A program made the translations under genes and the position numbers. This document shows positions 1-37,215 of a DNA stretch of 37,215 bases, in pieces (positions within the stretch are counted from its first letter, which is position 1; each line of letters begins with the position of its first letter). This stretch comes from a virus. The notes under the pieces are model-generated. The model was not told the origin of the DNA, made no database searches, and saw only the letters and a list, made by a program, of their open reading frames with translations. The DNA is taken from positions 1 to 37,215 of the IMG/VR virus record IMGVR_UViG_3300003187_000167. One strand, written 5' to 3'.

Positions 1-1110
1 TTAAGCATTTGATTTCCCATCCTTTTTAGCTTCGTTCCCCGCACCTGATGACGAGGTGCGGGAATAGACGTTCTTTTTCGGTTCCGGGAGCAGGAGCGAA
101 GCAGCCTCTTCAGCGAGGCGTTGGCGGTTCGCTTTCTTGGTGTAGAGCGCCGCCATCCCGCGACCGCTCCAGCCGAAAATCGCATCGAGTTGAGCGTCGG
201 AGGCGCCGCCGTTCGCCGCACGCGTGGCGCCGGCTTTCCGAAGGCCGTGGGCTCGACCAGGTACGTCTGCCGCGACGCACGCATCAGCGAACCAGTTGCC
301 GAATCCTTCCTTGCTCATCGCCGTGCCGTCAGCCTTGGCAATGAAGACCATGTCGCCGGTCTTGGTCGCTTCGATCGATGCCGCCAACGGGGGCAGGAGA
401 GGGAGCACCACGGTAACCTTGCCCTGCCCCTTTTCCGTGGTCATGTGGATCAGGCCATTGCGGACGTGCTGCCGGCCAAAGCAGGAAGCATCGCCCCGAC
501 GAAAGCCGGTGTAGAGCAGGATATCGAAGGCCAGCCGCTCCCGCGTGCCGATTGGCCACTTCTTCTCGAACCGATCGCATTCGTCGTCGGTCCAGGTGTG
601 ATGTCCCTCCGTCTTAGGCTTTGACACCTTCACATCGCGCGTCGGGTCCTCTTTGACGTGCTCGGCGTCGACGGCCCAAACGAACATGCCCCGCATGGTC
701 TCGACGAAGTGGCGCGCCATGGCTGGAGTGTCGCGGCGTCTATCGCGGCCGGCTACGACTGCCTTTCGCGTGATCGCGGAAAGGGGCTTATCGCCGGCCG
801 TCTCCAGCACATGCTTCATGATGTTCTCGCGCTGGCGCCGCGTAGCATTCGACAGGCCGCCCCAAGCTTGGCTGCCTTGGTAGACCTTCCACAGCCACCG
901 GAGCGTGCCGGAGCCGCCTGCCAGCTTCTTCTGGACAGGCTCACCAACAAGCGCGGCCTCATAAGCCTCTTGGAACTCCTCGCTGCCATAGTCAGCGGGG
1001 AGCCGCACGCGCTTGCCCTTGCCGCGCCGGAAATACCAGACGGGGTTACTGTGCCGGTTGAACTCGCGATGGGCGTGTGGATAGCGAGGGCGAGGCATGT
1101 CGTCGATCAC
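1..1110 (-). CDS. int: Tyrosine integrase (phage site-specific recombinase)
   Basis: Integrates and excises the phage genome by strand exchange at att sites. Translation gives 369 residues from a GTG start at 1108-1110. The catalytic domain shows TGFRRGD (Arg about 204), HGLRK (His 288, Arg 291), Trp 314 in FGWSG in place of the second His, and the nucleophile in ALYTKK (Tyr 323). Residues about 60-160 fit the core-binding helical domain; the tail after 340 is low-complexity. The GTG overlaps the TGA of the preceding gene as GTGA, which implies translational coupling; an in-frame ATG four codons later is the alternative start. It is the last gene of the leftward operon. The family call is very secure; the att site cannot be placed because the window begins at the stop codon. 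Confidence 0.96.
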   Translation of the reverse strand: MIDDMPRPRYPHAHREFNRHSNPVWYFRRGKGKRVRLPADYGSEEFQEAYEAALVGEPVQKKLAGGSGTLRWLWKVYQGSQAWGGLSNATRRQRENIMKHVLETAGDKPLSAITRKAVVAGRDRRRDTPAMARHFVETMRGMFVWAVDAEHVKEDPTRDVKVSKPKTEGHHTWTDDECDRFEKKWPIGTRERLAFDILLYTGFRRGDASCFGRQHVRNGLIHMTTEKGQGKVTVVLPLLPPLAASIEATKTGDMVFIAKADGTAMSKEGFGNWFADACVAADVPGRAHGLRKAGATRAANGGASDAQLDAIFGWSGRGMAALYTKKANRQRLAEEAASLLLPEPKKNVYSRTSSSGAGNEAKKDGKSNA

Positions 1111-1301
1111 AGCACGACCTCCTCTTCCGGCTCAACAACCATCTGCGTCTGATCGGGCTGAGGCCGGGCATTCTCCCCGATCAGCACACGAATGGTCCCG
1201 TCAGGGGCGACCTCGACGACCGCTTTGACCCGCGCCTGAGCAACCGCGCGAACCGTGCGAGCGATATCGGCTTGCGTGACCTTGGCGGCGGTGCGGGGCA
1301 T
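1107..1301 (-). CDS. Small conserved-looking phage protein before the integrase
   Basis: The product has 64 residues with a basic, Ala/Arg/Val-rich N-terminal half and an acidic C-terminus ending EPEEEVVL. No family is recognised. I chose the ATG at 1299-1301 because it overlaps the upstream TGA by one base (TGATG) and because the longer open frame upstream would lie inside the 1301-1783 gene. The 3' end overlaps the integrase start as GTGA. Its place between an excisionase-like protein and the integrase suggests a role in, or co-regulation with, recombination; this is inference from position only. Confidence 0.72.
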   Translation of the reverse strand: MPRTAAKVTQADIARTVRAVAQARVKAVVEVAPDGTIRVLIGENARPQPDQTQMVVEPEEEVVL

Positions 1302-1783
1302 CAGAAAATACTCACCCGATGCTCTTCGCGCAGCCACTCCTTGATCGGCTTCCGAAGGGCGAACCATTCCCCGCTGACGCGAAGGTCCGCGAAGCGTGCA
1401 TGCAAAGCCTTTTCGGCGGCTTGAGGCGCCGGCCATGATGTCAGAAGCTCGATAGGGCGATGGTTCGCCGTCTTCAAAGAGTGAAGGCGTTGAGCGATGT
1501 TCTTCGTGAAGCCGATCTTCACGCGATAGCCGCAGCGGATCACATAGATTGTATCAATGCGGGGCGGCTTCAGGCTATCGATCAGCGCTTCCCGCGTCTC
1601 ATTGAACGTTGGGAGCCATTCCCGTATGGCGGTTTCGTCATAGGTGCAGAGGCGCCCCAGGACGAAAGCCTTGGGGACCTCTCCACGCTCCGAGAGCTTC
1701 CGAAGCGTCTTTTCGTCGACGCCAAGGATCACTGCCGCTTCGGACAAGCGAATGCGCTCTGGCTGTCTCTGAGCCCGACTCAT
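1301..1783 (-). CDS. Excisionase-like HTH fused to a GIY-YIG-like (MUG113/T5orf172) domain
   Basis: The product has 160 residues. Residues about 12-55 (RLSEAAVILGVDEKTLRKL, then GRLCTYDETAIREWL) look like a MerR/AlpA-type winged helix as used by excisionases. Residues about 75-145 (IYVIRCGYRVKIGFT, then EKALHARFADLRVSGEWF) match the pattern of the MUG113/T5orf172 branch of GIY-YIG-like domains, with a Glu in the position of the usual catalytic Glu. The ATG at 1781-1783 overlaps the upstream stop as ATGA. Position two genes before int is typical of xis. Whether the nuclease-like half is active, and whether this is the excisionase, is inference. Confidence 0.75.
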   Translation of the reverse strand: MSRAQRQPERIRLSEAAVILGVDEKTLRKLSERGEVPKAFVLGRLCTYDETAIREWLPTFNETREALIDSLKPPRIDTIYVIRCGYRVKIGFTKNIAQRLHSLKTANHRPIELLTSWPAPQAAEKALHARFADLRVSGEWFALRKPIKEWLREEHRVSIF

Positions 1784-2220
1784 GGCGTGGCCTTTGGGGC
1801 GGGGGGAAGGGGCTTGGGCATCCAGCGGGTTGGCATCATCGTGTCTTCGCTGAAGCCGCCGTCGAACGAAATCCAGCCCTCCCAGTAGTCGCGATCGTCC
1901 TGCCCAATCCACCGGCCGCCCTCGTCGCGATACTCGGTCGTGCCGCCTTCATCGGTATACCAAGAGCCCTCAGTCACTCGGAACGTGGAGCCGAGATTCC
2001 CATCGCCTTGCGGGCAGTAGAGCAGGACCGGCGTCCCATCCTTCGGCGCCGTGCTGATATCCTGCCACGCCTCTGCCTGAAAAGCGGTGATGGCGGCGCG
2101 GGCTATCTTGCGGTACTGCTCAATGAATTCTGGCGAGAGCAGGTCCCACGGCTTGTTGCGCGGGACGCCTCTGTACATAGCCCTCGCCACCGCCTCGACG
2201 ATCTTCTCATCATGAGTCAT
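1780..2220 (-). CDS. DUF551-like phage protein
   Basis: The product has 146 residues. The central WQDISTAPKDGTPVLLY, the GWISFDGG segment and the terminal RWMPKPLPPAP are the hallmarks of the short DUF551-type proteins common in phages and prophages; their function is unknown. The N-terminal 45 residues are helical and carry an extra segment ahead of the DUF551 block. Both ends overlap neighbours by four bases, so it is translated within the leftward operon. The family is recognised by motif only. Confidence 0.8.
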   Translation of the reverse strand: MTHDEKIVEAVARAMYRGVPRNKPWDLLSPEFIEQYRKIARAAITAFQAEAWQDISTAPKDGTPVLLYCPQGDGNLGSTFRVTEGSWYTDEGGTTEYRDEGGRWIGQDDRDYWEGWISFDGGFSEDTMMPTRWMPKPLPPAPKATP

Positions 2221-2630
2221 GGGCGGTCCTTTTTGTGCGCATCCGCGAGACCTGCTTTGCTGTCCTCCAGAGCTGAGAGGGCGCGCTCCGAGATAGCCTT
2301 TAAGGCGCCTCGACCGACCTTCGCGAAAACCTTGCTATCGTCGGATGCCCGCATCGCAGCAAGGGCCGCAATCCATACCAGCGCGTCTTTCAGCGCATTG
2401 CTGGCGGAGGCGTTGTATGCCTCGACCGCAGCCAGTATCATCGGCGCAATGGTTTCGCGGTTTCGATCGCTCATCGGCTGCTCGAAAGGCCCGTGAACTG
2501 CGCACCGCTGCTTGTCATAGGCAGCCACCGCAGATTTCAGAGCATCATCACCACTAGGCTCTGGCCGGACACTAGCGGATGCCAACCCAGATCCTTCCTC
2601 TACGCGCGAGATGAGTGAGGAGAGGGTCAT
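2217..2630 (-). CDS. Hypothetical helical protein
   Basis: The product has 137 residues, Ala-rich and mostly helical after residue 30 (for example ALKDALVWIAALAAMRA). No family is recognised. The ATG at 2628-2630 overlaps the stop of the upstream methyltransferase gene, and the 3' end overlaps the DUF551-like gene by four bases. Codons about 12-26 lie on one copy of the dispersed repeat described separately, so this N-terminal stretch may have been acquired with the repeat rather than conserved for function. Confidence 0.68.
   Translation of the reverse strand: MTLSSLISRVEEGSGLASASVRPEPSGDDALKSAVAAYDKQRCAVHGPFEQPMSDRNRETIAPMILAAVEAYNASASNALKDALVWIAALAAMRASDDSKVFAKVGRGALKAISERALSALEDSKAGLADAHKKDRP
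2554..2594 (+). repeat. Dispersed repeat, copy A
   Basis: On the plus strand this stretch reads CTCTGGCCGGACACTAG followed by CGGATGCCAACCCAGATCC. Closely similar sequences occur near 12303-12338, 13053-13094 and 36998-37034. The core GCGGATGC is shared by all four, with extended agreement on both sides (CTGGCCGGA with the 12303 copy, TAGGCTCTGG and GCGGATGCCAAC with the 36998 copy). This copy lies antisense inside codons about 12-26 of the 2217-2630 gene. Confidence 0.6.
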
Positions 2631-3091
2631 GCGGCCCTCGCGGTCTGTCGCGACAAGGCCTTGGCTTGCCGATCATAGAGAACGACGTTGACCGTAGCCG
2701 CGAGGTTCATGCAGAACGCCGTGGGGATCATGATGCGCAGCGGGCACCATTCTAGGGTGGCCGCGCCAAGCGTCCCGTCCTCCGGGCCGAAGACATAGAA
2801 CGCGCTCTCAGGGTGCTCGAACCGATGCAACGGCATCGCACCCTCGACGAGATCGACGGCCACCGGCACAGCGCCGAACGGGATCATCTGCTTAAGGTCA
2901 TCGCCGCGCAGGATGGGGATATGGCGCTCCGCCTTGGTCGTATTGGTTGCGCAGCGAATGCGCTTGCCCTGCGTCCGGTCGCCAGCGATAGCGACCATTG
3001 AAGCGCCGTAGCAATGCGCTGCACGAAGGACGCCGCCCAGGTTGTCGGTGTTCTTGATGCGGTGAAGGCCGATTGCTGAATAGCCGCGCAT
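2627..3091 (-). CDS. SpoU/TrmH-family RNA 2'-O-methyltransferase-like protein
   Basis: The product has 154 residues and looks like a single SPOUT (knotted) domain, the minimal TrmL-like size. Motif 1 is NTDNLGGVLRAAHCYGA (Arg 23), motif 2 is FGPEDGTLG (101-109), and motif 3 is IPTAFCMNLAATVNVVLYD (122-140) with Asn 129. In the family these residues bind S-adenosylmethionine in the trefoil knot and methylate a ribose 2'-OH in tRNA or rRNA. The ATG at 3089-3091 follows a strong purine-rich ribosome site (GGGAGGGAAGG). The substrate cannot be told from sequence. It lies in the leftward operon, so an RNA-modifying or defence-evading role is possible but unproven. Confidence 0.83.
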   Translation of the reverse strand: MRGYSAIGLHRIKNTDNLGGVLRAAHCYGASMVAIAGDRTQGKRIRCATNTTKAERHIPILRGDDLKQMIPFGAVPVAVDLVEGAMPLHRFEHPESAFYVFGPEDGTLGAATLEWCPLRIMIPTAFCMNLAATVNVVLYDRQAKALSRQTARAA

Positions 3092-3092
3092 G

Positions 3093-3230
3093 CTACCTTC
3101 CCTCCCCATCGACGTGCTCGTACAGTTCGGGCTTTGTCGGCTTATGGAACATCGCGCGAGCAACCAGCCAGACGATGCCGACGATGAAAGTCAGGGTGAT
3201 GGAAAGGCCGAGGAGATCGAGAAGGGTCAT
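3093..3230 (-). CDS. Small single-pass membrane protein (45 aa)
   Basis: The frame MTLLDLLGLSITLTFIVG continues through IVWLVARAMFHK to VDGEGR and TAG. Residues about 5-27 form one membrane helix followed by a basic and then acidic short cytoplasmic tail. The ATG at 3228-3230 overlaps the TGA of the upstream gene as ATGA, and its stop lies within the ribosome site of the methyltransferase gene, so it fills the gap between the two. No family is recognised. Confidence 0.7.
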   Translation of the reverse strand: MTLLDLLGLSITLTFIVGIVWLVARAMFHKPTKPELYEHVDGEGR

Positions 3231-3514
3231 GCCGAAACTCCTTCACGAGAGGGGTTCAGCATCGCCTTGAAGATTTCGATCGAGGTCTTGCGCTCGACTA
3301 CGGGGCGGAAGCGAGTTGCCCGAAATAGACCAGATGGCGTGATGCGAACCATGTCGCGTGGAAGAAGGCCGAACTCCCTCAGGACGAGGTGCGGGCCTTG
3401 CTCGGTCTCGCGAACATCTGCCACCTCATAGATACCCCCCACCTTGAGAGGCATCTCGACGCCTAAAATTGGCTTTGCGTCGATACATTCAACGCGCTGT
3501 CCGACGTAGAACAT
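3227..3514 (-). CDS. Hypothetical phage protein (95 aa), SH3-like by eye
   Basis: The chosen start is the ATG at 3512-3514 (MFYVGQRVECID), which overlaps the upstream TGA by one base (TGATG); the longer frame upstream would bury the neighbouring gene. The fold by eye is a small beta barrel: GQRVECID, LKVGGIYEVADV, GPHLVLREFGLLPRDMVRI, with an RPVVERKTSIEIFKAML helix at the end. Such KVGxxYxV proteins are common small phage genes of unknown function. Confidence 0.75.
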   Translation of the reverse strand: MFYVGQRVECIDAKPILGVEMPLKVGGIYEVADVRETEQGPHLVLREFGLLPRDMVRITPSGLFRATRFRPVVERKTSIEIFKAMLNPSREGVSA

Positions 3515-3654
3515 CACCGCACCATGATTTCTAGGAGTTGCACGGCGCCAAAGACGCCAGACATGAAGAGGCAGAAGCCGGCCAGCTTCAGCGCCCGAGA
3601 CCCAATCGGGTCGGACTCCCATGCTGTGGGCTGGGGGATGTAGGGGCTACGCAT
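3514..3654 (-). CDS. Small membrane protein (46 aa)
   Basis: The ATG at 3652-3654 opens a 46-residue frame: a short polar N-terminus (MRSPYIPQPTAWESDPIGSR) and one membrane helix (LKLAGFCLFMSGVFGAVQLL). It overlaps the 3' end of the upstream 93-aa gene by eight bases and the downstream ATG by one. No family is recognised. The longer frame in the same phase is Arg/Ser/Pro-rich and is a shadow of the upstream gene. Confidence 0.65.
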   Translation of the reverse strand: MRSPYIPQPTAWESDPIGSRALKLAGFCLFMSGVFGAVQLLEIMVR

Positions 3655-3928
3655 TGGAAGCCTCGCGAGCTTTGAGCATGGCGTCGGCAAGCGCGTAGGC
3701 CGTCGTCGCGATTTCCTCGGCAGGGCCGGGCTGGATGCGGTAGGAGGACATCTCGCTGAAATCAGGGATGCTTGCGAGAGCCTGTCCCGCGAACCAGTCG
3801 CGAAGGGACATGCCGGGCTTGTCGACCAGCGTAGGCACCGTGAACTGACAACGCCCATCGCCTTGGACGTGAGAGCCTGATTGGTAGCGCTCGGGGAACG
3901 CCGGCCCACCGTCATTGTTCGTGGTCAT
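3647..3928 (-). CDS. Conserved small phage protein with GMSLRDWFAGQAL motif
   Basis: The product has 93 residues. The opening MTTNNDGGPAFPE and central PGMSLRDWFAGQALASIPDF are a pattern seen in many small phage proteins of unknown function; the C-terminus is a helix (ALADAMLKAREAS). The ATG at 3926-3928 is preceded by a good AGGAGG ribosome site, while the longer frame upstream is a shadow of the HNH gene. The start overlaps the HNH stop as ATGA. Confidence 0.8.
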   Translation of the reverse strand: MTTNNDGGPAFPERYQSGSHVQGDGRCQFTVPTLVDKPGMSLRDWFAGQALASIPDFSEMSSYRIQPGPAEEIATTAYALADAMLKAREASNA

Positions 3929-4320
3929 CCGAGCCTCCTGGGCAACGGTTGCTTGTGTTCGGGAAGCGGGGTCGACGCGCGGCACTGAGGCGGGCGCTTG
4001 TCGAAGCCTCGGGACTGGAAGAAAGAGGGCTTGGCGATGGCTCCGGTGTGCTTGTCGCGAGCCCGGTCCGCCTTCCGAATGCGCCTGATGTCGTCGGCGG
4101 TTTTCGGAGCGTGGCAGCAAGCCTTGCCGAGGAGCTTCCCATCGTCCGCCGTCAGCTTGCGGGACTTGTCCATCACGAGAGCTTCTGGGAGTGTGTGGTC
4201 GACCTCGTAGGGCTTCACGCCAAGCACAAGGCCGCAGCCCTCACAGACGATCCGACCCTTCGCGTTGGTCGCGCGCAGGATGATCGCGGCGCGCGTCTTC
4301 CGGTCGAACTCACGCCGCAT
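3925..4320 (-). CDS. HNH endonuclease-like protein
   Basis: The product has 131 residues. It shows a Cys pair (CEGC, 26-29), the catalytic-type YEVDHTLPEAL (Asp 41, His 42) and a second Cys/His group KACCH (68-70) followed by KTADDIRRIRKADR, as in HNH nucleases where the second pair binds zinc and the helix carries the last His/Asn. The C-terminal 40 residues are basic (KPSFFQSRGFDKRPP). It is embedded in the recombination cluster, overlapping ninB by 11 bases and the next gene by four. A DNA-processing role is likely; its specificity is unknown. Confidence 0.82.
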   Translation of the reverse strand: MRREFDRKTRAAIILRATNAKGRIVCEGCGLVLGVKPYEVDHTLPEALVMDKSRKLTADDGKLLGKACCHAPKTADDIRRIRKADRARDKHTGAIAKPSFFQSRGFDKRPPQCRASTPLPEHKQPLPRRLG

Positions 4321-4714
4321 GGCTGGCCTCCCGGTCGTCAGCGAAGACGACGCCGTGCTGCGCGCCGAACGCGAAGATCAGCTCGATGAGATCGGTCATC
4401 TCATGCTTGGTCAGATCCGACGACGAGCGGCCGATGTTGACGAAGCCGGTTCCGTCCAGGTTCGGGACGGCTCGCAGCTCGCGCTTGAGGCTGTCGAGGA
4501 AGATCAGCTTCCAATCGTCCGGCTTGAGCGTCAGGCCGTGCCACGGCAGTTGGCGGGCGATGTCCGTCAACATGGCCCACATGCGATCGTTCTGAGGCAG
4601 GCTTCGCTTGCTGGCCTTGAACTCGCAGCGGGTGCCGGCAGGCGCCCTCATCACCCACGAGGCCGCACGGCTGCGAGCCATTGGGCTGTCGAGGATGACC
4701 AAAGCCCTGCTCAT
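4310..4714 (-). CDS. ninB: NinB-type recombination protein
   Basis: The product has 134 residues. The segments KRSLPQNDRMWAMLTDIARQL, LKPDDWKLIFLDSLKRE, LDGTGFVNIGRSSSDLTKHEMTDLIELI and AFGAQHGVVF follow the NinB (lambda Orf-like) family from end to end. In lambda, Orf binds single-stranded DNA and helps load the annealing recombinase, so its place after the exonuclease and ERF genes makes functional sense. The ATG at 4712-4714 overlaps the exonuclease TGA as ATGA; the longer frame upstream is a shadow. Confidence 0.88.
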   Translation of the reverse strand: MSRALVILDSPMARSRAASWVMRAPAGTRCEFKASKRSLPQNDRMWAMLTDIARQLPWHGLTLKPDDWKLIFLDSLKRELRAVPNLDGTGFVNIGRSSSDLTKHEMTDLIELIFAFGAQHGVVFADDREASHAA

Positions 4715-5340
4715 GCCGCCTCCTTGCGGGCATTGCCGAAGGCGCGGACGCGCTCGACAACCCGATCCAGTTCGGCGTTGAAGGCATCGACGCTGTCGGA
4801 AAGCTCGCGGATATAGGCTTCGTCGCGCGTGGCGGTGGTGACGAAGAGCGGCATGCCGGGCCAATAGATCGCGATGTCGAGCCATTCTCGCTCGGCAACC
4901 CAAAGCTGGCCTTGGCACTGCGCCTTATGCTCGGGCGGGAACTCGCCGCGAAACATGGCTTCGATAAGCAGATGCGGGAGCTTCGTCTTGATCTCGACAA
5001 GCCCATCGGAGCCGACAAGACTATCCGGCGATGCGCCCTTGCGCCCGCTACGGATGAAGCCAACGCGCTCGCATGACTGGTCGGTCATGAACTCGTAAGC
5101 GGTGCGGGCCTCGTCCTCCATGAGCTTACCCCGCTCCATATGAGCGTTGCTGTAGCTCTCCATGGGCTCGCCCGTGATGATCTCGCCAGCGAGCTTGTAG
5201 AGGTACGTCTGGCGCGTTTTGCTTTCGGCGCCAGAGCGGCCTTTTGCCATGACGGTTGAGAACTCGCTGGCGGTGGGGATGCCCATGCGGGCGCGGAACC
5301 ACTCGGCGCTGTTCTGGTCGCAGGAGATGACCTCAGCCAC
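4711..5340 (-). CDS. YqaJ-type (lambda exonuclease family) recombination nuclease
   Basis: The product has 209 residues. It would degrade one DNA strand to make the 3' tail used by the annealing protein encoded just upstream. Visible family features are SAEWFRARMGIPTAS near the N-terminus, HMERGKLMEDEARTAYE, SPDSLVGSDGLVEIKTK (the PD-(D/E)XK core, Asp then Glu-x-Lys) and HKAQCQGQLWV. I chose the GTG at 5338-5340 because AAGGAG lies seven bases before it; the longer frame adds ten unlikely residues. The start lies eight bases inside the ERF gene. Confidence 0.9.
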   Translation of the reverse strand: MAEVISCDQNSAEWFRARMGIPTASEFSTVMAKGRSGAESKTRQTYLYKLAGEIITGEPMESYSNAHMERGKLMEDEARTAYEFMTDQSCERVGFIRSGRKGASPDSLVGSDGLVEIKTKLPHLLIEAMFRGEFPPEHKAQCQGQLWVAEREWLDIAIYWPGMPLFVTTATRDEAYIRELSDSVDAFNAELDRVVERVRAFGNARKEAA

Positions 5341-6112
5341 GACGCTGCTCCTTCTGCTTGAGCAGACCAAGAGCGAAGTCGAACTTGTCGGCGCGGATGT
5401 CCGCCAAGTCCTCGACCTTGATGTGCTTGAGAAAGCGGGCCTTGTCAGAATCCGTCGCCTCGATCAGCTCGCGCAGGATGATAACCTGCTGCTCAGTGAT
5501 GGTGTCGGGGGCATCGGCAGCTTTGCCGTCGTCGTCTTCACCGCGTGAAGTCAGATTGAGCAGCAGGCCAGCGGTGTAACGCTTGCCGTAACTGGTCGAA
5601 GACCCGACTGCCTGGACGGCATTCTTGCTGCCAGTGGAGTCATGCGGCAGGACGATCGTCGTATCTTCCTGATGCCCTTCGCAGTGCATGAGGATGCCGG
5701 TGACAGTGATCTTACCGTCAGGCGCCATACCGACCTTAAAGGACAGCGAGAAGCCATGCCGCGCGAGGACCGGGCGGATCGCCTCGTTGGTGTCCTCCCA
5801 CAGGGCATAAGGCGTGCTCTGGATGACCTTGTCGCCACCCTTGTCCTTGATGGTGATCTTGCCCTTGCGGTCGACAACCGGAAGCTCCGGCTGCATCGCC
5901 GCAAGTGCCTCGGCATACGCCACGCGGGCGTGCCGCAGCATGGCGCGTTCCTGCATCTCGAAAAGCCGCTCCATCTTCTCGATATCCACCTGAGGGTCGC
6001 GGGCGGCGCGCTCGATCATCGAGATAATGGCGGCGGTTTCGGACTGCGGAGCCTGCTGGATCGCGGGCGCCGCATAGTCTTCCTCGCGGATGGTGAGGGC
6101 TGCTTCGGTCAT
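5333..6112 (-). CDS. erf: ERF-family single-strand annealing recombinase
   Basis: The product has 259 residues. It promotes annealing of complementary single strands for phage genome circularisation and recombination. The core ALAAMQPELPVVDRKGKITI, STPYALWEDTNEAIRPVLARHGFSLSF and VGSSTSYGKRYTAGLLLNL is the ERF family signature (the GSxxSYGKRY block is most conserved). The acidic RGEDDDGKAADAP linker and helical C-terminus (about 205-259) are usual. It is coupled to the YqaJ-type exonuclease by an eight-base overlap, forming a two-component recombination module. Confidence 0.92.
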   Translation of the reverse strand: MTEAALTIREEDYAAPAIQQAPQSETAAIISMIERAARDPQVDIEKMERLFEMQERAMLRHARVAYAEALAAMQPELPVVDRKGKITIKDKGGDKVIQSTPYALWEDTNEAIRPVLARHGFSLSFKVGMAPDGKITVTGILMHCEGHQEDTTIVLPHDSTGSKNAVQAVGSSTSYGKRYTAGLLLNLTSRGEDDDGKAADAPDTITEQQVIILRELIEATDSDKARFLKHIKVEDLADIRADKFDFALGLLKQKEQRRG

Positions 6113-6113
6113 G

Positions 6114-6311
6114 TCACTTCACTCCCAGCTCAGCGCGAAGGCGGGCTTCAACGATGGCCTTGCGCGCGGTGTGGATGTCTCGGACGGGGCGATGCTGGCG
6201 GCGGCGCTCTGCTTCGGCTTTGCGAAGGGCTGCCAGCTCGGGATTGCGGCGCTCGACGCGGCGGGCGAGCCACCATGCGACGATGCGGTTGACGGCGCGG
6301 CGGAGAGTCAC
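6114..6311 (-). CDS. Small basic hypothetical protein (65 aa)
   Basis: The frame begins with GTG at 6309-6311, overlapping the previous TGA as GTGA. The product is very basic and helical (RRAVNRIVAWWLARRVERR, KAEAERRRQHRPVRD, ARLRAELGVK). One weakly hydrophobic segment near residue 10 could be peripheral to the membrane. No family is recognised. A longer reading in the same frame reaches 6383 but runs through the upstream membrane protein gene. Confidence 0.6.
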   Translation of the reverse strand: MTLRRAVNRIVAWWLARRVERRNPELAALRKAEAERRRQHRPVRDIHTARKAIVEARLRAELGVK

Positions 6312-6490
6312 TGCTCTGACCCCCACACCGCAACCCGGACTGCGCAGATCACTAGCGATGCCGCCATGACCCAATAAATCCAAGCATACGAGGCAGCGAA
6401 CACTCCTTGCCGCTCGCCCATCGCGGAAAGAACGCAGTCAAGAGAAGTGCTGAAGATCGAAATTGCGCAAACAGCCCTGAGGAGCATCAC
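6308..6490 (-). CDS. Two-helix small membrane protein (60 aa)
   Basis: The product has hydrophobic segments at about 3-22 (LLRAVCAISIFSTSLDCV) and 34-55 (SYAWIYWVMAASLVICAVRV) joined by a short polar loop (AMGERQG). The track start is GTG directly followed by ATG, so the true start is ambiguous by one codon. It overlaps both neighbours by four bases or fewer. No family is recognised. Confidence 0.65.
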   Translation of the reverse strand: MMLLRAVCAISIFSTSLDCVLSAMGERQGVFAASYAWIYWVMAASLVICAVRVAVWGSEQ

Positions 6491-6819
6491 GCCACCGCCT
6501 GCCAGATCGACCGATGCTCCCGAGGCGCCTCGTAGGCGTAGCTATGGCCGTCGCTCTGCTTGGCCATCTCAGCGTCGTAAGCCCGCTGGATGATCTCCTT
6601 GCCGTGGGAGGTCATGGCCCACGAAGCGATGTAGTCGGAGATGAACGACGGGACGGGATCGGCGCGGTCGTCAGCGACCAGCAGCCTGACGCTCTCAATC
6701 TGGAAGCCGCGGATGCCGGTCGAAACCTCGATCAGCAGGCGCTCGCAGATGTTGAACAAGCCGTCGATGTGGAAGTCGTCGTGCCGGATCTCGAAATCGA
6801 TGAAGCGGGTGGTGGCCAT
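6487..6819 (-). CDS. Hypothetical protein (110 aa)
   Basis: The product has a mixed alpha/beta composition: MATTRFIDFEIRHDDFHID, FNICERLLIEVST, IESVRLLVADDR, ISDYIASWAMTSHGKEIIQRAYDAE. No family is recognised. It is the second gene of the leftward operon, three bases after a 26-codon membrane peptide frame, and overlaps the next gene. Confidence 0.7.
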   Translation of the reverse strand: MATTRFIDFEIRHDDFHIDGLFNICERLLIEVSTGIRGFQIESVRLLVADDRADPVPSFISDYIASWAMTSHGKEIIQRAYDAEMAKQSDGHSYAYEAPREHRSIWQAVA

Positions 6820-6822
6820 TGC

Positions 6823-6903
6823 TCAGGCCTTCCGACCGAAAAACATGTCGCAGGCGAGGAAGCCGATGAGCACTAGGCTCATAATCAGGTGGGCTGTCGT
6901 CAT
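6823..6903 (-). CDS. Membrane micropeptide (26 aa), first gene of the leftward operon
   Basis: MTTAHLIMSLVLIGFLACDM then FFGRKA and TGA. It has one membrane helix with a basic end. The ATG at 6901-6903 follows a good ribosome site (AGGAG, about nine bases upstream) and lies about 23 bases after the predicted leftward transcription start. The next ATG is only three bases beyond its stop. It could instead act as a leader peptide; expression is unproven. Confidence 0.55.
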   Translation of the reverse strand: MTTAHLIMSLVLIGFLACDMFFGRKA

Positions 6904-6932
6904 TGCCGCCGTCTCCTCTGTCTATGGAGACG

Positions 6933-6961
6933 AACATATACACGCGCCGTGTATGACGCAA
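6933..6961 (-). promoter_or_regulatory. Leftward early promoter
   Basis: On the minus strand TTGCGT (6956-6961) and TATGTT (6933-6938) are separated by exactly 17 bases, giving a sigma70-type promoter with predicted start near 6926, ahead of all leftward genes. The spacer carries a perfect operator palindrome, so repressor binding would block polymerase. This is the same architecture as the rightward promoter at 7654. Confidence 0.72.
6938..6954. promoter_or_regulatory. Repressor operator 1 (perfect palindrome)
   Basis: ATACACG-CGC-CGTGTAT, with seven-base arms that match perfectly around a three-base centre. It lies within the spacer of the leftward promoter. Its relatives at 6969 and 7661 flank the repressor gene region, which identifies the set as the phage operators. 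Confidence 0.8.
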
Positions 6962-6968
6962 GCGTTAT

Positions 6969-6985
6969 TTTCACGCCCCGTGTAT
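6969..6985. promoter_or_regulatory. Repressor operator 2 (imperfect)
   Basis: TTTCACG-CCC-CGTGTAT: one perfect arm, and five of seven positions kept in the other. Its centre is 31 bp from that of operator 1, close to three helical turns, so two repressor dimers could sit on the same face of the DNA. It is upstream of the leftward -35 box. Confidence 0.68.
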
Positions 6986-6991
6986 TTTCTC

Positions 6992-7025
6992 GATTCCGTC
7001 CTGACTCCCCCTGACAGGATGACTC
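6992..7025. promoter_or_regulatory. Cluster of three GANTC (CcrM-type) sites
   Basis: GATTC at 6992-6996, GACTC at 7003-7007 and GACTC at 7021-7025 fall in 34 bp of non-coding DNA upstream of the 7078 gene. In Alphaproteobacteria GANTC is methylated by CcrM, and GcrA acts at promoters carrying these sites. The phage encodes a GcrA-like protein at 8986. I could not place a convincing -10/-35 pair here, so the promoter itself is inferred. Confidence 0.4.
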
Positions 7026-7077
7026 TGCGCTAATGTTCGTGTTACGTTCTGTTGCGGCTCAAAAGGGGAGGAACGAT

Positions 7078-7281
7078 GTGGGTCACGTAGACGCTCAACA
7101 GAGTGAAGACGTGCTCTGGCTCAAGCGCCAAGCGCTACAGATCGTCATGCAGTTGCCGGACGATCGGCAAGATGCTCTTCGCGTTCTTGATTTCGCGAAG
7201 GAGCTTGTACTTACCTATTTGGGGGATGAGCCTGAAGCCGACAAAGGTGGGGCCGAGATCGTCCAGCTAGTCGCGCGCTAA
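7078..7281 (+). CDS. Hypothetical small acidic protein convergent with the repressor gene
   Basis: The product has 67 residues from GTG at 7078-7080, chosen because GGGGAGGA lies six bases before it; an in-frame start at 7033 has no ribosome site. The sequence is helical (LWLKRQALQIVMQLPDDRQ, DALRVLDFAKELVLTYLG) with an acidic end. No family is recognised. It converges on the repressor gene and the two stop codons overlap by four bases. It is transcribed from the GANTC-rich region next to the left operators, so it may take part in the lysis/lysogeny switch. Confidence 0.6.
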   Translation: MGHVDAQQSEDVLWLKRQALQIVMQLPDDRQDALRVLDFAKELVLTYLGDEPEADKGGAEIVQLVAR

Positions 7282-7637
7282 GCTTTTTCCTCAGCCGGGG
7301 CGCTTTCCTCGGCTCTTGCGCGCCTTATCTTCTCGATCAAGTCTCCAGGGAGGTAGCGCTCATATTGCTCCCCCTGGTAGATCCAATCCAACGAGACGCC
7401 CAGCCGACGCGAGAGAACCAGGGCGGTATCAACCGAAATCCGGTTCGTCCCTTTCTCCAGATTATTCCACGCGTTCGTCGCTAAGCCCGTCAGCACGCAG
7501 AACGCGGTTTGTGCGCCGCGCCCATCTCCGGACACAGCCTTCCTCAGTAGTACCAGGCGCTCGGCAATCTCGTCGAGCGATGCGCGCGGGGCTTTAGCCA
7601 TGCGCGGATAATCATGAATCGCAGCGCAGGCTTCCAT
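7278..7637 (-). CDS. XRE-family phage repressor (CI-like, without a peptidase domain)
   Basis: The product has 119 residues. The HTH spans about 38-88: GAQTAFCVLTGLATNAWNNL, EKGTNRISVDTALVLSRRLG, VSLDWIYQG. It ends with a charged tail, and there is no S24 self-cleavage domain, so RecA-driven autocleavage is not expected. The gene is divergent from the Cro-like gene, with an operator between them, which identifies it as the likely lysogeny repressor. Neither possible start (7637 or the internal ATG at 7599-7601, 107 residues) has a clear ribosome site; a GAATC site lies at 7616-7620 near the starts. Confidence 0.8.
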   Translation of the reverse strand: MEACAAIHDYPRMAKAPRASLDEIAERLVLLRKAVSGDGRGAQTAFCVLTGLATNAWNNLEKGTNRISVDTALVLSRRLGVSLDWIYQGEQYERYLPGDLIEKIRRARAEESAPAEEKA

Positions 7638-7653
7638 TCACGCGTCATGCCGC

Positions 7654-7682
7654 TTGCAAAATACATGCTCCGTGTATATAAC
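7654..7682 (+). promoter_or_regulatory. Rightward early promoter
   Basis: TTGCAA (7654-7659) and TATAAC (7677-7682) are 17 bases apart, a strong sigma70 match. The operator at 7661-7677 fills the spacer. The expected start is 7689 or 7690, and the Cro-like ATG begins at 7690, so the transcript is probably leaderless or has a one-base leader. Confidence 0.78.
7661..7677. promoter_or_regulatory. Repressor operator 3
   Basis: ATACATG-CTC-CGTGTAT, with arms matching at six of seven positions. It sits in the spacer of the rightward promoter and would also cover the likely minus-strand promoter of the repressor gene, allowing autoregulation. Confidence 0.78.
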
Positions 7683-7689
7683 GGGGCTC

Positions 7690-7908
7690 ATGGATACGCT
7701 CTCCCAAACCGGCTCGGTCATTGACGCCCTCGGCGGGACCGCAAAAGTCGCCACGATCACTGGCCGCAAGCCGCAGGCCGTCTCGAACTGGCGGAAGCGG
7801 GAGACATTCCCGCCCGACACCTTCCTCGTCCTATCCGGCGCTCTGACGCTCAAGGGGAAATCAGCCCCGCCTACGCTTTGGGGCATGTCGAGCGGGAGGG
7901 CAGCGTGA
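7690..7908 (+). CDS. Cro/YdaS-like HTH regulator
   Basis: The product has 72 residues. Residues about 8-52 form a Cro/YdaS-type helix-turn-helix (VIDALGGTAKVATITGRKPQ, AVSNWRKRETFPPDTFLVL). The start at 7690-7692 is set by the domain; a longer frame from 7654 would run through the promoter. It is the first gene of the rightward early operon, divergent from the repressor, and its stop overlaps the next GTG. By position it should turn down the repressor during lytic growth; that role is inferred. Confidence 0.82.
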   Translation: MDTLSQTGSVIDALGGTAKVATITGRKPQAVSNWRKRETFPPDTFLVLSGALTLKGKSAPPTLWGMSSGRAA

Positions 7909-8165
7909 GCGCCAGCGCCAAAGACCGCATGGAGCGCATTCTCCATCTCCTGGCCGAGATCGACGAGATCAAGGAAGTCATCCGCGAGGTCTACGCGGAG
8001 GAGAAGGCTGACGGCGGTGACAAGACCGCCATGGGCGCGGCCATCGCCATCATCCGCAAGCGCGCCAAGCTTGGCGCCGATGTCATCGAAGAGCGTGAAG
8101 GCCTCGTCGCCACGTATCTCGCGGCTCACGACGCCTCGCACACGCATGCACGTGAGGCAGCCTGA
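7905..8165 (+). CDS. GapR-like (DUF2312) DNA-binding protein
   Basis: The product has 86 residues from GTG at 7905-7907, which overlaps the Cro-like TGA (GTGA) and follows GGGAGGG. The block DRMERILHLLAEIDEIKEVI, REVYAEEKADGGD, AIIRKRAK and EEREGLVATYLAAH follows the GapR family (DUF2312), whose Caulobacter member binds overtwisted AT-rich DNA ahead of replication forks and is needed for normal cell division. The C-terminal HDASHTHAREAA is extra. A phage copy could help phage replication or compete with the host protein; this is inference. Confidence 0.85.
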   Translation: MSASAKDRMERILHLLAEIDEIKEVIREVYAEEKADGGDKTAMGAAIAIIRKRAKLGADVIEEREGLVATYLAAHDASHTHAREAA

Positions 8166-8166
8166 C

Positions 8167-8247
8167 ATGGGCGCTCTCATCCTCATCCCCCCGGTAGTCA
8201 TCACGGCCCTTGGCTTCGTGCTCTTCGCTCTGACGAGGCTGTCATGA
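8167..8247 (+). CDS. Membrane micropeptide (26 aa)
   Basis: MGALILIPPVVITALGFVLF then ALTRLS. It is nearly all one membrane helix. The ATG follows GAGG by about nine bases, and its stop overlaps the next ATG as ATGA, so it fits the coupled layout of the operon. No family; expression is unproven. Confidence 0.55.
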   Translation: MGALILIPPVVITALGFVLFALTRLS

Positions 8248-8342
8248 GCCCGGCCACCCGCATTTATGGCGCGACCGTTTCTCTAGCGACGCTGGTTTTC
8301 GCCTGCCGCTCTCTCGTGCTCCTGCTGGAGATTCGCGGATGA
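8244..8342 (+). CDS. Small membrane protein (32 aa)
   Basis: MSPATRIYGATVSLATLVFA then CRSLVLLLEIRG. It has one membrane helix with a basic N-terminus. ATGA overlaps occur at both ends, and GAGG lies five bases before the ATG. No family is recognised. Confidence 0.52.
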   Translation: MSPATRIYGATVSLATLVFACRSLVLLLEIRG

Positions 8343-8617
8343 GCGTCACCCCTAGCCAGCGCGGGGGCTTTGTCTCCTCCCCCAGCCCGCGCCGCCTGCC
8401 GGGGGGCTTCGTGCTCCCCGGACTTTCTCTCGTCCATCGTCTCGCGAACCCCTGCAAGAACCCGCGCCACGATGTCTCCAAGCCGCTCCATGAGCCGTCC
8501 TTCCTTCGTCCGGTGACGCCCTCAACGTCACCCTTCGAAGGACCACGCACATGGAAGCTCAGACCAACCGCTTGGCTGTCGCAGCCAAGGTCTATCAGTC
8601 GAGTAAGCCTGACATGA
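8339..8617 (+). CDS. Uncertain Ser/Pro-rich open frame (92 aa)
   Basis: The frame starts with ATG 8339-8341 in an ATGA overlap with the previous gene, with GGAG eight bases before it, so it could be translated. The product is Ser/Pro/Arg-rich with no recognisable fold and would overlap the well-supported 8551 gene by 67 bases. A minus-strand frame (8264-8491) covers the same DNA and is equally unconvincing. Treat 8343-8550 as largely unassigned; it contains an inverted repeat at 8503-8541. Confidence 0.25.
   Translation: MSVTPSQRGGFVSSPSPRRLPGGFVLPGLSLVHRLANPCKNPRHDVSKPLHEPSFLRPVTPSTSPFEGPRTWKLRPTAWLSQPRSISRVSLT
8503..8541. repeat. Two-tier inverted repeat before the 8551 gene
   Basis: CCTTCG-TCC-GGTGACG, a seven-base loop, then CGTCACC-CTT-CGAAGG. 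The arms of 7 and 6 bases pair perfectly around a symmetric 3/3 internal loop. It ends nine bases before the ATG at 8551, and its right end forms part of the GAAGGA ribosome site, so as RNA it could mask translation; as DNA it could be an operator. Confidence 0.6.
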
Positions 8618-8982
8618 CGATAGCCATCCAGGCACGCGCTCACATCGGCGCCGTGCTCCAGTTTGTTGCGCCACAACTCCCGCTCAAGTCGGCATTGCCG
8701 AGGGCGGCAGCATTCATCGGCATCAACGCCCGCCGCGCCCGCGCTCTCTGGAATCGGGAAGCCCGCGCCGTTCTCGCTGACGAGATTCACGCCTTGGAAG
8801 CCGCTCGCGCCCGCATCGCTGAGCGCATCATCACTCGGGACATCCAGAACCATGCAAACACGATGGAGCTCTATGCTGCGCGGCTGGCTAGTGTCGATCC
8901 GGAAGGCAATCGGACGGAAGTGGCTCGCCTCCGTAAGCTGGCAAGCCGGGCGCGCCATTTCCTTGATTGCGGGAAGGCGTAA
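8551..8982 (+). CDS. Hypothetical helical protein, possibly DNA-binding
   Basis: The product has 143 residues. A helix-rich N-terminal half contains AAFIGINARRARALWNREAR, which resembles an HTH recognition region, followed by two long helices (VLADEIHALEAARARIAERI and TRDIQNHANTMELYAARLAS) and a basic end. No family is assigned. A GAAGGA ribosome site lies eight bases before the ATG, inside the end of an inverted repeat. It lies in the rightward early operon. Confidence 0.75.
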   Translation: MEAQTNRLAVAAKVYQSSKPDMTIAIQARAHIGAVLQFVAPQLPLKSALPRAAAFIGINARRARALWNREARAVLADEIHALEAARARIAERIITRDIQNHANTMELYAARLASVDPEGNRTEVARLRKLASRARHFLDCGKA

Positions 8983-8985
8983 GCC

Positions 8986-9525
8986 ATGAGCCTGCATTTC
9001 AGTCAGCCGCAAGGCCTGCCCTACGCTCGTACCGTGGCCCGTCGCCCTCAGGTGGCCCCAACGCTTTCTCCTGAAATGCGGGAGGCCGTAGTCGCAGCCT
9101 TCAACGAGGGGCAGACGTACTCCCAGATTGCGGACCACCTCAACGTGGCCCGCAACGTCATAGCCGGCGCAATCTTCCGCGCGAGGAAGCGAGGCGAAGT
9201 CCAGCGCGAAAAGCTGCCGACGCGCGCCCGCAGGGTTTCGGCTCAGTCGCATCGCCAGGAGCCGCCGAAACCGGACGAGTTCGCCCCGGTGATCGAATAT
9301 GCGCCTCTGCGCGTCAGCCTCTTCAATCTCAAGGCCGAGCATTGCCGCTGGCCGCTTTGGGCGGCTGACACCCCGCTGTCCGAGAAAAGGTTCTGCGGTC
9401 GCCCGGCAAAGGTTGGCCGGCCCTACTGCACCCATTGCGAGGGTCTGGCTGTCGTCCCACGGCGCACCGACAGCTTCGACAAGAAGCACGGCATCTTCAA
9501 GCTGACGAAGATGGGGAGGCGCTGA
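8986..9525 (+). CDS. GcrA-family cell-cycle regulator-like protein
   Basis: The product has 179 residues. Residues about 27-70 (LSPEMREAVVAAFNEGQTYS, QIADHLNVARNVIAGAIFRA) match the GcrA N-terminal HTH, and residues about 108-155 (LFNLKAEHCRWPLWAADTPL, EKRFCGRPAKVGRPYCTHC) match the Cys-containing GcrA C-terminal domain that contacts sigma70. A variable basic linker joins them, as in the family. Host GcrA activates promoters with methylated GANTC. The phage copy may redirect host or phage promoters; this is inferred from family and from GANTC sites at 6992-7025. Confidence 0.85.
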   Translation: MSLHFSQPQGLPYARTVARRPQVAPTLSPEMREAVVAAFNEGQTYSQIADHLNVARNVIAGAIFRARKRGEVQREKLPTRARRVSAQSHRQEPPKPDEFAPVIEYAPLRVSLFNLKAEHCRWPLWAADTPLSEKRFCGRPAKVGRPYCTHCEGLAVVPRRTDSFDKKHGIFKLTKMGRR

Positions 9526-9827
9526 TGCTCACGGCTTCGGCACGCCAGGACATCGCCCGAGCTTACGGCGAAGGCTTGCTCATCAAGCACATCGCTTATC
9601 GGCATGGCATCTCGGAAGGCCATGTCAGCGTCATAGCGAAACGTGAAGGGCAGCGGCCTCGCCACACCGGCCGCCCCGCCGCCCCTCGCGCCGCCAACCC
9701 CGCTGAGGTGCTGGCACTCTTCCGGTCTGGGCTGGACACAGTCAGCATCGCCGCGCGCTTGATGCTGACCCAGTGTGCGGTCGCGAACGCTCTCGCCGAC
9801 GCTCGCGATCGGGAGCACAGCCGATGA
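9525..9827 (+). CDS. Small HTH protein with two HTH-like segments
   Basis: The product has 100 residues. Two HTH-like segments are visible: ARAYGEGLLIKHIAYRHGIS with EGHVSVIAKREG (about 9-43) and EVLALFRSGLDTVSIAARLM with LTQCAVANALADA (about 60-93), joined by an RPRHTGRPAAPRA linker. The start is the ATG at 9525-9527, overlapping the previous stop (TGATG). It is probably a DNA-binding regulator with unknown target. Confidence 0.75.
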   Translation: MLTASARQDIARAYGEGLLIKHIAYRHGISEGHVSVIAKREGQRPRHTGRPAAPRAANPAEVLALFRSGLDTVSIAARLMLTQCAVANALADARDREHSR

Positions 9828-10195
9828 AGGTCGTGCAGCTCGATCTTCCGTTGCCGGTCTCCGCCAATCGCATCTGGCGCACGACTAAGACCGGGCGGAC
9901 ATACCTCAACCCGCAATACAAGGACTGGCGGAAGGCCGCGCTGACAAGCCTCTGGACGCAGAAGCCGGCCGGGGGTTTCCCGTATTTCTCTGGCGCCTTC
10001 GACGCCCAGATCACCGTCGCGCTCAAGATGCGTGGCGATATCGACAACCGAATTAAGCCGCTTCTCGATTTTCTGGCCTCTGCCGGGATTATCGAGAACG
10101 ACAAGCACGCCCATGGCGCCAGCATTGCGCGGTCGGCCGATGTCCGTGCCGGCATGTGTCGCGTCCACGTCTACGAGACGAAGGAGGCCGCATGA
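9824..10195 (+). CDS. rusA: RusA-family Holliday junction resolvase
   Basis: The product has 123 residues and would cut four-way junctions formed in phage recombination and replication. The family pattern is complete: PVSANRIWRT, GDIDNRIKPLLDFL (Asp 72, Asp 74, Lys 79) and IIENDKHAHGASI (Asp 93), which correspond to the acidic metal site and the essential Lys. The ATG overlaps the upstream TGA. It pairs functionally with the ERF/YqaJ/NinB genes of the leftward operon. Confidence 0.93.
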   Translation: MKVVQLDLPLPVSANRIWRTTKTGRTYLNPQYKDWRKAALTSLWTQKPAGGFPYFSGAFDAQITVALKMRGDIDNRIKPLLDFLASAGIIENDKHAHGASIARSADVRAGMCRVHVYETKEAA

Positions 10196-10683
10196 TGAAA
10201 GGCCCGTATCAGGCCATCGCTGATTATATGCACCGCCGCATCCTTGAGAACCTCAACGAGGTTGCGGGGCGCGTCGAATCCAAGGGGATGTCCCCGATTG
10301 AGGGGATATTCTTCGCAGCGCTCTGGAACATATCAGAGCTGGAATCGCCGTTCGGCTGCCCTGTTGTCGGGTTCGAGCCCCAAGAGGGTCAGCTTGCCAT
10401 CCTTGGCCAAGCGCGGATTGAGAAGTTCCGCGTAGACTTCATGGTCACGGTTCGGACGGCAAACGGGAAAGAATACAAGCGCCTCGTCGTCGAATGCGAT
10501 GGGCACGACTTCCACGAGCGCACGAAGAAGCAGGCCAAGAACGATCGGTCACGCGATAGGCGCCTGCAAGAGCTGGGGTACACGATTTACCGGTTCACTG
10601 GGTCGGAAATCTACACCAACCCAGTCAAGTGCGCTCAAGATGTTCTCCGGTGGGCTGATGCTGCTGCGGGGTTCCCACTATGA
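10192..10683 (+). CDS. DUF559/Vsr-like PD-(D/E)XK nuclease-like protein
   Basis: The product has 163 residues. The pattern is an N-terminal SPIEGIFFAAL (Glu 37), FRVDFMV (Asp 82), RLVVECDGHDFHER (Glu 101, Asp 103, His 105), KNDRSRDRRLQELGYTIYRF and a final SEI, typical of DUF559/Vsr-like nucleases. Two adjacent ATGs (10192 and 10195) follow AAGGAGG by four or seven bases, so the start is uncertain by one codon. DNA cleavage is likely from the family; the substrate is unknown. Confidence 0.82.
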   Translation: MMKGPYQAIADYMHRRILENLNEVAGRVESKGMSPIEGIFFAALWNISELESPFGCPVVGFEPQEGQLAILGQARIEKFRVDFMVTVRTANGKEYKRLVVECDGHDFHERTKKQAKNDRSRDRRLQELGYTIYRFTGSEIYTNPVKCAQDVLRWADAAAGFPL

Positions 10684-11570
10684 GCCGCGCATGGATGCCC
10701 CTCTATGTCGCTGACTACCTGGCTGACACCGGCCATCTCAGCGCGGCTGAGCATGGGGCCTATCTCCTGCTCATCATGCACTATTGGCAAAACGGCGGGC
10801 TCCCCAACGAGGACCGTCGGCTAGCCCGTATCGCGCGCATGTCGCCTGCCGAATGGGAAGAGGCCCGCGAAACCCTCTTCGACATGTTCGAGGATGGCTG
10901 GCGTCACCATCGCATCGAGGCCGAATTGAAGGCCGCGCAGGAGATCAGCGAGAAGGCGAAAGAGAAAGCGGCAAAGCGCTGGCAGAGCAAAGGCAGTGCT
11001 GATGCATATGCCGGGGCAGATGCTGTAGCATTGCAGGAGCATGTGCCGCAGCCATGCCAATCACAACCACAATCACATACTCCACCAGACACTAACGTAT
11101 CTGGTGGAGTGGGGCGCAAGGCCCCGCCCGAACATGTCCAGATTTTGGATTGCCTGAAAGCTGTCCTTTCCGAAGACCGCGCCAAGGCCGTGATCGAGCA
11201 TCGGCGGAAGATGAAAAAGCCGCTCGGGCTCCACGGCGCCAAGCTCCTGCTCGCTCAGCTCCAGCATGCCGCAGAGCCGGACAAGGCCGCCGATCTCATG
11301 ATCCTTCGCGGCTGGCAGGGCTTCGAACCCGAATGGGGCGCCAACGCCGGGCTCAAGCTAGCCTCATCGCCAAGCCCCTCGAACGGCGCCGCTGCACAAG
11401 TCTTCGTCGAGATCGGCACCGAGGAGTGGGACGCCTGGACGGCCTACAAGGGCAAAAAGCCCCCGTTCAAATACTACCCCGAGCATCAGGCGGACGGCTG
11501 GCTTTTCCCATCTCGCATGCCGCCGGCCAAGAACCCCGACAACTGGAACAAGGGAGAGCGCGCGGCATGA
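10680..11570 (+). CDS. DUF1376 (YdaU-like) replication protein
   Basis: The product has 296 residues. The N-terminal domain (about 5-85: MPLYVADYLADTGHLSAAEH, GAYLLLIMHYWQNGGLP) is DUF1376, found in phage proteins at the replication-initiator position. A charged helix and a Gln/Pro/Ala-rich linker (about 100-150) follow, then a helical C-terminal domain ending WLFPSRMPPAKNPDNW. The gene position after nucleases and before Lar/exonuclease genes matches phage O-type genes. Its linker-coding DNA holds direct repeats and a perfect inverted repeat, a possible origin. Confidence 0.85.
   Translation: MSRAWMPLYVADYLADTGHLSAAEHGAYLLLIMHYWQNGGLPNEDRRLARIARMSPAEWEEARETLFDMFEDGWRHHRIEAELKAAQEISEKAKEKAAKRWQSKGSADAYAGADAVALQEHVPQPCQSQPQSHTPPDTNVSGGVGRKAPPEHVQILDCLKAVLSEDRAKAVIEHRRKMKKPLGLHGAKLLLAQLQHAAEPDKAADLMILRGWQGFEPEWGANAGLKLASSPSPSNGAAAQVFVEIGTEEWDAWTAYKGKKPPFKYYPEHQADGWLFPSRMPPAKNPDNWNKGERAA
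11058..11110. repeat. Direct repeats and 11-bp inverted repeat inside the replication gene; origin candidate
   Basis: CAATCACA occurs at 11058-11065 and 11070-11077 (12-bp period), directly followed by ACTCCACCAGA (11079-11089), a 10-base loop and the perfect complement TCTGGTGGAGT (11100-11110). Phage origins often lie inside the initiator gene, as in lambda O. There is no T-tract, so it is not a classical terminator. Confidence 0.45.
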
Positions 11571-11977
11571 GTGAGGCAACCGCTTTCAGAGCCGTTCTGC
11601 TCATGCAGCAGTGGGGAGACCTGATCCGAAAGGGAGCGAACAGGTTCCAGATCGAAGCCGCTGAACGCGCGGCGTGCGATGCAATCCACGCTCTCGCGGC
11701 TCCAACCAAGACAAAAACCATGACTCTTGCAAGCAAAGCGGAGGGGATCGTCGACGCCATTTTCCTGAGCGGTTCGCAATGGGGTGAGCACGACTGGAAA
11801 TATGCTCAGGAGATCATCGCTGAAGCCCTTCGTCGCGCAGAGGACGACAAATTAGAGGAGGCGGCGTGCCTCTGCGACGGCATCACAGAGCATCTGAGCG
11901 AGCGCCGAACGCAAACGCATGCCTCCCCCTATTTCGCGCGGCAAATCCGAAATCTCAAAACTGAGGGAGCGCCATGA
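11567..11977 (+). CDS. Hypothetical helical protein (136 aa), relative of the 13100 gene
   Basis: The product is helical: FRAVLLMQQWGDLIRKG, AERAACDAIHALAA, DWKYAQEIIAEALRRAEDDK, LEEAACLCDGI. The segment DDKLEEAA and the spacing to a terminal IRNLK resemble NDKLEEAA and CRALK in the 13100-13465 product, so the two are probably distant paralogues. No family is recognised. It overlaps both neighbours as ATGA. Confidence 0.72.
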   Translation: MSEATAFRAVLLMQQWGDLIRKGANRFQIEAAERAACDAIHALAAPTKTKTMTLASKAEGIVDAIFLSGSQWGEHDWKYAQEIIAEALRRAEDDKLEEAACLCDGITEHLSERRTQTHASPYFARQIRNLKTEGAP

Positions 11978-12360
11978 AAATCTGTGAGCCCATGTTCGGG
12001 GTGCGTCCCAGCGATATGAGAGGCGAGAGCCCTGATGAGCAGGGCGCGAGGATCGGCGGCAGGTTGCGAAACATAGCGCTCCCGCCGCCCGCCCGGCCCG
12101 CAGAAATTGAAGAGGGGCGCATCTGGGCTGACGACGAAGGCGGCATCATGACGATGCACTACTGGCATCGCTGGTTCGCATGGCGCCCTGTCTGGCTTGA
12201 GGACCACGGATGGGTTTGGCTCCGCACTATCGAACGTCGTTTCTCGACACGAAGCACGAAAGAGCGGACCACGATCGCCGCGCATCATCGGCTTATCGGC
12301 ACTGGCCGGAACATCGCGGATGCGAACTCCAAAAATCCTCTCATACCAGGAGGGCGGTAG
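11974..12360 (+). CDS. Hypothetical Trp-rich phage protein (128 aa)
   Basis: The N-terminal half is polar; the central MHYWHRWFAWRPVWLEDHGW then VWLRTIERR is a Trp-rich block like those of many small phage proteins of unknown role. The last 20 codons (GRNIADANSKNPLIPGGR) lie on a dispersed repeat copy, so the C-terminus may be exchangeable. ATG 11974-11976 overlaps the previous stop. Confidence 0.7.
   Translation: MKICEPMFGVRPSDMRGESPDEQGARIGGRLRNIALPPPARPAEIEEGRIWADDEGGIMTMHYWHRWFAWRPVWLEDHGWVWLRTIERRFSTRSTKERTTIAAHHRLIGTGRNIADANSKNPLIPGGR
12303..12338 (+). repeat. Dispersed repeat, copy E
   Basis: TGGCCGGAACATCGCGGATG followed by CGAACTCCAAAAATCC. It shares TGGCCGGA and GCGGATGC with the copy at 2554 and GCGGATGC-AACT-AAAAT with the copy at 36998. 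It occupies the 3' end of the 11974-12360 gene, just before the ribosome site of the next gene. Confidence 0.55.
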
Positions 12361-12361
12361 G

Positions 12362-12574
12362 GTGAGTGAACGTAAACCCAAAGAGCAGCCGTTGCCTTGC
12401 CCCTTCTGCGGGGGCCCGGCGAAACTGTCGTGGTGGAACGGCACCCACCAAGCGACATGCGCAGCAGTGTTCGCGGACAACTGCGCTGGCTTCGATGTCA
12501 TGGCGCCGATCCCGCTCTGGAATAAGCGCGCCGCACCACAGCCCACTAACCCCAACCCGAACAGGAGCGAGTAG
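12362..12574 (+). CDS. Lar-like zinc-ribbon protein (restriction alleviation family)
   Basis: The product has 70 residues from GTG 12362-12364, with AGGAGG about eight bases upstream. PCPFCGGPAKLSWWNGTH, then a second Cys pair (ATCAAVFADNC) and IPLWNKRA follow the Lar pattern of a four-Cys zinc ribbon ending in WNxR. Lar of Rac prophage modulates type I restriction, but many relatives are uncharacterised. The final PQPTNPNPNRSE is a disordered tail. Confidence 0.75.
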   Translation: MSERKPKEQPLPCPFCGGPAKLSWWNGTHQATCAAVFADNCAGFDVMAPIPLWNKRAAPQPTNPNPNRSE

Positions 12575-12575
12575 C

Positions 12576-13103
12576 ATGCGGGTCTGGTTCGACACCGAGT
12601 TTCTTGAAGATGGGCGAACGATTGAGCTGATCAGCATCGGCATGGTGCGGGAAGATGGCGCGACGTTCTATGCCGAGACGCCGCAGGCCGAAGGTCTGGC
12701 GAAATCGAACGATTGGCTGCGGGCCAATGTCCTGCCGAATCTGCGGGGGTGGGATGGTCGCGAGCGCTCACAGATCGCGGCTGACATCGTCGCGTTCGCC
12801 GGCAGCAACCCCGAGTTCTGGGCCTATTACGCCGATTACGATTGGGTCGCGCTCTGCCAGCTTTACGGCACCATGATGGACCTTCCGAAGGGCTGGCCAA
12901 TGTTCTGTCGCGATGTTCAGCAGCTTGCCTGCGAGTGTATCGAGACAGATTTGCCACCTCAGCCAGCGGCCGCGCACAACGCGTTGGCTGATGCGATCTG
13001 GACAAGGGTTGCGTTCGAAATCCTCGCTTATCAACCGCGCCCACGCCCCGAGAGTCCAGGACCGAACCTAGCGGATGCCACAAAAAAAGAACTCCTCCCA
13101 TGA
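12576..13103 (+). CDS. DEDD-type 3'-5' exonuclease (Rv2179c-like)
   Basis: The product has 175 residues. VWFDTEFLEDGRTIELISIG (Asp 6, Glu 8), EFWAYYADYDWVALCQLYG and AAAHNALADAIW (final His/Asp) give the DEDD metal site of RNase T-like exonucleases; length and ISIGMV match the short Rv2179c-like group, which acts on RNA 3' ends. ATG 12576-12578 follows AGGAG by about eight bases. The last codons (NLADATKKELLP) lie on a dispersed repeat. Confidence 0.85.
   Translation: MRVWFDTEFLEDGRTIELISIGMVREDGATFYAETPQAEGLAKSNDWLRANVLPNLRGWDGRERSQIAADIVAFAGSNPEFWAYYADYDWVALCQLYGTMMDLPKGWPMFCRDVQQLACECIETDLPPQPAAAHNALADAIWTRVAFEILAYQPRPRPESPGPNLADATKKELLP
13053..13094 (+). repeat. Dispersed repeat, copy C
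   Basis: AGTCCAGGACCGAACCTAGC then GGATGCCACAAAAAAAGAAC TCC. It shares CTAGCGGATGCCA with the 2554 copy and the A-rich right side with the 12303 copy. It encodes the end of the exonuclease and runs into the next gene's start region. Confidence 0.5.
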
Positions 13104-13465
13104 CAAGCGCAGAGAGGGCGATTTTCATTCTCAAAGTTCTCGACACCGCTCAGTGGAACGTCTTTCCGAGCGAAGAGGACATCGAGACTCTATCCCCGCA
13201 CGTGGACCAAATCCGCGCTGACTATGAAGAACAGCGCGGGCGTGGGTTTCATGGGGCCTTCATGGCGTCTCGCGCCAAGTTCCTAGCAGCCGCCATCACC
13301 CAGGCACAGAACGACAAGCTGGAGGAGGCGGCTCAGGCGATTGACGCAGTTGCAGCCGGGGTCACGGCGGCAGCGATCTACACAGGGCAGCATGACAAAG
13401 CTGCTGAGATCCTACGAGGCGGCTCCGATATATGCCGCGCCCTCAAATCCAAGGACACGCCATGA
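13100..13465 (+). CDS. Hypothetical helical protein (121 aa), relative of the 11567 gene
   Basis: The product is helical: MTSAERAIFILKVLDTA, SPHVDQIRADYEEQRGRG, SRAKFLAAAITQAQNDKLEE, AAQAIDAVAAGVTAAAIYTG. It shares the DKLEEAA block and general layout with the 11567-11977 product. No family is recognised. ATG 13100-13102 overlaps the exonuclease stop and the 3' end overlaps the next ATG. Confidence 0.72.
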   Translation: MTSAERAIFILKVLDTAQWNVFPSEEDIETLSPHVDQIRADYEEQRGRGFHGAFMASRAKFLAAAITQAQNDKLEEAAQAIDAVAAGVTAAAIYTGQHDKAAEILRGGSDICRALKSKDTP

Positions 13466-13623
13466 GCATCTTTGTAATCGGCGTCGGAGCCGGGTTCTTG
13501 AGTGTGGCTTTAGCAGACAGCGTCGCCCCCCGACCACCCACATTGGTCGTCGTCGTCACGGGACTGCTCTTCATCATCGTTGGGCAAATGATGCTGCTCA
13601 ACCACGCCGCGAAAAAGGACTGA
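13462..13623 (+). CDS. Small membrane protein, two helices (53 aa)
   Basis: MSIFVIGVGAGFLSVALADS and PTLVVVVTGLLFIIVGQMML are two membrane helices joined by VAPRPP; the end NHAAKKD is basic. ATG 13462-13464 overlaps the previous TGA as ATGA. No family is recognised. Confidence 0.68.
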   Translation: MSIFVIGVGAGFLSVALADSVAPRPPTLVVVVTGLLFIIVGQMMLLNHAAKKD

Positions 13624-13626
13624 ACC

Positions 13627-14019
13627 ATGGCGAAGGCAGGCCGCAAGCGTAAGGACGTGCCCCGGACGAAATCAGGGCTGCCGAGCCGTGCAGGTCAGTA
13701 CAAGGGCACCTGCGAAAGGGGCGTCTACATCATGACCGCTGACGGGTCGGGATGCATCAAGATCGGCATCAGCAATGGCCCTGCGCGCCGAAGCGACGGC
13801 ATTCAGACCTCCAACCCGTTCCCGGTGAGGCTTTACGCCTTCTGGAGCCTGGGCAACGAGGCTTCGCGTCGGCTTGAGCTTGAATGCCACAAGAGGCTTC
13901 GCCAGCGGCATGTCCACGCCAGCGGTGAATGGTATCGCATCGCTCCCGATGTCGCAGAGAGTTTCGTCAAGACAGTCGCGGCAGAGTTGGCAATCGACAT
14001 GGCATCGGAGGCAGCATGA
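13627..14019 (+). CDS. GIY-YIG-like (MUG113/T5orf172) protein
   Basis: The product has 130 residues. After a basic N-terminus (MAKAGRKRKDVPRTKSG) the domain reads GVYIMTADGSGCIKIGISNG, RRSDGIQTSNPFPVRLYAFW, LELECHKRLRQRHVHASGEW and YRI. This matches the second half of the 1301-1783 protein, so the phage carries two versions of the domain, one with and one without an HTH. Nuclease activity is possible but unproven. Confidence 0.8.
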   Translation: MAKAGRKRKDVPRTKSGLPSRAGQYKGTCERGVYIMTADGSGCIKIGISNGPARRSDGIQTSNPFPVRLYAFWSLGNEASRRLELECHKRLRQRHVHASGEWYRIAPDVAESFVKTVAAELAIDMASEAA

Positions 14020-14732
14020 GCAAGGCAGGTAGGCGCAAAGCCCAATCACCGATCAGCCTGGCGGGGAAGATCAGGCAACCCGAGATCGTCTCCATGCCGC
14101 GCGCCGTGGAGGAGATGCATCATGTCGATGGCACGACCACGCGTCGCGACCTAGGCGCCGTCGTGCCGCTGTCATCCTACGTTCAGGCCGGCATCAACCC
14201 CGTCTGCAACATCACCAGCCGAAAGCTTGGGCTTGTGAAATCCGAACTCATGAACCGCGAAGGAATTATCCGGGTGAACCAGGCCCCACTGCAATGGCTT
14301 GCCTCGCGCCAGATGCTTGACCCCGCCGATCGAGAGCGCAATGGCCTCCTTCGAGAAGCCGGCGAGCGCTACTATCGCCACTGGTTCGACGGCGGCTTGA
14401 AGGGCATCGGCGCGCAGAACCTTGACCGCGTGTTCGGCGGGGAAGCAGAGCCCGCCTATCTCACCCCAGCGACTGAATACGCAGCGCAGCACCGCCTCGA
14501 ATACCGCGAGGCCCGCGAGCGCATGGGCTCATGGCTTGCCAAGGTCACCGATGCCGTCGTTTGCGAGGAGCTGACGCTAGCGGATGCCGGCTCCTTCGTT
14601 GGCGATTATGCAAGTTCCAAGACCCGTTCCGCCATTGCCCTGACCATGCTCAAGGCCGGATTGACGACGCTCGTCGAGCATTTCGGCATTAGCCCTGTGC
14701 GCTCGGGCAAGATTCGCCATTGGCGAGATTGA
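14016..14732 (+). CDS. DUF6456-like protein, last early gene
   Basis: The product has 238 residues. The pattern APLQWLASRQMLDPADRERN, LLREAGERYYRHWFDGGL, REARERMGSWLAKVTDAVVC, EELTLADAG and ALTMLKAGLTTLVEHFGI resembles the DUF6456 family (AGERxxxxW, then a GL..L..HYG helix). The function is unknown; a DNA-binding role has been suggested for related proteins. As the last gene before a terminator and the late operon it is a candidate late regulator; this is inference from position. Confidence 0.65.
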   Translation: MSKAGRRKAQSPISLAGKIRQPEIVSMPRAVEEMHHVDGTTTRRDLGAVVPLSSYVQAGINPVCNITSRKLGLVKSELMNREGIIRVNQAPLQWLASRQMLDPADRERNGLLREAGERYYRHWFDGGLKGIGAQNLDRVFGGEAEPAYLTPATEYAAQHRLEYREARERMGSWLAKVTDAVVCEELTLADAGSFVGDYASSKTRSAIALTMLKAGLTTLVEHFGISPVRSGKIRHWRD

Positions 14733-14775
14733 CAGGGACCCTCTGAAATGGCATGGGAATAGACGATCGATTTTT

Positions 14776-14805
14776 GCGCCCGGTTCAGAGATGGCCGGGC
14801 GCTTT
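14776..14805 (+). terminator. Terminator after the early operon
   Basis: GCGCCCGG (14776-14783), an 11-base loop and CCGGGCGC (14795-14802), followed by TTTCGATT. The stem is perfect, the U-tract short. It ends 70 bases after the last early stop codon. Confidence 0.65.
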
Positions 14806-14890
14806 CGATTCTGAGTTCGGGTTTGCACCATTCCACGCTCCCGGGCGAAGCCGCGACCCTGACGAGGTGTGACCGGCAAGCGTCAATAAA

Positions 14891-14937
14891 GGCGGGCAGG
14901 TGACAGCCGGAAAGACGGCAACAATTTCCTTCCCGCC
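14891..14937 (+). promoter_or_regulatory. Structured leader before the terminase genes (possible attenuator)
   Basis: GGCGGGCAGG (14891-14900) can pair with CCTTCCCGCC (14928-14937), nine of ten positions, enclosing a small GCCG/CGGC hairpin (14906-14919). The right arm shares its last three bases with the stem of the terminator at 14935, so the two structures exclude one another in part. Nothing else is recognised in the 275-base gap 14733-15007 apart from terminators and a GATTC site at 14807. Confidence 0.42.
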
Positions 14938-14965
14938 CGGAGCCCGAAAGGCTGCCGGGCTTTTT
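14935..14965 (+). terminator. Terminator upstream of the terminase small subunit gene
   Basis: GCCCGG (14935-14940) pairs with CCGGGC (14955-14960), with an inner AGCC/GGCT stem, followed by TTTTT. It lies 42 bases before the first late gene, so late transcription must start after it or read through it. Confidence 0.72.
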
Positions 14966-15007
14966 CATACGCCGCGCGTTCTGAAAAACAATCAACGGAT
15001 TTCAAAG

Positions 15008-15307
15008 ATGGCAAAAGGCGGATCCCGAGAGGGCGCCGGCCGCAAGCCAGGCGTCCCGAACAAGCGCACCGCGGAAAAGATGGCTGAGGTTGAAGCGTCA
15101 GGCCTGACACCCCTCGACTACATGCTGTCGATCCTTCGCGACGCCAACGCGGGAGACGACAAGCGCATGTGGGCCGCTGAGAAGGCGGCTCCCTACATCC
15201 ACGCCAAGCTTTCGGCAGTCGAACACAAGGGCGCGCTGGAAGTCACCACGCAGACCAAGGAACAGAGGGACGCAGCAGTTGCAGCCGCTTCCCGCGCCAA
15301 CACCTGA
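15008..15307 (+). CDS. terS: Terminase small subunit-like protein
   Basis: The product has 99 residues. MAKGGSREGAGRKPGVPNKR is the usual N-terminal signature of many phage small terminase or terminase-associated proteins, followed by helices (TAEKMAEVEASGLTPLDYML, KRMWAAEKAAPYIHAKL). It recognises phage DNA for packaging. It is shorter than P22 gp3 but sits directly before and overlaps the large subunit gene. No strong ribosome site is seen before ATG 15008. Confidence 0.75.
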   Translation: MAKGGSREGAGRKPGVPNKRTAEKMAEVEASGLTPLDYMLSILRDANAGDDKRMWAAEKAAPYIHAKLSAVEHKGALEVTTQTKEQRDAAVAAASRANT

Positions 15308-16736
15308 GGACTATGCGTTCTCGCGCCTCATCGCATACGCAGCGTACCAATGGCCCGGTTATCGCGACGCGCCTCATCACAGGCTGATAGCAAGGCATCT
15401 GGAGGCAGTTGAGCGGGGAGAAATAACCCGCCTCATGATCACGATGCCGCCTCGGCACGGCAAGAGCATGCTGGCCAGCGAGTTCTTCCCGGCTTGGTAT
15501 CTCGGGCGCAACCCGGATCATTACGTCGTCACGGCAACCTATGCTCAGGAGCTGGCTGACGACTTCGGCCGCAAGGTCAAGAACCAGATCGAGGATAGCG
15601 GGTTCAAGGCCATCTTCCCCGGCGTCGGCCTGGCTGACGACAGCAAGAGCGCCAAGCGCTTTCACATCGAGGGTGAGCTAGGCGGCATCGAGCACGCGAC
15701 GAGCCAGCGTGGCGCGTTCTACGCGGTTGGCGTCGGTGGCCCGCTCACAGGTCGTGGCGCGCATCTGCTGCTGATCGACGATCCGGTGAAGAACCGCGAG
15801 GATGCCGAGTCCGAGCTGATCCGCAAGAAGACGAAGGATTGGTACACATCGACTGCCTACACTCGCCTCATGCCTGGCGGGCGCGTCGTGGTCATTCAAA
15901 CCCGCTGGCATGAAGACGATCTGTCGGGCTGGCTCCAAGCCGAGCATGAGCACGAAGGCTGGGTTGTTCTCGACCTTCCCGCCATCAGCGACGACGGCAA
16001 AGCTCTGTGGCCTGAGCAATACGATATCGAGGCGTTGGAGAGGATCAAGCGAGCCCTGCCGCCCCGCGATTGGTCGGCACTCTATCAGCAGAGACCGACG
16101 CCGGAAGAAGGCGACTACTTCAAGGCGGAGTGGTTCAGGAGCGCAACGCCGCCTCCCACCGAACAGTTGAGCATCTACGGCGCGTCCGACTACGCGGTCA
16201 CGTCGAATGGGGGTGACTTCACGGTCCATGTTGTCGTCGGCATCGATGGCGACGGGCGCATGTGGTTGATGGACCTCTGGCGCGGGCAGAAGTCGGCAGA
16301 TGTCTGGATCGAGGCTTGGTGCGATTTGGTCCTGAAATGGGAGCCGATCGGCTGGGCTGAGGAAACCGGTCAGATCCGAGCCGGCGTGGGGCCTTTCCTC
16401 GATAAACGAGCCAGAGAGCGGGAAGCCTACTGCTATCGCGAGCAGTTCCCGACCCGAGGCGACAAGGCGGTCAGAGCGCAGTCCATTCGCGGGCGGATGG
16501 CCATGAACGGCTTGTTCGTGCCGAACGATGCGCCATGGAAGTCAGACCTGATCAGTGAATGCCTTCGCTTCCCGGCAGGCGTCCATGACGACCAGGTCGA
16601 TGCGCTCGGTCTCGCAGGGCAGTTGCTCGACAAGATGATGGATGGCGTCAAGCCAGCCGTGAAGAAGCCGCCTAAGCCCCGCGACTGGTTCGAAGACGAC
16701 GAAGACGAGGACCGCGCATCATGGAAAACGGCCTGA
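15279..16736 (+). CDS. terL: Terminase large subunit
   Basis: The product has 485 residues. It is the ATP-driven packaging motor and headful nuclease. Walker A is PPRHGKS (57-63), Walker B LLLIDD (163-168), coupling motif QTRW (207-210); the nuclease domain shows IYGASDYAVT, GDFTVHVVVGID and VHDDQVDALGLAGQLL. The start is TTG at 15279-15281, with GAGGGA about eight bases upstream and no other start before the motifs, so the gene begins 29 bases inside the small subunit gene. The tail is acidic (WFEDDEDED). Confidence 0.95.
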   Translation: MQPLPAPTPEDYAFSRLIAYAAYQWPGYRDAPHHRLIARHLEAVERGEITRLMITMPPRHGKSMLASEFFPAWYLGRNPDHYVVTATYAQELADDFGRKVKNQIEDSGFKAIFPGVGLADDSKSAKRFHIEGELGGIEHATSQRGAFYAVGVGGPLTGRGAHLLLIDDPVKNREDAESELIRKKTKDWYTSTAYTRLMPGGRVVVIQTRWHEDDLSGWLQAEHEHEGWVVLDLPAISDDGKALWPEQYDIEALERIKRALPPRDWSALYQQRPTPEEGDYFKAEWFRSATPPPTEQLSIYGASDYAVTSNGGDFTVHVVVGIDGDGRMWLMDLWRGQKSADVWIEAWCDLVLKWEPIGWAEETGQIRAGVGPFLDKRAREREAYCYREQFPTRGDKAVRAQSIRGRMAMNGLFVPNDAPWKSDLISECLRFPAGVHDDQVDALGLAGQLLDKMMDGVKPAVKKPPKPRDWFEDDEDEDRASWKTA

Positions 16737-16742
16737 CCTGAC

Positions 16743-18866
16743 ATGGCGCTGTCCACTGTTGGTGCCGCCCCGCCTGCCTACGCGCTGCAAAGCCCGAGGC
16801 CGGATCTGAAAGCTGCTGCCGGTACGATGGCATTGGCTGCTGGGGCGCCCTCGATCGTATCCACCGAGCCGCATTGGCAGCCCGACTGGAAGAAGGAGCA
16901 CACGCAGCTCGTCGAGATGTTCGAGGAAGCCGAGGACGCCTCGTGCAAGAACCGCGAACTCGCTGAGCGCGATGTCGACTACCACCACAACAAGCAGTGG
17001 GACGAGAAGGACGCCAAGAAAATCCGTGATCGCGGCCAGCCCGTGCTCATGAAGAACCGCATCCGGCGGAAGATCAAATATCTTCAGGGCCTCGAGCAAC
17101 AGCAGCGGACTGACCCTCGGGCGGTTCCGAGGACGCCGAAGCACGAACAGGATGCCTACGCGGCAACGGCGTGCCTGCGCTTTGTCAACGATCAGAACCG
17201 CTATAACCAGACCCGATCGAAGGTATTCTGGGATGTTGCCGTGCCTGGTTGGGGCGGCACTGAGACGGTCATCGAGATGCGGCCGGGCATGGCCAATCCG
17301 ATGGTCGTCACGCGCCGTTGCCAATGGGACCGCATGTGGTGGGACCCCTACAGCCAGGAGGAGGATTTCTCCGACGCCCGCCGTCGCGGCATGGTGCTGT
17401 GGATGGACCGCGACGAGGCGATCCAGAAATATGGCGAGGGCGCGGAAAAGGTCTTCGACGAGACGATCCAGACAGCCTCGGTTGGCGGCACCTACGACGA
17501 CAAGCCCAAGTATCAGACATGGGTCAGCTACGAGAAGAAGCGTTGGCGCGTTCGTGTCGTGCAGGCCTATTTCCGTGCCGAAGACGGCATGATGTATTTC
17601 TCGGAGTTCACCAAGGGCGGCCTGCTCAACTACGGCGCGTCGCCATGGCTGGACGAGAATGGCCAGCCAGAGGACCCGTACTCGTGGGGCTCTGCCAACG
17701 TCGATCGCGACAACCAGCGCTATGGCGAAGTCCGGTCGATGATCGATCTTCAGGACGCCATCAACAAGCGCGAATCCAAGCTCCTGCACCTTGTCAGCGT
17801 GCGCCAGACCTTCGGATCACAGGGCGCGTTCGGCAAGATGTCGGTCAACGACATGAAGAAGGAGCTTTCGAAGCCTGACGGTCATATCCCGCTGCGTGAG
17901 GGCGTCGAGTTCGGCAAGCAATTCGGCGTGATCCCGACTGGCGACATGGCCGATGCGCAGTTCCAGATTCTCCAGGCGGACAATGCCGAGATGGATCTGG
18001 AAGGCCCCAACGCTGCGATGATGGGCAAGGGTCGGCAGGATCAGTCCGGGCGTGCGCTCCTGGCGCAGCAGCAAGGCGGAGCGATCGAGCAGAGCGGTCT
18101 CATGGACACCCTGCGCGATATCGACCTGCGCACCTACCGCAAGCAGTGGAACCGCATTCGCCAGTCGTGGACGGCAGAGCAGTGGGTGTCCGTCACTGAC
18201 GATATGCGCAACCTGAAATGGGTCGGCATCAATCAGCCGGCCATGCAGCCTGTCGTTGATCCTTCTACAGGCGCTCCAGCGATCGATCCGCAGACGGGAC
18301 AGCCTGCCATGGCGCCTGTTATCGACCCCATGACCGGCCAGCCGAAGCTCCAGAATCCGGTTTCCGAACTGGACGTAGACATCACCATCGATGACGCCCC
18401 GCATGTCGGGACGATGCAGGATGAAGAGTTCGGTCGCATGGTCGAGCTGGCCAAGATCGTTCCTGCGCTCCAGCAGATGGATGCTGCGACGTGGATCGGA
18501 GCTTCCAACCTCAAGAACAAGGCCGAACTGGCGCAGAAGGTCTCTGAGCAGCAGCAGGCCGCTGGCCAACGTCCTGATCCCGAACAGGTGAAGGCGCAGG
18601 CGCAGCTCCAGCTTGAGCAGGCCAAGCTTCAGATGCAAGCGCAGGCCAAGCAGGCCGAGACTGCGGCAAATATGGAAGCCGATCGCATGCGGGCTGAGCA
18701 AGAGATGGTTATCGCCCAGCGCAAGGCTGATCAGGAAATCGCCATCACCAACCGCAAGGCCGCCGTCGACCTGGAGATTATCCAGACGAAGGCACAGGCC
18801 GATATTGCGATCAGAGCGCAGGCCGCCCAGGCGGCTGCGGCGAACAAGCCCGCAGACCGTTCGTAG
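16743..18866 (+). CDS. P22-like portal protein
   Basis: The product has 707 residues (P22 gp1 is 725). It forms the dodecameric DNA channel at the head vertex. The core includes DYHHNKQWDEKDAKKIRDRG, LMKNRIRRKIKYLQGLEQQQ, WWDPYSQEEDFSDAR, NQRYGEVRSMIDLQDAINKR and GPNAAMMGKGRQDQSGRALL, typical of the P22 portal family. Residues about 500-540 carry a repeated (V/A)(V/I)DPxTGxP unit, and about 600-700 is a long Gln/Ala/Lys coiled coil, corresponding to the P22 barrel helix. It lies six bases after the terminase gene. Confidence 0.92.
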   Translation: MALSTVGAAPPAYALQSPRPDLKAAAGTMALAAGAPSIVSTEPHWQPDWKKEHTQLVEMFEEAEDASCKNRELAERDVDYHHNKQWDEKDAKKIRDRGQPVLMKNRIRRKIKYLQGLEQQQRTDPRAVPRTPKHEQDAYAATACLRFVNDQNRYNQTRSKVFWDVAVPGWGGTETVIEMRPGMANPMVVTRRCQWDRMWWDPYSQEEDFSDARRRGMVLWMDRDEAIQKYGEGAEKVFDETIQTASVGGTYDDKPKYQTWVSYEKKRWRVRVVQAYFRAEDGMMYFSEFTKGGLLNYGASPWLDENGQPEDPYSWGSANVDRDNQRYGEVRSMIDLQDAINKRESKLLHLVSVRQTFGSQGAFGKMSVNDMKKELSKPDGHIPLREGVEFGKQFGVIPTGDMADAQFQILQADNAEMDLEGPNAAMMGKGRQDQSGRALLAQQQGGAIEQSGLMDTLRDIDLRTYRKQWNRIRQSWTAEQWVSVTDDMRNLKWVGINQPAMQPVVDPSTGAPAIDPQTGQPAMAPVIDPMTGQPKLQNPVSELDVDITIDDAPHVGTMQDEEFGRMVELAKIVPALQQMDAATWIGASNLKNKAELAQKVSEQQQAAGQRPDPEQVKAQAQLQLEQAKLQMQAQAKQAETAANMEADRMRAEQEMVIAQRKADQEIAITNRKAAVDLEIIQTKAQADIAIRAQAAQAAAANKPADRS

Positions 18867-18971
18867 ATCCCGCCGCCAGGGTCAAGGGCGATCGGCCGCG
18901 CCGGCCGTAACTGCGCAAAGCTGCCGCCGAGCTGACGGGCGTCCGTAACCTCAACGCACCGAGGAAACATC

Positions 18972-19775
18972 ATGAAGTCGTTGGACGAGATCATGTCCGG
19001 CGAGGGCGGAGCCATGCCCGAGTCGGAAGAGCAGAATCCCGCAATCGAAACGCCCCCCGCGCCTGTCGCAGAAACTGCCCCCGCGGCCGAACAGCAGCCG
19101 GAAGGCGAGGCGCATGAAGGCGAACAGTCCGGGATGGTCCCGGTTGGCGCTCTTCACGCAGAGCGGGCCAAGGGCCGCAAATACACCGAGGAACTGGCTG
19201 AGACCCGCCGCGCCCTCGACGAACTGCGCTCCATGGTTCTGCGCCAGCAGCAGCCCCCACAGCCGACGCAGCCGCAAGCGCCTGCCGAGGTGCCGGATTG
19301 GTACGCCGATCCGGATAAAGCGTTCCAGCATCATGCCTCGCAGGTAATCGACCCTGTTCGGCAGGCTCTGGATTTCAACGCGCGGCTGACTGCGGAAGCG
19401 ATCCACAAGCCTGAGACGGTGAAGGAAGCCCTGGACGAGTTCAATCGGCTCGCCAGCCAGGGCGCCCATGACCCCGAAATCCATCGGCGGATCATGTCCA
19501 GTCCCAACCCGTATCACGCTGCCGTCCAGTGGCATCAGCAGTCCAAACGTCAGCAGCAGTTCTCACGCTTCGGAGACGACCCGGAAGCGGCCATCGAGGC
19601 CGAAGTCGCGCGTCGCCTTGCCGAGCGGACGGGACAGCCTGCGCAGCAATCTTCGCAGCCGACGCCCAACCAAGCCATGCCGTCGTCGTTCGCGGCCGGT
19701 CGCAATGCCGGCCCGCGCGCCGCACCGCAATGGTCAGGGCCGAAGCCTCTCTCGGAAATCATGGGCGGTCGCTGA
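18972..19775 (+). CDS. Scaffolding protein
   Basis: The product has 267 residues, rich in Glu/Gln/Pro/Ala with little predicted globular structure: acidic N-terminus (EEQNPAIETPP), a helix RAKGRKYTEELAETRRALDE, a helical middle (PDKAFQHHASQVIDPVRQAL) and a tail ending GPKPLSEIMGGR. This composition and the position between portal and coat genes fit a head scaffold. GAGG lies before the ATG. Nothing is recognised in the 105-base gap 18867-18971. Confidence 0.78.
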   Translation: MKSLDEIMSGEGGAMPESEEQNPAIETPPAPVAETAPAAEQQPEGEAHEGEQSGMVPVGALHAERAKGRKYTEELAETRRALDELRSMVLRQQQPPQPTQPQAPAEVPDWYADPDKAFQHHASQVIDPVRQALDFNARLTAEAIHKPETVKEALDEFNRLASQGAHDPEIHRRIMSSPNPYHAAVQWHQQSKRQQQFSRFGDDPEAAIEAEVARRLAERTGQPAQQSSQPTPNQAMPSSFAAGRNAGPRAAPQWSGPKPLSEIMGGR

Positions 19776-19798
19776 CCGCCCGGTAGAGGACAACCACC

Positions 19799-20896
19799 AT
19801 GGCCGAAACTCGCGTCAATCCCGCTCTGTCTCCGACGATCTGGGACGACCAGTTCTCGACGGAGTTCTATCAGACCAACCCGTTCGCCGCCTATTCCGGC
19901 ACGTCGAACAACAATCCCATCGTCATGAAGGAGGATTTCGCCTCCAAGCGTGGCAATGGCATCACCTTCGAGTTCATCACGAACCTGAAGCGCGGCACGA
20001 TCTATGACCGGCAGCCCCTGCGCGGTCACGAGGACGTGCTGGGTGAGTATGGCGACCGCATCTACTGGCGCATGCGCAAGAAGGGCATCGCCATGCACGA
20101 GCTGGATGAAGATCTGGCCGCGATCGACCTGCGCAAGGCCGCGAAGCAGAACCTGAAGACCTGGGCCGAAGAGGACGTGAAGTGGGAAACCATCGATCGT
20201 CTGGGTGATGTCGGCGCCCGGTGCGATGTTCCGTTCGCAACGGCCTCGACGGCTGACAAGAACACCTGGGTCACGAACAACGTGGACCGTGTGCTCTTCG
20301 GCAATGGCAAGTCGAACTATTCGACGACCTTCGCCACTGCTGCCGGCAACGTGGACAGCACCAACGACAGGCTGACCCGTTCGGCCCTGTCGATGCTGAA
20401 GCGCATCGCTCTGGCGTCTTCGCCGCGCATCACCCCGATCAGCGTCGAGAGCCGCAGCAACCGTCGCTACTTCGTTGCCTTCGCCCACCCCTTCGTTTTC
20501 CGCGACTTCAAGAACGACACTGACGACATCCAGTCGCGTGTGTCGGTCATCGAGCGCAACGAGGGCATCTTCCTGGGCGGTGACCGCGAGTGGGATGGCG
20601 TCATCCTGCACGAGGTCGACGACATGCCGATCTATACCGGCATCGGCAACGGCGGCATCGACATCTCCCCCGTCTATCTGATGGGGCAGGAAGCGCTCGG
20701 CTGGGCGATCAAGTCCCGCTACCGCTCTCGCGAGCAGAAGGACGACTACGATCAGGAGCATGGCCTGGCCATGATCGGCAAGTGGGGCATGAAAAAGTTG
20801 TGTTATAATGGCCAAGATTTTGCTGGAACGGACACTTCCGTTTATGGCAAACAACGCGGCGTTGTAACGGGCTTCTTCTCGGCAACTGGCGATTGA
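19799..20896 (+). CDS. Major capsid protein (N4 gp56-like family)
   Basis: The product has 365 residues. FSTEFYQTNPFAAYSGTSNN, KRGNGITFEFITNLKRGTI, HEDVLGEYGDRIYWRMRKKG and FVAFAHPFVFRDFKND with YLMGQEALGWAIKSRYR are typical of N4-gp56/DUF4043 coat proteins. It builds the icosahedral head (HK97 fold in this family). GAGG lies nine bases before the ATG. The last 34 codons (from 20792) use many A/T-ending codons, unlike the rest, and run into the homing endonuclease region. Confidence 0.9.
   Translation: MAETRVNPALSPTIWDDQFSTEFYQTNPFAAYSGTSNNNPIVMKEDFASKRGNGITFEFITNLKRGTIYDRQPLRGHEDVLGEYGDRIYWRMRKKGIAMHELDEDLAAIDLRKAAKQNLKTWAEEDVKWETIDRLGDVGARCDVPFATASTADKNTWVTNNVDRVLFGNGKSNYSTTFATAAGNVDSTNDRLTRSALSMLKRIALASSPRITPISVESRSNRRYFVAFAHPFVFRDFKNDTDDIQSRVSVIERNEGIFLGGDREWDGVILHEVDDMPIYTGIGNGGIDISPVYLMGQEALGWAIKSRYRSREQKDDYDQEHGLAMIGKWGMKKLCYNGQDFAGTDTSVYGKQRGVVTGFFSATGD
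20801..20809 (+). promoter_or_regulatory. Possible extended -10 promoter for the homing endonuclease
   Basis: TG-T-TATAAT, a consensus extended -10 element, inside the AT-richer 3' end of the coat gene. No good -35 is seen. It lies 154 bases before the endonuclease ATG, so it could give independent expression. Confidence 0.4.
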
Positions 20897-20962
20897 TAGG
20901 GGTATATCTCGACTTGGTTTGATGCGGATATTGTAGCATAACCTTCGAAAGGAGATTGCGCT

Positions 20963-21499
20963 ATGAACCCCAATTCGGCTTTGCGAGATAAAAAAGAGCG
21001 GCTTCTGTCTATCGATTGGGTCAGAGCCGCCTTCCTATATTCCCGGGAAACAGGCCTCCTATTTTGGCGGTTGCCTACCAAATCTCGCCGCAAAAGCGGG
21101 GAAGTGGCCGGCACCGTTACAAAATGGGGCTATCGTCAAATCCAGATCGATAGACGCTCGTACATGGCCCACAGGTTAGCGTGGTTCTATGTGCATGGCG
21201 TGTGGCCGGTCGAAGACCTCGACCATGTAAACGGCGACCGAGCCGACAATCGTATCGAAAACCTCCGATACGCGTCTCGGTCGCAAAATTCAGCCAACGG
21301 GCAGCTCCGGTCCTCTAATTCCAGCGGCCATACAGGCGTCAGTTGGGACAAGAGCAAGCAGCGCTGGTCCGTTTCTCTCAACATCAGCGGGAAGCAAGTC
21401 CGAATTGGGCGTTTTCGAACGCTTGATGAGGCCATAGCCGCTCGCGACCGCGCTCACGCAGCCCATTACGGCGAGTTCGCGCGGATTCCCCCCTCGTGA
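20963..21499 (+). CDS. HNH homing endonuclease with AP2-like domain
   Basis: The product has 178 residues. The HNH part spans about 45-110 (MAHRLAWFYVHGVWPVEDLD, HVNGDRADNRIENLRYASRS), with catalytic His at DH and Asn-Asn of DNRxxNLR; the DNA-binding AP2-like part follows (SSGHTGVSWDKSKQRWSVSL, GRFRTLDEAIAARDRAHAAH). These free-standing nucleases cut phage lacking the insertion and spread by repair. AAAGGAG lies eight bases before the ATG. Codons are less GC-rich than neighbours, consistent with recent arrival between coat and head genes. Confidence 0.92.
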   Translation: MNPNSALRDKKERLLSIDWVRAAFLYSRETGLLFWRLPTKSRRKSGEVAGTVTKWGYRQIQIDRRSYMAHRLAWFYVHGVWPVEDLDHVNGDRADNRIENLRYASRSQNSANGQLRSSNSSGHTGVSWDKSKQRWSVSLNISGKQVRIGRFRTLDEAIAARDRAHAAHYGEFARIPPS

Positions 21500-21512
21500 A
21501 AGGACCATTGCT

Positions 21513-21950
21513 GTGGGAACTTATTGGACCAACCCTGTCCGGCATCCTGAAGATGTCGGCATCGGCGTTCTGCGCCGGACGATCACGCTCGCTGACTTCA
21601 CCGCTCAGGGCAACCTCGTCCCGATCGGAGCGCTGGAAGCCGGGTGTCAGCCTCTCACCGTCGCGGTTTACGTCGAGACGGCTTTCAATGCCGCCACGAC
21701 CAACACCCTGGATGTCGGCACGCTCGGCACTGCTGCTGGTTTCGCGGCGGCTGCGGGCACGCTTGTGGGCGCCACTGGCTACAAGTCCGGCCTCACCGGC
21801 ACGCTGACGGGCATCCCGCTCGCCACCGATCAGGTCGTCTACGCCAAGTTCGCTCAGACCGGCACGGCGGCCACGACCGGCAAGGTGGTGATCCACATGT
21901 CCTTCATCAACAAGCGTGAAGGCGAAGGCACGGCTTGGCCGGGCAACTGA
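21513..21950 (+). CDS. Putative head structural or decoration protein
   Basis: The product has 145 residues from GTG 21513-21515, supported by AAAGGA eight bases upstream. It is Thr/Ala/Gly-rich and beta-like (VGIGVLRRTITLADFTAQGN, PLTVAVYVETAFNAATTNTL, TGKVVIHMSFINKREGEGT). No family is recognised. It is the first gene after the coat gene once the endonuclease is discounted, and a terminator follows it, which fits a highly expressed capsid component; that is inference. Confidence 0.75.
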   Translation: MGTYWTNPVRHPEDVGIGVLRRTITLADFTAQGNLVPIGALEAGCQPLTVAVYVETAFNAATTNTLDVGTLGTAAGFAAAAGTLVGATGYKSGLTGTLTGIPLATDQVVYAKFAQTGTAATTGKVVIHMSFINKREGEGTAWPGN

Positions 21951-21957
21951 TCTGACG

Positions 21958-21986
21958 GGGCGCTTCGGCGCCCCTTTCCTTTTCTC
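21958..21986 (+). terminator. Terminator after the capsid genes
   Basis: GGGGCGC-TTCG-GCGCCCC (21958-21975) with a stable TTCG loop, followed by TTTCCTTTTCTC. Probably partial, to lower expression of downstream minor genes relative to coat. Confidence 0.85.
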
Positions 21987-21997
21987 AGGAGGCTTCA

Positions 21998-22345
21998 ATG
22001 CCCAAGATCACCTATACCCCTGCCGATCCGGCAGATGACATCACCAAGGCATACGGCATCGTTTTCGAAGCGGGCGAGTCCCGCGATGTGCCGGATCATG
22101 CCTACGCCAAGTTGAGCGGCAATCCGGAGTTCTCGACCTCGGAGAAGCGCAAGGCGTCGGCGGACACCTCCAAGGAAGACGAGCGCGTCCAGAAGATCGT
22201 CGATGGGCGCAGCAAGGAAGCTCGCGTTGCTCGTGCGAAGGCCGAAGAGGCCGAACAGGATGCGGCTGCCAAGGAGCGCGCTGAGCAGACGGCGAAGGCG
22301 ATTGCCGAGGCCGAAGCTGAGCGCAAGGCAGAGCAGGACGCCTGA
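21998..22345 (+). CDS. Hypothetical virion protein with coiled coil
   Basis: The product has 115 residues. A small N-terminal beta-like part (MPKITYTPADPADDITKAYG, VFEAGESRDVPDHAYAKLSG) resembles short head proteins, followed by a charged Ala/Glu/Lys coiled coil (about 60-115). AGGAGG lies five bases before the ATG. Its place between coat and head-completion genes suggests a structural role; no family is recognised. Confidence 0.72.
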   Translation: MPKITYTPADPADDITKAYGIVFEAGESRDVPDHAYAKLSGNPEFSTSEKRKASADTSKEDERVQKIVDGRSKEARVARAKAEEAEQDAAAKERAEQTAKAIAEAEAERKAEQDA

Positions 22346-22347
22346 CG

Positions 22348-22677
22348 ATGCCGCGGACTCGGGGGCAACTCATCCAGCAGGTTCTGGACATCGTCAACCA
22401 GAATGGCGCTGGCGAGGCCTATGACTCCGAGGACGTACTTCTGGTCGACAACATCATCGACCCAGCCATCGCAATGCTGCGGCGGCTGGGCGTGATCGAC
22501 ATCAGCGACAATCAGTCGTTCGATGAAGAAACGTTCCTGCCGTTTGCGACCTACCTGACCGCATTCATCCCGGCACTGGTCACGCCCGATCCAAACGTGA
22601 TCGTCCAGGCGCAGAACATGCTTGCCGAACTCGGGACAGATGACGTCGTCGGCACCGTCGAGGCGGACTATTTCTAG
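22348..22677 (+). CDS. Putative head-completion adaptor (gp4-like position)
   Basis: The product has 109 residues. RGQLIQQVLDIVNQNGAGEA, YDSEDVLLVDNIIDPAIAML, TYLTAFIPALVTPDPNV and AQNMLAELGTDD form a helical protein. In P22 the gene just before gp10 is gp4, the portal-tail adaptor, so this is the positional equivalent, but it is shorter than P22 gp4 (166) and no sequence match is obvious. Confidence 0.6.
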   Translation: MPRTRGQLIQQVLDIVNQNGAGEAYDSEDVLLVDNIIDPAIAMLRRLGVIDISDNQSFDEETFLPFATYLTAFIPALVTPDPNVIVQAQNMLAELGTDDVVGTVEADYF

Positions 22678-24090
22678 ATGGTTTCCGTCCCGTTTCCGAC
22701 TTCATCCGCCAAGGGTCGCCTTGCGGAGAGCGGGGGGCGTTTGATCAACGCGTTCTCCGAAAAGCTCGGAGATGGGCGGGTCAAGATTAGCCGAGTGCCC
22801 GGCGTGCGTGCGATCGTGGAGGCTGCCACCGGCTCGCATTGCCGAGGGGCGATCGAGATCAATGGGGTTGTTCTGGCCGCTCTGGACGAGCGCCTTGTCA
22901 CCATCACGGAAAGCGGCGGGACGTTCACCGTCAACGATATTGGCGCATTTTCTGGAACGGAAACGGTCTATTTCGCCCGGAACAACAAGAGCCCCACGCC
23001 TGACATTGTTGCGGTGACGGACGGCACGGCGTTCGTCGTCAGCACGACGACGGGCGCTTCCACCTACCCCGATTCCGATGTCGGCTCGCCTAATTCGGTC
23101 TGCTTCCTCGGGGGGTACTTCATCTTCAGCTACGGCAACGCCCGCATGCGAGCGTCCGGTCTGAACGATACCAGCATCAACACGCTCGATAGCGCCTTCG
23201 CGGAGAGCAAGCCTGACGGACTTCTGCGGGTCGTAGCACTCGGCAAGAACCTGTACGCCTGCGGGCCTCAGACCATCGAAATCTGGCCGAACACCGGCAA
23301 TGCGACGGGCTTCCCATTCTCCTATCTCGACACCATTCCACGCGGCATCGCTAGCGCTGACGCTATCGCCGGGTTTGAGAACGATTTTGCGAACACGATC
23401 ATCTTCGCCGGCAGCGACAATGTCGTCTACCGCATCAATGGCGCGGTTGCGGAGCCGATCTCCAGCCCTTCGGTCAGCAAGGACCTGGAGCGCCTGACTG
23501 ACAAGAGTGGCCTTCGGGCGGTCGTCTATGCCCATGAAGGGCATTCGGTCTGGTGCTTGTCCTGCGATGACTGGACGTGGTGCTACGACGTAGCGACCGG
23601 CTCCTGGTTCGAGCGCAAGAGCTACGGCCGCGATAGCTGGCGCGTATCGGCCTCGGTGAAGTGCTTCGGCGCCTGGGTGATGGGCGACAGCCTGACGGGC
23701 AAATTCGGCGTCGTCGATCCTGACTATGGCTATGAGTTCGGGGACCCGCTCGCCTTGCGGGTTGTCTCCTCGACAATGTCAGGCTTCCCGGCGCGTGCGG
23801 TGATGTCGCGGCTTGATCTCGACATCATGAGCGGCGTGGGGTCTGCCGCTGGCGCTGACCCGATCGAGACGAAGCCTCAGGTGGCCATGTCCGTCTCGCG
23901 TGACGGCGGCGTGGTGTTCGGGAACTCAAGGCTGCGCGAGATTGGCCGGCAAGGAAAGTACCGGAGCGGGGTCCGCTTTAACCGGCTCGGGACGGCTTCG
24001 GCCAAGGGCGCGCAGATCCGGCTGGATTATAGCGATCCGCCGCCCTTCACGCTGTTCTCCGGGGAGTTGCGCGTGGAGCCTCGGGGCTGA
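22678..24090 (+). CDS. P22 gp10-like packaged DNA stabilisation protein
   Basis: The product has 470 residues; P22 gp10 has 472. It plugs the tail after packaging. GGRLINAFSEKLGDGRVKIS, RVPGVRAIVEAATGSHCRGA, GLNDTSINTLDSAFAESKPD, PQTIEIWPNTGNATGFPFSY and ATGSWFERKSYGRDSWRVSA match the family pattern of a beta-propeller. It starts directly after the previous stop and ends in a TGATG overlap with the next gene. Confidence 0.85.
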   Translation: MVSVPFPTSSAKGRLAESGGRLINAFSEKLGDGRVKISRVPGVRAIVEAATGSHCRGAIEINGVVLAALDERLVTITESGGTFTVNDIGAFSGTETVYFARNNKSPTPDIVAVTDGTAFVVSTTTGASTYPDSDVGSPNSVCFLGGYFIFSYGNARMRASGLNDTSINTLDSAFAESKPDGLLRVVALGKNLYACGPQTIEIWPNTGNATGFPFSYLDTIPRGIASADAIAGFENDFANTIIFAGSDNVVYRINGAVAEPISSPSVSKDLERLTDKSGLRAVVYAHEGHSVWCLSCDDWTWCYDVATGSWFERKSYGRDSWRVSASVKCFGAWVMGDSLTGKFGVVDPDYGYEFGDPLALRVVSSTMSGFPARAVMSRLDLDIMSGVGSAAGADPIETKPQVAMSVSRDGGVVFGNSRLREIGRQGKYRSGVRFNRLGTASAKGAQIRLDYSDPPPFTLFSGELRVEPRG

Positions 24091-24359
24091 TGGCTGACAA
24101 GCTGCCAACGCTTCCCGGCGCCGCTGACGCTGCGGTGCTGCAAACGACCTCGGGGCTGATTCTCCAGCAGAACTATTACCTGTTCTTGAAGGGCCTGCTG
24201 AAGCGGGCGGCAACGGCAGAGGTGGTCATCGCGACCACAGCGCCGATAGCGAGCGCGATCCCCGATGGGGAAGCCCGCGACTGGCACAACACGACCACGA
24301 ACACGACCGTCCGCGCCGTCAACATCGGCGGCGTCGTGAAAACGATCACCTACACCTAG
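24090..24359 (+). CDS. Hypothetical virion protein (89 aa)
   Basis: MADKLPTLPGAADAAVLQTT, LILQQNYYLFLKGLLKRAAT and a Thr-rich end (HNTTTNTTVRAVNIGGVVKT). No family is recognised. ATG overlaps the gp10-like stop. Probably a tail or tail-associated protein by position. Confidence 0.68.
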   Translation: MADKLPTLPGAADAAVLQTTSGLILQQNYYLFLKGLLKRAATAEVVIATTAPIASAIPDGEARDWHNTTTNTTVRAVNIGGVVKTITYT

Positions 24360-24370
24360 GAGGCGCAAGC

Positions 24371-25111
24371 ATGGCTAGCGCACATGGACAAAGAGTCGGT
24401 GCGGTCTGGGGTAGCCAGACCTTGCTCGACAATCAGCCCAAGGTGCTGGGCGAGCTTCAGCAGGGCTATAATACGAGTCAGGGGCAGCTCGGCCAGGCTG
24501 GTGATCTCTATGCCGGGATGGCTGCTCAGGGGCTTGGCGGCCTCGACCGCTACAAGGCTCTTACGACCGGAAGCCCAGAAGACATCACCCAAGCGCTGGC
24601 CGGCACGCCGGGCTATGGCTTCGCGATGGATCAGGGCTTGCAGGGCCTTCAGCGCACCCGCGCGGCCCAAGGCATGTTGAACAGCGGCAACACCGACACG
24701 GACGCCATCGCTTTCAGCCAGGGGCTTGCGGGCCAGACGCTTGGACAGGAGCGGCAGGCTCTTCTTCCGCTGCTGGGCCTGTATCAGCAGGGCGTGGGCG
24801 GTCAGGCTGGGACACTGGGTGCGCAGGCGGCCGGGACGACGGACTATTACGGCAATCGGGCTTCCGTGCTCGACAATACGACCAAGAGCATTGTGGGTCT
24901 CGGAACCGAGGCTCTGAAGGCCGGCGATGCGGCGAAGAGCCAGAACCAAGCCAACGCGATCAATATCGGCATGGGCGTTGGCAAGCTCGCGCTTGGCGCC
25001 GCGACTGGCGGACTCGGCGGCGGGTTTACCGGCCTATTCGGCGGGACTGGCGCGGTCAGCAACGGCCTTGGCGCCATGACCGGCTTCAATCCCTTCGCCA
25101 GCAATATGTGA
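24371..25111 (+). CDS. Putative DNA ejection protein (gp7-like position)
   Basis: The product has 246 residues, Gln/Gly/Ala/Leu-rich, helical N-terminal region (LLDNQPKVLGELQQGYNTSQ, GQLGQAGDLYAGMAAQGLGG) and a Gly-rich hydrophobic C-terminus (KLALGAATGGLGGGFTGLFG) that could insert in a membrane. These features and the position before two larger ejection-like genes match small P22 ejection proteins. An excellent AGGAGG lies seven bases before the ATG. Confidence 0.68.
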   Translation: MASAHGQRVGAVWGSQTLLDNQPKVLGELQQGYNTSQGQLGQAGDLYAGMAAQGLGGLDRYKALTTGSPEDITQALAGTPGYGFAMDQGLQGLQRTRAAQGMLNSGNTDTDAIAFSQGLAGQTLGQERQALLPLLGLYQQGVGGQAGTLGAQAAGTTDYYGNRASVLDNTTKSIVGLGTEALKAGDAAKSQNQANAINIGMGVGKLALGAATGGLGGGFTGLFGGTGAVSNGLGAMTGFNPFASNM

Positions 25112-25122
25112 GGGGCTGAAGC

Positions 25123-27138
25123 ATGGCATTCCAGCTAACTCCGCTTCACATACCTACCGGGGCGACAAACTACGGCGCGGAGAACCAGGCCTTTGCCAAT
25201 TTGGGTCAGACGCTCGGAAACCTGCCGAGCGAGATGCGCAAAGAGCAGTTAAACGCCCAAAAGCAGCAACTGCTTGGCAGCCTTGCGAGCGGAAACGCAG
25301 ATTTTAACAAGATTGGGCTCGGGATTGCGGCGCTCGGCGACCCACAGGGCGGTGCCGCTATCGCGTCGCTTGGACAAAAGCAACAGGCGCTTGATGCGCA
25401 GAAGGGCATCGCGAGCATCTTCGGCGGGGGCGGCGCGGCTGCCCCCAATTCTTCCGCGTCGCCCGCATCCGTCGGTAGCCCGAACGAGGTTGAGAGCCGA
25501 TTCATCGGCACCGTCCAGAAGGCTGGCCTGACGAACCCGATTGGCCTTGGCGCCGTGGCGGCCTATGGCAAGGCCGAAAGCGGTTACGACCCCGGAAACG
25601 TCAACAAGACATGGTCCGACCCGTCCGAGAGCGGCGGGGCCGGCACGTCTGGCGGCATCATGTCGTGGCGGGCTGATCGGCTTCAGAACCTTCAGCGGTT
25701 CGCGGCTGAGCGCGGGGAGCAGGGCAATGGCTCGCCTGAGACGCAGGCCGCATTCCTTGCCAAAGAAGACCCGACGCTCATCCCACGCCTGAACGCCGCT
25801 CAGAGCCCGCAGGAAGCCAACCAGATCATGGCGCAGGCCTGGCGCTTCGCCGGCCACGATCGCCCTGGCCAAGGGGAATTCGCGCGGCGTGAAGGCTTGA
25901 CTAGCGCCTATGCCCAGCGCTTCTCCGGCCAGCCGGGTGCTCAGACCCCTGGCGTGCAGGTCGCTGAGAACGAAGCCGATGTGCAGCGGCTTGAGCAGCA
26001 ACAGGCGGCTCGCTCGGGCCAGCCCGTCCAGATGGCGCAGGCTGCTCCGGCCCCCGGCGCTCCGGTTGCTGACGCTCCCGCGCCCGGTGCTGCAAATGCC
26101 GGCTTCAATCCCCCCGGCGCGAACATGCTGCCGCCGAATGACCCGGCCCCGCGTGCGTCCAATCAGATGCTGATGGCGATCATCGCGAACCCGAACGCGG
26201 CCGATGGTCAGCGCGCGCTTGCAAAGACAATCCTCGATAACCGCATCAAATATTCCGACGAGAACGCGCCCGACAAGCGGGAGATGACGCGACTTCAGAC
26301 GGAGAAGCTTCGCCGCGAGGTTGAGGGCGACGCAGTCCGCTCGCTGGTCACGCCCGAAGAGCGCGCCGCTGCCGGCGTCGATCCCAACTACAAGGGAACC
26401 GTCCAGATCGACCGCAGCGGCAAGGTCACATTCCCCGGCAAGGCGTCGACCGAGGTCAACGTCAACAGCGGCGAAAAGACCTATGACCAGACGGTCGGCA
26501 AGGCCCAAGGCGAGTATTTCGTTGAGACGCAGAAGGGCGCTCGCGATGCCCGCGACCAGATCACAACCATGAAGCGGATGCAGTCGCTCATCGACGATCC
26601 GAACTTCTATTCGGGCTGGAATGGTGGCCGCGCGACTGCGTTCAAGAAGCTCGCTGTCTCTCTCGGTATCAAGGATGCTGAGGCGGCAGCCCCAAATGAG
26701 CTTTTCGAGAAGCTGTCCAAGCAGGCCGTTCTCGATAAGGCCGGCGGTTCGTTCGGCACCGGCTTTTCGAATGGCGACCGCGAATATATCGACGCCACGA
26801 CCGCCAACCCGAACAATACACCAGAGGGCAACAGGCAAATCCTCGACGCCGGCATTAAGATCGCTCAGCGAAAGATCGAAGTCGCCAAGATGGCCCGCGA
26901 TTATGCCAAGGCGAACGGCGGCCGGCTCGATGGCGGGTTTGACGACCTGTTGGCGGACTATGCGGAAAAGAACCCGCTGTTCCCGCAGGTTGCCAAGCAG
27001 CCACAGCCAGCAGCCCCCACCTCCCAGCCTCAGCAGCAGGAAGCCCCTCGTCAGGTCCAGTCGATTGATGATGTGCGCGGCCTACCGAGCGGAACGATCT
27101 TCATTGATCCGAACGGCGTGAAGAGGCGTGTTCCCTGA
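25123..27138 (+). CDS. Ejection protein with tail-lysozyme-like domain
   Basis: The product has 671 residues. Residues about 125-265 (KAGLTNPIGLGAVAAYGKAE, SGYDPGNVNKTWSDP, SGGIMSWRADRLQNLQRFAA, AQAWRFAGHDRPGQGEF) resemble phage tail lysozyme domains, with Glu in KAESGYDP as the likely catalytic acid; a Pro/Ala-rich linker (about 290-340) and a long helical region follow. It would thin the peptidoglycan during DNA injection. GAGGGG lies before the ATG. Confidence 0.78.
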   Translation: MAFQLTPLHIPTGATNYGAENQAFANLGQTLGNLPSEMRKEQLNAQKQQLLGSLASGNADFNKIGLGIAALGDPQGGAAIASLGQKQQALDAQKGIASIFGGGGAAAPNSSASPASVGSPNEVESRFIGTVQKAGLTNPIGLGAVAAYGKAESGYDPGNVNKTWSDPSESGGAGTSGGIMSWRADRLQNLQRFAAERGEQGNGSPETQAAFLAKEDPTLIPRLNAAQSPQEANQIMAQAWRFAGHDRPGQGEFARREGLTSAYAQRFSGQPGAQTPGVQVAENEADVQRLEQQQAARSGQPVQMAQAAPAPGAPVADAPAPGAANAGFNPPGANMLPPNDPAPRASNQMLMAIIANPNAADGQRALAKTILDNRIKYSDENAPDKREMTRLQTEKLRREVEGDAVRSLVTPEERAAAGVDPNYKGTVQIDRSGKVTFPGKASTEVNVNSGEKTYDQTVGKAQGEYFVETQKGARDARDQITTMKRMQSLIDDPNFYSGWNGGRATAFKKLAVSLGIKDAEAAAPNELFEKLSKQAVLDKAGGSFGTGFSNGDREYIDATTANPNNTPEGNRQILDAGIKIAQRKIEVAKMARDYAKANGGRLDGGFDDLLADYAEKNPLFPQVAKQPQPAAPTSQPQQQEAPRQVQSIDDVRGLPSGTIFIDPNGVKRRVP

Positions 27139-29312
27139 TGGCCAGCCCTTGGGATGCCTTCCCCGCAGTCGATGAGCCGCAAGGCGATACCGGCAGCGGC
27201 CCTCTCGTCGTCACGGTCGCGCCTCGTCGTCAGGGCAAGCCTTCGGCCGGTGGGTCGGAGTGGGATGCGTTCCCGGCTGTCGAAGAGAAGCCTTCGATGG
27301 CGGCTGATGTCGCGAAATCGGCAGGCTCTGGTTTGGTTAGGGGCGTGACCGGGATCGCTGGTTCTATCGGCGATCTGGCCAACTGGCTGGGTAAGGGCTC
27401 GGACCTGGTTGCTGAAAAGATCACAGGGCAGCCCGTTCCTGATCGCTTCAAGAAGAACCCTGTCGCTGAAGCGATCGGATCCGGTGCGATCAACAGCGCC
27501 ATTGATTCGGCCACTGGCATGCCGGTGACCTCGTATAAGCCGCAGACAATTCCGGGGCAGTACGCACGGACGGTTGGCGAGTTTGCCCCCGGTCTTGCTA
27601 TGCCCGGTGGCCCGGTCGCGCGCGTCGTAGGGAATGTGCTCGCGCCGGCCATCGCATCCGAGACCATGGGCCAAGTAGCGCACCGCGTCATTCCCGAACT
27701 GGAAGGCCCCGCGCGTCTCGTGGGTGCTATCGGAGCCAGCGGCATCGCATCGCTAGCGTCGCGGCCTAGCACGGCAGAGGCGGCCATCACGGCGGGGATG
27801 CGTGGCGTTGATGATATGACACTCAGCGCAGCTAGCCAGCTCATGCAGGCTGCACAGCAGCGCGGCGTTAACCTGACTTGGCCAGAGGCAGTCGCCCAAG
27901 CGAGCGGTGGAGGCGGCCGTGGCCTGACCAATATGCAGCGGGTCGTTGAAGGCTCTCAAGGCGGCGGCGATGTGATGGGCGGCTTCATGGCCCAACGACC
28001 CGGCCAGATTGAGGCGGCAGCCCGAAACCAGTTCGACACTATCTCCCCGCCCTTACAGGCCCCTTCGACCATCGGCCCTGCGATTGGAGAGGCTGCCGAA
28101 CGAACTGCTGCTGATGCGCGTGCTATCCGATCTGCGCAAACGCGCCCCTTCTACGAGCGAGCAGCGGCGGACGAGGTCGCACCGGAAGCCATCAACGGCG
28201 TCATCGCTCAGCTTGACGAAATCATTGCCCGCGCTGGCGCCCCGGAACTGGCAGCTCCAGCGCAGCAGTTGCGCGACCGCCTGATTGCTCGTCAAGCCAC
28301 TGCTGGGACGCCGGCCGCGCGCACGCCAGTTACCGACCCGAACACTGGCCGCGTCATTCGATATGAGACGACGCCTGCCACGTCCGGGGAGGCCGCAGTT
28401 CCTCACACCAATGTCGGGCGCCTCGATGAGGTGTACGGCTCAGCTCGGGACCAGTTTACCGGACCCGCCCCTGTAGGTCAGACTGGCACCGAAGCCCGCG
28501 CCTCCCGCTATGCTGCCGAAGCCTTAGAGCCTCTCGATAACGCTTTGCAGACCGCCAGCCCAGCCCTAGCCGAGGGCAGGCAGGCGCATCAGGCAATCAC
28601 GCGCCAGTTCATCGACCCGCTTATGCAGGGGCCCATTGGGAAGCTGGCTTCGCGCGATACGACGACGCGCGAGGCGATCAACGTCCTTTTCCCCAATAAT
28701 CCGTTGCCTGGTAGCGCGCCCGAAATCGTCCGCACGGTCGGAGCACTTGCGCAGCGCAACCCCATGGCCGCGCGCCAGATCGTCCGAGCCCATATCGAAA
28801 GCGTGTTCAACGAAGCTACTCAGGCTTTGCAAAGCGGCGCCAATCAGTTCGGCGGTGCGGGGTTCGCTGCCGTCCTGCGGGGCAATACGCAGCAGGCAGA
28901 AAACCTCGCGGCGGCAATCCAGGGGGTTGCAGGCCCGCAGGCGCTGAACGGATTCGATGAGTTTCTGAATATCCTGAGCGCAACCGGCCAGCGCCAGCGC
29001 ATTGGATCTCAGACAGCCTTCAATCAAGAAACTCAGGACATTTTGCGCCGTGGTGGCGCCATCGGAGAGGCCGCGAACACCATCGCGACTGGTGGAATAA
29101 AGCTGCCGGGGCGTGTGAAGGAAGCCTACGAACAATGGCGCCTTGGACGCAACACCGAGCAGATTGCCCAGCTATTTACGGATCCGAACGCCATCAATCT
29201 TTTTCGCCGCCTCGGGCAGGCTGCGCCGGGCTCCAATCAGGCCCAAGCTATCGCCGCGCGTCTGGCTGTCATCGCGACGCAAGGGCGCACGACGACGCAG
29301 CCGCGCCAATAA
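27138..29312 (+). CDS. Large DNA ejection protein
   Basis: The product has 724 residues. Two WDAFPAV boxes (near 5-11 and 42-48) are a repeat commonly found at the start of large phage ejection proteins; a hydrophobic helical region (VTGIAGSIGDLANWLGKGSD) and long Ala/Gln/Arg helices follow, with RQAHQAITRQFIDPLMQGPI and REAINVLFPNNPLPGSAPEI in the conserved C-terminal half. ATG overlaps the preceding stop (TGATG). The 3' 141 bases are overlapped by an antisense gene. Confidence 0.8.
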   Translation: MASPWDAFPAVDEPQGDTGSGPLVVTVAPRRQGKPSAGGSEWDAFPAVEEKPSMAADVAKSAGSGLVRGVTGIAGSIGDLANWLGKGSDLVAEKITGQPVPDRFKKNPVAEAIGSGAINSAIDSATGMPVTSYKPQTIPGQYARTVGEFAPGLAMPGGPVARVVGNVLAPAIASETMGQVAHRVIPELEGPARLVGAIGASGIASLASRPSTAEAAITAGMRGVDDMTLSAASQLMQAAQQRGVNLTWPEAVAQASGGGGRGLTNMQRVVEGSQGGGDVMGGFMAQRPGQIEAAARNQFDTISPPLQAPSTIGPAIGEAAERTAADARAIRSAQTRPFYERAAADEVAPEAINGVIAQLDEIIARAGAPELAAPAQQLRDRLIARQATAGTPAARTPVTDPNTGRVIRYETTPATSGEAAVPHTNVGRLDEVYGSARDQFTGPAPVGQTGTEARASRYAAEALEPLDNALQTASPALAEGRQAHQAITRQFIDPLMQGPIGKLASRDTTTREAINVLFPNNPLPGSAPEIVRTVGALAQRNPMAARQIVRAHIESVFNEATQALQSGANQFGGAGFAAVLRGNTQQAENLAAAIQGVAGPQALNGFDEFLNILSATGQRQRIGSQTAFNQETQDILRRGGAIGEAANTIATGGIKLPGRVKEAYEQWRLGRNTEQIAQLFTDPNAINLFRRLGQAAPGSNQAQAIAARLAVIATQGRTTTQPRQ

Positions 29313-29477
29313 GTTGAGGATGAGGTTCACCCCTCCGGTATATGCCGCCGCAAGCATCAAGCCGAAAAGAGCTACTGCAAATCCGCTTGAGCCGGGCTCC
29401 GAGTTTGTCGACGCAAACCAATAGCCCCAGACGAACAAAGCTCCTTGCGGCAGATACCAGAGCAGCACGTTTCTCAT
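29172..29477 (-). CDS. Antisense small membrane protein (putative moron)
   Basis: The product has 101 residues. MRNVLLWYLPQGALFVWGYW and SSGFAVALFGLMLAAAYTGG are two membrane helices, followed by a basic tail (LLARLRRRAPLRRDDSQTRG) whose coding DNA overlaps the end of the ejection gene. ATG 29475-29477 is preceded by AGGA seven bases away; only this start avoids an unlikely extension. Being opposite to the late operon it may be expressed in the lysogen, for example for superinfection exclusion; that is inference. Confidence 0.6.
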   Translation of the reverse strand: MRNVLLWYLPQGALFVWGYWFASTNSEPGSSGFAVALFGLMLAAAYTGGVNLILNLLARLRRRAPLRRDDSQTRGDSLGLIGARRSLPEAAKKIDGVRIRK

Positions 29478-29556
29478 CGGCCCATCCTGAACGTTCGGCT
29501 CTGACGAGTCGATAGCATTTCGCGTCCGAAATCTTGGCTTTTTGAGCCGAGGGCGA

Positions 29557-29585
29557 TTCACTTTTTGTTCGTGCCGGGCTAATAT
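29557..29585 (+). promoter_or_regulatory. Promoter for the second homing endonuclease (leaderless geometry)
   Basis: TTCACT (29557-29562) and TAATAT (29580-29585) with a 17-base spacer. The predicted start at about 29592 is the A of the endonuclease ATG. A GATTC (29555-29559) overlaps the -35 box and GAGTC lies at 29506. No ribosome site precedes the ATG. Confidence 0.55.
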
Positions 29586-29591
29586 CTCGGG

Positions 29592-30104
29592 ATGCCGCTG
29601 AACCCGCTAAAGCAGCCGAGAGTGGTTGGCCCTGATGCCTTTATCCCGCTCGGCAACGGGCGCGAAGCTGTTATCGAAAAGGAAGACCTCCCTCTCGTTC
29701 AAACCCGGAATTGGCACATTCTGGTTTCGCCGACGAGTACGTACGCCGTTAGTTCGGCGAAGGATCATCTAGGGGTGTGGCGAAAGCTATACCTGCACCG
29801 GCTTCTGCTCATCACGCCGTCATCTCTGGATGTAGACCACATCGATGGCGACCGCTTGAACTGTCGGCTGAGTAACTTACGCCCTGCGACACGAACCCAG
29901 AACTTGGGGAACATGCGCATCAGTAAGCGTAACAAATCCGGTTTTAAAGGCGTCTCGCTCGCCAAAGGGCGCCTGTGGCGGGCAGAAATCTACATCGACC
30001 GGAAATGCAAGTACCTCGGCGCGTTCGCGACTCCAGAGTTGGCCCACGAAGCCTATAAGGCCGCCGCCCGCGAGAAATACGGCGAGTTTTTCAATCCCGG
30101 CTAG
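29592..30104 (+). CDS. HNH homing endonuclease with AP2-like domain (second copy)
   Basis: The product has 170 residues. N-terminal PLGNGREAVIEKEDLPLVQT, HNH core YLHRLLLITPSSLDVDHIDG then DRLNCRLSNLRPATRTQNLG, and an AP2-like part NKSGFKGVSLAKGRLWRAEI, YLGAFATPELAHEAY, ending KYGEFFNPG. It has the same domain order as the 20963 protein but low identity, so an independent arrival is likely. It lies between ejection and tail-fibre genes, with its own promoter and a terminator after it. Confidence 0.9.
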   Translation: MPLNPLKQPRVVGPDAFIPLGNGREAVIEKEDLPLVQTRNWHILVSPTSTYAVSSAKDHLGVWRKLYLHRLLLITPSSLDVDHIDGDRLNCRLSNLRPATRTQNLGNMRISKRNKSGFKGVSLAKGRLWRAEIYIDRKCKYLGAFATPELAHEAYKAAAREKYGEFFNPG

Positions 30105-30131
30105 ACGACCTAGCACGGTTTTTTCTGACCA

Positions 30132-30159
30132 ACCCCGCCCTCACCAGGCGGGGTTTTTT
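30132..30159 (+). terminator. Terminator after the second endonuclease
   Basis: ACCCCGCC (30132-30139), seven-base loop, GGCGGGGT (30147-30154) and TTTTTT. A strong intrinsic terminator in front of the tail genes. Confidence 0.9.
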
Positions 30160-30173
30160 ATTGGAGCACGCCC

Positions 30174-31133
30174 TTGGCTCTGCTGTGGAACCCCGTCCCC
30201 ATTCCCGTCTTCAATCCCTCGACGGGAGAGCGGGCAGATGGGGCGCTGGCATATTTCTATGTAGGCGGTACCCCAACGACGCCTTTGCGCGTCTATCCAA
30301 CCGATGACGGCGCGGGGAACCCGTACTCGAACCCTGTTGTCGCAGATGGCAACGGTGTGTTTCCCCCCATCTTCATCCCCTATGGGCCGTATGGCTATCG
30401 GATCACCACGAAGACCGGAACGGCGATAGGCGATGCGGTGCTGACGGTTCAGAACCCGGCGCCTCCGGATAGCGGCGGCGGCGGCGGAATCGTCGTGACG
30501 CAGGATCAGATCATTCAAACCGGGACGCCTCTCTGGATCCCGATGACGGGTGTCTTTCCCGGTTTTGTGCGCATGAACGGGAACACGATCGGCAACTCAG
30601 GTTCGGGTGCCACAGAGCGAGCCAACTCGGACACTGAAGCGCTCTTCACCTGGTACTGGAACAAGCTGAACGACACGATCGCGCCGGTATCGGGGGGGCG
30701 CGGAGCGACCCCTGCGGCTGACTTCGCCGCGAACAAGACCATCACCCTCATCAAGTCCCAGAATAAGGCCTTCTTCGGCCTAGACGGGATGGGAGGCACA
30801 GCGGGAGGGGGGTTCGCGGGGGTCACCTTCGCGCAAGGCGACAAAGACACCCCAGGTGCGAATGGTGGCGCGACGCGTCGGAGCCTGACGACAGGCAACC
30901 TGCCAAGCTTCACGCCTTCGGGGTCGGTCAGCGGCTCCGTCACGACAGGAGACCCGGCCACGACCAGCGGGACTGGATCGACGGCCCCGCCGCAGGAAAC
31001 GACTTTCTGGAAGGGCACAGGATCAAGCTCGAAGGCCATATCCGCGAGCTTCACCGGCAATTCGATCGGCGGGAACCAGGCGTTCGATACCGTGTCGCCG
31101 TTCCTGCTCGGCACCGTCTACCAGAAGCTGTGA
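30174..31133 (+). CDS. Tail fibre or tail-tip protein
   Basis: The product has 319 residues from TTG 30174-30176, with GGAG seven bases before it and no other good start. N-terminal WNPVPIPVFNPSTGERADGA, LAYFYVGGTPTTPLRVYPTD looks like a virion-attachment domain; the C-terminal FPGFVRMNGNTIGNSGSGAT and Gly/Ser/Thr-rich SFTPSGSVSGSVTTGDPATT resemble phage collar-type fibre tips. Receptor binding or attachment of the next fibre is likely. Confidence 0.75.
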   Translation: MALLWNPVPIPVFNPSTGERADGALAYFYVGGTPTTPLRVYPTDDGAGNPYSNPVVADGNGVFPPIFIPYGPYGYRITTKTGTAIGDAVLTVQNPAPPDSGGGGGIVVTQDQIIQTGTPLWIPMTGVFPGFVRMNGNTIGNSGSGATERANSDTEALFTWYWNKLNDTIAPVSGGRGATPAADFAANKTITLIKSQNKAFFGLDGMGGTAGGGFAGVTFAQGDKDTPGANGGATRRSLTTGNLPSFTPSGSVSGSVTTGDPATTSGTGSTAPPQETTFWKGTGSSSKAISASFTGNSIGGNQAFDTVSPFLLGTVYQKL

Positions 31134-31140
31134 GGCCGCG

Positions 31141-31482
31141 ATGACAGACATTCGCTTTCCTCGCGCCTCGAACCGCGCTGACTGGCGGTTCTGGTTGAAG
31201 AACACCGACCCTACCGATGGGTCGCTAATCGACATTCCGGTTGGCCAGATCACGTTCCAGGTGCGGCGGCGTGATGGCTGTGGGCCGGTTCTCTCCTCCG
31301 CCCCCGGAGACGGGAAAATCACCTCTCCCGAGGCTGGCGTTTTGGAAGTCCGCTTCCCCGCGTCTGCAATGCGCTGCCTTTGCGCGGACACATACGAAGT
31401 CGGGGCCATCGTTAGCGACGGCACCGACACGGCTCAATTCATCCTCGGGACTGTCCCGATCGTAGACGGGGTGGTGCGCTAA
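31141..31482 (+). CDS. Small beta-rich tail-associated protein
   Basis: The product has 113 residues: MTDIRFPRASNRADWRFWLK, IDIPVGQITFQVRRRDGCGP, AGVLEVRFPASAMRCLCADT, YEVGAIVSDGTDTAQFILGT. It is an immunoglobulin-like beta pattern similar to small phage tail proteins. GAGG lies before the ATG, and its stop overlaps the next start (TAATG). Confidence 0.7.
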   Translation: MTDIRFPRASNRADWRFWLKNTDPTDGSLIDIPVGQITFQVRRRDGCGPVLSSAPGDGKITSPEAGVLEVRFPASAMRCLCADTYEVGAIVSDGTDTAQFILGTVPIVDGVVR

Positions 31483-32699
31483 TGGCTCTGCCGATCATCA
31501 ATCTCAGCCTGCTCCCGGTTTTCCCGGCAAATGTCGTCGGGTCTGACCCGATTGTCATTACGAAGGCCGGCCTGACCTATACGTTCTCGTGGGATATCAC
31601 GAAATTCAGCCCCAACCCTTCGCCGAATGCCCCACAAGTCCAGGTCCTTGGCTATAACGGCGCGACGGGGGCGACCGAGCGATATCCGCTCTCCGCGATC
31701 CAGAGCGGACTCCAGATCACCGCCAGCCAGATCAGCGATGCGACGGCCAACGGCCGCACGATCATCACCGGCTCGCAATCGGCTGGTCGGACGGCCCTCG
31801 GGCTTGGCGATGTCGCGACGCTCAATGCCGGCACGGGCCTGACGCCGGATTCGGGCACGCTGCGGCTGGCGACCTCTGGCGCCTCTGCCGGCAGCTATAC
31901 AAACGCTTCGGTCACGGTGGACATCTATGGCCGCGTCACGACGGTTACGAGCGGCGCCACCGCCGCCGGCACCTTTGGTCAATGCCGGCTTGTGAAGTCG
32001 GGATCCAATATCGTCCTGCAACCGCTCAACGGTAATCAGCTCACCATCAACGGGGTGAACCAGACGATACCGAGCGCAGGCGTCTCGCTGGCTCCTACAG
32101 GCCTGACACCCAGCACGCTCTATTACATCTACGCCTACATGAGCGGCGGGACCATGACGCTGGAGGCTTCGACCACGGCGCGGGCGACAGACACCAGCAC
32201 TGGCGTCCAGATCAAGACCGGCGATGCGACGAGGACGCTGGTGGGGCTTGTGCGGCCGATCACCGGGCCAGCCTTTGCGGATACTGCCGCCCAGCGGTTC
32301 GTGATATCGTGGCACAATCAGCGGCCGATCTATGGCAGCGCAGCCTTCACCGCAAACCGCTCGACTTCCTCAACCTCCTATGCGGAAGTCAATTCCGAGA
32401 TCAGAAACGAGTTTGTGACGTGGAGCGATAATTCCGTTTCCGGGGCTATTACCGGGTCGTGGCAGTCGTCTTCAGGAACGGCTCAAAACTATGCGGGCAT
32501 CGCTTTCGACGGCGCTACCCCCAGCGGCGGGATTGCCCAGTCTTCGGCAACTCTATCTCTGTCTTTGGCGGCAACTGTCAGCGCATCACTTTCTGAGGGG
32601 TATCACTACGCCACGCTAGGGGCGAAAGTCTCTGCCTCTACCGTCCTCTTTACGGGCGGCGCGGACGGAAGCGCTTTGCAAACTATGGTCAGGGGCTAG
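31482..32699 (+). CDS. Tail fibre protein
   Basis: The product has 405 residues. ALGLGDVATLNAGTGLTPDS and SVTVDIYGRVTTVTSG are typical fibre shaft repeats; the middle and C-terminus (about 200-405) are beta-rich and Ser/Thr/Ala-rich, likely the receptor-binding tip. ATG overlaps the stop of the preceding gene, and its end overlaps a convergent acetyltransferase gene by 11 bases. Confidence 0.78.
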   Translation: MALPIINLSLLPVFPANVVGSDPIVITKAGLTYTFSWDITKFSPNPSPNAPQVQVLGYNGATGATERYPLSAIQSGLQITASQISDATANGRTIITGSQSAGRTALGLGDVATLNAGTGLTPDSGTLRLATSGASAGSYTNASVTVDIYGRVTTVTSGATAAGTFGQCRLVKSGSNIVLQPLNGNQLTINGVNQTIPSAGVSLAPTGLTPSTLYYIYAYMSGGTMTLEASTTARATDTSTGVQIKTGDATRTLVGLVRPITGPAFADTAAQRFVISWHNQRPIYGSAAFTANRSTSSTSYAEVNSEIRNEFVTWSDNSVSGAITGSWQSSSGTAQNYAGIAFDGATPSGGIAQSSATLSLSLAATVSASLSEGYHYATLGAKVSASTVLFTGGADGSALQTMVRG

Positions 32700-33207
32700 G
32701 CCGAAGAGCGGCCATCACCACTTCATCGGTCCAAACTCCGTCGATCCAAGCCGCCCGGCGCATGACGCCCTCACGCTCCAGGCCCGCCTTTTCATAGGCC
32801 TTGATGGCGCGACCGTTGGTAGCGAAAACACGAAGCCAGACACGCTGAAGGTTGAGATCGCGGAACGCAAAATCGCAAGCAGATCTGACGGCATCGCTCC
32901 CGTAGCCATGCCCGCGGTCCTTGTCGGCGCCGATGCGAATTGTCAGTTCGGCTGAGCGGTGAACGCGGTGGATGTCGATAAGTTGGACAGTCCCAATCGC
33001 GGGGCCGTCAACCGCTGTCCTGATGGCAAAAATCACCTTTGAGGCATCGCGTCCCAACGTCTCGAACCAGCCATCGTGCGCTGCGCGCGTCACAGGCGCG
33101 TAAGGCGCATTGAAGCGCATCGTCTCCGCAATATTGATCCATCCGAATAGCGTGTCGCTATCTGTTTTTCGGACTTCCGTGAGAACCACTTTCTCGCCGC
33201 TGATCAC
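32689..33207 (-). CDS. GNAT acetyltransferase (RimJ/RimL-like), antisense in the tail cluster
   Basis: The product has 172 residues from GTG 33205-33207, with AGGGAG five bases upstream. GEKVVLTEVRKTDSDTLFGW, ELTIRIGADKDRGHGYGSDA (acetyl-CoA loop), VRSACDFAFRDLNLQRVWLR, VFATNGRAIKAYEKAGLERE and GVMRRAAWIDGVW follow the RimJ/RimL group of GNAT enzymes. It uses acetyl-CoA to modify an amine, perhaps a protein N-terminus or sugar. Opposite orientation suggests a cargo gene. The substrate is unknown. Confidence 0.9.
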   Translation of the reverse strand: MISGEKVVLTEVRKTDSDTLFGWINIAETMRFNAPYAPVTRAAHDGWFETLGRDASKVIFAIRTAVDGPAIGTVQLIDIHRVHRSAELTIRIGADKDRGHGYGSDAVRSACDFAFRDLNLQRVWLRVFATNGRAIKAYEKAGLEREGVMRRAAWIDGVWTDEVVMAALRPSP

Positions 33208-33236
33208 AGCAACTCCCTAAGCACCAGAGGTTCCGC

Positions 33237-34094
33237 ATGCCCCCATATGTGGCGCGATTCACGCCTGCCGGCTCGGTTGATGTCGCTGAGATACCAGCCG
33301 CAACCGCGATCGGGGCATCTCTTGTAATGCCACCTGGCACTTATAGCTATGGCAGTTCCGCTTACAACTGCACAACCGAAGGCCTCTACCGTTGGCTAAC
33401 CGTGAATGCGGATACGACCAATCGACTTGTCTACGGCAATGACCTCTACGCTCTGATGAGCGGGCTGTCATGGCTGTGTGTTCATGGCCGCTCGGACGAA
33501 GCATTAACGAATGCTCAGCTTGAGGCGCGAGCGAAAACTAGCAAGTTGCGGCTTCGCTGCGGCCCAACAGTCGACTTTTGCCGGTACATCCTGACGGGGC
33601 GCAGCATCAATTCGCGCGTCGTGCGCTTCCTTACAATGGTGCCGCCCGTTTCTCCTTGGGCAGGCATTGATGAGGGCCACGTCACTATGGAGGTTCAGAC
33701 CTCCTCGGGCTGGCTGAACTTCGACCCCAACAATGCGGCGTACTATCGCAACGGTGCGGGAGTTCACGTTTCGGCCCGCGAAATGATGGCTTCGATTGCC
33801 GACAATTCATTCCAGATTTCGCCTCTGGATTGCGACAGTGGGTATGAGGTCATGCCTTTCGAAAGCGGCAAGTTTGATGTGACCGGGTGGAAGGAAATGA
33901 TCTTCCTGCGACCTGATGGGCTTCGCACATGGGCTCGCAGGATCATGCAGGCGATCGGTTGGGATCATCCGAACGGCGAAATCTGGTGGCTGTTGCCGGC
34001 TGGCGCAGAGAGCCGAGCAAGTTGGCTGCTCGCCATGCAAGCCAACTACCGCGTTAAGACCGCGGCTGAGATATCGGCTGCCTTCTACCCCTGA
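33237..34094 (+). CDS. Transglutaminase-like superfamily protein
   Basis: The product has 285 residues. A Cys-His-Asp triad is visible: LRLRCGPTVDFCRYIL (Cys 108), INSRVVRF, then DEGHVTMEVQTSSGWL (His 148) and NFDPNNAAY (Asp 163), in the order and spacing of transglutaminase-like/papain-like enzymes. The N-terminal 100 and C-terminal 100 residues have no recognised domain. AGAGG lies six bases before the ATG. It follows the fibre and acetyltransferase genes and precedes a terminator. Protein or surface modification is possible; the activity is unproven. Confidence 0.68.
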   Translation: MPPYVARFTPAGSVDVAEIPAATAIGASLVMPPGTYSYGSSAYNCTTEGLYRWLTVNADTTNRLVYGNDLYALMSGLSWLCVHGRSDEALTNAQLEARAKTSKLRLRCGPTVDFCRYILTGRSINSRVVRFLTMVPPVSPWAGIDEGHVTMEVQTSSGWLNFDPNNAAYYRNGAGVHVSAREMMASIADNSFQISPLDCDSGYEVMPFESGKFDVTGWKEMIFLRPDGLRTWARRIMQAIGWDHPNGEIWWLLPAGAESRASWLLAMQANYRVKTAAEISAAFYP

Positions 34095-34121
34095 CGCCTT
34101 TCACATCGCCAAGCCGTTCCG

Positions 34122-34143
34122 CCCGCCTCTGAGCGGGTTTTTT
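34122..34143 (+). terminator. Terminator before the lysis genes
   Basis: CCCGC-CTCTGA-GCGGG followed by TTTTTT. It lies 28 bases after the transglutaminase-like stop codon. Confidence 0.85.
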
Positions 34144-34159
34144 GTTGCCCGGAGAATCC

Positions 34160-34858
34160 ATGAATCTCGCGACGTTCTTCGACTCCGCGCGCGCTAGCGT
34201 ATTCTCCGGGAAAATCCGACAGGAGCAGGTTGACGGCTGCAACACCCTTATTGCGGCGATGGAGGCGGCAAAGTGGCCCCTGTCATGGGCAGCCTATGGC
34301 TTGGCCACCGCCTTCCATGAGACGGCCGCCACCATGCAGCCCATTGCGGAATACGGGAAGGGCAAGGGGAAGGCCTACGGCACGCCAGACGCGAAGACAG
34401 GGCAGACCTATTATGGCCGTGGCTTCGTGCAGCTAACCTGGCTCTTCAACTACCAGAAGGCGCAGAAAGAGCTTGGCTATCCGCTGGTGGCAAACCCGGA
34501 CCTTGCCATGCAGCCCGCCATTGCGGCGGCGATCATGATCAAGGGCATGGCCGAAGGCTGGTTCACCGGCAAGTCGAACAAGACCTACCTCGATCAGAGC
34601 CCGCCCGACTATCGCAACGCCCGCCGCATCATCAACGGCATGGACAAAGCCGATTTGATCGCGGGCTACGCCAAGTCATTCGAGGCGGCGCTGAAGGCGG
34701 CTGGCTACGGTGCTCCCGAGCCCGCCAACACCGCGGACGCCGTCCCAGTCGAAGACCTCCCGACGAAGCCGGCCGAGCCTCCGATGCTGCCTGTTCCCGA
34801 ACAGCCCCTCTGGCCGTCGCTTTGGGGTCTCATCAAATTCCTCATCAAGGGCAAGTGA
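34160..34858 (+). CDS. Endolysin, GH19 chitinase-like
   Basis: The product has 232 residues. YGLATAFHETAATMQPIAEY (Glu 55, Glu 64) and YYGRGFVQLTWLFNYQKAQK are the GH19-like lysozyme pattern; AAAIMIKGMAEGWFTGKS and RNARRIINGMDKADLIAGYA complete the domain. A Pro-rich linker and a hydrophobic end (PLWPSLWGLIKFLIKGK) follow. It cuts the peptidoglycan at lysis. ATG 34160 is chosen for GGAG five bases upstream. No signal peptide is seen, so release depends on the holin. Confidence 0.9.
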   Translation: MNLATFFDSARASVFSGKIRQEQVDGCNTLIAAMEAAKWPLSWAAYGLATAFHETAATMQPIAEYGKGKGKAYGTPDAKTGQTYYGRGFVQLTWLFNYQKAQKELGYPLVANPDLAMQPAIAAAIMIKGMAEGWFTGKSNKTYLDQSPPDYRNARRIINGMDKADLIAGYAKSFEAALKAAGYGAPEPANTADAVPVEDLPTKPAEPPMLPVPEQPLWPSLWGLIKFLIKGK

Positions 34859-34860
34859 CC

Positions 34861-35145
34861 ATGCTTGAAATCATCGCCCCCGCTATCCGCATCATGGTCC
34901 TTTGGGCCTTCACTCGCTTTGCGACGCTGGGGTATTTCACCCCGGAGGACGCGACGACCTTCACCAAGGTCACGATGGACGTTCTGATGTACGCCGCGCC
35001 GGTCATCTATGCCGGCTGGGCTGCGTGGAAATCGACCCTCGCATCTCGCATTGCGTCCATCGTCAAGTCGCGTCGGGTCGAGCAGGTTGCCGTTCGCGAT
35101 CCTGCCCTGGCCGCCAGCATCCCCAGCAACAAGGTCGTGTCATGA
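34861..35145 (+). CDS. Putative holin
   Basis: The product has 94 residues with two hydrophobic segments (IIAPAIRIMVLWAFTRFATL and VTMDVLMYAAPVIYAGWAAW) and a basic tail (KSRRVEQVAVRDP). It sits two bases after the endolysin stop and overlaps the spanin gene, so holin is the likely role. It resembles Pam3 gp28-type phage holins by eye. Confidence 0.75.
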   Translation: MLEIIAPAIRIMVLWAFTRFATLGYFTPEDATTFTKVTMDVLMYAAPVIYAGWAAWKSTLASRIASIVKSRRVEQVAVRDPALAASIPSNKVVS

Positions 35146-35381
35146 GCGGGGTTATCGCCGCACTGGTAGGCGGCCTGTGGAAGCCACTGGCGGCCATAGG
35201 CGCCGTTTTGGCTGGAGCGCTCGGCTTCTACCTCAAGGGCAAATCCGACCAGAAGGCCAAGCTCGAACTCAAGGATATCCGGGATGCGAACGACATTCGG
35301 CGTGATGGCGCGGCTGCTCGCGCTGGGGCTGCTGTTTCCCCTGACAGGCTGCGTGACGACGACGGGTTTAAGCGAAAGTAG
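35142..35381 (+). CDS. Putative inner-membrane spanin (Rz-like)
   Basis: The product has 79 residues: an N-terminal membrane helix (LWKPLAAIGAVLAGALGFYL) and a charged helical periplasmic part (KGKSDQKAKLELKDIRDAND, IRRDGAAARAGAA). ATG overlaps the holin stop. A lipoprotein gene is embedded in another frame, the arrangement of Rz/Rz1 pairs. It is short for an i-spanin. Confidence 0.75.
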   Translation: MSGVIAALVGGLWKPLAAIGAVLAGALGFYLKGKSDQKAKLELKDIRDANDIRRDGAAARAGAAVSPDRLRDDDGFKRK

Positions 35382-35502
35382 GCAGGCGCTTTGCGACCAG
35401 TTCCAGCCCATCCGGTGGGCTGAAGCGGACAGCGACGACACAATCCGGTCGGTCAAGCAGCACAACGCCGTGTTTGTGAAACTTTGCCGATGGAAGCCAT
35501 GA
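35284..35502 (+). CDS. Putative outer-membrane spanin lipoprotein (Rz1-like), overlapping
   Basis: The product has 72 residues. ARLLALGLLFPLTGC is a lipoprotein signal with the lipobox LTGC (Cys 23), followed by a short periplasmic part with two more Cys (QALCDQFQPIRWAEADSDDT, IRSVKQHNAVFVKLCRW), a pattern common in phage lysis cassettes. It begins inside the i-spanin gene in another frame, overlapping it by 98 bases. The exact start (35284 or the ATG at codon 8) is uncertain. Confidence 0.78.
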   Translation: MRTTFGVMARLLALGLLFPLTGCVTTTGLSESRQALCDQFQPIRWAEADSDDTIRSVKQHNAVFVKLCRWKP

Positions 35503-35523
35503 ACTCCTGTGAAGGAGCCCTCC

Positions 35524-36075
35524 ATGCCTGGGACTAATCGCCTGATGTCGGAAGAAGCCACCGTGAACATCGGCGCGCTCCAGCAGCGCGTCTTCGGGCT
35601 TGAACAAGCCGTCAACAACATCTCCCAGCAGCTCACCTCGATCTCTCAGCAGATTACATCGGGGGCGAAGCCGAACTGGAGCGTGCTGGTCAGTACGGCG
35701 GGCTTTTGCCTGCTGTTCGCAGGGGCGATCGGTGGGCTTGCCTATGCCCCCATCCGCGAGAACCAGACCGACCTGAAGGCAGCGCTGATCGAGATGAGCA
35801 AGACGATCGGGGCGCAGAACGACAAGTTCGTCTCGATCCGCGAACTGGATGGGCGCAGTGCCCGGACGGGGAAGGATCTAGAGCGCTTGAACGTGGACTT
35901 GAATGCTCAGGAGCTCGGACACCGCCGGGAGCTTGAGCAGTCGACGGCGAACCTTCAGCGCCAGATCGACGATGTGAAGCGCTTCAATTCCGGCCTCGTC
36001 TCAGCGCCCGACTTCCTCAAGAACCTCGACGAACGAATGCGCGCCCTGGAACTGCAAAAGAGGACCACGCCATGA
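35524..36075 (+). CDS. Membrane protein with coiled coils
   Basis: The product has 183 residues. An N-terminal helix (INIGALQQRVFGLEQAVNNI region), one membrane segment (VLVSTAGFCLLFAGAIGGLA, about 53-72) and a long coiled coil (about 80-183). ATG 35524 follows AAGGAG by six bases, the longer frame reads through this ribosome site. No family is recognised; it may belong to the lysis or late membrane genes. Confidence 0.72.
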   Translation: MPGTNRLMSEEATVNIGALQQRVFGLEQAVNNISQQLTSISQQITSGAKPNWSVLVSTAGFCLLFAGAIGGLAYAPIRENQTDLKAALIEMSKTIGAQNDKFVSIRELDGRSARTGKDLERLNVDLNAQELGHRRELEQSTANLQRQIDDVKRFNSGLVSAPDFLKNLDERMRALELQKRTTP

Positions 36076-36266
36076 TCTCTCTACTCATCAACATTCTCGT
36101 GCTTGTGATCGTCGTCGGGCTGATCTGGTGGCTGATCACGCAGCTCCCGCTTCCCGAACCGTTCGGGCGGTTTGCCCAGATCGCCATCGTCGTCATCGCG
36201 TGCATTGCGTTGATCTATCTGCTGCTCGGCATAGCCGACAGCCCCGGCCTACTGCGATTGCGATAG
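36072..36266 (+). CDS. Thivi_2564-like small membrane protein
   Basis: The product has 64 residues with two membrane helices: LINILVLVIVVGLIWWLITQ and IAIVVIACIALIYLLLGIAD, joined by LPLPEPFGRFAQ. This resembles the Thivi_2564 family of two-helix membrane proteins of unknown role. ATG overlaps the previous stop. Confidence 0.78.
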   Translation: MISLLINILVLVIVVGLIWWLITQLPLPEPFGRFAQIAIVVIACIALIYLLLGIADSPGLLRLR

Positions 36267-36287
36267 CGCTCCCGTAGGCCTTGCGAG

Positions 36288-36310
36288 ACCGGCCGGGTTC
36301 TCCGGCCGGT
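36288..36310. terminator. Hairpin between convergent operons
   Basis: ACCGGCCGG-GTTCT-CCGGCCGGT, a perfect nine-base stem, followed at 36318-36329 by a smaller GGCTC/GAGCC hairpin. There is no U-tract on either strand, so termination is likely but not classical. It lies between the lysis operon and the minus-strand genes. Confidence 0.5.
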
Positions 36311-36358
36311 ATAAGAGGGCTCCTGAGCCTTCTCGGTTTGATGCCTCCCTGTTGAAAC

Positions 36359-36580
36359 TCAGCCGGCGCTGTCCTCAGGGGCGGCGCCGGCCTTTTCTGC
36401 GTTTTCGATCAGGCGCATAAACCGTTGGCCCGATGGTGGCGCGGCTTCAACGGGGCGAGCCTCCAATGCCGAAAATATGTCTCTAATGTCGGCATTGGCT
36501 TTAGCTGCTTGCGGGCAAGTGGGCTTCCCGCAGATTACGCCCTCAGGGATTCCTCGGTCCAAACATTCGCAGTCGCTCAT
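36359..36580 (-). CDS. Hypothetical Cys-containing protein (73 aa)
   Basis: MSDCECLDRGIPEGVICGKP then TCPQAAKANADIRDIFSALE and an acidic, Pro/Ala-rich end. Four Cys in the first 22 residues could bind a metal. No family is recognised. It overlaps the upstream gene by four bases. Confidence 0.62.
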   Translation of the reverse strand: MSDCECLDRGIPEGVICGKPTCPQAAKANADIRDIFSALEARPVEAAPPSGQRFMRLIENAEKAGAAPEDSAG

Positions 36581-36780
36581 CCGTTGTTCTCCTCGGCGTC
36601 CGTTAGAAACCGCGCAATCCGCTTGGCGAGGGCTTCGGCCTCTTCCTTCGATAGCCTCTTTCGAACCTGACGCCTTACGCCAGGCTGATCGTCGAAATAG
36701 ATTGCGAACAGCGATATCTCGTGCGCGTCACGGACGATGTAGCTCTCTTCGTAACGATAGATCTTGAGAGGGAGTTTCAT
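36577..36780 (-). CDS. Hypothetical protein (67 aa)
   Basis: A beta-like N-terminus (MKLPLKIYRYEESYIVRDAH, EISLFAIYFDDQPG) followed by a basic helix (RRQVRKRLSKEEAEALAKRI). No family is recognised. GAGGG lies directly before the ATG. It is coupled to the next minus-strand gene. Confidence 0.65.
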   Translation of the reverse strand: MKLPLKIYRYEESYIVRDAHEISLFAIYFDDQPGVRRQVRKRLSKEEAEALAKRIARFLTDAEENNG

Positions 36781-37035
36781 CCCTCACGATTCACGATCCG
36801 TTCTTGTTTGTCGAGTCGGGATCGGGCAATATCGGCGGCGGTGGCGGCGCTGAAGGAAGCGCATCAGGCTTCACAATGCAAAACGTCGGCAGGCGCGCTG
36901 GCGAGCCGCAGTGTCGGGGCTACAAAGGCCTGAGTAGTGGCGACCCTACGCGGGGGAGCCGAGCCGGTATCAAGCCCGGTCCACCGCACAACGCTAGTAG
37001 GCTCTGGGGGAAACTCGCGGATGCCAACTAAAATC
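36781..37035. other. Unassigned 255-base interval
   Basis: No gene can be assigned with confidence. On the minus strand an open frame without a start (36794-36919) reads PRHCGSPARLPTFCIVKPDA then PPPPILPDPDSTNKNGS, which looks like a coding C-terminus, but an in-frame TAG lies just upstream (36920-36922). A plus-strand Gly-rich frame (36804-37031) has a TTG start and weak coding character. A dispersed repeat copy lies at 36998-37034. Confidence 0.4.
36998..37034 (+). repeat. Dispersed repeat, copy B
   Basis: TAGGCTCTGGGGGAAACTCG then CGGATGCCAACTAAAAT. It aligns with the 2554 copy over TAGGCTCTGG and GCGGATGCCAAC (one base shorter between them) and with the 12303 copy on the right side. It ends two bases from the stop of the partial gene at 37036. 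Confidence 0.6.
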
Positions 37036-37215
37036 TCACTCTCCCTGCGCCCGGATGGCTGCGGCAGAATCCTCATCAATCTTTTGGAGCGCGGCCAGAG
37101 CGATCTGCAACTGCAGCTCCTTCTCCGCCAGGATCGGGGCGAAGAGGTCGAGGATGGCGCGAGCAAGCTCGGTGGCGTCCTGAAGCTGTTCTCGGGGCCA
37201 TGTGCTCGTGCCGAT
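37036..37215 (-). CDS. Hypothetical helical protein, 5' end outside the window
   Basis: The open frame runs off the right edge. The last 59 residues, including LQDATELARAILDLFAPILA and EKELQLQIALAALQKIDEDS, form an acidic helical protein ending AIRAQGE. Stop TGA at 37036-37038. There is no start codon inside the window. Good amphipathic helix periodicity argues for a real gene; no family is recognised. Confidence 0.55.
   Translation of the reverse strand: MGTSTWPREQLQDATELARAILDLFAPILAEKELQLQIALAALQKIDEDSAAAIRAQGE

Follow-up and report, generated by a model that had tools for sequence, protein, structure and literature searches.

GapR-like and GcrA-like proteins of phage type in the putative early region of a probable alphaproteobacterial phage

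GapR is essential in Caulobacter and has been used to read positive supercoiling. It belongs to the UPF0335/DUF2312 family (PF10073; PDB 6cg8, 6jyk, 6ozz), and Caulobacter GcrA to PF07750 (PDB 7ye1, 5yix). Phage versions of GcrA have already been published (PMC3556154, PMC6630229, PMC11309003). Those of phiCbK (gp222) and Atu_ph08 (gp5) come from alphaproteobacterial phages, as probably does the protein described here; both phages are of other types than ours, and the available text of their reports makes no mention of a GapR partner (PMC3556154, PMC6630229). The cargo table for phiLM21-like Sinorhizobium prophages has a GcrA regulator (5) and UPF0335, which is the GapR family (1), entered separately and with the name GapR unused (PMC12429752). 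DUF2312 proteins of phages in GenBank (for example RHph_TM3_3_3, PBC5, and the Caulobacter phages DMCA and Cr30) are GapR homologues, like the one studied here; unlike it, some are host-like, with up to 94% identity. Most of them are annotated as hypothetical. In open-licence PubMed Central, we found no paper with a phage GapR or a GapR-GcrA pair as its subject, only annotations (GenBank; PMC12429752). What we would call new is the phage-only GapR branch beside Cro.

Here, we describe a GapR-like and a GcrA-like gene in a stretch of 37,215 bases, an entire IMG/VR virus record (hereafter, the window). The original prediction held that both products are made right after a Cro-like protein and together could take over the host cell cycle. 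This view holds in part. Each protein has the domains assigned to it, whereas the case for a joint takeover is weak.

Layout and regulatory sites of the phage genome

The predicted gene layout is typical of a temperate phage, and relatives and GANTC usage point to Alphaproteobacteria as the host group. An integrase, a YqaJ exonuclease and an ERF annealing protein are encoded on the minus strand, followed by a divergently arranged repressor and Cro-like gene. The repressor, an XRE-type protein of 119 aa (7278..7637, minus strand), matches HTH_3 at 22.2 bits and phage repressor PHROGs. The Cro-like HTH gene (7690..7908, plus strand; ATG at 7690 in a frame open from 7654) is the first of the rightward early unit; it matches phrog_8008 (5.7e-7) and, below threshold, YdaS and P22_Cro. 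The GapR-like frame (7905..8165, plus strand, 86 aa), identified by Pfam score, tree and structure model, begins with a GTG that overlaps the stop of the Cro-like gene. Beyond it come some 386 bp (8166-8550) that include a weak terminator-like hairpin (8399-8421), then a 143-aa protein (8551..8982, plus strand) with no PHROG match and no Pfam match over cut-off, and the GcrA-like frame (8986..9525, plus strand, 179 aa), which starts with ATG and whose stop overlaps the ATG of the next gene at 9525. The placement right behind Cro is thus correct for the GapR-like gene but not for the GcrA-like gene, which lies about 1.1 kb downstream.

The unit continues on the plus strand with a small HTH protein bearing a sigma70 region 4-like motif (9525..9827; PF04545 at 20.5 bits, below cut-off), a RusA-like Holliday junction resolvase (9825..10195; PF05866, 34.3 bits; phrog_34), a DUF559-type nuclease, and a DUF1376 replisome organiser or O-like replication protein (10680..11570; PF07120, 88 bits; primosomal PHROGs). 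Both genes of interest therefore sit within a replication and recombination segment (RusA, DUF1376), and a nucleotide search against phages gave matches mainly to ERF and DUF1376. The last early gene encodes a candidate late regulator (13929..14732, plus strand), and a terminator-like hairpin (14776..14802, plus strand) lies at the boundary between early and late genes, with terminase, portal and head genes downstream. From this layout we infer that the GapR-like and GcrA-like genes are early and belong to one operon. Elsewhere in the window, a SpoU/TrmH-type RNA methylase (2627-3163; 55.8 bits) sits amid the minus-strand phage genes, an unusual cargo.

GANTC occurs 55 times in the window against 187 expected. 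With gene boundaries set by hand, its density between genes is raised 2.57-fold (p 7e-4), and neither the depletion nor the intergenic bias is as marked in any of seven control palindromes. Alphaproteobacteria with CcrM generally show such biases too (PMC3973325), and in this respect the phage seems adapted to a host of this kind. Despite the genome-wide avoidance, three sites fall within 34 bp (6992, 7003 and 7021) between divergent units, in an intergenic region (6930..7032) that also carries operator-like CGTGTAT repeats. These repeats (6938, 6948, 6979 and 7671) are present in both divergent regulatory regions and are likely repressor/Cro operators. None of the GANTC sites of the window could be assigned to the GcrA-like protein, and a sigma-70 consensus scan returned no promoter better than chance. 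A GANTC triple at 34154-34181 was dropped as a promoter element because of its overlap with the start codon of the endolysin gene and the lack of space for a promoter behind the terminator.

The two proteins beside their host counterparts

Both frames are real, and HMM searches place both products over the Pfam cut-offs. The GapR-like protein matches PF10073 (GapR_DNA-bd) at 36.9 bits over residues 8-74 (cut-off 22.6; E 2.7e-9; 1.2e-10 in the search of its own genome). A profile built from viral GapR-like relatives only reaches solved GapR (6jyk, E 7e-29; 6cfy, E 6e-31), whereas Foldseek searches of PDB and BFVD with the predicted monomer gave zero matches. AlphaFold predicts three helices (H3-35, H40-56 and H58-85; pLDDT 90), one long and two shorter, the pattern expected of GapR and common to the Caulobacter protein. 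The two also have in common a VYAE core with K49, G52 and D54, and Y82.

The DNA-facing side has changed. Published DNA contacts of GapR are K34, K42, K49, K56, K59, K60, R63 and K66 (PMC7498317, PMC7373187). With HMMER's gap placement, the corresponding residues are I, R, K, T, G, A, A and K, and 3 of the 8 contacts are retained; the placement of alignment A3 gives 4 of 8, with R63 replaced by K, yet R65 lost to A. Unlike Caulobacter GapR, then, the phage protein lacks K34, K56, K59 and K60 (and R63, as HMMER places it), and it has about four extra residues, inserted past the start of the second helix. Among the tetramer positions, Y82 and E74 are retained, and D68, Q67 and G87 are altered. 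Over the aligned domain the net charge is -4, where C. crescentus GapR has +1, and the region of the second helix carries +3 where that protein has +7, a loss with which DNA binding could be weak. The phage clade nevertheless has a conserved basic run of its own, LRKxxK. Two things had been named as telling against the original prediction, a missing HMM match, and the loss of key interface residues together with no effect on the host cell cycle: both proteins match their families, but most of the DNA contacts of GapR are indeed lost, which goes part of the way to the second.

In a tree of 60 sequences and few columns, the GapR-like protein falls in a phage-only clade of 23 viral rows (support 99/92), outside the clade of host chromosomal orthologues. 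It groups there with loci L002 and L011 (95/97), although its row is long-branched and its exact position inside the clade is unsure. All 16 of 16 host rows lie opposite, joined by host-like viral copies. A small Cro-position gene stands immediately upstream, with a coupled junction, in nearly all 27 phage-clade GapR loci, and 4 of 10 such genes scanned pass Pfam HTH cut-offs; at host-type viral GapR loci, a consistent upstream small-gene pattern is absent. Position directly behind a small Cro-position gene, which the Caulobacter gene does not share, is thus a recurrent trait of the phage GapR clade. Many proteins of this clade (L015, L006, L017 and others) carry C-terminal extensions of 150-250 aa, the nearest PHROG being phrog_4212.

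The GcrA-like protein matches PF07750 at 48.7 bits (cut-off 26.9; E 1.4e-12) from residue 30 to 157, covering profile positions 6-146 of 155 and so both GcrA domains: an HTH (about 26-69) and, after a linker, a C-terminal domain of sigma-interacting type (about 106-163). A profile of viral GcrA-like relatives only matches C. crescentus GcrA 7ye1 over nearly the whole chain (E 3.2e-24), and 7ye1 is also the top Foldseek match in PDB, a weak one (E 0.022) from a model of pLDDT 68. The CRWP, FCG and YC motifs are common to both proteins, as is RNxxxG in the recognition helix. Taking the near-invariant columns of 15 host GcrA sequences as the reference, we find 10 of 14 positions retained in the sigma70-interacting domain but only 8 of 24 in the DNA-reading HTH; the 16 lost include W3, W15, K39 and H41, and H146 is replaced by C. 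The tree puts the protein in a clade with L002, L011 and phage Pam5 (100/94), outside the host orthologues, which form a separate group (76/79). The phage clade keeps an HTH sequence of its own (67-71% identity, window versus L002). By these comparisons, the sigma handle appears conserved and the reading head altered.

Recurrence of the pair

GapR homologues are frequent in phages: tblastn with the C. crescentus protein matches 129 phage records, and an alignment-based scan of viral contigs yielded 38 further loci, where a scan with the single GapR-like sequence yielded 0 relatives. Both families exceed their cut-offs in G000, G001, G002, G003, G006, G009, G010, G011, G017 and G039, and tblastn matches to both were also obtained in Rhizobium phage RHph_X2_30 and two 'Microcystis' phages. 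In the viral records with paired genes, at least 10, the two are on the same strand every time. Of 61 Hyphomicrobiales genomes, a Rhodoplanes genome carries the pair on two contigs, with the genes no more than 1.5 kb from each other; in three other genomes, extra copies lie on opposite strands at a distance of 5-7 kb, and in one of these the GcrA match is below cut-off. The Rhodoplanes contigs (C24 and C25 of G074; L009) are short, carry one GapR-GcrA pair each and are apparently two related prophages; the L009 copy of GapR clusters with the one on that genome's chromosome. By the trees, the pairs draw on at least three GcrA lineages and two GapR types.

As a baseline we took 29 TerL relatives as a neutral cohort: GapR was found in 6 (21%), GcrA in 4 (14%) and both in none. 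GcrA occurs in 5 of 38 GapR carriers, which equals the baseline of 4/29 (p 1.0), and GapR in 4 of 7 GcrA-anchored loci (p 0.08 versus the neutral cohort). By these figures the pair recurs in phages, without clear enrichment over the neutral cohort or a clear association of the two genes.

Two further features of related phages deserve mention. Pam5, Mwe-JY25 (L007, L133) and Mwe-JY07, recorded from cyanobacteria, encode GcrA and/or GapR of alphaproteobacterial type; the host records may be in error, with an associated alphaproteobacterium as the true host. DNA methyltransferases occur in early units with GapR/GcrA at L002:12033-12944 and L011:764-1366; none was found in the corresponding early unit of the window.

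Possible roles and alternatives

The explanation that we prefer, and which we think has about an even chance of being right, is that these are two phage-adapted early proteins, a handler of phage DNA topology and a sigma70 partner for phage promoters. In a temperate phage of Alphaproteobacteria, both genes would be transcribed from the rightward early promoter, the GapR-like protein being made together with the Cro-like protein. It would form a small helical oligomer, bind phage DNA through its rearranged basic patch and, most likely, help phage replication to handle over-twisted DNA, by analogy with chromosomal GapR, which aids gyrase and topoisomerase IV against such DNA. The GcrA-like protein is predicted to use its conserved C-terminal domain to dock on host sigma70, and its altered HTH may bring RNA polymerase to phage promoters or shift it from others; the targets are probably early or middle promoters, not the late operon. 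Activation of phage genes by a GcrA-type protein has a precedent in Brevundimonas, where a prophage operon for morphogenesis is GcrA-dependent (PMC7987155). The phage-only branches and the altered DNA-contacting parts make it more likely that the proteins serve the phage's own DNA than that they mimic host cell-cycle switches. A stronger version is doubtful. In it, a dedicated family of early proteins derived from GapR and cotranslated with Cro would control how phage DNA is supercoiled during replication, and a sigma70 partner derived from GcrA would use a new reading head to reprogram promoters; phages would have brought the two together several times because jointly they turn the polymerase and replication of the host over to phage use.

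That the two proteins imitate host factors and jointly retune host replication and methylation-dependent transcription, as first supposed, is an improbable reading. GapR and GcrA are families of host cell-cycle factors, the GANTC pattern of the window is host-like, and similar proposals have been made for the GcrA proteins of phiCbK and Atu_ph08 (PMC3556154, PMC6630229). However, both proteins lie outside the host clades with their DNA-contact positions altered, their genes are far commoner apart than together in phages, and the pair is not enriched; Alphaproteobacteria with CcrM generally have this GANTC pattern, and L012, with GcrA but without a match to GapR, shows the depletion too. The two proteins might instead be decoys, the GapR-like one poisoning host GapR through mixed tetramers and the GcrA-like one occupying sigma70 without activating, which would silence host GcrA promoters. 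Partner-facing features are indeed better kept than DNA-facing ones in both proteins (most of the sigma domain; Y82 and E74 against the four lost lysines), but conservation of the clade-specific basic run and HTH indicates selection on DNA binding, and three tetramer residues are altered; we consider decoys about as improbable as imitation. Nothing favours action on host promoters or as decoys.

It is also possible, though unlikely, that the GcrA-like protein is a late-gene activator, a Q analogue working at GANTC promoters. A single extended motif, CGATTCT, stands at 14807, past the early terminator and ahead of the terminase genes; L019-type phages have GcrA where the early region ends; and the Brevundimonas operon (PMC7987155) serves as a precedent here too. 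Across 61 TerL relatives, however, GANTC is not enriched upstream of terS (1.53 per kb against 1.38 in coding sequence), and the GcrA-like gene of the window lies upstream of the replication genes. The late-regulator slot seems to be taken by others: in the window, by the DUF6456-like product of 13929-14732 (PF20057, 19.7-20.7 bits, under the cut-off of 26.3), DUF6456 being a marker of homologues of the GTA activator GafA (PMC9638019), and in related phages by NusG-like proteins (PF02357, 33 bits; L019:14111-14842, directly following the GcrA gene, and L011:6108-6872).

Finally, the pairing itself may be coincidental, two unrelated accessory genes, common in this phage pool, sharing one operon with no joint function. 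We find the arguments for and against this evenly poised, and it is compatible with the best explanation of each protein alone. The neutral cohort, with both families present and never together, and the baseline frequency of GcrA among GapR carriers speak for coincidence; against it stand the 4 of 7 GcrA-anchored loci with GapR, the origin of pairs in at least three GcrA lineages and the constant shared strand in viral records.

Whether or not the pair is coincidental, the reading of two phage-adapted proteins bears on both families. The many phage versions of GapR, with their altered DNA-contact surface, are natural variants in which to test the residues that read DNA twist, and a phage branch fixed beside Cro lets one ask whether phages supply a topology factor of their own. 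The GcrA-like variant offers a natural test of how a sigma70 partner may be retargeted away from methylated GANTC.
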